Assembly (NCBI RefSeq): GCF_008630635.1
Contig: NZ_CP043869.1
Span: 2,231,160 to 2,295,159, forward strand
Direction of reading: 5' to 3'
DNA from: Neptunomonas concharum
GTDB lineage: Bacteria; Pseudomonadota; Gammaproteobacteria; Pseudomonadales; Balneatricaceae
Length of the DNA stretch: 64,000 nt
A program made the translations under genes and the position numbers. The notes below the pieces were generated by a model that saw nothing but the letters and a program-made list of their open reading frames with translations, ran no database searches and had not been told where the DNA came from. This document shows positions 1 to 64,000 of this stretch, in pieces. The first letter of the stretch is position 1, and the number at the start of each line of letters is the position of its first letter.

Positions 1-87
1 GCATATACCACGTAATAAAGAGTTCAGTTTTGTTTGATTCTAGTTCACAAACGAGAACACGGCAGAATTTATGTATCAATTAAACAA

Positions 88-113
88 CAAAACCTGCGCT
101 TGCACAGGTTTTG
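88..113 (-). terminator. Intrinsic terminator of gltX
   Basis: A perfect 9-bp inverted repeat (88-96 with 105-113, 8-nt loop) lies 24 bases beyond the gltX stop. Read on the minus strand the stem is followed by a T-rich stretch, as in a rho-independent terminator. The rest of 1-87 holds no gene I can recognise. Confidence 0.75.
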
Positions 114-136
114 TATTCAAGCGTCGTACGATTGGG

Positions 137-1624
137 CTAAAGCGTCAGCTCTTTAAACTCTTTTTCCCAACGTTTAGCTTCTTTCTTGGATGGGCCACCC
201 AGCAGATTAACCGCATGGCGCAATCTGGCACGGCTCATATCTGGCCCTAATATCGACATTGAGTCCATCACCGATACGGTCTGATTGGTGCCTGCAATAG
301 CGATAAACAGCGGGAACAAAAAGTCACGTAGCTTGTAGCCCATCTGTTCTGACAGTTGCTTTAGTTGTGCAAATAAGTGGTCTTTATCCCAGTTATTTTC
401 GGTGTCCAAAAACCAGACACTGAACTGCAAGATACGCTTGGCATCTTCTAGGGTGACACTTTTGTGCTCAAAGTCTGATTCTTTAATCGGCAACATCCCT
501 GATAAAAAGAATCCCGCCAAAGGCGCAACATCGGAGAATTTCTCAACACGCTGTTGAATGAGCGGCACGATCTGCATCAGGTATTCGGGGTTAAGCGCCC
601 ACTCTTGGAATTTGGCCGCAAACTGCTCATGGGTTAAGTTTTCACGCAGCCACAAGCCATTGAGCCAGCTCAGTTTTTCCTGATCAAACACAGGCCCACC
701 CAGTGATACACGCTGTATATCAAAGTTGGCGAACATCTCGTCACGGCTGAATTTTTCGCTTTCATCAGGCATCGACCAACCCATGCGACCCAAATAGTTA
801 AGCAGCGCTTCTGCCATGTAACCCATACGCTGGTAGTAAAGAATGCTGGTTGGGTTCTTACGTTTGGATAGTTTAGATTTATCGGGGTTACGCAATAGCG
901 GCATATGGCACAGCGTTGGCATATCCCAGCCGAAGTATTGATACAGTAGTTTGTGCTTGGGTGCGGAGTTGATCCACTCTTCACCACGAATAACATGTGT
1001 GATCTCCATGAGGTGATCATCCACGACGTTGGCTAAGTGGTAAGTTGGCATACCGTCGGATTTCAGCAGGATCTGCGCATCGACCATACCCCACTCCAGC
1101 TCGATAGGCCCACGTAGTAAATCATCCACCACGCATACACCTTCACCTTCTGGGACAACCATACGAATAACATAAGGCGCACCGGCAGCTTTTCGCTTTT
1201 CTACCTCTTCTGGGGGCAGCGCCAAATCACTCTGTTTTAGTGCTGTATGGCCGCCCGCTGCACGACGAGCTTCACGTAGCTCATCTAACTCTTCAGAGGT
1301 GCGATAACAATGAAATGCGAAGCCTTTCTCGACCAGTTCATGAGCGTACTGGGCATACATATCTTTGCGCTCACTTTGGCGATAAGGGCCATGAGGGCCA
1401 CCGACATCGGGGCCTTCATCCCACTCAAGGCCTAACCAACGGAGTGAGTCGAGGATCTTTTGTTCAGATTCTGACGTACTACGCGTCTGGTCGGTATCCT
1501 CGATACGCAAGATAAACTGCCCGCCATGTTGGCGCGCAAAGGCCAGATTGAAAAGTGCAATATAGGCGGTGCCTACATGCGGATCGCCGGTTGGTGAAGG
1601 CGCAACGCGAGTACGTACTGTCAT
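137..1624 (-). CDS. gltX: Glutamyl-tRNA synthetase
   Basis: Charges tRNA-Glu with glutamate in the cytoplasm; class I aminoacyl-tRNA synthetase. The 495-residue length is normal for bacterial GluRS. The N-terminal HIGH-type signature appears as [13 protein letters not shown] near residues 9-21, and the KMSKS loop appears as KLSKRK around residue 255. The C-terminal third is the anticodon-binding helical region. The ATG at 1624 is preceded by AGGAA at a good distance, so the start is secure. The gene stands alone, divergent from nasT, with its own terminator downstream. A discriminating versus non-discriminating specificity cannot be decided from sequence reading alone. Essential housekeeping gene; no oddities seen. 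Confidence 0.97.
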
Positions 1625-1669
1625 TATGTTCCTGCCAAAGCTTACGTATGAACGAAATTAAACAGCCAT

Positions 1670-1687
1670 TATACCTTTAGAGGTATA
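1670..1687. promoter_or_regulatory. 18-bp inverted repeat, possible operator
   Basis: TATACCT and AGGTATA are separated by four bases in the 153-bp region between the divergent gltX and nasT starts. It is a perfect palindrome placed where an operator or promoter element would sit. No known regulator could be assigned. Confidence 0.35.
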
Positions 1688-1760
1688 GCACCGCTATTGA
1701 ACATGGAAGTTTAGCTCACCAATAAATTGGCTCAAGCTTTGCATAACTAAGATTTTACTT

Positions 1761-1781
1761 ATGCACGAGAAGCTCAATTGA
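1761..1781 (+). other. Possible six-codon leader ORF coupled to nasT
   Basis: ATG at 1761 opens a six-codon reading frame (M-H-E-K-L-N) whose TGA at 1779-1781 overlaps the TTG start of nasT (1778-1780) by two bases. Such an overlap could couple the two starts. The ribosome binding site in front of it is weak and a chance occurrence is quite possible. Confidence 0.2.
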
Positions 1782-2362
1782 AAATACATGTCTCCGTTCT
1801 CGTTATTGATGAAGACGCATCCAGAGCAACTTTGCTTGAACAAGCGCTGATAGACCAAGGATATCAGGTGCTTGCTCGTATCGACTCAACTGACCAACTT
1901 GCCGAACATGTTGAGCAACTAAAGCCAGATATGATCATCATAGACCTCGAATCGCCTGACAGAGATGTTCTAGAAAATATGGCATTGTTAAATCAACACT
2001 CGCCTCGTCCGGTGGTTATGTTTGCTGAAAAAGGTGACCAAACCACTATAGAAAAAGCGATCCGGTCGGGGGTTAGTGCTTATGTCGTTGATGGCCTCGA
2101 AGCCCATCGAATTCGCGCGATATTAGATGTTGCCACGGCTAGATTCAGAGAGTTTCAGACGTTGAAACAAGAGCTTAGCGATGCCCGCTCTGAACTGGAA
2201 GATCGAAAAGTCGTTGAGAAAGCCAAAGGGTTGATCATGAAACACAATAACTGTTCTGAAGATCACGCCTTCAAAGCGATGCGCAAAATGGCAATGGATC
2301 AACAAAAGCCGATGTACGAAATCGCCCGCAATATTATTTCTGTGTTGGAGTTAATGTCATGA
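1778..2362 (+). CDS. nasT: NasT, ANTAR antiterminator for nitrate assimilation
   Basis: Cytoplasmic RNA-binding response-regulator-like protein, 194 aa. A receiver domain spans about residues 1-120, with acidic residues D11-D13 and an Asp (D56) in the usual phospho-acceptor position. A helical linker leads to a C-terminal ANTAR domain (about 138-194, with VVEKAKGLIM). In the known NasS-NasT systems the protein is held inactive by NasS until nitrate binds NasS, then binds hexaloop hairpins in leader RNA and prevents termination. The start is TTG: no in-frame ATG occurs before residue 52, and the upstream ATG at 1761 is in another frame. The stop overlaps nasS by ATGA, indicating one transcript and fixed stoichiometry. 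Targets are very likely the nrtA and nasA leaders in this window. Confidence 0.92.
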   Translation: MKIHVSVLVIDEDASRATLLEQALIDQGYQVLARIDSTDQLAEHVEQLKPDMIIIDLESPDRDVLENMALLNQHSPRPVVMFAEKGDQTTIEKAIRSGVSAYVVDGLEAHRIRAILDVATARFREFQTLKQELSDARSELEDRKVVEKAKGLIMKHNNCSEDHAFKAMRKMAMDQQKPMYEIARNIISVLELMS

Positions 2363-3498
2363 CGACCCCATTTTCAAGCGTTCATCTTCCACTGACATTT
2401 CCCATGGCAGAAAAGCCTATGCTCAAAATCGGTTTCATCCCTTTGCTGGACTGCATCCCTTTGGTTATTGCCAAAGAGCTCGCTTTCTTTGCTGAAGCAG
2501 GTTTGGATGTCAGCCTTTCTAGAGAGGCTTCTTGGGCAAGCATAAGAGATAAAGTAAAGTTCGGCCTATTAGATGCCGCTCAAATGCCCGCAGGTATCGT
2601 GCTTGCCAGTGGTATGGGTCTAGGCGCATCACAGCCTATGGTAACCGCTATAGGTTTAGGGCAAAACGGCAATGCCATTACCGCATCTAACCCACTCTAT
2701 GATGCGCTTAACCCCCAAAATCTATCGATGAATAGTGAATCGGCCGCTACGGCTCTGAAGTCATACTTAAAAACATCCGACTCAGAACTGACCATAGCAT
2801 CCGTTCATACCTACTCAACTCATCACTTTTTACTGAGAGATTGGTTAAACCACTACAATATTGATCCAGAGAACAAGATCCGGCAGATCGTCGTTCCGCC
2901 ACCGCAAATGGTTGATGCAATGGAACGGGGGATGATTGATCTCTTCTGTGCCGGGGAGCCTTGGAACAGCATAGCTCAAATTCACCAAGTCGGGCATAAA
3001 CTATTGAGCGGCCACCAAATTTGGGAGAATGCACCCGATAAGGTTCTCGGTGTTACCAAAGAATGGCATAACCATCATCCATACACACATCAGCGGCTTA
3101 TTTCAGCCATTCTTAAAGCGTGTTTATGGTTGGATGATGAGAAAAACAAACGCTTAGGTTTTCAGCTACTCCATGACAGCCATTATATGGATATTGATTT
3201 AGGGAATATAAACCTGATGCTTGGAAAGCACCGCTTCAGCCCTCCATCTGCAACATTCCCGTGGCTGTCTCAAGCCAGTTGGTTCACGCGACATATTCGT
3301 AACTTACACCAGCTACCCGATACTGAGACCTCAGCGGGAAACACCTATCTAACAGGCGTCTATCGTAAGGTAGCAGAGCTAATGAAACTGAATACTCCGT
3401 CAGCAGATGCTAAAGCAGAAGGCATCCATTCGGAATCATGGGTAATAAACGGCACTCAGGAACCTATCGAAATGCCGCCTGATATGCGCTTTCGCTAG
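2359..3498 (+). CDS. nasS: NasS, cytoplasmic nitrate sensor
   Basis: 379 aa, related to the periplasmic nitrate-binding protein NrtA but without any signal peptide, as expected for NasS, which senses nitrate in the cytoplasm and sequesters NasT. The shared core starts at about residue 22 (LKIGFIPLLDCIPLVIAKE) and contains the NrtA-like stretches GQNGNAIT and GEPWNS. It overlaps nasT by four bases, so co-translation is likely. An NtrC-type site for the next operon begins within its stop codon, and a strong terminator follows at 3521-3549. NrtA-like proteins without a signal can be mis-annotated as transport proteins; linkage to an ANTAR gene argues for the sensor role. Confidence 0.9.
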   Translation: MTTPFSSVHLPLTFPMAEKPMLKIGFIPLLDCIPLVIAKELAFFAEAGLDVSLSREASWASIRDKVKFGLLDAAQMPAGIVLASGMGLGASQPMVTAIGLGQNGNAITASNPLYDALNPQNLSMNSESAATALKSYLKTSDSELTIASVHTYSTHHFLLRDWLNHYNIDPENKIRQIVVPPPQMVDAMERGMIDLFCAGEPWNSIAQIHQVGHKLLSGHQIWENAPDKVLGVTKEWHNHHPYTHQRLISAILKACLWLDDEKNKRLGFQLLHDSHYMDIDLGNINLMLGKHRFSPPSATFPWLSQASWFTRHIRNLHQLPDTETSAGNTYLTGVYRKVAELMKLNTPSADAKAEGIHSESWVINGTQEPIEMPPDMRFR

Positions 3499-3513
3499 CA
3501 CTATTTTTGTGCA
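3497..3513 (+). promoter_or_regulatory. NtrC-type enhancer site upstream of nrtA
   Basis: AGCAC-N7-GTGCA, with an AT-rich centre, matches the enterobacterial NtrC consensus (TGCAC-N7-GTGCA) at nine of ten half-site bases. Its centre is about 129 bp upstream of the predicted sigma-54 start of nrtA, a normal enhancer distance. It overlaps the nasS stop codon. Confidence 0.7.
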
Positions 3514-3520
3514 ACGCACC

Positions 3521-3549
3521 AAAAAAGGCGCATTCAAGCGTCTTTTTTT
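3521..3549 (+). terminator. Terminator of nasTS
   Basis: An 11-bp stem (A6-G-G-CGC paired with GCG-T-C-T6, one G-U pair), six-base loop and a T7 tail form a classic intrinsic terminator 22 bases after nasS. It separates nasTS from the nrtA promoter. Confidence 0.85.
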
Positions 3550-3607
3550 ATCCTTAATATTCACTACAAACGCGCTAAGCCCTTTTAAAATCCAGTCTTT
3601 ACCGGGT

Positions 3608-3624
3608 TGGCACACTACCTGCTT
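3608..3624 (+). promoter_or_regulatory. Sigma-54 promoter of nrtA operon
   Basis: TGGCAC and TGCTT place GG (3609-3610) and GC (3621-3622) exactly ten bases apart, the -24/-12 spacing of RpoN promoters. The predicted start is near 3634. The same TGGCACAC core occurs at the nasA promoter. Confidence 0.85.
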
Positions 3625-3654
3625 ATCCAAACTATCACTACAAATTGTTTTTCA

Positions 3655-3712
3655 GGCAAAGGCGCCATCAGTCGAGATCTCACCCTCTCGAGCTGGGCGC
3701 CTTTCTTTTTTT
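3655..3712 (+). promoter_or_regulatory. nrtA leader: hexaloop hairpin overlapping terminator
   Basis: GGC-AAAGGC-GCC (3655-3666) can fold as a short stem with a six-base loop having A at position 1 and G at position 4, the ANTAR-target signature. The same bases (3658-3666) form the 5' arm of a long terminator hairpin, pairing with GGCGCCTTT at 3696-3704, followed by a T-rich run to 3712. The two folds exclude one another, as antitermination by NasT requires. The nasA leader repeats this arrangement. The three-pair stem is weak and a clear first hairpin was not found here. Confidence 0.6.
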
Positions 3713-3731
3713 ATATCTGGGAGGACTTCCT

Positions 3732-5141
3732 ATGTCCAAAAATACATTAAATACACTGATTGGCCGCCGTAGCTTAATACGTAAAACATTAATGACTTTT
3801 GGTACGGCGGCAGCGGCAGGATTGCTGAACTTGTCGGTAGCACAGGCAAGTATCGGCGAGCCCGAAAAAGAAGATTTAAAATTCGGGTTTATAAAACTCA
3901 CCGATATGGCTCCCTTGGCTATCGCTTACGAGAAAGGTTTTTTCGAGGATGAAGGCCTGTATGTGACATTAGAAGCCCAAGCCAATTGGAAAGTTTTGTT
4001 AGACCGAGTAATCGATGGGCAACTTGACGGTGCCCATATGCTCGCAGGGCAACCACTGGGCGCAACTATTGGCTTTGGAACACAGGCCCACATCATTACA
4101 GCGTTCAGCATGGACCTTAACGGTAACGCAATCACCGTATCTAATGAAATATGGGAACAGATGAAGCCTCACATTCCAAAAGATGCCGATGGTAAACCGG
4201 TCCACCCAATCAAAGCAGACTACCTAAAACCTGTTGTCGAAAAATACAAAGCTGAAGGTAAGCCCTTCAATATGGGGATGGTCTTCCCGGTATCTACTCA
4301 TAACTATGAACTTCGTTACTGGCTGGCGGCAGGTGGTATTAAGCCCGGCTATTATGCACCTCATAAAGGTGATACGTCAGGAAAACTGGATGCCGATGCT
4401 CTGCTATCGGTAACACCTCCCCCTCAAATGCCCGCCACACTAGAAGCCGGCACTATCTATGGTTACTGCGTGGGTGAGCCTTGGAACCAGCAAGCCGTGT
4501 TCAAAGGCATCGGTGTGCCTGTCGTGACAGACTATGAAATCTGGAAAAACAACCCTGAAAAAGTATTTGGGGTGTCCAGTAAATGGGCAGAAAATTATCC
4601 CAACACTCACAAACGCGTTGTAAAAGCGATGATTCGTGCAGCCAAATGGTTAGACGAAAACAACAACGCCAACCGCCCAGAAGCTGTAAAGATTTTATCT
4701 CAGCCTAATTATGTGGGGGCAGATTATGAAGTGATCGCCAATTCTATGACCGGTTCTTTTGAATACGAGAAAGGTGACAAACGAGATGTCCCTGACTTCA
4801 ACGTGTTCTTCCGTTACAACGCCACTTACCCCTACTACTCAGACGCTATTTGGTATCTCACTCAGATGCGTCGCTGGGGACAAATTCCTGATCAAAAGCC
4901 AGACAGCTGGTATATGGATATTGCGAAAAAAGTCTATCGCCCAGATATCTACGCAGAAGCAGCTCAATCCCTTATTGACGATGGCGTCATGGACGCAAGT
5001 GACTTCCCTGACTTTGCAACTGAGGAAGGTTTCCGAGAACCACAAACGCATTTCATTGACGGCATTACCTACGACGGCCGTCAACCAAATGACTATCTAA
5101 AGCAATTCAAAATCGGCCTAAAAAACGACGAAACACTGTGA
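3732..5141 (+). CDS. nrtA: NrtA, nitrate-binding protein of ABC transporter
   Basis: Periplasmic nitrate/nitrite-binding component, 469 aa. The start at 3732 is chosen because GGGAGG precedes it and it begins just before a twin-arginine signal (RRSLIRK at residues 12-18, then a hydrophobic segment ending AQA). An in-frame alternative start at 3645 would lie inside the leader terminator. Family stretches include DLNGNAIT and GEPWNQ. Export by the Tat pathway implies folding before export. It is first in the operon nrtA-nrtB-nrtD-FAD reductase-nirB-nirD, under the sigma-54 promoter and leader terminator described separately. Paralogous to nasS two genes upstream. Confidence 0.94.
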
Positions 5142-5151
5142 TATCAGTACC

Positions 5152-5173
5152 TGGCCCTCTCAAACGAGGGCCA
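5152..5173 (+). other. Intercistronic hairpin between nrtA and nrtB
   Basis: TGGCCCTC and GAGGGCCA form a perfect 8-bp stem with a six-base loop, directly after nrtA and before the nrtB ribosome binding site. There is no T-run, so it is more likely an mRNA-stabilising element that raises binding-protein levels over permease than a terminator. Confidence 0.6.
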
Positions 5174-5189
5174 TATAAGGAGCCAAGCA

Positions 5190-6194
5190 ATGAGCACCCT
5201 CTTACTTAAAATGAACTGGCTTACCCCCTTTATACAGATAATTAAAGGTGATCGCCCTGGAGATCAGCTCATGCTGATTCTAAAGCACACGGGGGTTCCG
5301 CTGATCGGGTTATTGGCGTTCCTTTTTGTGTGGCATATTGGTGCGCAAAATATCAATACCTCATTGGGCACCTTCCCTGGCCCCGCGCAGGTGTATCAGC
5401 AATCATTAACACTGATTGAAGAGCATACAGCCGAACGCCAAAAAGAGGAGGCTTTTTATCAGCGCCAGGAAGCACGAAATGCTAAGAAACTCGAAAAAAA
5501 TCCAGACGCTACCATAAAAATTCGCCCTTATACCGGCTCTCCCACTTTTTTTGATCAGATATTAACCAGTCTAATTACAGTCATGGCAGGCTTTATTTTG
5601 GCCTCCGTCATTGCCATTCCATTAGGGATCATGATTGGTCTTAACAGCACATTATATTCAGCTATTAATCCATTGATCCAACTATTCAAACCCGTATCTC
5701 CTTTAGCTTGGCTACCACTGGTAACCATGGTCGTCAGTGCCGTTTATACCTCCGATGACCCGATGTTTGCCAAGTCATTCATTACCTCTCTACTCACAGT
5801 GTCCCTCTGCTCTTTGTGGCCAACCTTAATTAACACTGCCGTTGGTGTATCAGGTATCAGCAAGGATTTACAGAACGTCAGTCAGGTGTTGCGCCTTGGG
5901 TGGCTAACACACGTTATTAAGATTGTGATTCCCGCGTCTATACCTGCCGTATTTACAGGCCTTCGCTTATCGCTGGGCATCGCATGGATGGTATTGATTG
6001 CGGCAGAAATGCTTGCGCAAAACCCTGGCTTGGGAAAATTCGTTTGGGATGAGTTTCAGAACGGAAGCTCTGATTCGTTGGGTCGCATCATGGTAGCGGT
6101 ACTTGCTATCGGTTTTATCGGCTTCCTATTGGATCGTCTGATGCTGGTTATTCAGCGCAAGGTTTCCTGGGATAAATCATCAGCATTACGTTAA
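5190..6194 (+). CDS. nrtB: NrtB, nitrate ABC transporter permease
   Basis: Inner-membrane permease of the nitrate/sulfonate/taurine ABC family, 334 aa. One N-terminal membrane segment (about residues 30-50) is followed by a charged insert, about residues 70-115, rich in Lys, Glu and Arg, and then the conserved permease core from about 125. The core includes the stretch that contacts the ATPase (residues near 260-280, GLRLSLGIAWMVLIAAEM). AAGGAG lies seven bases before the ATG. It lies between nrtA and the ATPase gene, and should form a homodimeric channel that receives nitrate from NrtA. Confidence 0.93.
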   Translation: MSTLLLKMNWLTPFIQIIKGDRPGDQLMLILKHTGVPLIGLLAFLFVWHIGAQNINTSLGTFPGPAQVYQQSLTLIEEHTAERQKEEAFYQRQEARNAKKLEKNPDATIKIRPYTGSPTFFDQILTSLITVMAGFILASVIAIPLGIMIGLNSTLYSAINPLIQLFKPVSPLAWLPLVTMVVSAVYTSDDPMFAKSFITSLLTVSLCSLWPTLINTAVGVSGISKDLQNVSQVLRLGWLTHVIKIVIPASIPAVFTGLRLSLGIAWMVLIAAEMLAQNPGLGKFVWDEFQNGSSDSLGRIMVAVLAIGFIGFLLDRLMLVIQRKVSWDKSSALR

Positions 6195-6226
6195 GAAACA
6201 TCGTAAAAATTTACTGGAGAAACATC

Positions 6227-7012
6227 ATGATTCATTTAGACATTTCCGATGTATCTATCGAGTTCCCAACGCCAAATGGACCATTCAAGGCTTTGGATAG
6301 CGTTAATTTGAAGATTAAAGAAGGTGAGTTCATTTCTTTAATCGGACACTCGGGTTGCGGTAAATCAACCGTTCTGAATATCGTTGCTGGTCTTTACCAG
6401 GCAACTCGCGGTGGTGTTGTTCTTGATGGGAAAGAAGTATTTGAGCCCGGCCCAGAAAGAGCCGTGGTATTTCAGAACCATTCATTATTACCCTGGCTAA
6501 CCGTTTATCAAAACGTAGAGCTTGCAGTTAAACAAGTTTTTAAAGGGAAAAAATCTAAAGCGGAGATGCGCGAATGGATTCTCCATAACCTTGAACTTGT
6601 CCATATGAGCCATGCTTTGGACAAGCGCCCTGATGAAATATCTGGCGGCATGAAACAACGTGTAGGCATCGCGCGAGCCTTATCAATGGAACCAACGGTG
6701 TTGCTGATGGATGAACCCTTTGGTGCTTTGGATGCTCTGACTCGTGCTCACCTTCAAGACTCTCTGATGGACATACAAAACGACCTGAATAACACCGTCA
6801 TTATGATCACTCATGATGTGGATGAGGCAGTTCTACTCTCTGACCGTATTGTCATGATGACCAATGGCCCCGCTGCTACCGTCGGTGAAATTTTGGATAT
6901 TGGGTTAGAACGCCCAAGGAATCGGATACAGCTCGCTGATGATCCTGAGTACAACCATTACCGCCACGAAGTGTTGAGTTTCCTCTATGAGAAACATTGT
7001 AAAGCAGCATAA
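6227..7012 (+). CDS. nrtD: Nitrate ABC transporter ATPase (NrtD/NasD type)
   Basis: Cytoplasmic ATPase energising NrtB, 261 aa. Walker A GHSGCGKST is near residue 40, the signature SGGMKQR near 142, Walker B VLLMDEP near 163, and the switch His lies in MITHD near 197. It is a simple ATPase without the regulatory NrtA-like extension found in cyanobacterial NrtC, so NrtD/NasD is the better name. A GGAGA ribosome binding site precedes the ATG. Its 3' end overlaps the earliest start of the following FAD reductase. Confidence 0.92.
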   Translation: MIHLDISDVSIEFPTPNGPFKALDSVNLKIKEGEFISLIGHSGCGKSTVLNIVAGLYQATRGGVVLDGKEVFEPGPERAVVFQNHSLLPWLTVYQNVELAVKQVFKGKKSKAEMREWILHNLELVHMSHALDKRPDEISGGMKQRVGIARALSMEPTVLLMDEPFGALDALTRAHLQDSLMDIQNDLNNTVIMITHDVDEAVLLSDRIVMMTNGPAATVGEILDIGLERPRNRIQLADDPEYNHYRHEVLSFLYEKHCKAA

Positions 7013-8309
7013 TCCTATGAATAGCCCTATCCATACAAACCTAAAGAAACCGCATTTAGTCATCATTGGCTGCGGGATGGCGTGCGGGAAGCTCCTTGAA
7101 GCATTAATTAAACGTGATGCAGAGCACTATCACATTTCCGTTATAGGAGAAGAAAACACACCCAACTACAACCGTATTATGCTGTCTCCATTACTGGCGG
7201 GTGAGATTACTCAAGAAGCACTCATTTTAAATTCACTCGCTTGGTATGAGGCCAATAGGATCACGCTCTACTCTGGCGAGAAAGTCATCCATGTCAATAC
7301 TGATCGAAAATCTCTGACAACTGATGTCGGGACTGAGCTCTGTTACGACCATCTGGTTTTTGCCACAGGTTCTCGCCCCGCTAAGATTCCAGCATCAGGC
7401 CAACACCTGAAAAACATTTTTGCTTTTCGTACTCTTAAAGACGTAGAGGGTATTCTCCAAGTAGTCCATAAAGCGAAAAAGGCGCTCGTTATTGGAGGCG
7501 GACTTTTGGGGCTTGAAGCCGCTTATGGGCTTGCACTACAGGGCGTCCACACAACGGTCATACACCGCTCGTCTCATTTGCTTAATCGCCAGCTAGACTC
7601 CGCTGCGGGTGCATTGTTACAAACATCGATGGAGGCGCTCGGTGTTAACTCAATACTCAATGACGAGGTAGCCTCTTTTGAAGGGAGTGAAGCGGTTAAA
7701 ACCGCTACACTAAAGAGCGGTCTTACGCTCTCAGTCGATCTGGTGATCATCGCAACGGGTATAACGCCAGAAATCACCTTGGCTCGTCAGGTATCTTTAG
7801 CCTGCAATCGCGGCATTAAAGTCGATGATAACCTCTTAACCAGTGACGCCAATATCAGTGCACTGGGGGAATGCATCGAACATAAAAATACAACGTTCGG
7901 CTTAGTTGCTCCGATATGGGATCAAGTCGAAATCCTTGCAGATAGATTAATCTACTCGCGTCAATCACCTTATGTGCAACGACCTTCTCCAACTAAGTTA
8001 AAAGTATCAGGAATTGATCTGTTTTCGGCTGGCGACATTTCAGAAAAAACCGATGATCAAGTCATTCTAATCCAAGATACCGCCAGCCATATCTATCGAA
8101 AGTTCATTCTACGCAACCAACGCTTGGTCGGCATCGTGCTGTTTGGTGATGTTCAGGGAGGTAATACCTACTTTGAACTTCTAGACAGCCAACAGCCAAT
8201 ACCCCACTTGTTGCCTCCCCTGCTACTTGGGGATCTTACAACCCATTCTGCAATTGCCGAATCTGCACACCTTGGGTCAGAAAATGATCTGACAGGAGCG
8301 ACTTTATGA
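6987..8309 (+). CDS. FAD/NAD(P)-dependent reductase of nitrate assimilation
   Basis: 440 aa with two dinucleotide-binding folds: VIIGCGMACGK near residue 26 (FAD) and VIGGGLLGLEAA near 168 (NAD(P)H). The layout is that of the N-terminal half of NirB and of NasC, the electron-transfer partner of NasA. It lacks the BFD-type [2Fe-2S] cysteines seen in NirB and some NasC proteins; in this island such a domain sits at the C-terminus of NasA instead. A role passing electrons from NAD(P)H to NasA is therefore plausible but inferred. The start could be 6987 (overlapping nrtD) or 7017; neither has a strong ribosome binding site. Its stop overlaps nirB by ATGA. Confidence 0.82.
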   Translation: MRNIVKQHNPMNSPIHTNLKKPHLVIIGCGMACGKLLEALIKRDAEHYHISVIGEENTPNYNRIMLSPLLAGEITQEALILNSLAWYEANRITLYSGEKVIHVNTDRKSLTTDVGTELCYDHLVFATGSRPAKIPASGQHLKNIFAFRTLKDVEGILQVVHKAKKALVIGGGLLGLEAAYGLALQGVHTTVIHRSSHLLNRQLDSAAGALLQTSMEALGVNSILNDEVASFEGSEAVKTATLKSGLTLSVDLVIIATGITPEITLARQVSLACNRGIKVDDNLLTSDANISALGECIEHKNTTFGLVAPIWDQVEILADRLIYSRQSPYVQRPSPTKLKVSGIDLFSAGDISEKTDDQVILIQDTASHIYRKFILRNQRLVGIVLFGDVQGGNTYFELLDSQQPIPHLLPPLLLGDLTTHSAIAESAHLGSENDLTGATL

Positions 8310-10858
8310 AGAAGAAAAATCTCATTGTGATTGGTAACGGCATGGTCGGCCATCAGTTTTTACAAAGCCTTGCCGATTCAGGTCAAATTGATCAGTTCAA
8401 TGTTACCGTGTTTTGCGAAGAACCGCGCTTAGCTTACGACAGAGTCTATCTAAGTAGTTATTTCACGGGAGCAACCGCAGAAGATCTTGCGATGGGCGAT
8501 ATTGAAACCTACCAGAGCTGGGGGCTAAATGTATTAGTTGGTGAAACAGTGACAAGCATTGATCGTGACGATCAACGTGTCTACACCAATAAAGGCACTA
8601 TCTTATATTTTGACAAGTTAGTTCTAGCCACTGGTTCTTATCCTTTCGTTCCTCCGGTTCCGGGACATGAACGGGAAAACTGTTTGGTTTATCGCACGAT
8701 TGAAGACTTAGAAGCAATAAAGGCTGCAGCTGAAAAAGGAAAGATTGGTGTTGTCGTTGGAGGGGGCTTATTAGGGCTTGAAGCGGCAAAAGCACTCAAA
8801 GACCTAGGGTTAGAAACCCATGTTGTCGAGTTTGCACCTCGCCTAATGGCAGTTCAACTCGATGAAGGGGGTGGACAGCTACTACGACACAAGATAGAAA
8901 AGCTCGGCGTTAAAGTACATACGGGCAAAAACACGCTACAGATAATTGATGGCGAAGGTGCACTTCATCGTATGGAATTTGCCGACGGCGAAGTCTTAGA
9001 AACCGATGTTATTCTTTTCTCTGCGGGCATTCGGCCTCGGGATAATTTAGCGCGTCAATGTGATATTGAAGTCGGTGAACGCGGCGGGATTGTTATAGAT
9101 AACAACTGCCAAACATCAGATGAAAACATCTATGCTATTGGCGAGTGCGCCCTTTGGAACGGACGTATTTACGGACTGGTTGCCCCAGGTTATGCGATGG
9201 CTAAAGTGGTTGTATCCCAACTCATTGGTGAAGATAGTCAGTTCCTCGGTGCGGATATGAGCACTAAGCTCAAATTAATGGGTGTAGATGTCGCTAGCAT
9301 CGGCGATGCGCATGCTCACACAAAACACTCGAAATGCTACATTTATAATGATGAAGTCAATGAAGTCTATAAGAAACTTGTCGTTTCTGAGTCTGGGAGC
9401 AAGCTTCTCGGCGCGATTCTTGTCGGTGAAGCCAATGACTACGGCACCTTGCTTCAATATGCGCTTAACGGAATTGATCTGCCTGCCAACCCTGAAGTAT
9501 TAATCGTTCCTAACTTTGGCGGTGATGATGCCCAAACAGGCTTGGGAGTTAGCGCTTTACCCGATACAGCACAAATTTGTTCATGTCACGACGTCACAAA
9601 AGGCGCTGTATGCGGTTCCATTACACAAGGCTCACAGACTGTCGGAGACGTTAAAGCGGATACTAAAGCCGCCACAGGGTGCGGCGGCTGTGTGCAATTA
9701 TTGACCGATCTAGTCAATCATGAACTGTCAGCCCGTGGTATAGAAGTCAGTACCGATATTTGCGAACACTTCTCGTATACTCGTGAGGATCTTTACAACA
9801 TCATCCGAGTAGAAGAGATCAAGACCTTTAATGATTTAATGCGTACGCATGGCAATGGTGGACATGGCTGCGAAATATGTAAGCCACTTGTCGGCTCATT
9901 GCTAGCATCCTGCTGGAACGAATATGTTCTGGATAAGCCCCATGTAGGTTTGCAGGACACTAACGATACGTTCCTCGCTAATATGCAAAAAGATGGCACA
10001 TACTCCATAGTACCTAGAGTCCCAGGCGGTGAGATCACACCAGATCAGCTCATCGCCATTGGTCAAGTGGCCAAAGATTACAATTTATATACCAAAATCA
10101 CCGGCGGGCAGAGGGTTGATCTATTTGGGGCAACACTGGATGAGCTGCCTAAGATTTGGAAAGTTTTAATCGATGCAGGTATGGAAACGGGACACGCTTA
10201 TGGAAAATCTTTGAGAACAGTGAAATCCTGTGTTGGTAGAACTTGGTGCCGCTATGGTGTCGATGACAGTACAGGTTTAGCGATAGCGCTGGAAAACCGC
10301 TATAAAGGTTTACGTGCTCCTCACAAAATAAAATTTGCTGTATCGGGCTGTACACGTGAGTGCGCAGAAGCCCAAAGCAAAGATGTTGGTATTATTGCAA
10401 CGGAAAACGGTTGGAATCTCTACCTCTGTGGTAACGGCGGTATGAAACCACGCCACGGTGATCTATTCGCAACTGATTTAGACAAAGAAACCTTAATTCG
10501 CTACATCGATCGATTTCTCATGTTTTATATAAAAACAGGAAAGCGCTTACAGCGAACCTCCGTTTGGATGGAAAATCTCGAAGGCGGGCTCGACTATCTA
10601 AGAAAAGTAGTGATAGACGATCAACTAGGGCTTGCAGAAACCCTTGAAAATCAGATGGCGATGATTGTCGATCGTTACGAATGTGAGTGGAAACGCACAA
10701 TAGAAGATGAGCACGCATTAAAGCGCTTTCGCACCTTCGTTAACAGCGACGCTGCAGATGACAATATTGTATTCGTAGAAGAGCGCGGACAAATCCGGCC
10801 TGCTCGCACAGAAGAGAAACCTTCTGAAGCATCAGATCTCATTAAACTAGTCGGTTAA
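8306..10858 (+). CDS. nirB: NirB, NAD(P)H nitrite reductase large subunit
   Basis: Assimilatory nitrite reductase reducing nitrite to ammonium with six electrons, cytoplasmic, 850 aa. Domains in order: FAD/NAD(P)H reductase (about 1-400, with GNGMVGHQF and VVGGGLLGLEAAK), a BFD [2Fe-2S] domain with C425, C427, C459 and C462, then the siroheme/[4Fe-4S] nitrite-sulfite reductase part. There C642-x5-C648 and C682-x3-C686 are the cluster and siroheme ligands. AGGAG precedes the ATG and the gene overlaps the previous one by four bases. Length and motifs are complete; nirD follows directly. Confidence 0.96.
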   Translation: MKKKNLIVIGNGMVGHQFLQSLADSGQIDQFNVTVFCEEPRLAYDRVYLSSYFTGATAEDLAMGDIETYQSWGLNVLVGETVTSIDRDDQRVYTNKGTILYFDKLVLATGSYPFVPPVPGHERENCLVYRTIEDLEAIKAAAEKGKIGVVVGGGLLGLEAAKALKDLGLETHVVEFAPRLMAVQLDEGGGQLLRHKIEKLGVKVHTGKNTLQIIDGEGALHRMEFADGEVLETDVILFSAGIRPRDNLARQCDIEVGERGGIVIDNNCQTSDENIYAIGECALWNGRIYGLVAPGYAMAKVVVSQLIGEDSQFLGADMSTKLKLMGVDVASIGDAHAHTKHSKCYIYNDEVNEVYKKLVVSESGSKLLGAILVGEANDYGTLLQYALNGIDLPANPEVLIVPNFGGDDAQTGLGVSALPDTAQICSCHDVTKGAVCGSITQGSQTVGDVKADTKAATGCGGCVQLLTDLVNHELSARGIEVSTDICEHFSYTREDLYNIIRVEEIKTFNDLMRTHGNGGHGCEICKPLVGSLLASCWNEYVLDKPHVGLQDTNDTFLANMQKDGTYSIVPRVPGGEITPDQLIAIGQVAKDYNLYTKITGGQRVDLFGATLDELPKIWKVLIDAGMETGHAYGKSLRTVKSCVGRTWCRYGVDDSTGLAIALENRYKGLRAPHKIKFAVSGCTRECAEAQSKDVGIIATENGWNLYLCGNGGMKPRHGDLFATDLDKETLIRYIDRFLMFYIKTGKRLQRTSVWMENLEGGLDYLRKVVIDDQLGLAETLENQMAMIVDRYECEWKRTIEDEHALKRFRTFVNSDAADDNIVFVEERGQIRPARTEEKPSEASDLIKLVG

Positions 10859-10871
10859 TTTGGTGAATAGT

Positions 10872-11210
10872 ATGACGAATGATATTAATTGGTTAGACAT
10901 TTGTGATGTATCTGACTTAGTAGAAGATAGCGGCGTCTGTGCTTTAATTGATGAAAAGCAAGTGGCCCTTTTCTACATCCCTGCCGAAACAAAAGTTTAC
11001 GCCCTAAGTCAGTACGATCCTTTTGGACAAGCCAACATCCTATCAAGAGGCCTCATTGGTTCAAAAGAAGGTCGTCTTTATGTGGCTTCTCCGCTCTACA
11101 AGCAGCGCTTCTATCTGGAAACAGGAGAGTGTTTAGAGGATGAGAAAGTGAGCCTGCCTACATGGAAAGCTCAATTAGTAGACAATAGAGTCATGATTCA
11201 GGCTCTCTGA
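10872..11210 (+). CDS. nirD: NirD, nitrite reductase small subunit
   Basis: Rieske-fold small subunit that completes the NirBD complex, 112 aa from the ATG at 10872. That start follows a GGTG at suitable distance and gives the usual NirD N-terminus (MTNDINWLDICDVSDL); TTG at 10860 and GTG at 10863 are in-frame alternatives. The Cys-His pairs of a true Rieske cluster are absent, as is normal for NirD. It is the last gene of the operon and is followed by a terminator at 11218. Confidence 0.9.
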   Translation: MTNDINWLDICDVSDLVEDSGVCALIDEKQVALFYIPAETKVYALSQYDPFGQANILSRGLIGSKEGRLYVASPLYKQRFYLETGECLEDEKVSLPTWKAQLVDNRVMIQAL

Positions 11211-11217
11211 TAAAAAC

Positions 11218-11253
11218 AACCTGCATCCAAATAGCAAGCGGCTGCAGGTTTTT
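11218..11253 (+). terminator. Terminator of nrtABD-nirBD operon
   Basis: AACCTGCA (11218-11225) pairs perfectly with TGCAGGTT (11243-11250), and the stem is followed by further Ts. It lies eight bases beyond the nirD stop. Confidence 0.75.
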
Positions 11254-11268
11254 ACCGCTCCCGAAATA

Positions 11269-11291
11269 GTGCACATCAATCAATTGTGCAC
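11269..11291 (+). promoter_or_regulatory. Candidate NtrC enhancer upstream of nasA
   Basis: Two GTGCAC hexamers (11269-11274 and 11286-11291) are 11 bases apart. The half-sites are NtrC-like but the spacing is four bases longer than the usual N7. Their centre lies about 134 bp upstream of the predicted nasA start, almost the same distance as the canonical site at nrtA. Confidence 0.45.
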
Positions 11292-11387
11292 CACAATCAA
11301 ACACTGTTCTTTGGCTCTTTATTTAATTATTTCTTGCTTAAGCCCTATTTCACTACTGTGAGAAGCTAAAAGACCCTTATAGTAAAG

Positions 11388-11404
11388 TGGCACACCTCAT
11401 GCAT
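11388..11404 (+). promoter_or_regulatory. Sigma-54 promoter of nasA
   Basis: TGGCAC followed by TGCAT places GG (11389-11390) and GC (11401-11402) ten bases apart. The predicted start is near 11414. It shares TGGCACAC with the nrtA promoter. Confidence 0.85.
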
Positions 11405-11415
11405 TAGATATTATG

Positions 11416-11462
11416 AGCTGAGATTGTGGTCTCTGCTTTGAGGAGCAATGGCAATGGCGCCA
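11416..11462 (+). promoter_or_regulatory. nasA leader: two hexaloop hairpins (NasT target)
   Basis: Hairpin 1 (11416-11437) is AGC-T-GAGA, loop TTGTGG, TCTC-T-GCT: seven pairs and one T-T mismatch, starting about two bases after the predicted transcript start. Hairpin 2 (11449-11462) is TGGC, loop AATGGC, GCCA, with A1 and G4 in the loop as in known ANTAR targets. Hairpin 2 shares bases with the 5' arm of the terminator that follows. Hairpin 1 lacks the A1/G4 rule, so its part is less certain. Confidence 0.6.
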
Positions 11463-11499
11463 CTTTGGAATCTTGATTTCAGGTGGCGCTTTTTTTTTT
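11456..11499 (+). terminator. Attenuator terminator in nasA leader
   Basis: GCGCCAC (11457-11463) pairs with GTGGCGC (11483-11489), followed by a run of ten Ts that ends 12 bases before the nasA ATG. Its position between promoter and gene means nasA is off unless termination is prevented. Formation excludes hairpin 2. Confidence 0.8.
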
Positions 11500-11511
11500 G
11501 GGGAAAAGTCC

Positions 11512-14151
11512 ATGACAACACAGATAATTAAAACAACTTGCCCATATTGCGGAGTGGGTTGCGGCGTCGATGCTAAGGTTGAAAACAACCAATTAATTGC
11601 CGTCAGCGGCTCAAAAGATCATCCTGCGAACAAAGGTAGTCTGTGCGTCAAAGGGGCTTCCTTACATGAAACGGTCGGCTATCAAGACCGAATACTCCAC
11701 CCTACGATTAAAAACGAAAGAGTAAGCTGGGATCGTGCAACACACTATATAGCCGAGCAATTAAGTCAGGTCATTGAGCAACATGGTCCAGAAGCCATCG
11801 CTATGTACGTCTCTGGTCAAATTTTAACAGAAGATTATTACGTCGCTAACAAGCTCATGAAAGGCTTTATCGGCACAGCTAATATCGACACAAATTCCAG
11901 GCTTTGTATGGCATCAGCGGTTGTTGCCCATAAACGCGCTTTTGGTAGTGATACCGTACCAGCCTGTTATGAGGATATTGAACATGCAGATTTAGTAGTC
12001 CTTACCGGTTCCAATCTTGCTTGGGCACACCCTATTTTATATCAGCGTTTAAGCGCGGCCAAACAAGCTCGACCTCATATGAAAATCGTTGTGATAGACC
12101 CTCGTCAGACAGCCAGCTGTGATATCGCAGATTTGCATTTAGCTTTGCGTCCGGGTACTGATGCTTATCTTTATAATGGCTTGGCACAATACCTTATTGA
12201 GCACGGCTATATCGATCATAACTATATCAATTCACACTGCAATGGCTATGAGGATCTATTGAAGCAAGTATCTCACCAGACTTTATCTGATACCTCCCAT
12301 ATATGTGATCTTGAAGACGATCTCGTGTCTATGTTTTACCAATGGTTTGCTGAAACAGAGCGCACAGTCACTCTTTTTTCACAAGGTATTAATCAGTCAT
12401 CTAGTGGCGTCGATAAAGGTAACGCCATCATCAACTGCCATCTTATAACAGGCAAAATCGGTAAAGTGGGCGCAGCACCCTTTTCTATCACGGGCCAACC
12501 CAATGCCATGGGAGGACGAGAAGTCGGCGGACTTGCTAATCAACTAGCAGCCCATATGACATTTAGCAATCCGCAAGATATTGATCAAGTTGGGCAGTTT
12601 TGGCATGCGACATCCATGGCCCAACAGGAAGGGCTAAAAGCAGTGGATATGTTTGAAGCAGTAGCTCAAGGCAAGATCAAGGCTATCTGGATTATTGCGA
12701 CCAACCCACTGGTATCCATGCCGGATTCAGAGAGTATTCGTGAAGCATTAACCCAGTGCGATCTGGTTATCGTTCAGGATGTGTCACTGTCTAGCGATAC
12801 TCTTAAATACGCGGATGTCTGTCTACCCGCAACAACATGGGGGGAGAAAAGTGGCACCGTTACTAACTCCGAGCGCACCATTTCGCGCCAACGAAGCTTT
12901 CTTACGCCTCCAGGGGAAGCTCGCCACGACTGGCAGATCATTTGTGATATCGCTAAAGAAATGGGATTTAACGAGGCTTTTAGCTATAAAACCAGCGCAG
13001 ATATTTTTCGCGAACATGCACAGTTGTCCGCTTTGAGAAACTCAGGCAACCGAGACTTTGATATTTCAGAATTATCGCTAATGAGCGACCAAGCCTATGA
13101 CAATATGCCTCCTATTCAATGGCCGATTAACTCAGCTTATCCAAAGGGTAGAGCCCGTTTCTTCGAAGATGGGGTGTTTTTTACAGCAGATAGAAAAGCT
13201 AACCTTATTCCTATTCAACCTAAACTTCCCGCATACCCTGCTACACACAATGAGCTGATTCTCAATACCGGCAGGATTCGTGATCAGTGGCACACCATGA
13301 CTCGAACGGGTAAGACCTCTCGTTTGCTGGCTCATACTTCTGTTCCTTTCGTTGAAATACACCCCGCTACAGCCAATGCTTTTAACATTCAAGAGAACAG
13401 TTGGGTGTCTCTTCAAACTCCGGTTTCAAAATATATTGCTAAAGCAACGATCACTCGGAGTGTGCGCCAAGATTCTGTATTTATACCTATGCATTGGAGC
13501 GACTTTTTTTCCAGCCATGGTAAGGCAAATAGCTTGGTTCGCCCCATTAGGGATGCTCTATCAGGGCAACCCGAATTTAAGCATAGTCCTGTAGAAGCAA
13601 AATCTCTGAACCCACGTTCACAAGGGGTATTGATAAGCAGTCTGCCATTTTCACCTCCTAGCTATGTCGAATGGCATCGAATTCCATACGAACACTGTAC
13701 ACTTTGGGAGTTAATGAGTGAGGGGAAAACCTTTACACTCAGTGGATTAAAAGCATACTACCCGCGTATTAAAGACTGGGTATCTATCACGGACTCTAAC
13801 GAAAATTTCCTACACGCTGCCGGCTTTATTGATAAGCAACTCACTGTTCTGCTTTTTTCCGCTATCAATATGCCATCCATAGACCAACCATGGTTGTTGT
13901 CTCAAATGGGGAAAACAATACCTCTGTTATCTCGCCATCTGCTACTTACAGGGGTCCCACAAGATAGCACTCAAGCATGTGGTAAGATTGTTTGCTCCTG
14001 TCACCAAGTAGGCGAAAACACAATCATCAACACACTAGCAAATGGCAATGCCTGCGACATTGATACACTAGGAGAACTATTAAAATGCGGAACGCAGTGT
14101 GGCTCCTGCGTCCCAGAATTGAAATCACTGATTAATCTTCATCAGGCATAG
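11512..14151 (+). CDS. nasA: NasA, assimilatory nitrate reductase
   Basis: Cytoplasmic molybdenum bis-MGD enzyme reducing nitrate to nitrite, 879 aa. Cysteines C10, C13, C17 and C45 bind the N-terminal [4Fe-4S] cluster, and C132 in SRLCMASAV is the likely Mo ligand. The molybdopterin oxidoreductase and dinucleotide-binding domains follow. The last 60 residues form a BFD-type [2Fe-2S] domain (C828 and C830, then a CGTQCGSC pair near 862-869), probably the entry point for electrons. The start at 11512 is preceded by GGGGAAAAG; an in-frame earlier start at 11473 lies inside the leader terminator and is rejected. It is a single-gene unit with its own promoter. The likely reductase partner is the FAD protein at 6987-8309. 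Confidence 0.95.
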   Translation: MTTQIIKTTCPYCGVGCGVDAKVENNQLIAVSGSKDHPANKGSLCVKGASLHETVGYQDRILHPTIKNERVSWDRATHYIAEQLSQVIEQHGPEAIAMYVSGQILTEDYYVANKLMKGFIGTANIDTNSRLCMASAVVAHKRAFGSDTVPACYEDIEHADLVVLTGSNLAWAHPILYQRLSAAKQARPHMKIVVIDPRQTASCDIADLHLALRPGTDAYLYNGLAQYLIEHGYIDHNYINSHCNGYEDLLKQVSHQTLSDTSHICDLEDDLVSMFYQWFAETERTVTLFSQGINQSSSGVDKGNAIINCHLITGKIGKVGAAPFSITGQPNAMGGREVGGLANQLAAHMTFSNPQDIDQVGQFWHATSMAQQEGLKAVDMFEAVAQGKIKAIWIIATNPLVSMPDSESIREALTQCDLVIVQDVSLSSDTLKYADVCLPATTWGEKSGTVTNSERTISRQRSFLTPPGEARHDWQIICDIAKEMGFNEAFSYKTSADIFREHAQLSALRNSGNRDFDISELSLMSDQAYDNMPPIQWPINSAYPKGRARFFEDGVFFTADRKANLIPIQPKLPAYPATHNELILNTGRIRDQWHTMTRTGKTSRLLAHTSVPFVEIHPATANAFNIQENSWVSLQTPVSKYIAKATITRSVRQDSVFIPMHWSDFFSSHGKANSLVRPIRDALSGQPEFKHSPVEAKSLNPRSQGVLISSLPFSPPSYVEWHRIPYEHCTLWELMSEGKTFTLSGLKAYYPRIKDWVSITDSNENFLHAAGFIDKQLTVLLFSAINMPSIDQPWLLSQMGKTIPLLSRHLLLTGVPQDSTQACGKIVCSCHQVGENTIINTLANGNACDIDTLGELLKCGTQCGSCVPELKSLINLHQA

Positions 14152-14179
14152 ATGCAAGAATCTTAATCTAATCAGATAT

Positions 14180-15778
14180 TTAGGGCTTCATATCCAAGGC
14201 GATGGCTTCGGCAACACGAATGCCATCAATCGCAGCTGACATAATGCCACCGGCATAGCCTGCACCTTCACCGGCAGGGTATAAACCACGTACGTTTATG
14301 CTCTGATAGTCATCGCCACGTTTGATATTCAGAGGGGACGAAGTGCGGGTTTCCACGCCGGTCAGTAAAGCATCTTCTAAAGCAAACCCTTTGATTTTTC
14401 GGTTAAATGCCGGTATTGCCTCACGAATCGCTTCGATACAGAAGTCAGGTAAAGCCTTCGATAAGTCTGTTAATTTAATACCCGGCTTAAATGAGGGTTC
14501 GACGACACCCAGTGCATCAGAAGGTTGCCCTTTTAAGAAGTCACCCACACGTTGGGCAGGGGCGTCATAATTCTCGCCACCTAATAGGTAGGCATTACTT
14601 TCCAACTCTCGTTGAAAATCGATACCGGCCAGTGGGCCACCCGGATAATCGTTAGGGTCGATACCCACGACGATCGCACTATTAGCATTTCGCTCGCTTC
14701 GGGAGTATTGGCTCATGCCATTGGTGACAACACGTTTCTCCTCTGAGGTTGCAGCCACAACCGTACCACCTGGGCACATACAGAAACTGTATACAGAGCG
14801 ACCATTTTTACAATGATGAACCAGCTTATAATCCGCCGCACCCAAAATAGGATGGCCAGCATTAGGGCCAAAACGTGCTTCATCAATGGCGGATTGTTGG
14901 TGCTCAATACGGAAACCTATCGAGAAAGGCTTCGCTTCCATATACACCTGTTTTTCAAAAAGCATCTGGAAGGTATCCCTTGCACTATGCCCTACCGCTA
15001 GCGCAATATGCCGGGAGTGTAGCTGCTCACCATTGGATAGCGTGAGGCCAGTGATCTGACCATCCTCGATATGCAGATCATCGACTCGCGACTCAAAGCG
15101 AATTTCACCACCCATCTCGATAATTTTCGCGCGCATCTTCTCAACCATGGAGACCAAGCGGAAAGTACCAATGTGAGGCTTACTGACAAACATAATCTCT
15201 TCTGGCGCACCCGCCGCGACAAACTCTTCTAATACCTTACGACTGTAGTGGTTTGGATCTTTGACTTGGGTGTAAAGTTTGCCATCCGAGAACGTACCGG
15301 CCCCACCCTCACCAAACTGCACGTTGGATTCGGTGTTCAATACTTTCTGGCGCCAGAAGCCAAACGTGTCTTTAGTACGCTGGCGTACCTCTTTACCACG
15401 CTCCAGAATAATAGGCTTATAACCCATTTGTGCCAGTACGAGCCCCATTAACAACCCACAGGGCCCGAACCCTATAACAATAGGCCGTTCCGTCAGGCCT
15501 TCTGGCGCTTGCGCTACAAACTTATAGGCCATATCGGGCGTGGCTTTAATCAGCTGGCTATCAGCAAACTGGTCGAGCAACGCCTCATTATTTGTGGTCT
15601 CAACATCTAGGGTATAGATCAAAAAGATGTTTGTCTTTTTCCGTGCATCATACCCTCGGCGGTGTACATGAATATCCACCAGCTGCTCGGGCTTTATAGA
15701 TAACATCGCTAAGACAGCTTGTTTTAAGTCATCTTCGCTATGATCTAAAGGTAATTTGATGTTTGAGAGACGTATCAT
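14180..15778 (-). CDS. COG2509 FAD-dependent dehydrogenase
   Basis: 532-residue flavoprotein of a widespread family without an agreed function. An N-terminal domain of about 90 residues is followed by an FAD-binding GFGPCGLLMGL near residue 103 and a C-terminal GEGAGYAGGIMSAAIDG that closes the FAD site, as in HI0933/GidA-like flavoproteins. CGGAA precedes the ATG at 15778. It is convergent with nasA, 28 bases apart, with no sign of a shared operon. Substrate and electron acceptor cannot be inferred from context. Confidence 0.85.
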   Translation of the reverse strand: MIRLSNIKLPLDHSEDDLKQAVLAMLSIKPEQLVDIHVHRRGYDARKKTNIFLIYTLDVETTNNEALLDQFADSQLIKATPDMAYKFVAQAPEGLTERPIVIGFGPCGLLMGLVLAQMGYKPIILERGKEVRQRTKDTFGFWRQKVLNTESNVQFGEGGAGTFSDGKLYTQVKDPNHYSRKVLEEFVAAGAPEEIMFVSKPHIGTFRLVSMVEKMRAKIIEMGGEIRFESRVDDLHIEDGQITGLTLSNGEQLHSRHIALAVGHSARDTFQMLFEKQVYMEAKPFSIGFRIEHQQSAIDEARFGPNAGHPILGAADYKLVHHCKNGRSVYSFCMCPGGTVVAATSEEKRVVTNGMSQYSRSERNANSAIVVGIDPNDYPGGPLAGIDFQRELESNAYLLGGENYDAPAQRVGDFLKGQPSDALGVVEPSFKPGIKLTDLSKALPDFCIEAIREAIPAFNRKIKGFALEDALLTGVETRTSSPLNIKRGDDYQSINVRGLYPAGEGAGYAGGIMSAAIDGIRVAEAIALDMKP

Positions 15779-15892
15779 ATTCTGAAGTTCCGCAGGGCAA
15801 AGTTACTTAGTTATAGTAAAGGCGCGCATTTTACCTGTTTTCTGCGGTAAAGTCGTAGGAACTCTATACTGTCTTTTGTCATAGCATTTTGG

Positions 15893-15919
15893 GCTGGGCG
15901 ATGACTGGTAGTGCCCAGC
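15893..15919 (-). terminator. Hairpin at the dgkA 3' end
   Basis: GCTGGGC (15893-15899) pairs with GCCCAGC (15913-15919), starting in the dgkA stop codon. A clear U-run is missing on either strand, so termination may be weak. Confidence 0.4.
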
Positions 15920-16287
15920 TACAATCCGCCATTATCGATGATAATGCCACCCCACACCATCGCGGTGATAATCAATCCAAAAAAAACAGCGGCTGAACCT
16001 AAGTCTTTTGCCCGCCCTGCCAGCTCATTAAACTCAGTCCCGGCTCTATCGACTACCGCTTCAATAGCCGAGTTCAGCAGTTCTAGAGTCAACACCAGTA
16101 AGCAACAACCGACGAGCAGAGCCCATTGAGTCGCCGTTTGCGCAACCCAAAAGGAAAGCGGAAACAACATCGCAAATCCGTAAACTTCGTATTGGAAAGC
16201 GGGTTCATGCCGAAAAGCCGCTTTTACGCCTTTGATGGAATAGAGCGTCGCATAATAAAAGCGTGCTGGGCCGGTTACTTTACTCAT
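15919..16287 (-). CDS. dgkA: Diacylglycerol kinase
   Basis: Small inner-membrane kinase phosphorylating diacylglycerol to phosphatidate, recycling lipid from membrane-derived oligosaccharide synthesis. 122 aa with three membrane helices, the usual prokaryotic DgkA size. The hallmark ELLNSAIEAVVDR (about residues 68-80) and the following KDLGSAAV contain the conserved active-site residues. It lies alone between the COG2509 gene and the DUF4401 gene. GGAGA lies upstream of the ATG at a rather long distance. Confidence 0.95.
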   Translation of the reverse strand: MSKVTGPARFYYATLYSIKGVKAAFRHEPAFQYEVYGFAMLFPLSFWVAQTATQWALLVGCCLLVLTLELLNSAIEAVVDRAGTEFNELAGRAKDLGSAAVFFGLIITAMVWGGIIIDNGGL

Positions 16288-16391
16288 GATCTACTGATGT
16301 TCTCCTTAAAAATCAGCTGAGTACTCTAGCGACTTCCCGACAGGGTTACCAGTCATGTTAAAACTCTTCATTAGATTGACATAATTCTGGG

Positions 16392-18014
16392 TCACGGCTG
16401 ATTTTCACCCAATACCTGATATGCATCATCTCTTAAGCGGTGTAATAAAAGTTCGCCATTGTCTGACACTGCAAATTCACCGTATTTAGCCTCTTCATAA
16501 ACGGACGCTTTCCCCTCTTGAAAGAAGAAAGCATTGGTCGCAAATTTAATATCGCCTTCTCTCATTCGATACTCAAGCTTGGCTTGCTGAGTGGCTAACG
16601 GCTCACCACGATAGATACCAGCAAACCGGCCCACCCTGTTTTTGTCCAGATCGACTAACACATGGCCATCATGATTCTCTTTAGGGACTTCCTGCTGGAA
16701 CTCCCGTTCGATAGCAAAACGTAAGCGCATATAGTCGCCCTGCATCAAAGAACGCGGATCAACCGGAGCCAACTCAAGTAATACCGTTTCACCCGTTGCC
16801 AGAAGATTTTCTTTCTTAAAGATCGTGATATTCACAGCGGCTAGGATCAGCAGCATCATTGCAACAACCGCCCATTTGAGTCGGTTCATGGGTGCGAAAT
16901 TAAACAGCGTTTCACCTAAGCCGTCATGGGGTGTAGCAGCATTAGCAACGTGTTTTTTGTTCAAAACATAACGAACGCCTAAACGTATTAGCAATAAAGC
17001 AACACCCGTCCCCATAAGGATAAACGACTTTATCAAGAGCGTTGTCGCCAAGTTGTAGTAGTACCAAGAAACAAAGGAGAGTAGTGCAACCAAACCAAGC
17101 GCCGTCAAGACTTGCCGCTGGTAAGCAAACCCCACCAACAAGATTAATAACGCACTGCTGACACCCGTCGATATCTGCCCAGAGATAAAGATCAAAACAC
17201 CGCCGATCAGTATCAAGCGTCCGATAAGGCTCGATAAAGGCACGCCATATTGCTTAATAATGTCCTGTAATAACAAGATCGTTGATAAACCTACCATGGC
17301 CATAGCCGACCACGGAGATAAGTGCCACCATATAGAATCTGATTGTTCATGAAACCCATCAAGCAACGGGTTTCCAAGAATCAAATGCCCATTAAACTGC
17401 ACCAAAGCCAACGCCAAGCTATAACCAACCGGCTCCCAAACGGGTTGAAACCCTTTCCATGACCTATCATTTATCCAAACCAACACAAACAATACGCTAC
17501 ATATGGCAGCCCCTAACCCAAAGAGCCCAAGCAGATCCAGCCCCCAAAAGAATGCAATGAGTGCAAACCAGCCCGTAAGCAATCGGTGTATAAAGTTTGG
17601 CATCACAAGGGTTAGTAAAATCTGAAAAACAGCTAGCAGAAAGAACGGCAAAGCATCTCTTATCGGTAGCCAGTCAAATAACCCCCAAGCCACCATCATC
17701 TGCCCACATAGGCTGACGGCTAACCCTACTTGACCAAAAAATACGCTGCCGGTGCGCGTTCGAAAGAGTAAGTAAGCTCCCGTGCAGCAGATCAAGCCAA
17801 CCGAGATGAGTGATACTTCATTATCAAACCGAAACAGCCAGCCAAAGATCGAGCCTATAAAACCAAGCATAAACAGTGCAGCAATCCAGCCAGCAAACCC
17901 TTGCATGAGCGCAATATACCAAGGCACATATTCGGTTTCTAAAGCTGGTATATCACCATGCGTCAATTGCTGTTGTGATAGCTCTGCCCATAACTGCTTT
18001 CTCGCTTCATTCAT
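16392..18014 (-). CDS. DUF4401/GDYXXLXY membrane protein
   Basis: 540-residue multipass inner-membrane protein. A cytoplasmic N-terminus of about 30 residues is followed by roughly a dozen hydrophobic segments (to about residue 350), one more segment near 400, and a soluble C-terminal domain. That domain carries the GDYMRLR signature of the GDYXXLXY family after a VLLELAPVDPRS stretch. The start at 18014 is preceded by AGGAG; an earlier in-frame ATG at 18077 lies inside the upstream gene. It overlaps the DUF2157 gene by four bases, and the two are usually found together in bacteria. No molecular function is known. Confidence 0.82.
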   Translation of the reverse strand: MNEARKQLWAELSQQQLTHGDIPALETEYVPWYIALMQGFAGWIAALFMLGFIGSIFGWLFRFDNEVSLISVGLICCTGAYLLFRTRTGSVFFGQVGLAVSLCGQMMVAWGLFDWLPIRDALPFFLLAVFQILLTLVMPNFIHRLLTGWFALIAFFWGLDLLGLFGLGAAICSVLFVLVWINDRSWKGFQPVWEPVGYSLALALVQFNGHLILGNPLLDGFHEQSDSIWWHLSPWSAMAMVGLSTILLLQDIIKQYGVPLSSLIGRLILIGGVLIFISGQISTGVSSALLILLVGFAYQRQVLTALGLVALLSFVSWYYYNLATTLLIKSFILMGTGVALLLIRLGVRYVLNKKHVANAATPHDGLGETLFNFAPMNRLKWAVVAMMLLILAAVNITIFKKENLLATGETVLLELAPVDPRSLMQGDYMRLRFAIEREFQQEVPKENHDGHVLVDLDKNRVGRFAGIYRGEPLATQQAKLEYRMREGDIKFATNAFFFQEGKASVYEEAKYGEFAVSDNGELLLHRLRDDAYQVLGENQP

Positions 18015-19009
18015 GATGAAGTCTCCTGAGCAGCTTCTCCCCCTGCTTCCGACTCTGTCGCCAAACGCTTTAGCCAAAGTCCACCGGCTGTCGATAAACC
18101 GATAATGACAAAACTAATCAGAAGAAAGATGCCTTCATCCAAGGCACCTTCAAAGAGTTTTCCCAGCAAACAACTGGCGATAATAATGCCACTCAGTACC
18201 CAACCTGACAGAATGACAAGGTCTTTCATCAAATAGCGGTAAAGGTAAAAGCACCCAGCCATCCAAACAATCCAAACAAACAGCCCTAGACTGCCTACAT
18301 CATCTAATATTGACCAAATTGCCAGCCAAGTAACGGAGCAACCCGCTAATAGAGTCGCCAATTGCGCTGCGATTCTGTTTGCAAGATAAGGTACTCCCTT
18401 ATCTGCGATGGTCGGCCTAGATATCCACTCTAACCCCAACATAATCAAAGTATTCAAGCTGCTAAACAGCCACAGCCACTCTTCTTCTCGAAACAAAAAC
18501 CCCAACAAACCTCTAAAAGTACTTAGATAAAGTAGCAATGATAAATTCACTAAGCTGACCCAAAGTAGCCATAAAGAGGAGCTTTGCGCCATTATCACCC
18601 ATGGGGTTATCATCGCAGCCCAGACTGCAAAGAGCTCCCAAGGGTCGGCTCCGGTTTGATAGGTTTGTCCGGTTAATGCCAGCAAAGCGCCGGTCAACAA
18701 CGCCATGCCCAACACTGTAACGGATGAAGAGCGTCTACGGCTATTAAGGCGGCTATATAACAACACAGCCAATACCATAGCGCTTTCTAAGAGTGCGAAC
18801 TTGAGCAAACGCCCCATCGCTTCCCAATTAAACGCAAAGAAAAAAATCACACCTGCAGCCGCCCCTAAGGCTCCAGTAAAAAGGAGAAACTGGCTAATAA
18901 AGCGATACCAAACTTCACCACTATGCCTAATGGTATGGAGTGAGGAGTCTAACTCTCCTTTTAGCTTTCCTTGTTGGTGCCAGTTCAGGACCTGCCTGCG
19001 CGATTCCAA
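18011..19009 (-). CDS. DUF2157 membrane protein
   Basis: 332 aa; a soluble N-terminal region of about 45 residues (ESRRQVLNWHQQGKL type) precedes about nine to ten hydrophobic helices, including the GQTYQTGADPWELFAVWA stretch typical of DUF2157. It is translationally coupled by an ATGA overlap to the DUF4401 gene, suggesting a two-component membrane complex. The mtnK stop is 27 bases upstream, so all three genes may be co-transcribed. Function unknown. Confidence 0.8.
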   Translation of the reverse strand: MESRRQVLNWHQQGKLKGELDSSLHTIRHSGEVWYRFISQFLLFTGALGAAAGVIFFFAFNWEAMGRLLKFALLESAMVLAVLLYSRLNSRRRSSSVTVLGMALLTGALLALTGQTYQTGADPWELFAVWAAMITPWVIMAQSSSLWLLWVSLVNLSLLLYLSTFRGLLGFLFREEEWLWLFSSLNTLIMLGLEWISRPTIADKGVPYLANRIAAQLATLLAGCSVTWLAIWSILDDVGSLGLFVWIVWMAGCFYLYRYLMKDLVILSGWVLSGIIIASCLLGKLFEGALDEGIFLLISFVIIGLSTAGGLWLKRLATESEAGGEAAQETSS

Positions 19010-19036
19010 TATCCTTCTCCCTGATCTGTTTGTAGG

Positions 19037-20233
19037 TTATTCGGCTGCTTGTATAACAGCCCGTAAAACCTGCGGTGAGCGTATTTCGTGGCGCTGTTTA
19101 ATTAAGGTAACGCCAACGCTTAATGCTAGTCCTTCTGATACCGATCTGATTTGCTCATCTTCGATGGAGTCCAGATCAGCAACGTGCGCAAGACCTATGG
19201 TTCTTCGGATAATCTCCGTACCTGCATAACCCAAACTTTCATGCCAAACATGACCAATAAATGCCTGTGCAAAGCCTGGCGCGTTGAATACAGGGTCCTG
19301 ACACTTGGATTTTACATTTTCGAGGAAATTCGCTTCAAAGGTGTGCCACAGTGCCTCAATCGTATCCAGCAGATACATTTGATATGCGCGCTTCTCTTCG
19401 GTATCACCTTCTAAACCAATCTGGCCTGCAAAGTTCAGTAACAGATTGCCAATCACAGATCCAATATCAAAACTCATCGGCCCATAAAATGCGAACTCAG
19501 GATCGATTACTTTGGTACTCGTTTCGGTAACAAAGACAGAACCTGAATGAAGATCTCCATGTAAGAGCGCCTGAGCATCGGTCATAAAATGATATTTGAG
19601 CTTAGCCGCTTCGATCTTGAGTACCTCATCTTGCCAAATCGCTTCGGCGACAGGGCGCACTGCCGGATTGATCGCGTTACGCTCGTGATCGCAGAAAGGG
19701 TCCCAAAAGAAGAGCTCTTCGGTAATTTTGCAAAGATCAGGATTGATGTTGCTGCTAACAGCTGCTTTCTTCTGATAAGTATCCAAATAAAAATCAGACG
19801 TGTGGAATAAGGTTTCTGCCAAAAACTCTCCCAGATGTCGTCCTAACGCCGGCAGCGGTTTTCTCGCGATCAATGCATGACGCAAGTTATCATGATCACC
19901 AATATCTTCCATAATGACGGCAGATTGTTGCTCATCAAAGCAATACACTTTAGGGACGTAGGCCTCTGCCCACTGACCCTCTGTTTTAAGTGTTGATGCT
20001 TCTATGCGTATGCGATCCAGAGAAAGCGGCCAACCTTCACCAATAATACGCACATAAGGTAGTGCCTGTTTTACAATAACGCTGTCTTTACTATCCTTGA
20101 CTCGATAAACAAAGTTGATATTCCCATCACCGATCTCTTCAACACTGGGCGCCTCACCTGACGTAAAATAGGGAGTATTCGTACGGGCAAATTCGATTAC
20201 TTCGGCATCATTGGCAAACTTTGCTGTTGTCAT
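19037..20233 (-). CDS. mtnK: Methylthioribose kinase
   Basis: Phosphorylates 5-methylthioribose to its 1-phosphate in the methionine salvage pathway; cytoplasmic. 398 aa from the ATG at 20233, the normal MtnK length; the longer reading frame to 20398 crosses the intergenic region shared with sfsA and is rejected. Kinase features: the GDGNINFVYRV nucleotide loop near residue 32, VIVKQALPYVR, the catalytic LLHGDLHSGSVF near 229, and the metal-binding DPEFAFYGP. No mtnA, mtnB, mtnC or mtnD lies nearby, so the rest of the pathway must be elsewhere or absent. Confidence 0.93.
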   Translation of the reverse strand: MTTAKFANDAEVIEFARTNTPYFTSGEAPSVEEIGDGNINFVYRVKDSKDSVIVKQALPYVRIIGEGWPLSLDRIRIEASTLKTEGQWAEAYVPKVYCFDEQQSAVIMEDIGDHDNLRHALIARKPLPALGRHLGEFLAETLFHTSDFYLDTYQKKAAVSSNINPDLCKITEELFFWDPFCDHERNAINPAVRPVAEAIWQDEVLKIEAAKLKYHFMTDAQALLHGDLHSGSVFVTETSTKVIDPEFAFYGPMSFDIGSVIGNLLLNFAGQIGLEGDTEEKRAYQMYLLDTIEALWHTFEANFLENVKSKCQDPVFNAPGFAQAFIGHVWHESLGYAGTEIIRRTIGLAHVADLDSIEDEQIRSVSEGLALSVGVTLIKQRHEIRSPQVLRAVIQAAE

Positions 20234-20382
20234 AACGCTTTTATTCCTACCATTAAACTGCATACAATGGCCCAAGTTTGCCAGAAAAACCGCCGATGCT
20301 GTAATCACTTTTATTTCGGGCTGTGTTTTGAATGGATATATGGCAGGCTGCCCTACATCTATACCCAACCGAGACACCACTG

Positions 20383-21108
20383 ATGCGCTATACTCCATCG
20401 CTTATTCAAGGCACGTTGATCAAACGCTATAAGCGATTTTTGGCCGATATCGAACTAGCCAGTGGCGAAGTGATTACCGCACATTGTCCTAACACAGGAT
20501 CAATGAAGAACTGCTGCGATCCGGGTAGTCGGGTTTGGGTTTATGATGCAAATAATCCCAAGCGAAAACTGCGCTACACATGGGAATTAGTCGAGGTCGA
20601 GTCCCGCTACTTGGCTTGTATCAATACAGGACGCGCCAATCATCTTGTCAAAGAAGCGATTCTCGCGGGAGATATTCCTGAACTAGCGCATTATGAAACC
20701 CTAAAAACAGAATGTAAGTATGGCCAAGAGAACAGTCGGATTGATATTCTGCTATCGGCCGATGGCAAACCCGACTGCTATGTAGAAGTCAAAAATGTCA
20801 CTCTGCTTGAGGAGAATAATCTAGGCAGCTTCCCAGATGCAGTAACTACCCGTGGCACCAAACACCTTCGCGAACTCATGGAGATGAAATCACAGGGCGC
20901 GCGTGCCGTACTCTTTTTTAATGTAGCCCATACAGGCATATCGGCGGTTACACCCAATCGGTGCATTGACCCGATCTATACAGACACACTAGAGGAAGCG
21001 ATTAACCACGGGGTTGAAGTACTGGCCTATGGTGCAGATATTTCCGATACACACATCCACATAAATAACCCCATACCGTTTTCCATGAATAAAACGATTG
21101 ATCATTAG
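20383..21108 (+). CDS. sfsA: SfsA, sugar fermentation stimulation protein
   Basis: 241 aa, matching the SfsA family length. An OB-fold-like N-terminal part begins MRYTPSLIQGTLIKRYKRF, followed by the conserved CPNTGSMKNC and a nuclease-like core with RIDILLS and CYVEVKNVTL. E. coli SfsA affects maltose gene expression; the fold suggests a restriction-type nuclease, but the role is unsettled. The start at 20383 gives the family N-terminus, although its ribosome binding site is weak. Divergent from mtnK; the 3' end overlaps the convergent binding-protein gene by four bases. Confidence 0.93.
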   Translation: MRYTPSLIQGTLIKRYKRFLADIELASGEVITAHCPNTGSMKNCCDPGSRVWVYDANNPKRKLRYTWELVEVESRYLACINTGRANHLVKEAILAGDIPELAHYETLKTECKYGQENSRIDILLSADGKPDCYVEVKNVTLLEENNLGSFPDAVTTRGTKHLRELMEMKSQGARAVLFFNVAHTGISAVTPNRCIDPIYTDTLEEAINHGVEVLAYGADISDTHIHINNPIPFSMNKTIDH

Positions 21109-21890
21109 TTCGCGTCAGACACACTCGACATCGGGTGTTTTGGAGATAACCCGTAATTGCCTAGAATCTCTGCCCATTGCGAGTCACTACCCATCTCTTT
21201 GGCATGTATTTGTATGAAATCATTTAGCTGTTGATCATCTGTTTTTAATAAAAAACTGCGTAGAAACCCGTGATGCAAAGAGAAAGACAGTTTCTCTGTC
21301 CACTGGTTTGACTTCATTAGATAACGACTTGCCGAAAGCGGCGCTATACCGACATCAAACCTATCCAAAAGTAACATCTCTAACAGTTGCGATTCGTCTT
21401 GGGTATCAACCCGCGATATCTCACCCGACGCCACCATTGGGTCAATATTGATATATCGATACCCCAAAATCCCGCCTAAACGCGCACCTTTAAGCTCATC
21501 TGGCGTAGAAAACGTTCTGTTAGCTTCTGGTCTCCAAACGTAGATGCTGCCGTCTTCAAGTATCGGCTTTGTCCACTGATATTTTTCTGCAGCCCCTGGA
21601 CCAAACCACGCCGGTGTTACCCAAGGGATAACCATATCAGTATCAACCATTAATTGATCCAGTCGCTTTCTGGGCATGACCTCAACATCAAACTGATAAG
21701 CCCCACCACTTTTTTCAGTCAGGTATTTTGCCAGATCATAGGTTAAACCGTTGTTTGCGCCTGTAATAAACGGGGGCGTTTTGTGATAGGTATATAAAGT
21801 TATAGACTCTGCTCCGATAACGGCTGAGCTAAAAAACAGCAGCGGTATCAAGCGCTTTACGAAAAAGTTCAAGTAATTTTTAAGATTCAT
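21105..21890 (-). CDS. Periplasmic solute-binding protein (SBP_bac_3-like)
   Basis: 261 aa with an N-terminal signal peptide (Lys/Arg then a hydrophobic stretch ending near VIGAES at residues 23-28). The mature part resembles family 3 amino-acid-binding proteins (TLYTYHKTPPF, NGLTYDLAKYLTEKSG, GYRYINIDP). No permease or ATPase gene is adjacent, so it may be an orphan sensor-type binding protein rather than a transporter component. The start at 21890 has TAGGTG six bases upstream. Ligand not predictable. It follows the MocR gene in the same direction, with its ATG 91 bases downstream of that gene's stop. Confidence 0.78.
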   Translation of the reverse strand: MNLKNYLNFFVKRLIPLLFFSSAVIGAESITLYTYHKTPPFITGANNGLTYDLAKYLTEKSGGAYQFDVEVMPRKRLDQLMVDTDMVIPWVTPAWFGPGAAEKYQWTKPILEDGSIYVWRPEANRTFSTPDELKGARLGGILGYRYINIDPMVASGEISRVDTQDESQLLEMLLLDRFDVGIAPLSASRYLMKSNQWTEKLSFSLHHGFLRSFLLKTDDQQLNDFIQIHAKEMGSDSQWAEILGNYGLSPKHPMSSVSDAN

Positions 21891-21980
21891 GGTGCACCTA
21901 CCAAGCCCGGATCCTAACAGCACGCATAGGATGTTTAGTTGACTATACAACTCAAGTTTAGACCAAAAAATCGACATAGG

Positions 21981-23393
21981 TTATTTCATAAAAAATATTT
22001 CACCTAAGCGGAATAAAGCAGCTTCTCTAGCTTGGGTTATCGGGTGAGCAAAACTTAAACGGATACAATGATGGTAATTATCGGCTGCCGAAAATAACGC
22101 CCCTGGTGTAATGACCATGCCTTCTCTGAGTGCCTCATTATAGTGAGCCAGCGTATTCAGGTGATCAGGCAATTGTAGCCATAGTGCTAGACCACCTTCA
22201 GGAACCGATAGCTTTATATCCGACGGCCACTGCTCATTGAGATAGTTAACTAATTGATCACAGTTATAGCGCAGCACTTCCCGCTGTTTTCGCAGATGTG
22301 CATCATATGCACCATCTTTAAAAAAACTGACCACACCCTGCTGGACAAACCGACTACTGGCTAGCATCGTAACCAGTTTGAGATGCTTCACTTTATCATG
22401 CCAGCGGGCTGCAGCTATCCAGCCTATGCGAATATCCCTAGACAGATTTTTTGATAAAGAGCTGCATAAAATGACCCGATCTTCTGTATCCAATGCTTTT
22501 AAGGGCTCAGGACGAACAAAGAATCCCAGATCACCATAAATATCATCTTCGATCACTGCAAAGTCATACGTATTCGCCAGATGGATCAGTTCTTCTCTCG
22601 CGGAGTGCGTTAACGTTGCACCACAAGGCGTAGCGAACGCTGGCGTCACTACGCATGCTTTAATTTTCCAGCGCGTTAACGCCTCAGCTAACACCTGGGT
22701 TTGCAAGCCATCTACCGCAGAACTTGGTATTTCTAACGCTTTCAAACCTAGCTGTTCCAGCAATTGAAACACGCCATAAAAACCTGGGGATTCGACTGCA
22801 ACGGTATCTCCGATTTGACACGTTGCCATCAGCGCAAGAAATAAGGCTTGTTGGCACCCTGCCGTAATACACAGGTCTTCAGTAGTTAGCTCACAGCTCA
22901 AGCGTCTATAACGCTGAGCAATCAATGCCCGTAGCTCGATATGTCCAGCAGGTCCATCATAGTATTGGTGAGCGGCCCCTCTTTGTGAGCGAAGGGCTCT
23001 CCCGATATGCCGGTTGAGTAACTGAACGGCATGGCTATTCTCTTCACGCTGATGGCGTTCTGGAAGCAGGTCAAAAGCAGCACCTCGCGCCATAACGTCC
23101 ATGACGACATCACTCACCGATACGGGTAAAGGCGCTGATATAGGCGGCCGGCTTTCAGGTAACGGCCTTTCGATACGGCTACCACACACAAAGTAGCCTG
23201 ATTTTGGACGCGCTTCGATTAAACCACTTGCTTCCAATCGTTGGTAAGCATGAAGCACCGTAGCTTTTGATAAGGCTTTGGTTTCACAAAGTGAGCGAAT
23301 GGAAGGTAGTCGGTCACCTTTACCCCAGCGCTTTTTTTGGATCCCTTCAATCAGCCACGCTTCTAATTGTCGGTATCGATATTCACTTCCCAT
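21981..23393 (-). CDS. MocR-family transcriptional regulator
   Basis: 470 aa. An N-terminal GntR-type winged helix (about 1-75, with LPSIRSLCETKALSKATVLHAYQ) is joined to a fold-type I aminotransferase-like domain that should bind PLP: the Schiff-base lysine is likely in SSLSKNLSRDIRIGW. MocR regulators bind direct repeats and sense amino acids or vitamin B6 compounds. AGGAAA precedes the ATG. The gene is divergent from a ccoG-like gene, 127-145 bp away depending on that gene's start, and repeated motifs in that region are probable binding sites. Its target could be the neighbour, but the effector is unknown. Confidence 0.9.
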   Translation of the reverse strand: MGSEYRYRQLEAWLIEGIQKKRWGKGDRLPSIRSLCETKALSKATVLHAYQRLEASGLIEARPKSGYFVCGSRIERPLPESRPPISAPLPVSVSDVVMDVMARGAAFDLLPERHQREENSHAVQLLNRHIGRALRSQRGAAHQYYDGPAGHIELRALIAQRYRRLSCELTTEDLCITAGCQQALFLALMATCQIGDTVAVESPGFYGVFQLLEQLGLKALEIPSSAVDGLQTQVLAEALTRWKIKACVVTPAFATPCGATLTHSAREELIHLANTYDFAVIEDDIYGDLGFFVRPEPLKALDTEDRVILCSSLSKNLSRDIRIGWIAAARWHDKVKHLKLVTMLASSRFVQQGVVSFFKDGAYDAHLRKQREVLRYNCDQLVNYLNEQWPSDIKLSVPEGGLALWLQLPDHLNTLAHYNEALREGMVITPGALFSAADNYHHCIRLSFAHPITQAREAALFRLGEIFFMK

Positions 23394-23439
23394 AGTCTTT
23401 TCCTGTAGGTATGGATACCCGTTGGCCCAAAAAACAATC

Positions 23440-23479
23440 TGTACCTATTTTATAATATTTTTTTATACCTGTTCCTATT
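23440..23479. promoter_or_regulatory. Direct repeats, likely MocR operator
   Basis: TGTACCTATT (23440-23449) and TGTTCCTATT (23470-23479) are 30 bp apart, about three helical turns, in the region between the divergent MocR and ccoG-like genes. ATACC also occurs twice (23415-23419, 23465-23469). MocR regulators such as GabR bind spaced direct repeats. A TATAAT at 23451-23456 lies between the repeats and may be a -10 element. Confidence 0.45.
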
Positions 23480-23537
23480 CATTGTTCTTATTTAGGCTTC
23501 ACCCTCAATAAAACGTAACGTGTCAACGTGGTGCCTA

Positions 23538-24893
23538 ATGCAACAGATTCCTGTAGAACAGATTGAGGTTATGCCATTTTCAAAGGACGAAAAAATACAT
23601 GTCCGTTTAACGGAAGGGCGCTTTCAACAACTCCGAAGGCTTATCAGTTGGCCACTACTTTTTGCCTATTTTGCCCTAGTGTGGATACAAGTCGGCGATA
23701 AGCCCTGGCTACTTTTCGACTTTAGCCAGCGCAGTATTCATCTTTTTGGTAACTCACTCTCTTGGCATGATCTTCCGCTCTTAGCGGGTGTCATGATCGC
23801 GGGTGCGAGCTTGCTGTTCTTTATGGCAGTTGCTTGGGGGCGAGTTTGGTGTGGGTTTGCGTGCCCACAAAGTATCTGGACATGGGTGTTCATCCGCATA
23901 GAAAACTGGACAGAAGGACGTGCCAGCCTCAGAGCAAAGCAAGACAGCCAACCGATGACAGGTGGCAAGCTGGTACGGCGTATCGCAAAACATAGTCTAT
24001 GGATTAGCGTATCTCTGTTAACCGCCATCACTTTTACTGGCTATTTCATCCCAATTCGTGAGCTTTTCGAAGCCCTGTTAAATTTGAGTGCAAGCCAATC
24101 TGTTGTAGGCTGGATCACGATCATGGCAGCCCTGACCTATGCCAATGCTGGCTTAGTCAGGGAGAAAATTTGCTTACATGCATGCCCCTATTCTCGATTT
24201 CAAGGCGTAATGTTTGACGATCATACCCGCACCGTTAGTTATGACCGTCAACGCGGTGAACCCCGCGGCCACCTACGCTGTAGCGATGGTACAACGGGGG
24301 ACTGCGTGGACTGTAACCTCTGCGTTCAAGTATGCCCAACAGGCATTGATATCCGACACGGTCTGCAAGCTGCCTGTATTGACTGTGGGGCGTGTATTGA
24401 TGCCTGCGACCAAGTGATGGATAAATTAAAGCGGCCTCGCGGATTGATTCGCTTTACCTCTGATGCGCTACTCAATAAACAAAACAGCCCTATTTGGCGG
24501 CCCCGCCTGCTTGGGTATTTATTAATATTGATCATAGCAACAGGTGCCACTGTATTTGGACTAACGCAAAAAACCGATATCCTAATAGAAATACGCCGAG
24601 ATCGCGGTGCGCTATTCCATCAGCCGGATGATGATACAGTTTGTAATCGTTACCTCATTAAAGCTGAGCCGTTTCATTCATCAATTCAGCGTCTTACAGT
24701 TACTGCGGCAGGTATTTCTAATATTCGTTTAGAGGGGTTATCTGTACTTTCTAAAGAGCATTATGGGTATTGGATTCCTTATCAAGTATGTACTGAGCAT
24801 AAAGTTGCCTCAGGAACACCGATTAAGTTTACTTTTTCTGGTGCGGGCTTAACCGCAACAAAAGAAACCCGCTTTATTACCCGAAACCGTTGA
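23538..24893 (+). CDS. CcoG-like polyferredoxin, second copy
   Basis: 451-residue membrane iron-sulfur protein of the CcoG/RdxA/FixG family. Several membrane helices surround a WCGFACPQS motif, followed by two ferredoxin motifs (CVDCNLCVQVC and CIDCGACIDAC) and a C-terminal immunoglobulin-like domain. CcoG reduces Cu(II) to Cu(I) for cbb3 oxidase assembly. A full-length canonical copy lies at 59714-61126 beside ccoNOQP, so this is a paralogue, divergent from a MocR regulator. All cluster cysteines are intact. Starts at 23520 (GTG) or 23538 (ATG) are both possible; ATG is preferred. Its role may be redox maintenance under other conditions. Confidence 0.87.
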   Translation: MQQIPVEQIEVMPFSKDEKIHVRLTEGRFQQLRRLISWPLLFAYFALVWIQVGDKPWLLFDFSQRSIHLFGNSLSWHDLPLLAGVMIAGASLLFFMAVAWGRVWCGFACPQSIWTWVFIRIENWTEGRASLRAKQDSQPMTGGKLVRRIAKHSLWISVSLLTAITFTGYFIPIRELFEALLNLSASQSVVGWITIMAALTYANAGLVREKICLHACPYSRFQGVMFDDHTRTVSYDRQRGEPRGHLRCSDGTTGDCVDCNLCVQVCPTGIDIRHGLQAACIDCGACIDACDQVMDKLKRPRGLIRFTSDALLNKQNSPIWRPRLLGYLLILIIATGATVFGLTQKTDILIEIRRDRGALFHQPDDDTVCNRYLIKAEPFHSSIQRLTVTAAGISNIRLEGLSVLSKEHYGYWIPYQVCTEHKVASGTPIKFTFSGAGLTATKETRFITRNR

Positions 24894-24897
24894 TGTT

Positions 24898-24921
24898 AAA
24901 AAGCAGCCCTGCGGGGCTGCT
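24898..24921 (-). terminator. Terminator of LLM oxidoreductase gene
   Basis: AGCAGCCC (24902-24909) and GGGCTGCT (24914-24921) form an 8-bp stem with a four-base loop. On the minus strand it is followed by a T5 run, so it serves the gene at 24928-25956; on the plus strand there is no U-run. Confidence 0.75.
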
Positions 24922-24927
24922 CTAACG

Positions 24928-25956
24928 TTAAACGTCGATGATACCGGCAGCTTGGGCCATTAACTCATAACTACGTTTACGTGATTCATAATCATGGGTA
25001 ACGGTGACCAACCCGATCTCGTTAGTACCCCAGTATTGAGTTAGGGCTGCTAATTGCTCAGCACACTCATCAGGCGAGCCCAGTAATACCGAATTAATGA
25101 GTTCGTCAAAATAGCGCTGATCGGACAGTGGCAAGGTCTTTAGTTGATTGAGCGCCTCCTCCGGACTCAGCCAAGGATTCCTGACACCGTGGCGAAACGC
25201 CATCACTTTCCAAAGCGCCTGCGGAGCCGCTAAGTAGAGCGCTTCTTCTCGGGTTGGCGCACACAGAGCGGAGACAGTAATCATGGTTTGGGGCTCGCCA
25301 GCATGCCCAGACTCGCGAAAGGCTCGCTGATACTCACGCATAATGGCAACGGTTTGATCGCCCGGGCTGATAAAAAGCCCTAATGACATTTTCATTCCCA
25401 TCTGACCTGCAAAGGCGGCACTGCCACCACTGGTACCTAACATCCATAATTCAGGACATGGTTGATCATCCGGCATCACTTTTAAATCGCTAAAAGCGTG
25501 ACTATCAGCAAAACCGTCTCTTAAGAAACCACAAAGTAGCTGGGTTTGCTCTGCATAACGCTGCCCATTATCTGGCCGGTAAGGGTACGCAAGTGCCTGA
25601 CTTGCTACGCCATCGCCTCCGGGTGCCCGACCAATGCCTAAATCAATGCGCCCAGGAAATAAGGTTTCGAGCATGCGAAATTGCTCGGCTACTTTGTAAG
25701 GGTTGTGGTTAGCCAGCATCACACCACCGCTCCCCACACGAATCTCCTTGGTTATGGACGCTATGTGACTAATCAATACTTCCGGGCACGGGCCAGCAAA
25801 ACTATTGCTATTATGGTGCTCTGCCAACCAGTAACGCTGATAGCCCCACTGATCACAGGCTTTCGCTAATTGTGCAGATAATGTTGGGGCTTGGTCCGCT
25901 CCAGCTGTTCCCAACTGTACTGGGGACTGATCCACAACGGTAAGTTGATATGTCAT
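24928..25956 (-). CDS. LLM-class flavin-dependent oxidoreductase
   Basis: 342-residue member of the bacterial luciferase-like monooxygenase superfamily (MsnO8/YhbW branch). The N-terminal VVDQSPVQ strand and RYWLAEHHN motif near residue 40, then GSGGVMLANHNPYKVAEQF and DLGIGRAPGG near 104, are typical FMN-binding barrel elements. Substrate unknown; such enzymes often act on small organic compounds or quinones. AAGGA precedes the ATG. It is 14 bases after the MocR gene at 25971-27365 in the same direction, so both may be one transcript. Confidence 0.88.
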   Translation of the reverse strand: MTYQLTVVDQSPVQLGTAGADQAPTLSAQLAKACDQWGYQRYWLAEHHNSNSFAGPCPEVLISHIASITKEIRVGSGGVMLANHNPYKVAEQFRMLETLFPGRIDLGIGRAPGGDGVASQALAYPYRPDNGQRYAEQTQLLCGFLRDGFADSHAFSDLKVMPDDQPCPELWMLGTSGGSAAFAGQMGMKMSLGLFISPGDQTVAIMREYQRAFRESGHAGEPQTMITVSALCAPTREEALYLAAPQALWKVMAFRHGVRNPWLSPEEALNQLKTLPLSDQRYFDELINSVLLGSPDECAEQLAALTQYWGTNEIGLVTVTHDYESRKRSYELMAQAAGIIDV

Positions 25957-25970
25957 AACACATCCTTCGT

Positions 25971-27365
25971 TTAAAATAGAGAAAGCTCAGTGTCAGGCGT
26001 AGAGAGCGCCAATGTTTTGATAGCCAACAAAGCCTTGCTTAACACCTCGTTATTTTCTGCAGCGCTGATACAGATGCGAACCGCCTGCGGAGCGGCATAA
26101 TTAGCAACCGCAAAACTCTCTGCAGCGGTAATCATAATCTTTTGCGTTTCAACTGCTCGGACAAAATCCAGTGCGCGCCAATGATCCGGCAAGGATAACC
26201 AGACAAAAAAACTATCCGCTCTGGCATGAAACTCCAATCCCGCCAATAACGTTTTTGCGATAAGAAATCGCTCCCTCAACTTTTTCTTTTGCTGATTTAA
26301 TAATTTGTCAGCATGTCCTTGCTTAATCCAACGGCAGGCGATTTCAACCATCAACGGGGCAGCCATCCAACAACTCGCACGCAATGCGGCCGATACCTTA
26401 CAGTGATAAGCTGGCGGTGAAACCAAAAAGCCCACTCTAAGTCCACCAGCCATGCTTTTTGAACAACTACTGATATAAAAAACCTGATCAGGAAGCATCG
26501 CCGCTAAGGGTAAGTCCCTCTGCTGCGCCAGAACAGCAGAGACCTCGTCTTCAATTATTAGTAATTGATTACGTTGTGCTGCTTGAACTAAGGATTCGCG
26601 TCGGGCCTTCGATAGTCTTGTATTGGTTGGATTATGCTGAGTCGGAGTGCAATAGATCAACCTCGGACTATACTGCCGACACAACCCATCAATCGACTCA
26701 GTCAACATACCCTCACTATCAAAAGATAACGGTATAATTTTCAATTTCAGCTGTCGTGCTAACACCTTCAACCCCGGATACGCAACGCCTTCTGCAAGTA
26801 ACGTATCTCCCGGCTGGCAAACAGACATTAGCGCTAATTGAATCGCCTGCTGACCGCCATTACAGAGCGTCAGACAATCAGCACTCGGCGTAAAATCATC
26901 ATAACTTAGCCACTGCGCCGCTATTTCCCTATGATGGGAAAACCCTCCTTCAGGATGGTACCCCAGTAACCGAGATAGCAGTTCAGGTTGTTGATGTAGC
27001 TCCTGCAGTGTATTTGCAAGCAGAGAGTGCTGGCCAACATCAACAGGCAAACTCACCGTAAGATCAGTAAATCCACAGGGTTTATCCGTAATAAGGTAAT
27101 CACCCATAGATTGAGCACCACTGCTGCGTATGTAAGTCCCGCTACCAACCTTGGCATTCACTAAACCACGCCGCTCCGCTTCAGCGTACCCACGGGTGAC
27201 TGTTCCCACCGTAACGCCAAGAGCATCAGCCAATCGGCGTTGCGGGGGCAGTTTTTCATCAGGTGATAAAACACCACTCAAAATATCGTTGGAAATAGCT
27301 TCAGCTAACGCTTTGTATCGCGCCCCTTGGTAGCGACTAAGATCGGGGGTCCAAATTGTCACCAT
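25971..27365 (-). CDS. MocR/PdxR-type transcriptional regulator
   Basis: 464 aa; a GntR-type winged helix at the N-terminus (KLPPQRRLADALGVTVGTVTRGY, about residues 38-60) is joined to a PLP-dependent aminotransferase-like domain with the probable Schiff-base lysine in SSCSKSMAGGLRVGF. It is divergent from alaX (101 bp) and upstream of the LLM oxidoreductase gene. This is the second MocR protein within 4 kb; the two differ clearly in sequence. By context it could control alaX and the racemase, the LLM gene, or both. Confidence 0.88.
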   Translation of the reverse strand: MVTIWTPDLSRYQGARYKALAEAISNDILSGVLSPDEKLPPQRRLADALGVTVGTVTRGYAEAERRGLVNAKVGSGTYIRSSGAQSMGDYLITDKPCGFTDLTVSLPVDVGQHSLLANTLQELHQQPELLSRLLGYHPEGGFSHHREIAAQWLSYDDFTPSADCLTLCNGGQQAIQLALMSVCQPGDTLLAEGVAYPGLKVLARQLKLKIIPLSFDSEGMLTESIDGLCRQYSPRLIYCTPTQHNPTNTRLSKARRESLVQAAQRNQLLIIEDEVSAVLAQQRDLPLAAMLPDQVFYISSCSKSMAGGLRVGFLVSPPAYHCKVSAALRASCWMAAPLMVEIACRWIKQGHADKLLNQQKKKLRERFLIAKTLLAGLEFHARADSFFVWLSLPDHWRALDFVRAVETQKIMITAAESFAVANYAAPQAVRICISAAENNEVLSKALLAIKTLALSTPDTELSLF

Positions 27366-27466
27366 AACAATAAAAATATTGACCTAAAAAATAGAGTTAA
27401 TATGATGAATTGCTCGCTTAATTTAGTCAAAACAATAAATTGAATCCATACAATTAAGGAACCCTT

Positions 27467-28192
27467 ATGACAAAGCGACTTTTTCTTGAAGAAAGCTACC
27501 TAGCCGAAGCGGACGGGATCATAACCTCTGTAGGTGAGTTCGAAGGACGACCTTACATAAAATTGAACCAGACTCTTTTCTATCCTCAAGGTGGAGGTCA
27601 ACCAGGAGACACAGGCTGGATCGAATCACCCGTAGGCGAGTTTCGAGTCATTGACACACAAAAAAGTGAAGCCAACCAGATTTTACTCTTTCTTGAAGCA
27701 AACCACCCATTACCTAATGTAGGCGATGCTATTCACCAAAAGCTCGATTGGGAACGTCGCTACTCGCTCATGCGGATGCACACCTGCCTGCATCTACTTT
27801 GCTCTCTTGTTCCTAAAGGAGTTACCGGTGGTTCTGTTGGCGTAGAGAAAAGCCGACTCGATTTCGACCTAGGCGATAGCAAACTCGATAAAGAAGTATT
27901 AACCCAGCAGATCAATCAGCTCATCTGCACAGGTTCTGAAGTCATGTCATTAAACATTTCAGAAGCCGAGCTAGACCAGCAACCAGACTTGGTCAGAACG
28001 CTCTCAGTCCAGCCGCCTAGGGGTAGCGGTACCGTTAGGCTCATCAAAGTAGAAGGAATCGATTTACAGCCCTGCGGCGGCACCCATGTAAAGAACACAC
28101 GTGAAATTGGCCCCGTGCGCATCAGTAAAATAGAGAATAAAGGCAAGCGCAATCGACGTATTCATTTAGTCTTTGATAACACGGACGTTTAA
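27467..28192 (+). CDS. AlaX-type trans-editing protein
   Basis: 241-residue stand-alone editing domain related to the alanyl-tRNA synthetase C-terminal half (AlaX-M size). Zinc-binding motifs HTCLH (H-x3-H, about residues 105-109) and CGGTH (about 204-208) are present, with the GGQPGDTG loop near 44. It hydrolyses mischarged tRNA-Ala, usually Ser- or Gly-tRNA-Ala, in the cytoplasm. AAGGA precedes the ATG. It is followed at 20 bp by a racemase homologue, and the two likely share a transcript. Confidence 0.92.
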   Translation: MTKRLFLEESYLAEADGIITSVGEFEGRPYIKLNQTLFYPQGGGQPGDTGWIESPVGEFRVIDTQKSEANQILLFLEANHPLPNVGDAIHQKLDWERRYSLMRMHTCLHLLCSLVPKGVTGGSVGVEKSRLDFDLGDSKLDKEVLTQQINQLICTGSEVMSLNISEAELDQQPDLVRTLSVQPPRGSGTVRLIKVEGIDLQPCGGTHVKNTREIGPVRISKIENKGKRNRRIHLVFDNTDV

Positions 28193-28212
28193 CGATGTTG
28201 AGAGGAGATACC

Positions 28213-28905
28213 ATGAAAACAATTGGAATACTCGGTGGTATGAGTTGGGAGTCAACGCAAAGTTACTACGCGACAATCAACCAAGGAATAAAGGCCGAAT
28301 TAGGCGGTTTACACTCTGCCAAGATTGTACTGGTTAGCGTGGATTTTGCCGAAATAGAAGTGCTACAAGCCGAAGGCAAATGGGGAGAAGCGGCCATTTT
28401 ACTAGCGCAAGCCGCTAAGCAAGTCGAAGCAGCGGGCGCAGACTGCTTACTTATAGCAACAAATACCATGCATAAAGTCGCTGATGAAATTACTAGCGCA
28501 ATCGACATTCCTCTACTTCACATTGCCGATGCAACAGCGAAAGCACTTTTAGGTGATGGTGTAGAGCGTGTTGGGCTCTTAGGTACACGTTTTACGATGC
28601 AGGAAAGTTTCTATTCATCACGGCTGATTAACTTAGGGGTTAACGAGGTCATCACACCCAGTCTCGTTGAACAAGTCGAAATAAACCGTATTATCTACGA
28701 TGAGCTTTGTTGTGGAACAGTAACGCTGGCATCACGGACGCTCTATCAGAACGCCATAAAAAATCTCAAGGAACAGGGTGCCGAAGCCGTTATCCTTGGT
28801 TGTACTGAAATTGGCTTGCTGATTCAGAATGCGGATAGCTGCCTACCTTTGTACGACACCACAGCGATCCACGCCAAAGCAGCGGTGGCGTTTGCTCTTA
28901 CTTAA
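28213..28905 (+). CDS. Aspartate/glutamate racemase family protein
   Basis: 230 aa, YgeA-like member of the cofactor-independent Asp/Glu/hydantoin racemase family. N-terminal GILGGMSWEST and the second catalytic Cys in LGCTEIGLL (about 192-200) are present. The first catalytic position, in IATNTMHK near residue 82, is threonine rather than cysteine, as in E. coli YgeA, which would favour one direction of catalysis or low activity. The start at 28213 is supported by GAGGAG; the in-frame earlier ATG at 28195 is less likely. It lies between alaX and the Cys/Gly-rich protein. Confidence 0.87.
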   Translation: MKTIGILGGMSWESTQSYYATINQGIKAELGGLHSAKIVLVSVDFAEIEVLQAEGKWGEAAILLAQAAKQVEAAGADCLLIATNTMHKVADEITSAIDIPLLHIADATAKALLGDGVERVGLLGTRFTMQESFYSSRLINLGVNEVITPSLVEQVEINRIIYDELCCGTVTLASRTLYQNAIKNLKEQGAEAVILGCTEIGLLIQNADSCLPLYDTTAIHAKAAVAFALT

Positions 28906-28926
28906 TAGAAGGATTTTGAGAAATTT

Positions 28927-29574
28927 ATGGGTGGTTTTATATCTGTAGCATTAGCCGCTGTCATTAGTTATCTGGTTTACAAAGCTTATCGAAAATGGCT
29001 TGTGTCACGGCGGGAGCAGTTAATAGACACCTACCAATTTCCACCAGCGATTGCTCGCAAGTTAATCGAAAAGTATCCCCACCTAACCGATCAAGACGCG
29101 GACTATGTGATAGCGGGACTCAGGGAATACTTTCACTTGTGTAATATCGCCGGAAATAGAATGGTCTCGATGCCTTCACAGGTAGTCGATGTCGCTTGGC
29201 ACGAGTTTATTCTTTTTACACGCAAATACGAGTACTTCTGTAAGAAAGCGCTGGGAAGGTTTTTACATCACACTCCTGCTGAAGCCATGAAATCCCCGAC
29301 TCTCGCTCAAAAAGGGATTAAAGCTGCATGGAATATTTCCTGCTCACGAGAGAACATTCAGCCTAAATCACCGACACAATTACCGTTGCTTTTTGCTATG
29401 GATTCACAGCTCATGATTCCTGACGGGTTCAATTACGCACTCAATTGCCAATCTCAAGAACCCGGTAAAAATGACACTTATTGTGCAGGCCATATTGGAT
29501 GCGGATCGGGGTGTGGTGGCTCCAGCTGCAGTGGAGATTCATCCGGTTGCAGCGGTGGCTGTGGTGGTGACTAA
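28927..29574 (+). CDS. Membrane-anchored protein with Cys/Gly-rich tail
   Basis: 215 aa, function unknown. One N-terminal membrane helix (about 3-20), then a conserved soluble part with VVDVAWHEFILFTRKYEYFC (about residues 80-100) that resembles the glycine-rich-domain-containing (DUF1399-like) family. The last 30 residues are almost only Gly, Cys and Ser, with eight cysteines in GCGSGCGG-type repeats. The tail could bind metal or be cross-linked. It lies 21 bases after the racemase gene in the same direction, so probably the same operon. I have no support for a specific role. Confidence 0.75.
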   Translation: MGGFISVALAAVISYLVYKAYRKWLVSRREQLIDTYQFPPAIARKLIEKYPHLTDQDADYVIAGLREYFHLCNIAGNRMVSMPSQVVDVAWHEFILFTRKYEYFCKKALGRFLHHTPAEAMKSPTLAQKGIKAAWNISCSRENIQPKSPTQLPLLFAMDSQLMIPDGFNYALNCQSQEPGKNDTYCAGHIGCGSGCGGSSCSGDSSGCSGGCGGD

Positions 29575-29692
29575 AATAGAAAAAATAGCGATTTAAGCAG
29601 CAAAACCGGGCAAAAAAACGCATTTACACACCAAAAACAGACCGTTGACTATTTTTTACACACACGCTTTATCAGCGCTAGTCACCTTTTAA

Positions 29693-30046
29693 TTAACTCC
29701 CCCGGTATGTTGAATAACCGTAGGGGGAAACCAATAACGGAACATGATAATGCGTCTCTATATCCGCAATACCAAACCGAATTACCACCTCATCAATAAA
29801 GGCAGGATCGGGTAACACCACGCCTATCTTTCGAAAATAACTCGCCACCGAAAATACCAATTCGTACTCACCTACAGCAAATTCCGCTTCGGCTAAAATA
29901 GGTGTATCAGTTCGCCCATCATCATTAGTAATACAACAATGAAGCAAGGTTTTGTTTGTGCCTTCGATGCGATAAAGGTCAACTGAAATACCTTTACCCG
30001 GTAACCCATGGGCTGTATCCAGTACATGTGTCGTTAAGTAGCCCAT
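29693..30046 (-). CDS. uraH: 5-hydroxyisourate hydrolase
   Basis: Transthyretin-like enzyme, 117 aa, hydrolysing 5-hydroxyisourate to OHCU in urate breakdown. Family signatures are the N-terminal LTTHVLDTAHG, the HYHVPLLVSPYGYSTYRGS ending (YRGS is the diagnostic C-terminus) and active-site His and Arg within them. The start at 30046 has AGAGGTGG upstream; a frame extension to 30076 is not needed. No signal peptide, so cytoplasmic. Divergent from puuE (111 bp between starts), consistent with shared control by the RutR-like regulator at 33177. Confidence 0.95.
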   Translation of the reverse strand: MGYLTTHVLDTAHGLPGKGISVDLYRIEGTNKTLLHCCITNDDGRTDTPILAEAEFAVGEYELVFSVASYFRKIGVVLPDPAFIDEVVIRFGIADIETHYHVPLLVSPYGYSTYRGS

Positions 30047-30157
30047 AGATACCACCTCTTTTGCTGCCACAAGCACGTGCTATTGATGTAGATTAGACTT
30101 CAATTTTGCCCTAAAAGGTTGTATACAACAATAACCTGACTCTAGAGTTAAGTTATT

Positions 30158-31078
30158 ATGAGCTATCAACGCAACCTTATTGGTTATGGAGGCCAGCCTC
30201 CCCATCCTGAATGGCCCAATGAAGCCAAAATTGCACTTTCATTCGTCCTAAATTACGAGGAAGGCGGTGAGCGTTGTATTTTGCATGGCGATCAAGAGTC
30301 GGAAGCGTTCTTATCTGAAATTCCTGGTGCGCTCCCCTTCCCCCATGCTCGACATATGAGTATGGAGTCGATCTATGAATATGGCAGCCGTGCTGGCGTA
30401 TGGCGCGTACTCTCATTATTCAAAAAGTACCAAATCCCATTAACTATTTTCGCAGTGGCCATGGCTGCTCAACGCCACCCCGAGGTCATTAAAGCAATGG
30501 CCGCCGCAGGACATGAGATCTGTAGCCACGGTTATCGCTGGATTGATTACCACCCAATCTCCATAAAGGAGGAACGGGAACACCTTCACACGGCTATTCA
30601 AATTCTTGAATCCATCACAGGAAAAAGACCTCTGGGTTGGTATACCGGCCGAAACAGCCCAAACACCCGACAATTGGTCATGGAGGAAGGTGGTTTTTTA
30701 TATGACTCAGACGCCTATGACGATGATCTACCCTATTGGTTAGATAACCAAGGGGAAGGCCACTTAGTTATTCCTTATACACTCGACACCAACGACATGC
30801 GTTTCTCTACAACCCAAGGATTTAACAGCGGTGAGCAGTTTTACCAATATTTAAAAGATAGCTTCGATACGCTTTATGAAGAAGGTGAAACCGCACCTAA
30901 AATGCTCTCTATTGGCCTACATTGTCGTTTAATTGGCCGGCCTGGACGCATAGCTGCCCTAAAACGTTTTATCGAGTACACCCAACAATTTGACAAAGTA
31001 TGGTACGCCCGGCGGATAGATATTGCGCGCCATTGGTACGATAAGCACCCCTACACACCACAGGCCCTCCAGTCATGA
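30158..31078 (+). CDS. puuE: Allantoinase, PuuE family
   Basis: 306 aa, cofactor-independent allantoinase with a polysaccharide-deacetylase (NodB) fold, converting allantoin to allantoate. The family N-terminus YGGQPPHPEWPNEAKIALS and the barrel motif EICSHGYRW near residue 125 are present, and the C-terminal GLHCRLIGRPGR near 250 matches PuuE. It is the first gene of a run puuE-uraD-alc-allA, with a 4-bp ATGA overlap to uraD. It replaces the metal-dependent AllB-type allantoinase. Confidence 0.94.
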   Translation: MSYQRNLIGYGGQPPHPEWPNEAKIALSFVLNYEEGGERCILHGDQESEAFLSEIPGALPFPHARHMSMESIYEYGSRAGVWRVLSLFKKYQIPLTIFAVAMAAQRHPEVIKAMAAAGHEICSHGYRWIDYHPISIKEEREHLHTAIQILESITGKRPLGWYTGRNSPNTRQLVMEEGGFLYDSDAYDDDLPYWLDNQGEGHLVIPYTLDTNDMRFSTTQGFNSGEQFYQYLKDSFDTLYEEGETAPKMLSIGLHCRLIGRPGRIAALKRFIEYTQQFDKVWYARRIDIARHWYDKHPYTPQALQS

Positions 31079-31587
31079 AATTTCGCACAATCAAACCCTG
31101 CCAAATGAATAAAGCGACTTTTGTGCAATGCTTCTCGGATATCTATGAACACTCCCCTTGGATAGCCGACGCAACCTATGATAAAGGCCCTGTAGATCAG
31201 TTTGATGATCTGCATATCGTTCACAGAACAATGAGCGAAGTTCTGTTAAACGCCTCTTATGAGCAACAACTGGCCTTAATCAATGCCCATCCGGATTTAG
31301 CCGGCAAAGCTGCGATTCAAGGTACGCTAACGGCCTCCTCTACCCAAGAGCAAGCGGGCGCGGGTATTCACAAATGCAGTGCCGAAGAATTTAAGCGCTT
31401 TTCACAGCTCAACGCTGCCTATAAAGCAAAGTTTGCCTTCCCATTTATAAAGGCAGTCAAAGGTAGTAACCGCTTTCAGATTCTAGAGGCCTTTGCATCG
31501 AGACTAAAAAACGATAAACCCACTGAATTTAAACAAGCCCTAGACGAAATTAACAAAATCGCTCTGTTTCGCTTAGAAATGCTTTGA
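31075..31587 (+). CDS. uraD: OHCU decarboxylase
   Basis: 170 aa; converts 2-oxo-4-hydroxy-4-carboxy-5-ureidoimidazoline to S-allantoin, the step between uraH and puuE. The core motif AHPDLAGKAA, with the catalytic His, lies near residue 68, followed by the Glu/Gln-rich helix in TQEQAGAG. Overlap with puuE (ATGA) indicates coupling. A later in-frame ATG at 31105 is an alternative start. Confidence 0.93.
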   Translation: MKFRTIKPCQMNKATFVQCFSDIYEHSPWIADATYDKGPVDQFDDLHIVHRTMSEVLLNASYEQQLALINAHPDLAGKAAIQGTLTASSTQEQAGAGIHKCSAEEFKRFSQLNAAYKAKFAFPFIKAVKGSNRFQILEAFASRLKNDKPTEFKQALDEINKIALFRLEML

Positions 31588-31602
31588 TTGGTGAGAATAG
31601 AT

Positions 31603-32598
31603 ATGCAAAAGAACACTGATTTCACCCGCTTTACCAACCTTGCGGATGCACGTTTAGGGAGTGTGGCAACATTTGTGACAGATGACTGGTTTGCCGATGT
31701 TAACCGCATGCTCCAGCCAGAAGCTCCCGTTTGGAAAGACGGCGTATATGATGATAACGGCAAATGGATGGACGGCTGGGAATCACGAAGAAAACGCTTC
31801 GAAGGCTATGATTATGCCATCGTTAAACTCGGTGTTGCAGGTGTTATAAAAGGCGTGGATATCGATACCGCCTACTTCACAGGAAACTACCCTCCATCTG
31901 CCTCTATTGATGCTTGTTTCTCCCCGGATAAAGCACCAGACGAGTCTACCCAGTGGGAAACATTACTGGGTGCCGTTAGCCTCAACGGCGACAGCCATAA
32001 TTTGTTTCCGGTAGACGATTCTCGCCCTTGGACTCACATACGCCTGAATATTTTTCCTGACGGAGGTGTTGCACGCTTACGCTTATACGGCAAACCCTAT
32101 CGCAACTGGAGTGCTAGCCAAGAAGGGTTAGAGCTAGACTTCGCTTCTGTACTCAATGGAGCACGGGCACTGGCTTGTAGCGATGAGCATTACGGGAAAA
32201 TGGGCAATATCCTCAACCCTGGCAGAGGGGTAAACATGGGTGATGGCTGGGAAACAGCACGGCGCAGAACCCCAGGTAATGATTGGGTTATCGTTGCCCT
32301 CGCACATCCCTGTGATGTCACACATATCTTGGTCGATACGCATCACTTCAAAGGCAACTACCCTGATCGCTGTTCGGTACAAGCTGCACTGGTAGAAGGC
32401 GGTACAGATGATCAAATCGCGACCCGCAGTTTATATTGGAAAGAGTTACTGCCTTCTCAAAAACTAGAGATGGATGCAGAACATCATTTCAAATCAGAAA
32501 TTCAACCGCTCGGCAAAGTCAGCCATATCAAACTGAATATCTACCCTGATGGTGGAATCAGCCGCTTGCGGGTATTTGGCAAACTAAATAAGACATAA
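31603..32598 (+). CDS. alc: Allantoicase
   Basis: 331 aa; hydrolyses allantoate to ureidoglycolate and urea. It consists of two repeated jelly-roll allantoicase domains, visible as paired motifs: [21 protein letters not shown] with [10 protein letters not shown] in the first, [21 protein letters not shown] with [10 protein letters not shown] in the second, each ending KLNIYPDGG-like. The ATG at 31603 is preferred over TTG at 31588 because GGTGAG lies upstream. It is tightly packed between uraD and allA. Confidence 0.94.
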
Positions 32599-32609
32599 GG
32601 TGAGGTAAC

Positions 32610-33113
32610 ATGATTGAGCTGAAGCCCATGCCACTCACGCAAGAAGCCTTCGCGGCTTTCGGTGATGTTATTGAAACGGAAAACCGTGATAGCTTCCCGA
32701 TCAATAATGGATCGACTCAACGCTTTCATCAGCTTGCTAATATCCAGTTGGATGAGCAAGGAGACGGTATTATCAGCATATTCAGAGCCCAAAAGCTCAC
32801 AATGCCCTACACTATTAAGATGTTAGAAAAGCACCCTTTAGGGAGCCAAGCATTTATGCCGTTAAGGGGCGTCTCCTTCTTAGTCGTCGTCGCGCCGAAA
32901 GGAAAAGAAAACTCCCCTCACCCTAAAACTGTTAAAGCTTTTATAACCAATGGGCAACAAGGTGTAAATTATCACAGAGATACTTGGCACCACCCTATCT
33001 TAGCGCTGCATGATGGAGACGAATTTTTAGTCATTGATCGTGCGGGTATCGGCAACAACTGTGATGAGCACTTTTTCCCAGAAGAGGGGCCAACTATCCT
33101 ATTGTCGCCTTGA
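32610..33113 (+). CDS. allA: Ureidoglycolate lyase
   Basis: 167 aa, AllA family; releases urea from ureidoglycolate to give glyoxylate. N-terminal LTQEAFAAFGDVIE and the C-terminal YHRDTWHHPILAL stretch with metal-ligand or catalytic residues are characteristic. AGGTGAGG precedes the ATG. It closes the ureide catabolic run; glyoxylate and urea use must be encoded elsewhere. Confidence 0.94.
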   Translation: MIELKPMPLTQEAFAAFGDVIETENRDSFPINNGSTQRFHQLANIQLDEQGDGIISIFRAQKLTMPYTIKMLEKHPLGSQAFMPLRGVSFLVVVAPKGKENSPHPKTVKAFITNGQQGVNYHRDTWHHPILALHDGDEFLVIDRAGIGNNCDEHFFPEEGPTILLSP

Positions 33114-33176
33114 GCCTGTCCCCATAGAAAGATAGGATGTCCGCTCTTTAAAACACCGTAGTAGATATTAAAGATT

Positions 33177-33797
33177 ATGAGCAGAATTCGTGAGAAAAAC
33201 AGCGAAGTTATTTTAAAAGCGTCGGCGGTAGAATTCGCGGATAAAGGTTATGCCGCCACAAAAATCATGGACATAGCCAGAAAAGTAAACCTGCCTAAAC
33301 CCAATATTTACTACTACTTTCAGAGCAAAGAGAACCTCTACCGCTGTGTATTGGAATCTATCATTGAACCTTTGCTAAAAGCGTCCGAGCCCTTTGACTT
33401 GTACGATGACCCTGCTATGGCTCTGCAACACTATATCAAAACCAAAATCGATATCTCTAAAGAGCACCCTCACGCTTCTAAAGTATTTGCCAGTGAAATT
33501 ATGCATGGCGCGCCCCACCTACCCGAAGATATTCGTAAAAAACTCATGCGCCAAACAGAAAAGTGTACAGCTCGGCTCAATCAATGGATCGCTGAAGAGA
33601 AAATGGACGCAATCGACCCACACCATCTTTTATTCACCATATGGGCTTCTACCCAAACTTATGCCGATTTTGATTGGCAAATAGGTATGGTAACCGGCAA
33701 GCAACAGCTGGATGACAAAGACTATGACACCGCATCCGCACTGATCACTCGGTTGGTTTTAAAAGGTTGCGGGCTCAACATACCCGTGATTAAGTAA
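33177..33797 (+). CDS. TetR-family regulator, RutR-like
   Basis: 206 aa. An N-terminal TetR helix-turn-helix (about 10-55, with YAATKIMDIARKVNLPKPNIYYYF) is joined to a C-terminal domain resembling RutR (KVFASEIMHGAPHLP near residue 103). RutR in E. coli senses uracil and controls pyrimidine and purine catabolism. Placed 63 bases after allA in the same direction, it most likely controls the ureide genes. The ligand could be a purine-derived compound, which is inference. Confidence 0.86.
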   Translation: MSRIREKNSEVILKASAVEFADKGYAATKIMDIARKVNLPKPNIYYYFQSKENLYRCVLESIIEPLLKASEPFDLYDDPAMALQHYIKTKIDISKEHPHASKVFASEIMHGAPHLPEDIRKKLMRQTEKCTARLNQWIAEEKMDAIDPHHLLFTIWASTQTYADFDWQIGMVTGKQQLDDKDYDTASALITRLVLKGCGLNIPVIK

Positions 33798-33913
33798 AAT
33801 TCAAATCCTGTGCTAGAATACTCAAAGGCTACTTGTTCTGGTAGCTGACCATATACTGACGACCAACCTTTTATTTAGCATTTGTTACTCTAACAAAGGC
33901 GTTTTATATACAG

Positions 33914-34138
33914 ATGACCGAAGAAGAATTTCTATCAATACTACAGTCATATAGTATTGAGCAGTTAGATCAATTCCAGACGCAGCTGGGAAAAAAAATA
34001 GAAGAGATTAAGTGGGAACGTGCGCGCCAAAAGTCCGCCGTAAAAGTTCCACCTCGCACCAGCAACGACATCTCCAAAATGGCGGAAGAGATGGGGCTAG
34101 ACATAAGTTCTCTGATGCGAGAAATTTCTAAGCGATAA
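33914..34138 (+). CDS. Small helical protein, unknown
   Basis: 74 aa, strongly charged and largely predicted helical; the first half (FLSILQSYSIEQLDQFQTQLGKKIEEI) looks like a short coiled coil, reminiscent of the N-terminal dimerisation part of H-NS-like proteins but without a DNA-binding tail motif. Ribosome binding site is weak. It sits between the RutR-like gene and the convergent LysR gene, which ends four bases away. Reading-frame composition resembles a real gene; function unknown. Confidence 0.55.
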   Translation: MTEEEFLSILQSYSIEQLDQFQTQLGKKIEEIKWERARQKSAVKVPPRTSNDISKMAEEMGLDISSLMREISKR

Positions 34139-34142
34139 CCCT

Positions 34143-35024
34143 TTAACTAAAGGCTTTATGTAACTTCTGATGCAGAAGCGTAGCCGCTCGCCCTAACGTT
34201 TCATGCTTTCGACAGACTAACAAGGGTGAATAGATATAACGAGACCCACCTTGATAGTTAACCTCACGCAAGCGCCCGGAACTTAACTCCTCTTGCACCT
34301 GTGCTAATGGCATCCACCCAAAACCTAAACCTTGCAGTAGCGCCGCTTTTTTAGTTTTGAAATCGCTTAGATAAAAGACTCGCTCGCCTCCAAATGTTTG
34401 CGGTCCTCCATAGGCACTACTGTAGCTGGAATCATGGACAGTCAACTCCACATGATGGAGTAACTCGCTGGTATCTAGCCCCTCTACATCGGCAAGCGGG
34501 TGATCACGACTTACCACCAGCACCGCCTCCAAGCTATCTAAGGACACCGCAGACAAGCCAGGATCTGCTTTATAATCTAATACCAACATCAAATCCGCCT
34601 GCTGTTGTTCAAATCGCTGCTGCACCCCCCCCAGAAACTCAATTCGAAACTGAATACGTGTTGGTATTTCTAACTCTGACATCTCTTTTAAAGCCTGTAA
34701 TACTGGCTCTACCGGTAGCATACCATCCACTACCAGTTCTAATTTAGGCTCCCAACCATCCGAAAACTGACTCACTAAACGGGATACATACTCTGCTTGT
34801 TGTAGTAAACGTTTACCCTCTTCCAGTATACGCAGCCCCACTGGGGTTAGCTCAGCACGATAAGTGCTGCGATCAAATACCTGTGTACCTAATTGCTCCT
34901 CGAGCTTACTGATCTGGTAACTAATAGACGACTGAGTTTTATGTAAAACTTCAGCTGCTTTTGCAAAACTCCCTGTCTCGACCACTGCATTCAGTACTTT
35001 TAGCGATTCTAAACTAACTGCCAT
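34143..35024 (-). CDS. LysR-family regulator next to HPPD
   Basis: 293 aa: an N-terminal LysR helix-turn-helix (about 5-62, with GSFAKAAEVLHKTQSSISYQISKLEEQLG) and a substrate-binding effector domain. It is divergent from the HPPD gene (159 bp between starts), the classic arrangement for a LysR activator of its neighbour. An aromatic metabolite is a plausible effector, by context only. Confidence 0.9.
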   Translation of the reverse strand: MAVSLESLKVLNAVVETGSFAKAAEVLHKTQSSISYQISKLEEQLGTQVFDRSTYRAELTPVGLRILEEGKRLLQQAEYVSRLVSQFSDGWEPKLELVVDGMLPVEPVLQALKEMSELEIPTRIQFRIEFLGGVQQRFEQQQADLMLVLDYKADPGLSAVSLDSLEAVLVVSRDHPLADVEGLDTSELLHHVELTVHDSSYSSAYGGPQTFGGERVFYLSDFKTKKAALLQGLGFGWMPLAQVQEELSSGRLREVNYQGGSRYIYSPLLVCRKHETLGRAATLLHQKLHKAFS

Positions 35025-35183
35025 ACAACACCATCGATTTATTTGATCATCCTTAACAGAATATTCCGCTTTTTCTGAACAAGCAAACCGAATACTTTGA
35101 ACACACTATTGGCTGAAGTATCTGCCACATTATAAAAATCGCCCAACCCAACCTAGCCGGGCTAATGCACAGAGGAAAATATC

Positions 35184-36224
35184 ATGCGTTCTGAGAAGAA
35201 TCCTATCGGTTTACAAGGTATTGAATTTACCGAATTTGCGAGCCATGACTTAGCCTTTATGGAGCAAGTATTTTTTGCATTTGGCTTTTCAAAACTAAAA
35301 CGCCATCAGGATAAAGAGATCTACTATTTTAATCAGAACGATATCCATTTCTTATTAAACAATGAAAAGGATGGGTTTTCTGCTGAGTTTACTCGCCGTC
35401 ATGGGCCAGCAATCTGCTCAATGGGGTGGCGTGTCGATAATGCCACTGAGGCATTAGCAGAAGCGGTTAAACGTGGCGCTAAAGCCGCAGATCCAGCAAA
35501 AACCGATCTCCCATACCCTGCTATCTATGGTATTGGTGACAGTCTGATCTACTTCATCGACAAATTTGGCGCTAAAGGCTCTATCTATCATGATGATTTT
35601 GCCCCCCTAGAAAATCCGGTTATAACCGAAAATCTGGGCTTTATTGAAATCGACCACCTGACCAATAATGTCTATAAAGGTACGATGAACACATGGGCCA
35701 ACTTCTATAAAGACGTATTTGGCTTTGAAGAGGTTAGATACTTCGACATTAAAGGACAAAAAACCGCTTTACTCTCTTATGCACTTCGCTCGCCAGATGG
35801 AAGTTTCTGCATCCCTATCAATGAGGGCAAAGATGATAACAACAACCAAATAGATGAATACTTGGATCAATATAATGGCCCTGGGGTTCAGCACATTGCC
35901 TTCCGTTCAGACGACTTACTCACCTCTCTGGACAAACTGGATCGCAGCGTTATTGATACATTAGATATCCATGATAACTACTATGAAGAAGTGTTCAATC
36001 GTGTACCTAATGTCACGGAAGATCGCGCCAAAATTAAAGCTCATCAAGTTTTAGTGGATGGCGATGATAAGGGTTACTTACTACAAATTTTCACAAAAAA
36101 TCTGTTTGGCCCTATTTTTATCGAGCTAATCCAACGTAAAGAAAACTTAGGTTTCGGCGAAGGGAACTTCCAAGCCTTATTTGAATCTATTGAACGTGAC
36201 CAAGAGCGTCGTGGCGTTATTTAA
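35184..36224 (+). CDS. hppD: 4-hydroxyphenylpyruvate dioxygenase
   Basis: 346 aa; converts 4-hydroxyphenylpyruvate to homogentisate in tyrosine catabolism using Fe(II) and O2. Two vicinal-oxygen-chelate domains; the iron ligands are expected in EIDHLTNNV (His near residue 159), VQHIAFRSDD (His near 239) and the C-terminal FIELIQRK (Glu near 315). Length matches bacterial HPPD. The GAGG ribosome binding site precedes the ATG. No hmgA or fahA lies beside it, so the rest of the homogentisate route is elsewhere. Confidence 0.95.
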   Translation: MRSEKNPIGLQGIEFTEFASHDLAFMEQVFFAFGFSKLKRHQDKEIYYFNQNDIHFLLNNEKDGFSAEFTRRHGPAICSMGWRVDNATEALAEAVKRGAKAADPAKTDLPYPAIYGIGDSLIYFIDKFGAKGSIYHDDFAPLENPVITENLGFIEIDHLTNNVYKGTMNTWANFYKDVFGFEEVRYFDIKGQKTALLSYALRSPDGSFCIPINEGKDDNNNQIDEYLDQYNGPGVQHIAFRSDDLLTSLDKLDRSVIDTLDIHDNYYEEVFNRVPNVTEDRAKIKAHQVLVDGDDKGYLLQIFTKNLFGPIFIELIQRKENLGFGEGNFQALFESIERDQERRGVI

Positions 36225-36250
36225 TGCCATAGCCTCCTGATCTCTGCACT

Positions 36251-36316
36251 GCCGGCTTCCTTTTTGGGACACAATTTGTGTGAGAGGAAGTCGGCAATCT
36301 TTATATCTTTTTAGAC
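36251..36316 (+). terminator. Terminator after HPPD
   Basis: GCCGGCTTCC (36251-36260) pairs with GGAAGTCGGC (36286-36295, one G-U), with an inner ACACAA/TTGTGT hairpin, then T-rich sequence to 36316. Confidence 0.65.
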
Positions 36317-36544
36317 TTTTACAAATCGCCCAACCTGACCGCCGTCAGCCAAGGTCACTTTTTCAGTGAACATTTCGTAAGGGCGAACCCACAAATATCC
36401 TTCACCATAAAGGGGGCGATACACCACCATCCACTCCTCGGTCTCTGAGTGCAGGGCCAGATCAATTACTTCATATTCATTGCCCTTGTAATGCTGGTAT
36501 TTACCTGTTTCTAAGGAGGGTTTAGTCGGTAAAGATTTGTTCAT
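36311..36544 (-). CDS. DUF1653 protein
   Basis: 77 aa, small soluble protein of the DUF1653 family, with GKYQHYKGNEYEVIDLALHSET near residue 13 and VVYRPLYGEGYLWVRPYEMFTEKV near 38. The family is common in bacteria, sometimes fused to other domains; role unknown. AAGGAAA precedes the ATG, and the start overlaps the stop of the gene upstream (36541), so the two are coupled. Confidence 0.85.
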   Translation of the reverse strand: MNKSLPTKPSLETGKYQHYKGNEYEVIDLALHSETEEWMVVYRPLYGEGYLWVRPYEMFTEKVTLADGGQVGRFVKV

Positions 36545-37044
36545 AGTTTTCCTTCGATCAGCTGGTTTAGCGCTTGCTTAATGATTAATAAGTCGGACTC
36601 GTCTCCCTCTTTCCAGTATGCCGTCACCTGTATAGGTGTCGACTCCAACGCAATGACATCAGCTGGCAATATGTCGATAATTTGGTTTAAGGCGACTAAT
36701 TGGTCGCTGTTTAAAGTTCGCTCGCCCATTTTCCAGCTCCACTTTTCTGGTAAACCTTCGTTAGCCATCGCATCAACTTTAAAAATTTGCCACGGTTTGA
36801 GTAGCTCGGCTTTTTTCTTATCAACATTGCTGCGGGTGATACGGTAAGCGGGTACATTGTGGTTATCGCCTTCCATTTCACCTTTGCCTCTGGGGGCAGT
36901 CAGGCGCACTAGCTGGATTTGAAACCCTTCCCCTCTAGCCTTTAGGCGAAGCTTCGCCTGAAACCGCTCTCTTTGCGTCGGCATCATCCACATCGCGGAC
37001 CCCAGCAAAGAAAGGACGACAAAAACAATGATTAACACTTTCAT
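36541..37044 (-). CDS. Membrane-anchored protein, unknown
   Basis: 167 aa. One N-terminal hydrophobic helix (about 3-20) followed by a Lys/Arg-rich stretch and a soluble region of about 130 residues without a motif I recognise (KPWQIFKV, PEKWSWKMGER, QLNQLIEGKL-type ends). Similar small proteins occur in other gammaproteobacteria, to my memory, as conserved hypotheticals. AGGAAA ribosome binding site. Coupled to the DUF1653 gene. Confidence 0.7.
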   Translation of the reverse strand: MKVLIIVFVVLSLLGSAMWMMPTQRERFQAKLRLKARGEGFQIQLVRLTAPRGKGEMEGDNHNVPAYRITRSNVDKKKAELLKPWQIFKVDAMANEGLPEKWSWKMGERTLNSDQLVALNQIIDILPADVIALESTPIQVTAYWKEGDESDLLIIKQALNQLIEGKL

Positions 37045-37149
37045 GGGGCGCTTTCCTTTTGATATGCGTCACCTATTTTTTGTATAGGGAGAGTTTAACA
37101 GAGTACGCTATGCTAAGCTGAAAATAACCCACAAATAAGGATGATTCTC

Positions 37150-37593
37150 ATGGCTGTTTATTCAAAAATTTTACTCGCAGTGGATCTGTCTGAGGAATCT
37201 GATCAACTCATCGAGAAGACTCGCACAATAGCGACGAATAATCAGGCGCAATTAACCGTCATTCATGTAATAGAGCCTTTGAGTTTTGCATATGGCGGTG
37301 ATGTTCCGATGGATCTGACTACCGTACAAAACCAGTTAGATGAGCATGCTCGCAGCAAGCTAGCGCTGTTTTGTGAAAAGCTCGGTTACCCTGTTGAATC
37401 CCAGCAGGTATTAACCGGTCATACCGAATCCGAAATCCATCGTGTCGCTGAAGAAAATGGCTGCGACTTGATCGTGGTCGGCAGCCATGGACGACATGGT
37501 TTGGCGCTGCTATTGGGGTCAACCGCTAACAGCGTTCTTCATGGTGCGCCCTGTGATGTGTTAGCTATTCGTATCTACGAACCTAAAGATTGA
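37150..37593 (+). CDS. Universal stress protein
   Basis: 147-residue UspA-family protein, cytoplasmic, probably ATP-binding: the G-x2-G-x9-G(S/T) motif appears as GSHGRHGLALLLGSTANS near residue 114, and the N-terminal ILLAVDLSEES is typical. The start at 37150 is preferred: AAGGA lies eight bases before it, while the earlier ATG at 37141 has the same element too close. It is convergent with uup; a hairpin separates the two. Confidence 0.92.
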   Translation: MAVYSKILLAVDLSEESDQLIEKTRTIATNNQAQLTVIHVIEPLSFAYGGDVPMDLTTVQNQLDEHARSKLALFCEKLGYPVESQQVLTGHTESEIHRVAEENGCDLIVVGSHGRHGLALLLGSTANSVLHGAPCDVLAIRIYEPKD

Positions 37594-37612
37594 TCGTATT
37601 GAGTCTCTGTCT

Positions 37613-37638
37613 GCCATGTAGCCTGTGGGCTACATGGC
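37613..37638. terminator. Perfect hairpin between usp and uup
   Basis: GCCATGTAGCC and GGCTACATGGC form an 11-bp perfect stem with a four-base loop at the convergent junction. It includes the uup stop codon. No U-run follows on either strand, so it may act as a weak bidirectional terminator or 3'-end stabiliser. Confidence 0.5.
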
Positions 37639-39528
37639 CTCCAACTCAACCCAGCGTTCCATCAAATCTTCAACTGCCTTTTCTTGTGCCGCCATCGCGG
37701 CCAGACGTTCCGTTACATAGCTATGTTCTTTGCTGTAAAAGTCTGGATTAGCCGTCTCTTCCTGAAGCGCTGCTAACTCAGCTTCTGCCGCTTCCAGCAA
37801 AGCGGGGAGTTGTTCCAGCTCTCTTTGCAGCTTATAGCTGAGTTTGGCTTTTTTCTGCTCTGTTGCTACAGCTTCTGGTTTCGTTTGCGCTTTAACTTCG
37901 GCTTTGGGTGCTTCACCTTTACCCACAGCTTTGGCTTTTTGAGGTTCGGGGCGCTGCCTCAACCAATCTTGATAGCCACCCACGTAAGAGGCGACAACGC
38001 CATCCCCTTCAAATGCAAACGTACTTGTAACTACATTATCTAAGAATGCCCTATCATGGCTAACAAGTAGGACCGTGCCTTTGTAGTCCAAAAGAATCTC
38101 TTCCAGTAACTCCAGTGTTTCGACATCCAGGTCATTGGTTGGCTCATCGAGTACCAGTAAGTTAGCCGGTTGGCTAAAAAGACGCGCGAGTAACACACGA
38201 TTACACTCTCCGCCAGACAGTGCTTTGACCGGCGTACGCGCTCGATCTGGAGAAAACAAAAAGTCTTGTAAGTAGCCAATAATGTGACGACGATTACCGT
38301 TGATCTCGATCGACTCTCGTCCTTCAGAAATGTTGTCGATCACCGTTTTCTCAGGATCGAGCTGCCCCCTCAACTGGTCAAAGTAAGCGACCTCTAGTTT
38401 AGTTCCGCGATTAATCTTACCGCTGGTTGGCTCTAACTCGCCCAAAATCAGCTTTAACAATGTGCTTTTGCCTGCCCCGTTGGGCCCGATCAAACCAATA
38501 CGGTCGCCACGTTGAATAGCACCGGTCAGGCTACGGATCACTTGGTGCTCCCCAAAGCTCACCGAGACATTTTCTAGTTCAGCCACCAGCTTGCCGGATT
38601 TTTGCGCCTCTTCAAGATTAAAGCTTGCCTTGCCCTGTCGATTTAAACGCTCAGAGCGCTCATTACGCATCGCTTTTAGCGCACGGACACGCCCTTCGTT
38701 ACGGGTTCGGCGTGCTTTAATACCCTGACGAATCCATACTTCTTCTTGCGCTAAACGTTTATCAAATAGCGCATTGTGCTTCTCTTCCTGCTCCAGAAGA
38801 ATCTGTTTCTGCTCAGTATAACTGGTGTAGTTGCCGGTAAATGAGGTTAAACGGCCACGATCCAGCTCAATAATGCGCGTCGATAAATGGTCAACCAACG
38901 CCCTATCATGAGAAACAAATAGTAAACCGCCTCGAAACTCCATAAGCTGCTGCTCTAACCATTCGATGGTTTCGATATCCAAATGGTTAGTCGGCTCGTC
39001 AAGGAGCAAAAGATCAGGGTTTTGAACTAAGGCTGCACCCAAAGCAGCCCGACGTCGCCACCCACCTGACAGTGATGCCATACTTACATCACCGTTCAAG
39101 TTTAATTTGGTTAAAACACGCTCTACCTTTTGCTCCAAATGCCAACCGTCGACTGCTTCTAGACGGTGCTGTAAGCGCTCCATCTCCGCCATCGCTTTTG
39201 CATCTGTTCGTGTGGCAAGTTCATCGTAAGCTGCACGCATCTGAACAACATCTTGTAAGCCTGATGCCACAACATCCCATACTTTGCGTTCATCCGCCGC
39301 CGGCAACGCCTGGGGTAACTCAGCAATACGGCACGCGGGGTCGATCCACAACTCGCCGCCATCCAGATGCACCTGACCATTGATCACCTTCATCAAGGTC
39401 GACTTTCCTGCGCCGTTTAAACCCACCAGACCGATGCGCTCACCCGGCTCAATAATCAGGTCGGCATCAGTTAGTAAGGGGCGGGAACCAAAGGCAACAG
39501 AGGCCTTGTCTAAACGGATCAGGGGCAT
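37630..39528 (-). CDS. uup: Uup, ABC-F ATPase
   Basis: 632 aa, soluble duplicated ATPase. Two ABC cassettes with Walker A GLNGAGKST and GPNGAGKST, signatures LSGGWRRRAALG and LSGGECNRVLLA, and Walker B LLLDEPTNHLD and LVLDEPTNDLD; the ABC-F linker lies between. The C-terminal ~90 residues form a basic then coiled-coil domain (LSYKLQRELEQLPALLEAAE), which is diagnostic for Uup. It acts on ribosomes or branched DNA; loss raises transposon excision in E. coli. The ATG at 39528 matches the family N-terminus; the extension to 39555 is not needed. Confidence 0.94.
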   Translation of the reverse strand: MPLIRLDKASVAFGSRPLLTDADLIIEPGERIGLVGLNGAGKSTLMKVINGQVHLDGGELWIDPACRIAELPQALPAADERKVWDVVASGLQDVVQMRAAYDELATRTDAKAMAEMERLQHRLEAVDGWHLEQKVERVLTKLNLNGDVSMASLSGGWRRRAALGAALVQNPDLLLLDEPTNHLDIETIEWLEQQLMEFRGGLLFVSHDRALVDHLSTRIIELDRGRLTSFTGNYTSYTEQKQILLEQEEKHNALFDKRLAQEEVWIRQGIKARRTRNEGRVRALKAMRNERSERLNRQGKASFNLEEAQKSGKLVAELENVSVSFGEHQVIRSLTGAIQRGDRIGLIGPNGAGKSTLLKLILGELEPTSGKINRGTKLEVAYFDQLRGQLDPEKTVIDNISEGRESIEINGNRRHIIGYLQDFLFSPDRARTPVKALSGGECNRVLLARLFSQPANLLVLDEPTNDLDVETLELLEEILLDYKGTVLLVSHDRAFLDNVVTSTFAFEGDGVVASYVGGYQDWLRQRPEPQKAKAVGKGEAPKAEVKAQTKPEAVATEQKKAKLSYKLQRELEQLPALLEAAEAELAALQEETANPDFYSKEHSYVTERLAAMAAQEKAVEDLMERWVELEAM

Positions 39529-39596
39529 GGCACGCTCTTTTAGATAGAAAAACAAGCGCGCATTTTAACCAAATCATCGTAAGCAATATAGCTAAA

Positions 39597-40604
39597 TCAG
39601 CATGACCCAGCTTTTGAAGGCTCGTTTGGCAGCAATGGCTCAATGTTTCGATTGACCAGATGCCGTTTCCAGAACGTCTCAGAACAACGTACGGTGATAC
39701 GTGTGAAGGTGCCGATCAAAACAACCGTGAATATTAATCTGGCCCACAAGACACCCGAAAGGTCCGCACCAAGTACCATAACTAAGAGGGTATCCTCGAT
39801 CATACTGTGGGACAGTGCTAGCAGGCACATTGAGGCAAAGATATCCTGCTGAGGCACATGCCCTGCCCTCGCTTCTTTAATCAAGAGCCCGCCACCAAAA
39901 GATAAACCCAACGTGACGCCCACAATGGTAATCGTCGTTGCTTCTTTTCCAATACCCAGAAAACGCAGGATGGGCCTTAGTAAAAAGCCGATTAAGCGCT
40001 CGATACCTAGGAGTTTGAGTATTTTCAAACACGTTAGTAGCACAATAATGATCACCTGAATCATTAACAAGCTTTTAGCTTGATTGACAACCCAAGCCCA
40101 TAAGCCTGCCTCTGGTATCTGTGGCTGCCAAACCAATTGGTTGGTTTCTTGAAGCCAGTTCATCTGGGTATATAACTGATGCAAAATCCAGCCTAATAAT
40201 AAGCCGCCTCCCAAGCGAAGCAACAAAGTGACACGGAGCCTGACCCCCGCCTGCTGAGCAATGCGCGCTTCCACCGGTAGACCATGGGCAAGTAGCAATA
40301 GCACTGATAGTACGGTCACTTGTGCGACGCTCAGCACCTCTGTCTGCTGAACGTAAAAAAAGACCAGCATACCTGCATAAATATTCGTCAAAATAGTGGT
40401 CGCCCACACCAACCCCATCGATTCAGGAAGCCCAACCCAAGCCATAATAGGCCCCAGAAAAGTGGCCAAATAGTCGACAGCGCCCAGCTCTTCTAAAATT
40501 TTAACGACAATAATAGTAGGTACCATAAGTTTGAAAAGCGTTGTCGATACCTGCCAGATATCATTTCCCAACTCACTTCCAAAACGCCGCAAAGACGTAT
40601 ACAT
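39597..40604 (-). CDS. Nucleoside-recognition (gate) domain membrane protein
   Basis: 335 aa, about eight hydrophobic helices. Two gate-type halves: one near residues 25-120 (LATFLGPIMAWVGLPES), the other near 215-320 (LLRPILRFLGIGKEATTITIVG). This family includes SpoIVA/spore maturation-type and nucleoside transporter-related proteins; substrate unknown. AGGAG lies ten bases before the ATG. It is divergent from an Lrp-family gene (159 bp), which may control it. Confidence 0.8.
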   Translation of the reverse strand: MYTSLRRFGSELGNDIWQVSTTLFKLMVPTIIVVKILEELGAVDYLATFLGPIMAWVGLPESMGLVWATTILTNIYAGMLVFFYVQQTEVLSVAQVTVLSVLLLLAHGLPVEARIAQQAGVRLRVTLLLRLGGGLLLGWILHQLYTQMNWLQETNQLVWQPQIPEAGLWAWVVNQAKSLLMIQVIIIVLLTCLKILKLLGIERLIGFLLRPILRFLGIGKEATTITIVGVTLGLSFGGGLLIKEARAGHVPQQDIFASMCLLALSHSMIEDTLLVMVLGADLSGVLWARLIFTVVLIGTFTRITVRCSETFWKRHLVNRNIEPLLPNEPSKAGSC

Positions 40605-40763
40605 AAATATGAACTCCTGCTCGGTTGTATGATGTGGTATGCGACAGAACTGGAATATAGTAATAGGCTAACTGTTTTTATAATTTCTAAAATCTATATA
40701 TTTTGAAATATAATTTCTTAATTCATTACAAATAAGAATTTTATAAACCTTCAAGGGAATACC

Positions 40764-41222
40764 ATGGAACTTGATGAGATTGACCGCCGAATTCTAAGAA
40801 CCCTTCAGTCCAACAGCCATCTTACGAACGCAAGCTTAGCAGAGCACGTCGGGATTTCGCCGCCAGCTTGTCTGAAGCGCGTTCGCTCGCTGCGCCAGAA
40901 TCATGTCATTCTCAAAGAGGTCGCTATTCTTAACCCTTTACTTACAGGCAACGGCATTACCATGATTGTGGAGGTCGAAATGGAACGAGACCGTGCTGAT
41001 CTAAACCAAGCTTTTATAAAGCGCGTCAATGTCGCACAAGAAGTCACGCAGTCATACCAAGTCACCGGAGAAGTCGATTTTGTGCTGATTGTTTCAGTCC
41101 CTGATATGGAAGCCTTCCAACACTTTGCAGAGAAAGTCTTATACGCTGACCAAAACGTTCGTAAGTTTCGAACGCTGATTTCAATGAAGCGTAATAAATA
41201 TACGACCGAGCTTCCAATATGA
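40764..41222 (+). CDS. Lrp/AsnC family regulator
   Basis: 152 aa. An N-terminal winged helix (ELDEIDRRILRTLQSNSHLTNASLAEHVGISPPACLKRV) and a C-terminal RAM domain (VTGEVDFVLIVSVPDMEAFQHF). AAGGGAA precedes the ATG. Divergent from the gate-domain membrane protein gene, which suggests local control of transport, possibly of an amino acid or nucleobase; the effector is not predictable. Confidence 0.92.
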   Translation: MELDEIDRRILRTLQSNSHLTNASLAEHVGISPPACLKRVRSLRQNHVILKEVAILNPLLTGNGITMIVEVEMERDRADLNQAFIKRVNVAQEVTQSYQVTGEVDFVLIVSVPDMEAFQHFAEKVLYADQNVRKFRTLISMKRNKYTTELPI

Positions 41223-41337
41223 TGATTAAAACGTGGATACACCAAGGCGATAGTAAATAACTCCTGTAGTTTACCTTTTTACTCATGCTGCATTACACTT
41301 AAGCATAACTTGAGTGATTAAGAAGGCAGACGGAACC

Positions 41338-43305
41338 ATGCTATTTAAGAAAAAGCGCTTTTCCCTAACGATCCTTATCGGCCTATCCTTATTAATTCCT
41401 TCTACCTCTGTGCTTGCCTCCAAGGCTGAGCGTGAGCTCTACATCAAGGCCAGAACAGCATTTGAGCAAAAACAAGATGCATTAGCTGATCGGTTGACAA
41501 CACAATTAGCTGCCTACCCTCTTGTGCCTTATTTACAAGTTCGGCAAATCAAGCGAGACATCGAGACCCTAAGCACTGCGACAATCTCGGCGTTTATCAA
41601 ACAACACCGTGACACACCTTTTGCCGATGATGTGCAAACAGCCCATCTCGACTTCCTGCTTAAATCTTCACAATCACAAGCCTACTTAGATGCTTATCAG
41701 AGACTCCCGCTACCGGGGGAGTATCATCAGTGTCAGCTAGCCAATGCTGAACTGAGCCTAGGGAGAAAAAAACAAGCATTTGAACGAGCCACACAATTAT
41801 GGCAATCCGGAAACTCAGTTGATAAGGCCTGCGACTCTCTGTTTGAAACTTGGATGCGCGCTGGTAACCCATCACCTTCGTTCGCGTTAACCCGTTACTG
41901 GAATGCCGTAGAGCAGAAAAACTTCTCGCTAAGTAGATATATAGAGCGATTCCTCGGCCCAGAAGGCAAGAAGCAAGCTTCCTTTGTGAACGCGGTTATT
42001 CAAGATCCAACCATTATTAAGAGTGATAAACGACTTTCTAAAACTCACCCCAAGCACGCATCACTGGCCTACATGGCCATCAGAAATATCGCTCGAAAAG
42101 ATATTAATCAAGCTGTTGAGTTGTGGCTGACACTTCGCGATAAGCTCGCTTTCTCGACTGATCAAAAAGACCAGATGGATCACTATTTTGGTATGCGCTA
42201 CGCTAAAGGCTATAGAAGTAACGCACAAGAGATGCTGGCTAAGCTAGACCCTGATTTCGGTTACCCTAAGCTCACTGAATGGCGTATTCGTTTAGCCCTC
42301 TCCCAGCAAGATTGGAAAGCAACATCACAGCTGATTACTAAACTCCCCGTAACACTCCAACAAGAGGGCCGTTGGCTCTATTGGCGTGAAACAGCAAAAA
42401 ACCGCCAATCGCCAGGCGCTTACACACCCGACTATAGTCAGGTCGTTAAAGAGCGAAGCTTCTATGGATTTTTAGCATCCGAGCAATCGTCAGTACCTTT
42501 CTTTTTAAATCATCAACCTGCTGGCTTTTCTGATGAGCGTAAAAACACACTCAAAACACTGCCTGCATTACAGCGAATACGAGAACTTTTAGCGTTAGAT
42601 TTAGAGTATGCCGCCCGTGTAGAGTGGCGATTTTTAACAAAGCAACTTAGCAAAGAAGATCAGCACGTCGTTGCCCATATCGCTAAAGACTGGCACTGGT
42701 ACGACCAAGCCATTTGGGGAGCATCCCGCATAAAAGCATGGAATGATCTCGATATACGCTTCCCCAAGCCTCATCAATCACTCTTCACTGAGATGACTAA
42801 AGAGCGCGGTATTTACCGCACATGGGCTGTGGCTATAGCCCGCCAAGAAAGCGCATTCCGAGAAACAGCACGCTCAAGAGTCGGAGCCAGAGGGTTAATG
42901 CAGTTGATGCCTGCCACCGCAAAACAAACAGCTAAGAAGTTCGAGGTCAGTTACTCCCACCCTGATCAGCTCTATACACCGAAGACTAATATATCGTTAG
43001 GAACCGCTTATCTTGCCGATATGCTAAATACCTTTGAAGGTAACCGTGTTTACGCGACAGCGGCTTATAATGCAGGCCCTGGCCGAGTTAAACAGTGGTT
43101 AAAATCGCGCGGAGACCTTCCTCTGGATGCTTGGATAGAGACAATTCCTTTTGATGAAACACGTAATTATGTACAGAACGTTTTAGCCTTTAGCGTTATT
43201 TATGATGTTCTGGATAAGAAACCCGCTAGTTTATTTAATAAAACGGAGCTTGCGGCGTTGGCGATGACAGACAAACCAGCCAAAAAAACACCGGCTTACA
43301 ATTAA
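41338..43305 (+). CDS. slt: Soluble lytic murein transglycosylase
   Basis: 655 aa, periplasmic Slt70-type enzyme cleaving peptidoglycan to 1,6-anhydro-muropeptides. N-terminal signal peptide (KKKRFSLTILIGLSLLIPS, cleavage near VLASKA), a long alpha-helical superhelix (U and L domains, about 35-460), and a C-terminal lysozyme-like domain. Its catalytic Glu is in AIARQESAFRE, with GLMQLMPATA and AYNAGPGRV following. The ATG at 41338 is used; an in-frame GTG at 41314 would add a non-signal extension. tatD follows five bases later. Confidence 0.94.
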   Translation: MLFKKKRFSLTILIGLSLLIPSTSVLASKAERELYIKARTAFEQKQDALADRLTTQLAAYPLVPYLQVRQIKRDIETLSTATISAFIKQHRDTPFADDVQTAHLDFLLKSSQSQAYLDAYQRLPLPGEYHQCQLANAELSLGRKKQAFERATQLWQSGNSVDKACDSLFETWMRAGNPSPSFALTRYWNAVEQKNFSLSRYIERFLGPEGKKQASFVNAVIQDPTIIKSDKRLSKTHPKHASLAYMAIRNIARKDINQAVELWLTLRDKLAFSTDQKDQMDHYFGMRYAKGYRSNAQEMLAKLDPDFGYPKLTEWRIRLALSQQDWKATSQLITKLPVTLQQEGRWLYWRETAKNRQSPGAYTPDYSQVVKERSFYGFLASEQSSVPFFLNHQPAGFSDERKNTLKTLPALQRIRELLALDLEYAARVEWRFLTKQLSKEDQHVVAHIAKDWHWYDQAIWGASRIKAWNDLDIRFPKPHQSLFTEMTKERGIYRTWAVAIARQESAFRETARSRVGARGLMQLMPATAKQTAKKFEVSYSHPDQLYTPKTNISLGTAYLADMLNTFEGNRVYATAAYNAGPGRVKQWLKSRGDLPLDAWIETIPFDETRNYVQNVLAFSVIYDVLDKKPASLFNKTELAALAMTDKPAKKTPAYN

Positions 43306-43310
43306 CCAGC

Positions 43311-44090
43311 ATGATTGATATCGGCGCTAACTTAACTGACAAACGTTTTCATGCGGACTTGCCCGAGGTGATAGATCGTGCCAAAGCCGCTGGCTTGGGG
43401 CATATAATTGTAACGGGGACATCTATAAATAGTGCCAGATCTGCACAGTTGCTTTGCGATAAGTATCCTGAATACTTGAGCTGTACCGTCGGCGTACATC
43501 CTCATGATGCGAGTCACTTTGAGGAAAGGGACTATTCGGTGCTTAAGGAACTCGCTCAACACTCTGCCGTCGTAGCCATTGGTGAAACGGGGCTCGATTA
43601 TAACCGCAACTTCTCACCTGCTAAGGCACAACACTTTGCATTTGAGCAGCAGATTCAACTTGCTGTTGAGACTCAGCTCCCTCTATTTCTCCATGAGCGG
43701 GAAGCAGAAAAAGATCTGATAGAAACTATCAATCCTTACCTATCCCAACTAAAGGGCGCGGTTGTGCACTGTTTTACCGGTGACAAAACGACACTGTACC
43801 GTTACTTAGATATGGGACTATATATTGGTATTACAGGATGGGTGTGTGATGAGAGGCGCGGGCTTCCACTACTGGAGCTTGTCGCACAAATACCCGATGA
43901 CCGCATCTTATTAGAGACAGATGCCCCTTACTTGTTACCAAGAAACCTTTCCCCTAAACCCAAAAAAGGGAGGAACGAGCCTAGCTTTCTGCCACATGTA
44001 GCCGCAACGATTGCAAACGTTAAAGGCATCTCCACCCAATCGTTAATAGATAAAGCCACTCAGAATACGCGGTTACTCTTTAGCCTATAG
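43311..44090 (+). CDS. tatD: TatD family DNase
   Basis: 259 aa, metal-dependent nuclease of the TIM-barrel hydrolase superfamily. The N-terminus MIDIGANLTDKRF matches TatD proper, where the HxH of YcfH-type relatives is replaced by DIGxNLT. Other metal-site motifs are VGVHPHD, IGETGLDYNR, LFLHEREA, VHCFTGD and LLETDAPYL. E. coli TatD has 3'-5' exonuclease activity linked to peroxide damage repair. It starts five bases after slt and its 3' end overlaps the convergent glutaredoxin-like gene slightly. Confidence 0.93.
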   Translation: MIDIGANLTDKRFHADLPEVIDRAKAAGLGHIIVTGTSINSARSAQLLCDKYPEYLSCTVGVHPHDASHFEERDYSVLKELAQHSAVVAIGETGLDYNRNFSPAKAQHFAFEQQIQLAVETQLPLFLHEREAEKDLIETINPYLSQLKGAVVHCFTGDKTTLYRYLDMGLYIGITGWVCDERRGLPLLELVAQIPDDRILLETDAPYLLPRNLSPKPKKGRNEPSFLPHVAATIANVKGISTQSLIDKATQNTRLLFSL

Positions 44091-44330
44091 CGCTTTATTC
44101 ACAAACCGCACTAACTGTTCCTGATCAAAGGGCCAATACAGTGCTTCTTGAGATATTTCATCCAAAAGTACTGGAATAGTTTCTCCGTATTTCTCAAGCA
44201 AGTGATCATCATATGCGATATCAATCACATCAACCTGATGCTTTTCGCTATCCAAACACCCTATTAAGAGCTGCTCTGCCACATCACATAAATGACAACC
44301 ATCCGTGCTGTACATCAAAAAACTACGCAA
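44085..44330 (-). CDS. Glutaredoxin-like protein (DUF836)
   Basis: 81 aa from a TTG start at 44330, chosen because AGGAAGG lies nine bases upstream and it gives the family N-terminus RSFLMYSTDGCHLCD. The redox motif is CHLC near residues 12-15, and TIPVLLDE is the cis-Pro loop near 55. Upstream sequence that could extend the frame to 44483 has no family similarity; an internal ATG at 44315 would cut into the first strand. Likely a small cytoplasmic thiol-disulfide protein; substrate unknown. Confidence 0.8.
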   Translation of the reverse strand: MRSFLMYSTDGCHLCDVAEQLLIGCLDSEKHQVDVIDIAYDDHLLEKYGETIPVLLDEISQEALYWPFDQEQLVRFVNKAL

Positions 44331-44460
44331 AAAATATATCCTTCCTAAAATTAAGGGATTTTGACTATTGATCACCATGCAGAATCTTACTTCTCTGCTA
44401 GAATGACAGGCAAGTAATTTGCGCTCAAACCATCGAGATACCACGCTAAGCGAGTGAACA

Positions 44461-44997
44461 ATGAAACCTAAAATCACCCCCATTGATCATGAAGTCTCTC
44501 TTACCGATGACGAATTTATCGTTAGTAAAACTGATACTAAAGGACTCATTACCTACGTAAATCGTACCTTTATGTCCATTTCTGGCTATTCTGAACCCGA
44601 GCTTTTGGGTATCCAGCACAATATTATTCGTCACCCCGATATGCCACGGGGTGGGTTTAAAATGATGTGGGATACCCTAAAAACGGGGGAAGAGTTTTTT
44701 GTCTACGTTAAGAACTTATGCAAAGACGGCAGCTACTATTGGGTCTTCGCCAATGTCACACCCGATTATGACACCCAAGGACAGCTTCGCGGCTACTATT
44801 CAGTACGTCGAAAACCATCCCGGCTAGCCATTGATACCATCACACCCATTTACCAAGCAATGTTAGAAATAGAGAAGAAAAGCGGCACAAAAGACGCAAT
44901 GACCCACTCCCTTGCTTACCTAAATGACACACTCAAGGCGATGAAAATCGATTACTCCTCTCTCGTCCTCAGCTTAGATAAAGAGGAAAACACATGA
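44461..44997 (+). CDS. PAS-domain protein, Aer/CetB-like
   Basis: 178 aa. A single PAS domain spans about residues 15-125 with the Aer-type signature [29 protein letters not shown] near 58 and the [10 protein letters not shown] strand; Aer PAS domains of this kind bind FAD. A helical tail of about 50 residues follows. There is no membrane or signalling domain. The stop overlaps the next gene's start by ATGA, and that gene encodes a membrane chemoreceptor without a PAS domain, so the two likely act as one redox receptor, as CetB and CetA do in Campylobacter. Confidence 0.85.
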
Positions 44998-46496
44998 ATA
45001 TTAAGCAACCCCAAAGATCCGGGATTAGCGCTGGCGCTCTCTTTTTAGATCAACGTATCCGCTTATATTGCTTTATCTTTGTCGCCATTTCTATGGTCAG
45101 TTCATTGTTGGTGATGTTCCTCTACGATATGAACTTTCTGTGGTTGCTCCAGCCTATTCTCAGCACCTACATAGCATTTCGCCTGTTACAAAGAACTGAT
45201 AATGCGATTGACGCTCTGAAGACCATCTATGAAACACTGCACAATGCCAATCAAGGGCGCTTTCATGTGCGAATTACCAAAACAGCCAGACTTGGCGAAG
45301 TAGGCAAAGTTGCTTGGGAAGTAAACGATTTTCTAGATAAGGTCGAGTCTTACTTCAAAGAGGTTGACTCCTGTTTCAAACATGTAGCCAAAGGCAATTA
45401 TGATCGCCCCGCGCTTCACCGCGGATTGCCTGGCTTACTCAAACAGTCTCTTGAAAATATCAACTTAGCACTGACAGAGATGCAAAAAGGCTCACAGCTA
45501 CTTGTGGCAAACGAGCTCCACTCCGAACTGCACTCACTGAATACAAGCCATCTAATTAATAACTTACGACAAACCCAAGATGACTTGATACGTATCGGAG
45601 AAGAAATGGCTCGGGTCGAAACCATTGCCAACGATAACGGTAATGCAGCTCACAGCAGTCAATCCTCTGTCAGGGAAATGGTTAAAGCACTCGACAATAT
45701 TTCTACGACCATTAACTCAGTCGCTACCGTCGTCAATCAATTAGGAAAAGACAGCGACCGGGTGAAAGAGTCACTTTCCATCATTACTGACATTGCTGAC
45801 CAAACCAACCTGTTAGCTTTAAATGCCGCCATCGAGGCCGCTAGGGCCGGTGAACAAGGCCGTGGCTTTGCCGTAGTAGCAGACGAAGTCAAAGCACTGT
45901 CCAGACGTACCAAAGAAGCGGCAGTTGATGTCTCTGCAACCATTAATACTTTTAGCGATCGTGTAGAAGAGATGGTTTCTCAGGCCTCTGAGTCTAATGC
46001 CATTGCGTCCGAGGTAAATGAGATGGTGAATGGGTTTAAGGACCAATTCGACACTTTCTCAAACGGATCAAAAGATACTATGATAGCGGTAGCCTGTGCG
46101 AAAGACCGTGCTTTTGGCTGTTTAGCTAAAGCAGATCATATTATTTTCAAACAAAATGGTTACTTAGCTCTAGATCATTCAACCAACCGTGATAAAGAGA
46201 TTGAGGCCACCTCAGTGACTCATCACCAATGCCGCTTAGGCCGCTGGTACTATGAAGGTGTAGGTTTTGAAACGTTCTCAAGTACTCAAGCGTATCAACG
46301 CCTAGAAATGCCACACGCCAATGTTCATGCTGCCGTGCAAAAAGCCATTTCGTTAAGAGATGCAGATTGGGTTGGTGATAAGTCTATTAAACAAGAAATT
46401 GTTCAGGCGATGTCGTTAGCAGAAGAGGAAAGTTACAAAATTTTGAAATATATCGATGCTATGATTGATGAGCAACACACTAACACTCGCGCCTAA
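44994..46496 (+). CDS. Methyl-accepting chemotaxis protein with CZB domain
   Basis: 500 aa. Two adjacent membrane helices (about 24-62) with almost no periplasmic part, HAMP-like helices (about 65-150), the MCP signalling hairpin with the conserved tip [31 protein letters not shown] split around residue 275, and a C-terminal CZB zinc domain (about 365-490). CZB ligands are visible as [16 protein letters not shown] and PHANVH. CZB domains bind zinc and respond to hypochlorite or zinc. It is coupled to the PAS gene by four bases; GAGG precedes the ATG. Domain order resembles Aer without its PAS. Confidence 0.9.
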
Positions 46497-46671
46497 AGTT
46501 TAAGAAATTACGGTTTCTCAGTACTTGCAAGCGCCGTAGTGGCAAGGATATGCTCAAACGACAGTTTCACAACTGGTTACTGAAAACCTGTTATCAATAG
46601 CTCTGCAAACACGCCGCTAAGAAATGATGATCATGTCGGGCGAAGGCAGACTTTACGAAAAAGGCAGTTTC

Positions 46672-48414
46672 ATGGAAAACAACAGCAACAACTTGACTAA
46701 CCCGCAAGAGTTTATTAACTACGTAAACCAAGAAACGCAAAAGCTTCTTGAAAATTTTTCCTCTGCGGGTGGTGATGACATCTTCAGCCAATTCACTCAA
46801 TCATGGACCGATTTGGCAACGCGTTCGATGGAAGACCCAACGGTTTGGATCAAAGCGATTTCTGATTACCAAATGGCGCAAATGAATCTCTGGAAAAGTC
46901 TACTGACGGGACAGTCTGAAGCCGCGCCTGTAGCAAACCCTGCTCCTGGCGATCGTCGTTTTAGCGCCGAAGAGTGGTCAACAAACCCTGTTTTTAGCTA
47001 TATCAAACAGTCTTACCTCTTGGGGTCAAACCTACTACAAAACATGGCAGCGAACGCTAAGCTTTCTGAAACGGAACAGAAAAAGCTGGAGTTTTATACG
47101 CAACAATATATTGATGCAATGTCCCCTACCAATTTTGCTATTACAAATCCGGAAGTACTACAGCAAGCATTAGAGAGTAAAGGGCAGAGCTTGGTCGATG
47201 GCCTCAAAAACCTACTCGGAGACCTAGAAAAAGGTCGCATTACCATGACGGATGAAAGCGCTTTCGTTCTTGGTGAGAATATAGCGACAACGGAAGGCGC
47301 TGTTGTCTTCCAAAACCGTATGTTCCAGTTGATTCAGTACAAGCCGACAACCGAAGAAGTATTTGAAAAACCAACACTGATCGTACCGCCATGTATCAAC
47401 AAATTTTATATCTTGGACCTCCAAGAACATAACTCCTATGTTAAGTACTGCGTTGATCAGGGCCAAACTGTATTCCTAGTCTCTTGGATTAACCCAACAA
47501 CTGATCAGAGCGATATCAGCTGGGACGATTATGTAGGTGAAGGTGTTCTCAAAGCGATTGACGTTGTGAAAGAGATTTCAGGATCGGCGAAGGTGAATAC
47601 AGTTGCTTGGTGCATCGGTGGAACCCTGATGGCTTCCGCACTGGCGGTCATGGCCCATCGTAAAGATACCAGCGTATCATCAGCAACCTTCCTGACAACC
47701 TTGACAGACTTCCAAGACCCAGGTGATTTGTGTGTCTTTATCGATGAGCAGCAGGTTAAGCGCTTAGAAGATAAAGTTAACAACCAAGGCTATCTATCCG
47801 GAAAAGAACTGGCTACTTCGTTCAATATGCTACGTTCGAATGACTTGATTTGGTCTTATGTCGTTAACAACTACTTAAAGGGCCAGACACCACCTCCATT
47901 TGACATCCTTTATTGGAATGGAGACTCAACCAACCTACCTGCTGAAATGTATACCTATTACATTAATAAGATGTACTTGGAAAATAAACTTTCAGAAAAA
48001 GATGGGCTGACAATCTGTGGATCACCGGTGGACTTAGGCCGCATCAAAACGCCATGCTATTTCTTATCTACAATTGAAGATCACATTGCACCTTGGAAAG
48101 GCACATTCAAGGCTACCGAAACATTCGGAAGCAATATTGAGTTTGTACTCGGAGCCAGTGGTCACGTAGCAGGGGTTATCAACCCAGCCTCGAAAAACAG
48201 AAGAAACTACTGGGTTAAAGGCGAGCAAGGCAAAGGGCCTGACCACTGGCTGGAAACTGCCGAGCGTGTCGAAGGCTCCTGGTGGCCGAACTGGGCTGAT
48301 TGGCATAAGCGTCGCGGCGGTAAGAAAGTACCGGCTCCAACCGCTTATGGTAACGAGGAGCACTCCGTTATCGAAGCAGCTCCTGGTAGCTACGTGGCAG
48401 TACGTATCGCTTAG
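46672..48414 (+). CDS. phaC: Class I poly(3-hydroxyalkanoate) synthase
   Basis: 580 aa; polymerises 3-hydroxyacyl-CoA to PHA on granules. An N-terminal helical domain (to about 200) precedes the alpha/beta-hydrolase core. The catalytic triad is C314 in VAWCIGGTL, D470 in IEDHIAPW and H498 in GASGHVAG. The nucleophile motif usually reads GxCxGG; here the first Gly is Ala (AWCIGG). AAGG lies before the ATG at 46672; upstream in-frame Mets are rejected. No phaA, phaB, phaP or phaR is adjacent. A strong terminator follows. Confidence 0.93.
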   Translation: MENNSNNLTNPQEFINYVNQETQKLLENFSSAGGDDIFSQFTQSWTDLATRSMEDPTVWIKAISDYQMAQMNLWKSLLTGQSEAAPVANPAPGDRRFSAEEWSTNPVFSYIKQSYLLGSNLLQNMAANAKLSETEQKKLEFYTQQYIDAMSPTNFAITNPEVLQQALESKGQSLVDGLKNLLGDLEKGRITMTDESAFVLGENIATTEGAVVFQNRMFQLIQYKPTTEEVFEKPTLIVPPCINKFYILDLQEHNSYVKYCVDQGQTVFLVSWINPTTDQSDISWDDYVGEGVLKAIDVVKEISGSAKVNTVAWCIGGTLMASALAVMAHRKDTSVSSATFLTTLTDFQDPGDLCVFIDEQQVKRLEDKVNNQGYLSGKELATSFNMLRSNDLIWSYVVNNYLKGQTPPPFDILYWNGDSTNLPAEMYTYYINKMYLENKLSEKDGLTICGSPVDLGRIKTPCYFLSTIEDHIAPWKGTFKATETFGSNIEFVLGASGHVAGVINPASKNRRNYWVKGEQGKGPDHWLETAERVEGSWWPNWADWHKRRGGKKVPAPTAYGNEEHSVIEAAPGSYVAVRIA

Positions 48415-48431
48415 ATCAGTCGCGCTTAAAC

Positions 48432-48460
48432 AAAGCCTCGCACCCGCGAGGCTTTTTTGT
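48432..48460 (+). terminator. Terminator after phaC
   Basis: AAAGCCTCG (48432-48440) pairs with CGAGGCTTT (48447-48455), followed by more Ts. It is a textbook intrinsic terminator 18 bases after phaC. Confidence 0.9.
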
Positions 48461-48549
48461 TTTGCAGGTTGCAATCCAACCTATGGCACTCTACCATCAA
48501 GCCAACTTTTGGCACCACTGTCCATCTACCTTTACCTGAGATTCCCACT

Positions 48550-49923
48550 GTGCAGCGCCACTCATTTCGTCATGAAATTAAGCAGCTATTGACATTAGGC
48601 TCCCCCATCATTGTGACTCAACTTGCACAAGCAGCTATGGGTTTCGTTGATACACTGGTTGCCGGTCAATACAGCACATTAGATTTGGCAGCAGTGGCAT
48701 TAGGCTCAAGCATCTGGCTACCCCTGTTCTTAACCTGTACAGGACTGCTGATGGCGACTACACCTTTAGTTGCGCACGCAACAGGCGCAGGTCAGTTACA
48801 AAGTATCGTTACTTTTTTTAGACAAGGTTTGTGGATATCCCTACTTTGTGGGATAGGCTGCGTTGCTTTTCTATTTTCGGCAGACTGGATACTCAATGTT
48901 ATGAGTGTCGAACAGGACTTAGCAGCTAAAACAATGGAATACCTAAAAGCAATAGCTTGGGGGTTTCCGGCTTTGCTGTTGTATCAATTGCTAAGAAGCT
49001 ATTTCGAAGGTCTCGGTAAAACACGCCCTGCCATGCATATTGCGCTTTTTGCTCTCCTAGCCAATATCCCTTTGAACTATATCTTTGTATTCGGAAAACT
49101 AGGCTTTCCCGAGATGGGAGCAGCCGGATGCGGTTGGGCCAGCGCGGCAGTCATGTGGATGATGCTTGCGCTAGGTTGGGCGGTTATGCACTACAAAACT
49201 CAGCTTCATTTGCCACGTTTTACACTCCCTTGGATAGACCTTAGAGCCTTTGGACAGTTTTTACGGCTGGGTATACCGATGGGTATTTCTATTCTCATTG
49301 AAAGCAGCATGTTCTCTGTCATTGCGCTCTTATTAGCACCATCCGGTGTGCTCATTGTCGCCAGCCACCAAATCACAATGACATTTACGGGCCTGATCTT
49401 TATGATCCCGCTCAGTTTGGCCATTGCCTGTACCATTAGAGTGGGACAAATGAATGGGGCTGGCAATCCATCAGCCGCTTGGTTCACAGCAAAGGCAGCC
49501 ATGGTATTAACCTCCTGTATTGCGCTTATCACCAGTATAAGTATTTGGCTACTTGCACGACCCATTGCAGAGTTATTTACATCCGAAGCTGCGGTGATTT
49601 CGATGGCGTCCAGTCTATTGTTAATCGCCGCTTTATTTGAGATATCAGATGCACTGCAGGTCACAGCGGCAGGGGCTCTCAGAGGTTATAAAGATACATC
49701 CTACCCGTTGCTCATCGTATTTATCGCCTATTGGGTGATTGGACTACCCCTGGGATATATACTTGGACTAACAGATCTACTCATCCCCGCAATCGGTGCA
49801 GCAGGCTTTTGGTATGGCCTAGTTATAGGGCTGTCTGTCGCTGCACTTCTACTAATCATTAGGTTAAAACGGGTGGCTCATCGTGCAATTCATTCCGATA
49901 CTACTCATTACACTCATTCTTAG
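48550..49923 (+). CDS. MATE-family efflux transporter
   Basis: 457 aa, twelve membrane helices in two homologous halves, DinF/NorM-type Na+ or H+ drug antiporter. The first helix begins LTLGSPIIVTQLAQAAMGFVDTLVAG, a MATE hallmark. The GTG at 48550 is preferred: the reading frame is open back to 48457, but that would place the start against the phaC terminator. Ribosome binding is weak. Its 3' end overlaps the DUF3080 gene by 41 bases. Confidence 0.88.
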   Translation: MQRHSFRHEIKQLLTLGSPIIVTQLAQAAMGFVDTLVAGQYSTLDLAAVALGSSIWLPLFLTCTGLLMATTPLVAHATGAGQLQSIVTFFRQGLWISLLCGIGCVAFLFSADWILNVMSVEQDLAAKTMEYLKAIAWGFPALLLYQLLRSYFEGLGKTRPAMHIALFALLANIPLNYIFVFGKLGFPEMGAAGCGWASAAVMWMMLALGWAVMHYKTQLHLPRFTLPWIDLRAFGQFLRLGIPMGISILIESSMFSVIALLLAPSGVLIVASHQITMTFTGLIFMIPLSLAIACTIRVGQMNGAGNPSAAWFTAKAAMVLTSCIALITSISIWLLARPIAELFTSEAAVISMASSLLLIAALFEISDALQVTAAGALRGYKDTSYPLLIVFIAYWVIGLPLGYILGLTDLLIPAIGAAGFWYGLVIGLSVAALLLIIRLKRVAHRAIHSDTTHYTHS

Positions 49924-50947
49924 TGGCTGCAATACTCAGTCCGATCTTGACCGACTGTTCAATGATTACACGCAGGGAGTTGCCAACATTTTGGACGAAG
50001 AGTGGAAAAGCGCTATACCGGACTCTCCCCCACCATTGCCGCCCCAACGTTTACGCACATTAGTAACCACTGAGATACGTGAAGGGCTGATTGAAGTACT
50101 CGACCTTAGCGTATGCAACCTATTACCCCTGATTGCACAGAAAAACAGCTCCCTAGGGAAAGTGGCTCCTCCCTCCCAAGTACTTTCTTATGAACTACGT
50201 TTTTATCGCACGATTACCGATTGTCTTCCTCTTGTTCTAAATGATAAAAATATCGACTTAGCTATTAAGGAGAAAATCCAGGCGATTCATCGGACTAAAA
50301 CCGATAACCTGCCAGCCGTTCTTTGGAACGCGTTTTACACCGGTGAGGAAATTGAACAAAGTCTGGCATTAAATCAGCCCCCTATCCCCTTAGATCAGCC
50401 TGAACAGAGTTACCACCCCGCGTTATCTGCCCTTGAGCTGTTCAATAACCTAACCAACATCGCCACTCTTAATCCCGAAACACTGAAGCCAATCGACACG
50501 CAAACCCTAGAAAAGAGTTACGAGTCGCTCTATACAGCTCCACTAGGCGTACCGTTACTCAAGTCTTTACTTCTATTAGAAGCTAGCTTAAACAATGTAG
50601 CCCACACCATTGAAAGCAGGCTTGAGCGTCGACCTCTTTGTTTTAAAGACATGCGAAACCCTAAAGCCGACATCCTGAAAAGTATTTTCACCCAGCAATA
50701 TGCGTTAAAAGTCCAGCCCTACCTTTCTAAGGTTGACCGCCTCGCTTCACGCTGGTATCGGCTTCATCAATCAACAACAAGCCATCTGCCCGTTCCTTCT
50801 GAAATTTCTGATTACGTCGCTCAAGTTTTTCAACGCAACGCCGAGATAAGTCTTTGGAATAGATACATCAGGGCACGAGATCGGCATACCAAAGCATGGC
50901 AACGCATTCTTAATCAGTGCAATTTAATGCCCGGGAACCACGACTAA
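49883..50947 (+). CDS. DUF3080 lipoprotein
   Basis: 354 aa from a GTG start with GGGTGG upstream. A lipobox LILSGC (Cys16) ends a short signal peptide, so the protein is probably an outer- or inner-membrane lipoprotein facing the periplasm. The body matches DUF3080, seen in marine gammaproteobacteria (LDLSVCNLLPLIAQKNSSLGKVA near residue 71). Function unknown. It overlaps the MATE gene and precedes lapG by about 70 bases. Confidence 0.8.
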   Translation: MQFIPILLITLILSGCNTQSDLDRLFNDYTQGVANILDEEWKSAIPDSPPPLPPQRLRTLVTTEIREGLIEVLDLSVCNLLPLIAQKNSSLGKVAPPSQVLSYELRFYRTITDCLPLVLNDKNIDLAIKEKIQAIHRTKTDNLPAVLWNAFYTGEEIEQSLALNQPPIPLDQPEQSYHPALSALELFNNLTNIATLNPETLKPIDTQTLEKSYESLYTAPLGVPLLKSLLLLEASLNNVAHTIESRLERRPLCFKDMRNPKADILKSIFTQQYALKVQPYLSKVDRLASRWYRLHQSTTSHLPVPSEISDYVAQVFQRNAEISLWNRYIRARDRHTKAWQRILNQCNLMPGNHD

Positions 50948-51017
50948 TCCTGCCACTTGTAGAATCGCCGTTTATCTACCATGCTTGTAGACAAGCCAGA
51001 TGCATAACAGGATATTT

Positions 51018-51734
51018 GTGCAAAAAAACTACAACTCTCCCATTAAAATATCTGCGACCTTAGCACCGCGTTATCAGTTGTTACTGCAGATATGTCTGCT
51101 GGTAGCCGCCTTGCTGATGGCAGCTACCGGCTTAAGCGAGATTGGTATTCGCTTGAGCCAGGCTTACATACAACAGTTAGAAACTAAGTATGGCAAACAA
51201 GCAGGCTTGAGATTACGTGCTTGGCAGAATTTGATAAACGATCTACAAGGAAAGAGTGAGCAGCAAAAGCTTAAAGAGGTAAATGACTTCTTTAATCAAG
51301 TGCGCTTTCTGGATGATATTGTTCACTGGAAGCAAAAAGATTATTGGGCAACCCCCGTGGAATTCTTAATCAGTAACGGGGGGGACTGTGAAGACTTTTC
51401 AATTGCGAAATATTACACCCTCAAGGAAACAGGAGTTGATATGAGCAAACTCAGTATAGCTTATGTTAAAGCACTAAAGCTCAATCAAGCTCACATGGTA
51501 CTCACTTATTACGAGTCACCCAATGCGATTCCTGTCGTATTAGACAATCTAATTCCTGAAATTAAACCCGCAAACCAACGAACAGATTTGCTTCACGTAT
51601 ATAGTTTCAATGGTGATAATCTATGGTTATCAAAAAAAGGGCGGCGTTCAACACTTGTCGGGACATCTGACCGCCTTGGGCCATGGGTTCAATTAAAGTC
51701 ACGACTAGAAAATAAGCATGTTAATGTTAACTAA
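51018..51734 (+). CDS. lapG: LapG, periplasmic cysteine protease
   Basis: 238 aa, transglutaminase-like cysteine proteinase (BTLCP) that releases the LapA-type adhesin by cleaving its N-terminus, unless bound by LapD. One membrane or signal helix (about 23-45 from this start) is followed by the catalytic domain with Cys in NGGDCEDFS, His in LNQAHMVL and Asp in PVVLDNL. The GTG at 51018 has AGGA six bases upstream; the alternative ATG at 51000 has none and adds six residues. It is 21 bases before lapD. Confidence 0.91.
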   Translation: MQKNYNSPIKISATLAPRYQLLLQICLLVAALLMAATGLSEIGIRLSQAYIQQLETKYGKQAGLRLRAWQNLINDLQGKSEQQKLKEVNDFFNQVRFLDDIVHWKQKDYWATPVEFLISNGGDCEDFSIAKYYTLKETGVDMSKLSIAYVKALKLNQAHMVLTYYESPNAIPVVLDNLIPEIKPANQRTDLLHVYSFNGDNLWLSKKGRRSTLVGTSDRLGPWVQLKSRLENKHVNVN

Positions 51735-51755
51735 TAATGGGGCTAAGGAGCTGCT

Positions 51756-53702
51756 ATGTCTTTACTTAATCAACTGATCGCCGCCGTGTTTGCTGTGCTG
51801 ATTGGATTGGTTTCCGGCACCCTATACATCATGTCGGATAACGCCAAGGATATGTTGCTGAACCAACTCGAGTCCCACGGTCAGGACACCGCGACCCATT
51901 TAGGGCTTTACCTTGCACCTTATATTGCCGATTCTGATACCGCCACTATCGAGACGACAGTTAATGCCATTTTTGATAACGGCTTTTACCAAAAAATTGA
52001 TATTACAGATGCCGACGGTCAATCACTTTTTGTAACGACGACATCACCAAGAATTTCGGACAACGTACCTGATTGGTTTGTATCGATGATGAGTATTGAT
52101 CCCCCCGTCATGGAGCGAGAAGTCAGTCATCAATGGCGTAAAGTAGGGAAAGTAGAGGTACAAAGTAGAGCCGGTTATGCCTACGAACAGCTTTGGAAAG
52201 GCGCAGAACAAACCTTGCTATGGTTTGTCTCTCTCTCGTTAGTTGCTGTTTTTTCATTAAGTTATCTGATCAGATTGATTCTTCGGCCGCTAAAAGGTGT
52301 AGAAAAGCAAGCGAGCGCCCTGTCCGAACGCCAATACATCGAACAAACAGAGCTGCCAAAAACACAAGAACTGCGTAGTGTAGTTGATGCGATGAACCGT
52401 ATGGTAAAGCGTGTGCAGCGTATGTTTGAAGAACAAACTCGACATATTGAAGAACTGCGCCGAACCGCCTATCAAGACAACCTGACGGGCTTAGCAAACT
52501 CTAAAGCAACAGAAGCTCAGTTAAGTGATTGGCTTGATTATAGAAAAGAATTTGGCTCTGGAACCTGCATCTATCTCCACATCCCAAACCTGCAACACAT
52601 CAATGAGCAACTCGGTGAAGACAGGGCAAATAACTTCTTAAAACAAGTAGGGCGCATAATGGCAGAGCTATCTATGCAATATCAACCCAATATTGTAGGG
52701 CGATTATCAGGTGCAGATTTCATGGCACTGATCCCTTCAGGTAACGAAGAAGACACTAAACGGCAAATCTCCACACTTTATGATGCCATTAAGACCCAAT
52801 CAGATTTTTATGCGGAGCTGAGCAAAGAAGGCCCCGTCGTCAATATCGCCGTTACCCAGAGCCACGAGGATATGAGTGCATCGCAATTACTATCGGAAGC
52901 AAAAGTTGCCATTCGCAACGCTATCCAACAAAACTGCGATATCTACTACCCACAAGCTTTTAGCGGCTCACGCTTAACTTCCAGTACTTGGCAGGAGCAT
53001 GTTGCCAGCGCGATTAACAATCAACAAGTATTTTTGCAATACCAACCGGTTATCAGCGCTCAAGACAGCACGATTATCCAAAGAGAGCTGCTCGCCCGAA
53101 TTCTCAATCAAGATAACGCCCCCTGCTCTGCACTTGAATTTATACCCGTTGTTAAAGAGCTGGGCTTAATTGAAGCACTGGACAAAGCCGTTCTCGAACA
53201 AGCAATGGCCTACCTTGCCTCCACAAATGAAGGGGCGGCACTCACAATCAACTTGAGCCAACAAGCAATCCACTCGGATAATTTTACTAAGTGGATCAAA
53301 AAAGCTGTCAAACAAAATGCTTTAAGAGGGCGGCTCAATATAGAGATCAACGAAACAGCCGTACTAACGGATGTCGATTTAGTGGCACAGTTTAGGAGCA
53401 CCCTCAAACAAGCAGGTATCGGGTTCGGTGTGGACAACTTTGGCATACACCCTAGCGGCTTTAGTTACCTCTATGCGATCCAACCCGATTATATAAAAAT
53501 CGACGGCTCTCTCTGTAAACATGTAGAAGATAACCCTGAGGACCGCTTTTTTGTCAGCAGCCTGATTACAGCAGCACACAGTTTGGGCATTAAGGCCTAC
53601 GCTGAGCGCGTCGAGCGGGACACTCAGGTCGCAAGCCTAGCCTATATGAACATTGATGGCACACAGGGCTTCCTACATGGCATCCCAGAAGCGCTGAAAT
53701 AG
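51756..53702 (+). CDS. lapD: LapD, c-di-GMP effector receptor
   Basis: 648 aa, inner-membrane receptor that binds c-di-GMP inside and sequesters LapG outside. Two membrane helices (about 5-27 and 147-170) frame a LapD/MoxY-type periplasmic domain, followed by HAMP and linker, a degenerate GGDEF (reads SGADF, about residue 325) and a degenerate EAL domain (reads ELLAR, about 450). Loss of both catalytic motifs is what is expected of a receptor rather than an enzyme. AAGGAG precedes the ATG. lapA and the lapBCE secretion genes are not in this window. Confidence 0.92.
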   Translation: MSLLNQLIAAVFAVLIGLVSGTLYIMSDNAKDMLLNQLESHGQDTATHLGLYLAPYIADSDTATIETTVNAIFDNGFYQKIDITDADGQSLFVTTTSPRISDNVPDWFVSMMSIDPPVMEREVSHQWRKVGKVEVQSRAGYAYEQLWKGAEQTLLWFVSLSLVAVFSLSYLIRLILRPLKGVEKQASALSERQYIEQTELPKTQELRSVVDAMNRMVKRVQRMFEEQTRHIEELRRTAYQDNLTGLANSKATEAQLSDWLDYRKEFGSGTCIYLHIPNLQHINEQLGEDRANNFLKQVGRIMAELSMQYQPNIVGRLSGADFMALIPSGNEEDTKRQISTLYDAIKTQSDFYAELSKEGPVVNIAVTQSHEDMSASQLLSEAKVAIRNAIQQNCDIYYPQAFSGSRLTSSTWQEHVASAINNQQVFLQYQPVISAQDSTIIQRELLARILNQDNAPCSALEFIPVVKELGLIEALDKAVLEQAMAYLASTNEGAALTINLSQQAIHSDNFTKWIKKAVKQNALRGRLNIEINETAVLTDVDLVAQFRSTLKQAGIGFGVDNFGIHPSGFSYLYAIQPDYIKIDGSLCKHVEDNPEDRFFVSSLITAAHSLGIKAYAERVERDTQVASLAYMNIDGTQGFLHGIPEALK

Positions 53703-53707
53703 CTGAC

Positions 53708-54142
53708 TTATATAACCGACTCCAGCCAGCGCTTCAAGCTGGCTGCGTCCATTGCGCCAGACTGGCGGGCGACCTCTCTTCCATTATCTAAAACCAGTAA
53801 TGTCGGAATGCTTCGAATACCATACTGACCAGCCAAAGCTTGTTCGGTTTCAGTGTTAATTTTCACAAAACGCATCTCTGGCTCCATTGTATGTGCCACC
53901 TGCTCAAAAATGGGAGACATCATTTTACAAGGCCCACACCAAGATGCCCAAAAATCGACCACAATAGGTATATCGGTATTGCGAACTAGTTTCTGAAAAG
54001 CAGACGTATTGAGATCCAATGCACGACCTTGAAAAAGTCGTTCGCGGCATCGACCACACACGGGATCGTCAGACAGACGCGTATCCGGCACACGGTTAGG
54101 CGTTTGGCAAGCGGGACAAGCAATCAATGAAGAATGTGACAT
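53708..54142 (-). CDS. trxC: Thioredoxin 2
   Basis: 144 aa, cytoplasmic zinc-containing thioredoxin. N-terminal CPAC and CGRC pairs bind zinc, and the redox site is WCGPC near residue 68, with the cis-proline in SIPTLLVL near 110. Length matches E. coli TrxC. The only ribosome-binding-like sequence (TAGGGTG) lies inside the 3' arm of the hairpin at 54144-54185, four bases from the ATG. It is convergent with lapD (five bases apart) and follows proQ in the same direction. Confidence 0.95.
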   Translation of the reverse strand: MSHSSLIACPACQTPNRVPDTRLSDDPVCGRCRERLFQGRALDLNTSAFQKLVRNTDIPIVVDFWASWCGPCKMMSPIFEQVAHTMEPEMRFVKINTETEQALAGQYGIRSIPTLLVLDNGREVARQSGAMDAASLKRWLESVI

Positions 54143-54143
54143 A

Positions 54144-54185
54144 AAAACACCCTATATTAAAGATTACTGATTTATAGGGTGTTTT
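54144..54185 (-). promoter_or_regulatory. Hairpin over the trxC ribosome binding site
   Basis: On the minus strand, AAAACACCCTATA (complement of 54173-54185) pairs perfectly with TATAGGGTGTTTT (complement of 54144-54156), 16-base loop. The 3' arm contains TAGGGTG and its T-run leads straight into the trxC ATG. It can serve as the terminator of tusA-proQ, or as an RNA switch that hides the trxC start. Confidence 0.6.
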
Positions 54186-54210
54186 ATCAAAATTTCAAGG
54201 GAATAAAAGC

Positions 54211-54780
54211 TTAACGGCGATTTAGTGAAACTAACTGTTCCAGTTTATTACTCAAGCGCTCGGACTTTTCTTGTTCCCTTTTTTGCTTTTCTGCTTCACG
54301 TTGCAGATCTCGGCGACGCTGATGAAACTCTTTGAGTTTCCCTTTGGCGTGCTCCGCTTCTTCTGCCGTTACCTGACCCGATGCCTCGCCAGCCAAGTCG
54401 ATACGGTCAGCACCTTCTTGCAGAGAACGAAAATATTGCGGTGCTCTAACGTATGAAGCCAACGCTCTTTTAATTTTATTTTTAGCAACTTTATCATCTG
54501 CAATCAGGTCGTCCTGAATACCGATTTTGAGAGGCCTGACATTTTCCCGGCTAAAAACCTGAGGATAAGTATCCATTAAAAGCTGAAGTGCAGCTTGGTT
54601 AGCTGCGCGGTTTTTTGCCTTGCTTTTACTATTCGGTGTAACTACGTCGTTCACAACATCACTCTCAATAACTTTGGTATTCGAACGCGCCTGCTTCTTG
54701 TTTTCAAGAGAAGTCAGTATTCGTTCGCACTCATCAAGCGTTTGCAGTGTCAGTTCCACTGCGGTTTCAACACTCTTCAT
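54211..54780 (-). CDS. proQ: ProQ/FinO-family RNA chaperone
   Basis: 189 aa. An N-terminal charged extension of about 55 residues precedes the ProQ/FinO domain (about 60-140, with LLMDTYPQVFSRENVRPLKIGIQDDL and ALASYVRAPQYFRSL), then a coiled, highly charged C-terminal tail (KLKEFHQRRRDLQREAEKQ). ProQ-domain proteins bind structured sRNAs and mRNA 3' ends. The order with a long N-terminal extension differs from E. coli ProQ. Its ATG directly follows the stop of the tusA-like gene, with AAGGT upstream, so both are co-translated. Confidence 0.9.
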   Translation of the reverse strand: MKSVETAVELTLQTLDECERILTSLENKKQARSNTKVIESDVVNDVVTPNSKSKAKNRAANQAALQLLMDTYPQVFSRENVRPLKIGIQDDLIADDKVAKNKIKRALASYVRAPQYFRSLQEGADRIDLAGEASGQVTAEEAEHAKGKLKEFHQRRRDLQREAEKQKREQEKSERLSNKLEQLVSLNRR

Positions 54781-55020
54781 CTAACTACCTTTGCGAATAT
54801 AGTAGCTAAATATTTCGTTTTCATTGATTTGCTCAACCAGATCATGGCCTAAGAATGCACAAAACTTAGGAATATCTCGCTGAGTCGACGGATCGGTTGC
54901 TAACACGAGTAATAATTCACCGGTTGCAATCTCTCTCACTTTATTGTGCAGCATCATCACGGGTTCTGGGCAATACAAACCTGTAGCGTCCAAAAGATGA
55001 TCTTCTTTAATAGCCGTCAT
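54781..55020 (-). CDS. tusA: TusA-like sulfur carrier protein
   Basis: 79 aa, TusA family (SirA-like). The sulfur-carrying cysteine is in [15 protein letters not shown] near residue 17, and the [17 protein letters not shown] stretch follows. TusA relays persulfide sulfur for tRNA thiolation and sulfur metabolism. It is directly upstream of proQ with stop and start adjacent. Because short TusA paralogues occur, sulfur delivery for a specific process cannot be assigned. Confidence 0.92.
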
Positions 55021-55156
55021 CTCTTATCTCTGAATTAAAACGAGCCTATTGTCTCAAATAATACACAACAGCGAAAGCCACACCGTCTAAAGTCTGAGTT
55101 TGTGATTTTTCCATCACGGTTTATTCTTTAATAAAACAAAAAAACAGGAGAAAAGC

Positions 55157-55438
55157 ATGATCAAAGTAATCATCGAACGACACATAGCCGAAGACTTGAC
55201 CGAACTTTATGAAAAAGCAGCGAGGGTGACTCTTCAAAAAGCAATGCAAGCGCATGGCTTTATATCAGGGGAGGCGTTGAAAAATGCTTATGACCCGAAC
55301 CACCGCATCGTGATCGCTACTTATAGAACTGTGCAAGACTGGCACCGCTGGCTTTCCTCTGAAGAAAGGAAAGAAGTTATGGAGCAGATCATCCCCATGC
55401 TCGATAGAGATGAAAAGTTCACAGTGTTAGAGCATTAG
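55157..55438 (+). CDS. ABM-domain small protein
   Basis: 93 aa, ferredoxin-like dimeric alpha/beta barrel of the antibiotic biosynthesis monooxygenase family (VIIERHIAEDLTELYEKAARVTLQKAMQAHGFISGEAL, then DWHRWLSSEERKEV). Such proteins can be heme- or quinone-processing enzymes or of unknown use; the name does not imply antibiotic synthesis. ACAGGAG precedes the ATG. Convergent with the hydrolase gene, 14 bases apart. Confidence 0.87.
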   Translation: MIKVIIERHIAEDLTELYEKAARVTLQKAMQAHGFISGEALKNAYDPNHRIVIATYRTVQDWHRWLSSEERKEVMEQIIPMLDRDEKFTVLEH

Positions 55439-55452
55439 TCATAAAAGAACAA

Positions 55453-56058
55453 CTAATTCACAATTTTATCCAGCATATCAGCTACTGCTAGATGGATATA
55501 CTCACGCTGTGTAAAGCCAGATCGCTTTAGCGGCTTTAAATCGTGATCTGCTGACTCAAACCAGGCTACTTGCACGTTCTCAGGAAGCAGGTAGCTCCTC
55601 ACCTCCGGCTGGGACCCGAGCTTGTCCCGCGTGCCCTGATATATATAAAGCGGCTTTGTCAGCTCCATCAAATGGCTCACTCTCAGCGATGTAGGCTTTC
55701 CTATTGGATGGAAGGGATATCCAAAAGCGAAACCCGCAACAACGTCCAGTTCGTTCAGCAACATTGACGCGACTCTCCCCCCCATCGACTTTCCCGCAAG
55801 GTAAATAGGCTTATCCTTAGGTATATCGGCTACAATCTCTTTGTAAGACGCTAGCAACTTCTCCATCGGATCGGGAGGTCGCCTCTTCCCTGTGTCTCTA
55901 CGCGCTTGCATGTATGGAAACTCAAAACGGGTGACTTCAACACCACCCTGACTCAAATTGATAGCCACTTCTTGCATAAACTCACTATCCATAGGGGCTC
56001 CAGCCCCATGAGCTAGTACTATGCTGGCAATGCTTCTTTCACCATTCGTTAATTTCAT
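55453..56058 (-). CDS. Alpha/beta hydrolase (KANL3/Tex30-like)
   Basis: 201 aa, small serine hydrolase-like protein. VLAHGAGAPMDS near residue 13 gives the oxyanion loop and AGKSMGGRVAS near 88 the nucleophile elbow (G-x-S-x-G). The Asp and His of the triad are likely in GTRDKLG near 140 and SADHDLKP near 171. Substrate unknown. AGAGAGG precedes the ATG. The FNR box at 56104 lies 46 bases upstream of this start and could also regulate it. Confidence 0.87.
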   Translation of the reverse strand: MKLTNGERSIASIVLAHGAGAPMDSEFMQEVAINLSQGGVEVTRFEFPYMQARRDTGKRRPPDPMEKLLASYKEIVADIPKDKPIYLAGKSMGGRVASMLLNELDVVAGFAFGYPFHPIGKPTSLRVSHLMELTKPLYIYQGTRDKLGSQPEVRSYLLPENVQVAWFESADHDLKPLKRSGFTQREYIHLAVADMLDKIVN

Positions 56059-56421
56059 AAAACCTCTCTGTTAAGTTATGTTAAGCAGTGCATGAAAATG
56101 CGCTTGATGTAGATCAAGCAAATGAGAGTTTTTCCGCCAGAATTACACACCTAAAGTCGTAGTCAATAAAGCGCTGTCGCACATAAAAACAGACCAAAAA
56201 GTTTGCACCACTTTTTTCAAATAAAAATAAATACAACTATATCAAATAGTTATGAAACATAGGCCGAATTAGTTAGTACTTATATAGAATATATTTATGA
56301 TGCTGCATGTGCGACAATACGCCACAGTCAACGCTTTAACCTCGTTGAAAACACTGGGATATTCCAAGATAATCTCCGGTGGAACTCTACTTTAAAACAA
56401 GCTTTTTGATGAGAGCCTGAC
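56059..56421. other. 363-bp intergenic region before ccoN
   Basis: Apart from the FNR box I see no gene here. The stretch from about 56195 to 56300 is strongly AT-rich, and no tRNA or clear hairpin with a T-run was found. Confidence 0.6.
56104..56117. promoter_or_regulatory. FNR/Anr box
   Basis: TTGAT-N4-ATCAA is a perfect match to the FNR/Anr consensus. It is about 305 bp before ccoN and 46 bp before the divergent hydrolase. Oxygen-limited control of ccoNOQP is expected; if so, the transcript has a leader of roughly 270 bases (class II geometry puts the start near 56152). Confidence 0.8.
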
Positions 56422-57852
56422 ATGAGCACTGCAACTGAACATCCAACTTATAACTACAGAGTTGTACGCCAGTTCGCCATTATGACGGTGATCTGGGGTA
56501 TTGTTGGCATGACCGTGGGCGTTTTAATCGCCGCCCAGTTGGTTTGGCCTGCACTAAACTTTGATACTCCATGGTTAACTTACGGTCGTATTCGTCCGTT
56601 ACACACCAATGCGGTCATTTTCGCATTCGGTGGTTCTGCCCTGTTTGCTACATCTTATTATGTAGTTCAACGTACCTGTCAAACGCGTCTTTTCTCTGAT
56701 GCACTAGCCGCTTTCACCTTCTGGGGATGGCAAGTGGTTATCCTAGCTGCAGCCATTACGCTACCGCTGGGAATGACTTCTGCAAAAGAGTATGCAGAGC
56801 TGGAATGGCCAATTGACATCCTGATTACCGTTGTGTGGGTAGCTTACGCAATTGTATTCTTGGGTACAGTGAAGAACCGTAAAACATCTCACATTTATGT
56901 GGGTAACTGGTTCTACATGGCTTTCATCATTACCGTAGCGGTTTTACATATCGTAAACAGCATGGCTATGCCTGTAGGTCTATTCAAGTCCTACTCTGTA
57001 TACCCTGGCGCCATTGATGCCATGGTTCAGTGGTGGTATGGACACAACGCGGTAGGCTTCTTCTTGACTGCTGGCTTCTTGGGTATGATGTACTACTTTG
57101 TTCCTAAGCAAGCTGAACGCCCAATCTACTCTTACCGCCTTTCAATCGTCCACTTCTGGGCTTTGATTGCGACTTATATGTGGGCGGGTGGACACCACCT
57201 TCACTACTCCGCACTGCCTGACTGGACTCAGTCTGTAGCAATGGTTATGTCTTTGATCCTTCTAGCGCCTTCTTGGGGTGGTATGATCAACGGTATGATG
57301 ACGCTGTCTGGCGCATGGCACAAACTGCGCACAGATCCAGTTCTTCGCTTCTTGGTTGTTTCTCTGTCCTTCTACGGTATGTCTACGTTCGAAGGCCCTA
57401 TGATGTCTATTAAAACAGTAAACGCACTGTCTCATAACACTGACTGGACTGTTGGCCACGTACATGCTGGCGCTTTGGGCTGGGTTGCTATGATTTCTGT
57501 TGGTGCGACTTACCACATGCTACCGAAACTGTTTGGTAAAGCTCAAATGTGGAGCGTTGGCCTGATCAACACTCACTTCTGGCTGGCAACTGTTGGTACA
57601 GTACTTTACATCTGCGCGATGTGGGTTAACGGTATCCTTCAGGGTCTGATGTGGCGTGCAGTTAACGAAGACGGTACTTTGACTTACAGCTTCGTAGAAG
57701 CTCTGGAAGCATCGCATCCAGGCTACTTCGTTCGTTGGTTGGGCGGCATGTTCTGGGTAGCTGGTATGCTTCTGATGGCTTACAACACTTGGCAGACTGT
57801 TCGCAAGGACAGCAAAGCCCCAGTAGCTGACGCTACTGCGCAGGTTGCATAA
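56422..57852 (+). CDS. ccoN: cbb3 oxidase subunit I
   Basis: 476 aa, catalytic heme-copper subunit of the high-affinity cbb3 oxidase, about twelve membrane helices. Heme and CuB histidines are visible in [29 protein letters not shown] and [12 protein letters not shown]. It reduces oxygen to water with proton pumping. First gene of ccoNOQP; GAGAG upstream of the ATG. Length is typical and all ligands are present. Confidence 0.97.
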
Positions 57853-57868
57853 GGCGAGGAGCAAAATA

Positions 57869-58489
57869 ATGATCAAGCATGAAACGATTGAAAAGAACAT
57901 AGGCTTAATGATCTTGCTAATCATCGTCGTTATCAGTGGCGGTGGTTTGGCTGAGATTGTGCCTCTTTTCTTCCAGGCACAAACAACTAAGCCTATTGAA
58001 GGCTTGCGTACTTACAATGCGGTTGAGTTGGAAGGCCGTGACATCTACATCCGTGAAGGCTGCCATGTGTGTCACACCCAGATGATTCGCCCATTCCGTG
58101 CAGAAACTGAACGTTATGGTCACTTCTCTACAGCTAACGAGCACGTTTGGGAGCACCCTTTCTTATGGGGATCTAAGCGTACAGGTCCAGACCTTGCTCG
58201 TGTAGGTGGACGTTACTCTGACGATTGGCAGCGCGCTCACTTGTACAACCCACGTGATGTTGTACCTGAGTCTAAAATGCCAGCTTATCCTTGGCTGTTC
58301 GAGAATAAACTGACTGGTAAAGACACAGCCGCGAAAATGGAAACGATGCGCAAACTTGGTGTTCCATATACTGACGAGCAGATCGCCAGTGCACAGGAAC
58401 AGGTTGCTGGAAAGTATGAAATTGATGCTTTGGTAACCTACTTGCAAGCGCTGGGTAAAACCCATTCTGTTTACAATAACAAGCGGTAA
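57869..58489 (+). CDS. ccoO: cbb3 oxidase subunit II, monoheme cytochrome c
   Basis: 206 aa; one N-terminal membrane anchor (about 12-33), then a periplasmic cytochrome c domain with CHVCH near residue 67 and the distal Met in the SKMPAYPWL region. It passes electrons from CcoP to CcoN. GAGGAG lies before the ATG at 57869, so the longer frame from 57845 is rejected. It starts 16 bases after ccoN. Confidence 0.96.
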
Positions 58490-58494
58490 TAACA

Positions 58495-58680
58495 GTGAGT
58501 TACGATGTTTACGGTCCATACATTCCGGTAGTTATGCTCATCACGTTTATCGGTCTGTTTATCTGGGTATTACTCCCAGGGAACAAAAAACGATTTGATG
58601 AAGCATCCCAACTTCCTTTCGCTGACGAAGAAGAAGGCGAAAAACAGAATGGTGCGGCTCAGAACAGGAGAGTGGAATAA
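58495..58680 (+). CDS. ccoQ: cbb3 oxidase small subunit
   Basis: 61 aa from a GTG start. One membrane helix (about 9-28) and a C-terminal acidic tail (PFADEEEGEKQ), as in CcoQ/FixQ, which stabilises the complex. It lies five bases after ccoO and overlaps ccoP by one base. Confidence 0.9.
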   Translation: MSYDVYGPYIPVVMLITFIGLFIWVLLPGNKKRFDEASQLPFADEEEGEKQNGAAQNRRVE

Positions 58681-59573
58681 TGAGTGCTTTTTGGAGCGCA
58701 TGGGTAACAGTTATTACCCTAGCAGTCATCTTAGGCTGCACATGGTTACTCTTACAGACGCGTAAGAGCGAAAACTTCAAAGAAGAAACCGATCAGACGC
58801 TTGGGCATGAGTTTGACGGTATTGCAGAATATGATAACCCTCTGCCAAAATGGTGGTTCCAGATGTTTATGGCAACCGTTATCTTTGGTCTGATTTATCT
58901 GGTTCTTTACCCGGGTCTGGGTAACTTTAAAGGTCTATTGGGCTGGACTTCTACAGGTCAATGGGAAGAAGAGATGGCCCACGCGGAAGAGGTATACAAG
59001 CCAGTATTTGGTAAGTATGCAGCACTATCCGTTGAAGAGCTTCAAAAACCAGAAAATGCTGCTGGCTTGAAAATGGGCCAACGCATGTTCGCCAACAACT
59101 GCTCACTGTGTCACGGCACAGCAGGTACTGGCGCATTTGGTTTCCCAAATCTGGCTGACAGTGATTGGCTATATGGCGGAGCTCCAGAGACCATCAAGCA
59201 AACTATTGTCAATGGTCGTCAAGGCGCAATGCCTGCTTGGGGCGCAGTACTGGGCGAAGAAGGTGTTCGTGACGTCACTAGTTATGTACTGACACTCAGC
59301 GGCCTTGAATCAGACGCTGAAGCGGCTGCACGAGGCAAGACTCAGTTCCAGGCACTGTGCACAGCGTGCCACGGTGTTGACGGTAAAGGTATGCAAGCAC
59401 TCGGTGCTCCTAACCTGACTGACGACGTGTGGTTATACGGCAACTCTTTTGAGAAAGTAGCCCATACTATCCGTGCTGGCCGTAATGGCGTCATGCCGGC
59501 TCACAAAGACTTGCTAAGTGATGACAAGATCCAGTTAATCACAGCTTACGTGTACAGCTTGTCTAACAAGTAA
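58680..59573 (+). CDS. ccoP: cbb3 oxidase subunit III, diheme cytochrome c
   Basis: 297 aa. A FixP-type N-terminus (FDGIAEYDNPLPKWWFQMF near residue 41) with two membrane helices (about 6-23 and 60-80) precedes two class I cytochrome c domains with CSLCH near 141 and CTACH near 225. It takes electrons from cytochrome c or bc1. The start overlaps ccoQ's stop, and a strong terminator follows. Confidence 0.96.
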   Translation: MSAFWSAWVTVITLAVILGCTWLLLQTRKSENFKEETDQTLGHEFDGIAEYDNPLPKWWFQMFMATVIFGLIYLVLYPGLGNFKGLLGWTSTGQWEEEMAHAEEVYKPVFGKYAALSVEELQKPENAAGLKMGQRMFANNCSLCHGTAGTGAFGFPNLADSDWLYGGAPETIKQTIVNGRQGAMPAWGAVLGEEGVRDVTSYVLTLSGLESDAEAAARGKTQFQALCTACHGVDGKGMQALGAPNLTDDVWLYGNSFEKVAHTIRAGRNGVMPAHKDLLSDDKIQLITAYVYSLSNK

Positions 59574-59590
59574 TTGACAGCTATCAATAT

Positions 59591-59628
59591 AAAAGGCGAT
59601 ATGAGATTTTCATATCGCCTTTTTTTTG
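59591..59628 (+). terminator. Terminator of ccoNOQP
   Basis: AAAAGGCGATATGA (59591-59604) pairs with TCATATCGCCTTTT (59610-59623), five-base loop, then Ts to 59628. It separates ccoNOQP from ccoG. Confidence 0.92.
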
Positions 59629-59713
59629 GGAATTCCCTTATAATATTAAGCTTATCTAATAGATGTTTAGTCTTAACGATTAATCAAAAACCATTCAGCT
59701 TGCGAGCACAGGC

Positions 59714-61126
59714 ATGAACCAGATACCCGTAAAAGACGTTACCCCAAAAGGAAAAGGCGAAGCTGTTAACCTTTATGCTGAGCGTGAACACATCTACGTA
59801 AAGTTTTATAAGGGCTTCTTTAAAAACTTCCGTATTATCTCCGGTGCGATCATGTTAATCATGTTCTACACCTTTTCATGGCTTCAATGGGATGGCAGAC
59901 AAGCTGTCTTATTTGACCTGCCTAATCGCCAATTCCATGTTTTTGGCATGACATTTTGGCCTCAAGATTTCATGCTACTCTCGTGGCTATTAATTATTCT
60001 CGCTTTTACCCTCTTCTTTGTTACGGTGTTTGCGGGACGACTATGGTGCGGTTACGCCTGCCCTCAGTTCGTGTGGACCTGGTTGTTCATTTGGGCAGAA
60101 CGCTTTGCAGAAGGCGATCGCAACCAGCGCATGCGACTGGACAAATCAGCATGGAGTATGACGAAACTCCGCAAAAAGGCAGTTAAGCATGCTCTGTGGT
60201 TATTCATTGCAATCACATCAGCTATTGCTTTTGTAGGCTACTTTTCGCCGATCAGAGAACTCGTTGCAGACGTTGCAGCCTTCTCCCTAGGCCCCTGGGA
60301 GATGTGGTGGATCGGTTTCATCGCGGTAGCGACCTATGCTAACGCAGGCTGGCTGCGCGAGCAGGTATGTATTTACATGTGCCCATATGCGCGCTTCCAA
60401 AGCGTAATGTTCGACCAAGATACGCTTATCATCTCCTATGATGAAGCCCGTGGTGAAAATCGCGGCAAACGTAAAAAAGGCGCCGATTACAAAGCTGAAG
60501 GGCTAGGCGACTGTATCGACTGCGACAACTGCGTACATGTCTGCCCTGTAGGCATTGATATTAGAGATGGCCTTCAGTATGAATGCGTCGCATGTGGCGC
60601 GTGTGTTGATGCGTGCGATGACATAATGGAGCGTATGGGTTATGAAAAAGGCCTTGTGCGCTACACAACCGAACATCAATTAGAAGGGCATACAACCAAG
60701 CTGCTACGCCCTCGCTTAATTGGTTATTTCATCGTGTTAACGGCGATGTTTGTTGCCTTTAGTTATACTTTATACAATCGTGTCCCTCTTGAAGTCGACA
60801 TTCTTCGTGACCGTGGTCAACTCTATAACGAAGCGTCTAACGGTATGATAGAAAACGTTTACAAACTGAAGATCGCTAATAAAGAGCAACAAGATCACCA
60901 ATATCGTATCAGTATCAGCGGGCTAGACGGTTTGAAACTGATTGACGATCCTGTTGTCACAGTCAAGGCAGGTGAGCTACTGGATTATCCAATTAGATTA
61001 CAACTGTCTCGGGATCGCTTAGAGCGACCCAATTATGATATCCAGTTAACCGTTGAAGCGCTGGATAACAGTAGTATTTCTATTACCGAAGCAAACCGCT
61101 TTATTGGTCCTGCGCCACGTCGATAG
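59714..61126 (+). CDS. ccoG: CcoG, Cu(II) reductase for cbb3 assembly
   Basis: 470-residue membrane polyferredoxin (FixG/RdxA family). Five or so helices, a CGYACPQF motif near residue 113, two [4Fe-4S] motifs (CIDCDNCVHVC and CVACGACVDAC) around residues 265-310, and a C-terminal Ig-like domain. Reported to reduce Cu(II) to Cu(I) for CcoI/CcoA-supplied copper. It lies between ccoNOQP and fixH-ccoI, the classic place. A second copy of the family is at 23538. Confidence 0.95.
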   Translation: MNQIPVKDVTPKGKGEAVNLYAEREHIYVKFYKGFFKNFRIISGAIMLIMFYTFSWLQWDGRQAVLFDLPNRQFHVFGMTFWPQDFMLLSWLLIILAFTLFFVTVFAGRLWCGYACPQFVWTWLFIWAERFAEGDRNQRMRLDKSAWSMTKLRKKAVKHALWLFIAITSAIAFVGYFSPIRELVADVAAFSLGPWEMWWIGFIAVATYANAGWLREQVCIYMCPYARFQSVMFDQDTLIISYDEARGENRGKRKKGADYKAEGLGDCIDCDNCVHVCPVGIDIRDGLQYECVACGACVDACDDIMERMGYEKGLVRYTTEHQLEGHTTKLLRPRLIGYFIVLTAMFVAFSYTLYNRVPLEVDILRDRGQLYNEASNGMIENVYKLKIANKEQQDHQYRISISGLDGLKLIDDPVVTVKAGELLDYPIRLQLSRDRLERPNYDIQLTVEALDNSSISITEANRFIGPAPRR

Positions 61127-61186
61127 TGACCCGCGCAGTAATTAAGGTAGAATAGCTGCTCTCTGTAAAGATGGCGGCTATTTTTT

Positions 61187-61717
61187 ATGACAGCGAACGA
61201 CATGACTGACGATATACAAGCAGCAAAACCTTGGTACAAACAGCCATGGTTGTGGTTTATTCTTACCCCTTTAATTGCCGTATTTATTTATGGCTTTACG
61301 TTCCTTTACCTATCCATTGTCACAATGGATGGCGTAGTGAAGGATGACTACTACCGCAATGTCAGAAGCTACGAAGTTAATTCTGAAAAAAATCTGGCCG
61401 CTATCGAAAAGAACATTTCAGCGACACTCAATCTGGATGATGTGACTGGCGATTTAATGCTCAAGCTCTCTGGAAACCTAACTGAACTACCGCCATACCT
61501 AACCTTAGGTATTGTGCACCCAACGCACCAGAAATACGACCAAAGTATCACATTAAAATCTGTTGGCTCCCAAGGCCTTTTCTCTGGATCTCTATCTAGC
61601 CCGATTTCAGGTAAGCGATATTTATACCTTACGCCGCCTACAGAAACATGGAGTCTAAGAATCGAAGTTCATCCGCCCTATGAACAAAGACTTATTGAAC
61701 TGACACCATCTAAATAA
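61187..61717 (+). CDS. ccoH: FixH/CcoH assembly protein
   Basis: 176 aa; one N-terminal membrane helix (about 24-46, WLWFILTPLIAVFIYGFTFLY), the VKDDYYR motif of the family near residue 55, and a periplasmic beta-sheet domain. FixH/CcoH supports cbb3 assembly and stays with the mature oxidase in some species. Start at 61187 (or 61202); ribosome binding sites are poor for both. ccoI follows at 10 bp. Confidence 0.9.
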   Translation: MTANDMTDDIQAAKPWYKQPWLWFILTPLIAVFIYGFTFLYLSIVTMDGVVKDDYYRNVRSYEVNSEKNLAAIEKNISATLNLDDVTGDLMLKLSGNLTELPPYLTLGIVHPTHQKYDQSITLKSVGSQGLFSGSLSSPISGKRYLYLTPPTETWSLRIEVHPPYEQRLIELTPSK

Positions 61718-61727
61718 GGTTACTTCC

Positions 61728-64000
61728 ATGAATAGTAGGTTGGATCATCCACAGGATCATGTGTCCTGTTTTCACTGTGGACAGGACGTACCAGAAGGTA
61801 CGCACTTTTCTGTGGTGGTCAAAGGACAAAACCAACCTATGTGCTGCCCGGGTTGTCAGGCAGTAACAGAGACTATTATTCAAAGCGGCCTAGAGCATTA
61901 CTATAAGCATCGCCAGGGAGAGGCAGGCCTAATCCCTGAAATGACAGGAGCTGAACTGCCTTCAGCTGTTAAAGATGAACTACAGCTCTATAATAATCCC
62001 AACATTCAAAAAGAGTTTGTCATCTCACTGGAAGAAGATGTCAAAGAAGCCTCTCTGGTCATTGAAGGTATCACGTGTGCAGCCTGTGTCTGGCTGCTTG
62101 AGCATCACCTCGTAAAACAACCTGGGGTTACTCAAGCTAGTGTCAATTTGACAAATCACCGAGCTAGAATTCGCTGGCGAGCTAATGAAATCGCTTTGAG
62201 CGATATCATGAGTGCTATCTATAAAATCGGCTATCAAGGTCACCCGTACAACCCAGATAAAGAGGAGCAGCTCTTCGAGCAGGAGCGAAAACAAGCCGTC
62301 AGACGTCTAGGGATTGCCGGAGTCGGCATGATGCAAGTCATGATGATGGCGGTAGCGCTCTATGCAGGAACATTACAAGGGATTGAAGACAAGTTTGAAA
62401 CTTTTATTCGCTGGACCAGCTTAATTATTGCTACTCCAGTGGTGCTCTACTCCGCTAAACCCTTCTTCGTGGCGGCCCTTAGAGACATTCGCACCCGCCA
62501 TTTGAGTATGGACGTTCCCGTATCGATCGCAATAGGTTTAGCCTACCTAGCAAGTGTATGGGCAACCATTACGCAAAGTGGCGAAGTGTATTTTGACTCG
62601 GTCACTATGTTCACCTTCTTCTTGTTGATCGGGCGTTATCTAGAAATGCAAGCCCGGCACCGCACAGGGCGCGCCGGTAACTCACTTCTCAATTTACTAC
62701 CTGCCAGTGCGATAAAAATCGTAGAAGGTCATGAAGCGCTGGTGCCAGCTACTGAGTTAAAACCCGGCGATATCGTTTTAGTAAAACCGGGGCATACCAT
62801 TCCTGCTGATGGTGTTATTAAGACAGGAGCATCTTCCATCGATGAGTCTGCGCTGACCGGTGAATACTTACCTGTCAGCCGAACAATAGGCGACCAAGTC
62901 GTTGGCGGCACTATTAATGCTGAAAACCCAATCCAACTCGAAGTCACGGAAGTCGGCGCGCAAACCCGTTTATCAGCAATCGTAAGGCTGCTCGATCGCG
63001 CACACGAGGAAAAACCTCAAGTCGCTAAAGTAGCCGATAAAGTCGCAAGCTACTTTGTTGCTGCCGTCCTTGTTACGGCAACAATCGTCAGTCTGGTTTG
63101 GTGGCAAATCGAACCATCACACGCATTTTGGGTAACACTTTCTGTGCTCGTTGTAACCTGCCCTTGCGCTTTATCCTTAGCAACCCCCACCGCTCTGACG
63201 GCAGCGACCGGGACTTTGCGCCAAAATGGCTTGCTAATAACCCGTGGACATGTACTGGACAGTTTAGCTACAGCAACGCATGTTGTATTTGATAAAACCG
63301 GCACTCTCACCGAGGGTAACCTATCGCTAAAAAGCACCGTAACACTAGGTAACATAGATACACAATTTGCTTTAGAAACAGCGGCGGCCTTAGAGAGCCA
63401 TTCAGAGCACCCTATTGCCAAAGCCTTTCATCGCTACGGCATAAAGGCCGCAGATTCGCTCCAAGCCGAACTAGGGCAAGGATTAGAAGGTGAAGTGGAA
63501 GGAAAGCGCTACCGCATAGGCAAACCCGAATATGCAGCGGCACTATGTCACCGCCAAATGACTATTTCCGATGCACCCGATCAACATGGGCAATGGCTTC
63601 TTCTTTGCGATCAACATGAACCTATTGCTTGGTTTTGCCTTAACGACCAGCTGCGTAAAGATACCGAAAGAACACTACAAGAACTTAAAAAACTCGGCCT
63701 AAAGATTCAAATGCTAACCGGTGACAGCTCTGCAGCCGTCCATGAGATCGCCGAGCAATTGAGTATTGACACTGTTATTGCCAATGTATCGCCTAAAGAG
63801 AAACTTGCCCACGTACAAGCACTGCAAAAGGAAGGGGCTCGTGTAATCATGGTAGGGGATGGCATTAACGATATTCCTGTATTGGCGGGCGCACAAACCT
63901 CCATTGCTATGGGCGGTGCAACCGATCTTGCAAAAACGAATGCGGATGCGGTCTTAATTGGAAGCGAGTTAAGCCGCCTAACGGACGCTATCTTACTCTC
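61728..64000 (+). CDS. ccoI: CcoI/FixI copper P-type ATPase (partial)
   Basis: Exports Cu(I) for CuB of the cbb3 oxidase; only the first 757 residues are in the window, and the 3' end is cut by the window edge. An N-terminal double-Cys motif (CFHCG and CCPGC), a heavy-metal-associated domain with GITCAACV near 115, the CPC ion motif in VVTCPCALSLATP near 485, the phosphorylation site DKTGTLTEG near 522, SEHPIAK and GDGINDIPVL follow. The A-domain loop reads LTGEYLPV, with Tyr in place of the usual Ser. AAGG precedes the ATG at 61728. Confidence 0.94.
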   Translation, partial: MNSRLDHPQDHVSCFHCGQDVPEGTHFSVVVKGQNQPMCCPGCQAVTETIIQSGLEHYYKHRQGEAGLIPEMTGAELPSAVKDELQLYNNPNIQKEFVISLEEDVKEASLVIEGITCAACVWLLEHHLVKQPGVTQASVNLTNHRARIRWRANEIALSDIMSAIYKIGYQGHPYNPDKEEQLFEQERKQAVRRLGIAGVGMMQVMMMAVALYAGTLQGIEDKFETFIRWTSLIIATPVVLYSAKPFFVAALRDIRTRHLSMDVPVSIAIGLAYLASVWATITQSGEVYFDSVTMFTFFLLIGRYLEMQARHRTGRAGNSLLNLLPASAIKIVEGHEALVPATELKPGDIVLVKPGHTIPADGVIKTGASSIDESALTGEYLPVSRTIGDQVVGGTINAENPIQLEVTEVGAQTRLSAIVRLLDRAHEEKPQVAKVADKVASYFVAAVLVTATIVSLVWWQIEPSHAFWVTLSVLVVTCPCALSLATPTALTAATGTLRQNGLLITRGHVLDSLATATHVVFDKTGTLTEGNLSLKSTVTLGNIDTQFALETAAALESHSEHPIAKAFHRYGIKAADSLQAELGQGLEGEVEGKRYRIGKPEYAAALCHRQMTISDAPDQHGQWLLLCDQHEPIAWFCLNDQLRKDTERTLQELKKLGLKIQMLTGDSSAAVHEIAEQLSIDTVIANVSPKEKLAHVQALQKEGARVIMVGDGINDIPVLAGAQTSIAMGGATDLAKTNADAVLIGSELSRLTDAILL

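What the first reader, a model, noticed from the sequence alone, without database searches (positions are those of the whole stretch)
44461..46496. Split Aer-like redox receptor with C-terminal CZB zinc domain
PAS (178 aa) and a PAS-less membrane MCP with HAMP-like linkers are overlapped by ATGA. Aer normally has both in one chain; Campylobacter CetB/CetA is split like this. The extra CZB domain on the MCP would let one receptor combine flavin redox state with zinc or hypochlorite sensing. The frames differ by one base shift, so an ancestral fusion broken by frameshift is also possible.
Basis: partly seen in the sequence, partly recalled or inferred. Interest (0 to 1): 0.52.

Follow-up and report, generated by a model that had tools for sequence, protein, structure and literature searches.

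The report
Two-protein oxygen sensor with zinc domain
This marine bacterium makes a swimming-control receptor from two separate proteins, one predicted to sense electron flow with a flavin and one carrying a zinc site that may sense oxidants, and the same pair turns up in many other bacteria.

Summary
It is not a broken fusion: of 34 CZB-bearing relatives found by MCP similarity alone, 32 have a separate PAS gene beside them; no frame in 120 loci holds both domains; junctions fall in all three relative frames. The PAS is predicted to match the E. coli Aer PAS (Z 19.6, rmsd 0.9, 127 residues) and keeps the flavin contacts of the proven CetB2 sensor. The MCP has a transmembrane hairpin, tandem HAMP-like units and a nine-residue signature shared with CZB-less partners. 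So this is a CetB/CetA-type bipartite energy-taxis receptor. The CZB is the unusual part: four zinc ligands intact in 79 of 86 MCPs (window included), in those 79 exactly 90 residues from the hairpin phenylalanine, the register of Helicobacter TlpD. On a tree built without CZB columns, CZB pairs form one group. My searches found no held paper describing a CetA with CZB. Best reading: one receptor with two cytoplasmic redox inputs, FAD (electron transport) and zinc (oxidant or zinc pool). Architecture is well supported; sensing is inferred. New variant of a known kind.

The parts
44461..44997 (+). cetB-like gene: stand-alone PAS protein, 178 aa
44518..44811 (+). PAS domain (residues 20-117), predicted FAD site: H53 N54 R57 F66 W70 N85 V99 R116
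   Evidence: Equivalents, at an offset of one, of the CetB2 FAD contacts named in PMC12442639; H53, N54, R57, F66, W70, N85, R116 kept in 100-107 of 107 PAS proteins, V99 is V in 70 and I in 34
44821..44982 (+). C-terminal three-helix tail of the PAS protein (residues 121-174)
   Evidence: AlphaFold2, mean pLDDT 95.3
44983..44987 (+). GAGGA, likely ribosome-binding sequence of the MCP gene, inside the end of the PAS gene
   Evidence: sequence; similar in 4 of 5 congeners
44994..44997 (+). ATGA stop/start overlap
44994..46496 (+). cetA-like gene: membrane MCP with C-terminal CZB, 500 aa
45045..45191 (+). transmembrane hairpin (residues 18-43 and about 48-66)
   Evidence: AlphaFold2 helices, hydropathy; the end of the second segment is my estimate
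45180..45497 (+). tandem HAMP-like units (about residues 63-168)
   Evidence: profile matches to solved HAMP units; Pfam HAMP in 13 of 69; model
45255..45434 (+). nine-residue signature G88 R93 N111 D115 E118 E123 R138 G144 G147
   Evidence: exact spacing in 66 of 85 CZB and 19 of 22 CZB-less relatives; not in the other MCP loci of this genome that were examined
45630..46061 (+). MCP signalling domain (residues 213-356)
   Evidence: Pfam 2.1e-30
46137..46349 (+). CZB domain (residues 382-452)
   Evidence: Pfam 2.8e-14; family search of the genome
46137..46139 (+). zinc ligand H382, 90 residues after hairpin F292
46230..46232 (+). zinc ligand C413 (CRLGRW motif)
46314..46328 (+). zinc ligands H441 and H445 (HxxxH)
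44379..44404 (+). inverted repeat GCAGA-N10-TCTGC overlapping an extended -10-like TGCTAGAAT; possible control site, unproven
   Evidence: same arms in 4 of 5 congeners; the 22-base pattern occurs once in the genome; the sigma-70 scan did not call a promoter here

Best explanation
The two genes make a bipartite energy-taxis receptor of the CetB/CetA type. The PAS protein (CetB-like) binds FAD, follows the redox state of electron transport and docks on the HAMP-like region of a membrane MCP (CetA-like) that has no N-terminal or periplasmic sensor domain of its own. The MCP passes the signal down its coiled coil to CheA. In this subfamily the C-terminal arm of the MCP ends in a TlpD-type CZB zinc site, placed just below the HAMP-like units. 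Loss of zinc (through oxidant attack on C413 or a fall in the free-zinc pool) should shift the same coiled coil. The receptor would thus add a zinc/oxidant input to the flavin input before the kinase. Shown here by sequence and prediction: the pair, its conservation, FAD-site residues, helix hairpin, HAMP-like region, zinc ligands and their fixed register. Inferred: FAD and zinc binding, complex formation, signal integration, and the direction of the swimming response.
For: Pair conservation: of 34 CZB-bearing MCPs found by MCP similarity alone, 32 have a PAS gene beside them; of the other two, L034 has a divergent PAS of 25% identity upstream and L059 runs off its contig. Pooled with 80 loci that were picked by their PAS, 105 of 107 distinct MCPs have it (83 of 85 with CZB, 22 of 22 without). 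PAS best match is the Aer PAS by sequence (8dik, E 1.5e-30) and by fold (Z 19.6, rmsd 0.9, 127 aligned). FAD contacts of the biochemically proven CetB2 are kept in 100-107 of 107 PAS proteins at seven of eight positions. CZB ligands H382/C413/H441/H445 intact in 79 of 86 MCPs, window included; F292-to-H382 distance 90 in 79 of 79, the same as F225-to-H315 in the TlpD crystal structure (residue numbers from passages) and as in short MCP-CZB frames without a TM/HAMP part (L079, L080, L141, L070). CZB pairs lie on one side of one branch of a tree built without CZB columns (76 of 95 rows, SH-aLRT 92). Precedents: CetBA2 of Magnetospirillum (overlapping genes, two-hybrid contact, FAD), TlpD zinc-to-kinase coupling, Salmonella McpA CZB in oxygen taxis. 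The genome has one CheA match, two flagellin matches and 15 MCP matches.
Against: No binding, interaction or behaviour was measured. The mirror-tree correlation between PAS and MCP exceeds all 500 permutations (r 0.48 for TM+HAMP) but is no higher for the HAMP region (0.44) than for the signalling region (0.47), so it shows joint descent and not a specific contact. L034, L064, L065 and L090 have lost three or four of the zinc ligands and L147 and L155 the first histidine, yet keep a PAS partner, so the zinc input is dispensable in some lineages. The pair is patchy: at the cut-offs used, 7 of 194 genomes of the order with none of the 6 same-family genomes listed, and 6 of 8 in the genus. The AlphaFold2 model is of a monomer, pTM 0.55. 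The SH-aLRT of 92 is below the level the tool stars.
Confidence: 0.72

Rival explanations
1. An ancestral single-chain Aer-like receptor was recently broken in two by a frameshift.
For: The two frames differ and overlap by 4 bases; this genome also has a fused Aer-like receptor (PAS and MCP matches in one 519-aa frame).
Against: Separate PAS and MCP genes in 32 of 34 CZB relatives found by MCP similarity; no frame with both matches in 120 loci. Upstream junctions fall in all three relative frames (73, 21 and 4 of 98), with a 26-base overlap, counted from the longest frame, in 32 of 67 named downstream pairs. The five congeners with the pair keep 179-183 aa PAS and 500 aa MCP frames. The PAS protein has its own confidently predicted three-helix tail.
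Confidence: 0.02
2. Only the PAS senses; the CZB is a zinc-locked structural cap of the C-terminal arm, or serves localisation, and gives no signal.
For: The CZB sits at a fixed register in all 79 members with intact ligands; some relatives lack the ligands but keep the region; the H. pylori TlpD C-terminus is said to be required for polar localisation and function (title of PMC13001251 in the listing; paper not opened).
Against: Ligands intact in 79 of 86. D381 and W418, at the places of TlpD D314 and W345 that link the zinc site to the helices, are kept in 93% and 99%. In TlpD and McpA the site signals.
Confidence: 0.2
3. The CZB-bearing MCP works mainly alone as a membrane-tethered zinc/oxidant receptor; the PAS protein is an accessory or acts with other partners.
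For: McpA and most TlpD orthologues have no PAS domain; in C. jejuni cetC complements a cetB mutant, so partners can be swapped (PMC3558505 passages); an orphan CetB-like PAS exists in this genome.
Against: PAS beside the MCP in 32 of 34 CZB relatives found by MCP similarity; the nine-residue signature shared with CZB-less partners of PAS genes suggests a kept docking surface; in Magnetospirillum each single deletion copies the double one.
Confidence: 0.08

Closest known systems
CetBA2 of Magnetospirillum gryphiswaldense (PMC12442639)
   Same: Overlapping cetB and cetA genes, small PAS protein with the same FAD contacts, membrane MCP without its own sensor domain
   Different: The main text of that paper does not mention CZB or zinc; I had no CetA2 sequence to compare
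CetA/CetB(/CetC) of Campylobacter jejuni (PMC2628428, PMC3558505)
   Same: PAS-only protein plus TM-hairpin HAMP MCP as two proteins; a family of 55 HAMP/PAS pairs already proposed
   Different: There the genes are 17 bp apart and cetB lies downstream of cetA (inferred from locus numbers and constructs); the passages read report no CZB on CetA; the CZB receptor of C. jejuni is a separate cytoplasmic protein, Tlp6
E. coli Aer
   Same: PAS fold with FAD site (44% identity to 8dik over 126 columns), TM hairpin, HAMP, MCP (general knowledge)
   Different: One chain; no CZB
TlpD of H. pylori and soluble MCP-CZB receptors (PMC12871147)
   Same: Same zinc ligands and 90-residue register from hairpin Phe to first His; D-H and C-R-x-G-x-W surroundings
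   Different: TlpD is soluble; its PAS is fused, has no obvious pocket, and is missing from most orthologues outside Helicobacter
Membrane-bound MCP-CZB receptors (cluster II of PMC8262984)
   Same: Membrane MCP with C-terminal CZB
   Different: The passages and section read mention no separate PAS partner; the one in this genome is dCache_3-HAMP-MCP-CZB, 754 aa, with a register of 150, not 90

Membership tests
CetB/CetA bipartite energy-taxis receptors | PAS-only and MCP proteins encoded by adjacent genes | tested here: met
   Window pair; 32 of 34 CZB relatives found by MCP similarity
CetB/CetA bipartite energy-taxis receptors | MCP with TM hairpin and HAMP-like region and no N-terminal or periplasmic sensor domain | tested here: met
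CetB/CetA bipartite energy-taxis receptors | Nine residues conserved in HAMP and neighbouring signalling region | tested here: inconclusive
   Nine conserved residues with fixed spacing found, but the 2009 paper that lists its nine is not held, so identity could not be compared
CetB/CetA bipartite energy-taxis receptors | PAS with FAD-contact residues and Aer-like fold | tested here: met
CetB/CetA bipartite energy-taxis receptors | FAD binding, PAS-MCP contact, role in energy taxis | not testable with these tools
   needs experiment
CZB proteins | 3 His/1 Cys zinc ligands with CxxGxW motif | tested here: met
   H382 C413 H441 H445, CRLGRW; Pfam above its cut-off
CZB proteins | Zinc binding and zinc- or oxidant-dependent signalling | not testable with these tools
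   needs experiment
TlpD-like soluble MCP-CZB receptors | cytosolic, no membrane segment | tested here: not met
   predicted TM hairpin at residues 18-66
TlpD-like soluble MCP-CZB receptors | CZB at the TlpD register of the coiled coil | tested here: met
   90 residues from hairpin Phe to first His, as TlpD F225 to H315; TlpD residue numbers taken from passages, its sequence was not aligned
Aer (single-chain) | PAS and MCP in one polypeptide | tested here: not met
   separate genes here and in relatives

The most novel reading that the evidence does not exclude
A widely kept class of chemoreceptor (found here mostly in Gamma- and Betaproteobacteria, with a few examples from Campylobacterota and Acidobacteriota) combines two independent redox measurements in one complex: electron-transport state through a detachable FAD-PAS subunit, and oxidant or zinc-pool state through a CZB fixed at the TlpD register just below the HAMP docking site. 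The two would converge on one coiled coil, so that cells could tell useful oxygen from damaging oxidant. The CZB was joined to the CetA front end once and then kept, with zinc ligands lost in only a few lineages.
Probability: 0.35. Interest if true: 0.68.

Novelty: new variant of a known kind. Interest (0 to 1): 0.5.

Why it matters
In the papers seen here, CetB/CetA pairs have been studied by experiment in two groups of bacteria, and CZB receptors as a separate class whose true signal (HOCl, zinc pool or oxygen) is still argued over. A widespread receptor that carries both sensors lets the two signals be separated in one complex: remove the PAS gene or change one cysteine and ask which stimulus is lost. 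It also gives FAD-based and zinc-based aerotaxis a shared, testable site of convergence.

Tried and rejected
Frameshifted fusion: rejected. Sigma-70 scan: no site before the PAS gene; 2 sites found in 44000-46750, both inside the MCP gene, against 4.6 expected by chance. The conserved inverted repeat with an extended -10-like element is a lead only. Mirror-tree test for specific HAMP-PAS co-evolution: no specificity beyond joint descent. phmmer of the CZB tail alone against solved structures: nothing at E up to 10. The structure searches of the whole MCP model were filled by long coiled coils, and the 50 rows shown in each do not include a DgcZ CZB entry; this says nothing against the fold. 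A 740-aa frame in G487 that could have been a fused PAS-MCP-CZB turned out, on reading, to be another kind of membrane receptor with a long N-terminal part before the MCP and CZB (not scanned against Pfam). A second fused Aer-like frame of this genome looked gigantic only because it reads into withheld sequence; its true length is unknown. Guessed ligand numbers in my first notebook entry were wrong; one search gives the right ones.

Rows dropped or conditioned: L029 and L033 were dropped as duplicates of L095 and L100. L067, L069 and L070 had no single MCP frame with both N-terminal and tip matches and are in no pooled count; L069 and L070 have no PAS, L069 being a contig fragment and L070 a short MCP-CZB frame. 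L068 is cut by its contig end, so its missing CZB is not evidence; it is one of the 22 'no CZB', and two more of the 22 are other MCPs upstream of the same PAS genes (L114, L124). One of the 83 counted partners (L049) is only a 72-aa PAS piece. The 80 loci were picked by their PAS and kept as the best 80 of 590, so their adjacency and the 52-of-72 CZB share describe close relatives of this PAS only; 8 of the 80 had no adjacent MCP, 5 of them flagged as running out of sequence. Alignment A4 holds the window and 68 of the 69 MCPs listed (L090 left out), all chosen for a CZB match, so 67 of 69 is no independent count; A5 holds the window and 58 of the 64 PAS proteins listed. The tree used 95 rows with an upstream PAS and complete frames.

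Literature searches for the combination. Only PMC12442639 was read in whole sections at length (2.1, 2.2, 2.5, discussion), PMC8262984 in one section and PMC13370339 in abstract and one section; the others in passages or listings. The 2009 paper defining the HAMP/PAS family is not held, and the 2011 paper naming CZB was not opened, so 'not in print' is limited to those searches.

Full report
What is there. The window holds a 178-aa PAS protein (44461-44997) and a 500-aa MCP (44994-46496) in one direction, sharing ATGA. The PAS protein hits PAS_3 (5.4e-15); the MCP hits MCPsignal (2.1e-30, residues 213-356) and CZB (2.8e-14, residues 382-452). Neighbours are a glutaredoxin-like gene on the other strand and, by reading of the translated frames, a TatD-like gene upstream and a PHA-synthase-like gene downstream (these names are recalled, not searched). 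The genome (3.56 Mb, one contig) has 15 MCP matches and two CZB matches, one CheA match and two flagellin matches. It also has a fused Aer-like receptor (PAS and MCP matches in one 519-aa frame) and an orphan CetB-like PAS of 147 aa.

The PAS protein. Its closest solved structure is the E. coli Aer PAS, by sequence (8dik, E 1.5e-30) and by fold (Foldseek E 6.9e-15; VIA Z 19.6, rmsd 0.9 over 127 residues). The AlphaFold2 model (mean pLDDT 95.3) adds a three-helix tail after the PAS core. The FAD contacts reported for CetB2 of Magnetospirillum (His54, Asn55, Arg58, Phe67, Trp71, Asn86, Val100, Arg117; PMC12442639 section 2.5) fall, at an offset of one, on H53, N54, R57, F66, W70, N85, V99 and R116 here. 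In 107 PAS proteins of such pairs, the window's included, these are kept in 102, 100, 104, 101, 107, 102, 70 (34 more are Ile) and 102.

The MCP. AlphaFold2 (mean pLDDT 87.1, pTM 0.55, monomer) gives helices 18-43 and 48-86, a connector, helix 102-132, a second connector, then a hairpin 147-284/286-392 and further helices at 400-406, 414-420, 423-428, 432-453 and 463-499. I read that as a TM hairpin, two HAMP-like units sharing a helix, the signalling hairpin and the CZB. The profile of alignment A4 (window and 68 relatives) matches solved HAMP units at 63-164 (9trk, E 2.8e-13) and 55-156 (Aer2, E 1.2e-6). Pfam HAMP rings in 13 of the 69, and CZB in 67 of the 69, which had been chosen for a CZB match.

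Is the split old? In the order, 7 of 194 genomes, own included, have a match at E 1e-40, and the six others all have a PAS gene upstream. In the class, 27 of 369 match the 7-row profile at 1e-70, and in the phylum 7 of 398 match the 69-row profile at 1e-100; both include the own genome. In the genus, 6 of 8 have it, with 63-68% MCP identity and 75-76% PAS identity. Of 34 CZB-bearing MCPs found in this way, without regard to PAS, 32 have a PAS gene beside them. Of the two others, L034 has a divergent PAS upstream (25% identity) and L059 ends at a contig edge. A scan of titled genome records with a PAS alignment gave 80 loci, the best of 590: 72 have an adjacent MCP, 52 of them with CZB and 20 without. 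Pooled, 105 of 107 distinct MCPs have a PAS gene beside them (83 of 85 with CZB, 22 of 22 without), but the named part was picked by PAS, one counted partner (L049) is only a 72-aa piece, and one 'no CZB' protein is cut by its contig. No frame in the 120 loci holds both PAS and MCP matches. The 98 upstream junctions fall in all three relative frames (73, 21, 4), and a 26-base overlap of the longest frames is the commonest (32 of 67). A recently broken fusion would not give this. Three loci have a PAS gene on both sides of the MCP (L045, L055, L104), which recalls CetC, CetA and CetB in Campylobacter.

Family. Nine residues, G88 R93 N111 D115 E118 E123 R138 G144 G147, recur with the same spacing in CZB-bearing and CZB-less relatives (alignments). 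The exact pattern is in 66 of 85 and 19 of 22, and a looser form of it was found in no other MCP locus examined in this genome. The CetA/CetB family is said to have nine conserved HAMP residues (PMC2628428 passage), but the paper listing them is not held, so I could not match them one by one. By gene layout, domain content, flavin site and predicted folds I file the pair with CetB/CetA.

The CZB. The four ligands H382, C413, H441, H445 are intact in 79 of 86 MCPs, window included. Of the other seven, L034, L064 and L090 differ at all four positions, L065 at three, L147 and L155 only at the first His, and L159 is cut. The distance from the hairpin phenylalanine (F292) to the first ligand is 90 in all 79. 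In the TlpD crystal structure the matching residues, by their spacing, are F225 (followed by D230, E231, R233 as D297, E298 and K300 follow here) and H315, also 90 apart; these numbers come from passages, and I had no TlpD sequence to align. Short MCP-CZB frames without a TM/HAMP part (L079, L080, L141, L070) give 90 too, as does a membrane receptor in G487; the dCache-CZB receptor of this genome gives 150. TlpD's D314-R341 salt bridge and W345 have counterparts D381, R414 and W418, of which D381 and W418 are kept in 93% and 99%. From the last signature Gly to the hairpin Phe the distance is 145 in 42 of 47 CZB and 9 of 19 CZB-less proteins in which a script could find both. So either a TlpD-type signalling-CZB unit, or its CZB end alone, appears to have been joined to a CetA front end. 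By simple hairpin counting (inference) H382 faces about residue 188, some 20 residues below the second HAMP-like unit.

Origin. On a tree of the MCP core (residues 20-360, CZB left out, 95 rows) the 76 CZB rows are one side of one branch (SH-aLRT 92, below the starred level; quick method; shuffled labels need 17.5 changes on average). They include Gamma- and Betaproteobacteria, a Sulfurimonas and a Holophagaceae bin. One origin is favoured but not proven, and the root is unknown.

How it probably works. In M. gryphiswaldense CetB2 binds FAD, contacts CetA2, and the pair drives cells away from oxygen; either deletion copies the double one (PMC12442639, sections 2.1, 2.2, 2.5 and discussion read). 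In TlpD the zinc-bound receptor is thought to be kinase-ON and the empty one kinase-OFF, with changes at the zinc site running down the coiled coil (PMC12871147, a preprint, passages). In Salmonella, CZB receptor McpA mediates attraction to oxygen and oxidants through the free zinc pool (PMC13370339, a preprint; abstract, passages and section 12 read). Putting these together, the window receptor should carry two inputs on one hairpin. This is inference. The main rival is that the CZB only caps the arm. The PAS-MCP distance correlation shows joint descent (r 0.48, above all 500 permutations) but nothing special about the HAMP region.

Novelty. Bipartite receptors and membrane MCP-CZB receptors are both known (PMC2628428 passages; PMC8262984 section on architectures). 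My searches found no held paper that puts CZB on a CetA-type receptor; the one paper with CZB, bipartite and chemoreceptor places CZB on a different protein. The CetBA2 paper does not mention CZB or zinc, nor does a 2026 aerotaxis review. Hence a new variant of a known kind.

Noticed in passing
44379-44404: Inverted repeat GCAGA-N10-TCTGC overlapping TGCTAGAAT upstream of the PAS gene; same arms in 4 of 5 congeners (not L075); the 22-base pattern occurs once in the genome.
   Followed up: partly
L035:5824-7014 (-): Orphan CetB-like PAS of 147 aa (52-53% identity to the window PAS, ends before the tail) directly followed by a 248-aa phosphonate-binding-type protein; no MCP match in the 14 kb stretch.
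   Followed up: partly
L035:8089-9927 (-): 612-aa frame with a long run of near-identical LEAER-type repeats.
   Followed up: no
L045, L055, L104: MCP-CZB genes with a PAS gene on both sides, reminiscent of CetC, CetA and CetB.
   Followed up: no
L034, L064, L065, L090: CZB-bearing CetA relatives that have lost three or four zinc ligands but keep the CZB region and a PAS partner; possible natural zinc-blind variants.
   Followed up: no
L017:160-2421: Second CZB receptor of this genome: dCache_3-HAMP-MCP-CZB with the zinc site 150 residues from the hairpin Phe instead of 90, followed by a response-regulator-like frame.
   Followed up: partly
L049, L050, L067: Apparently decayed or mis-assembled copies: short PAS frame (L049), stop inside the MCP match (L050), MCP in two frames (L067).
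   Followed up: no
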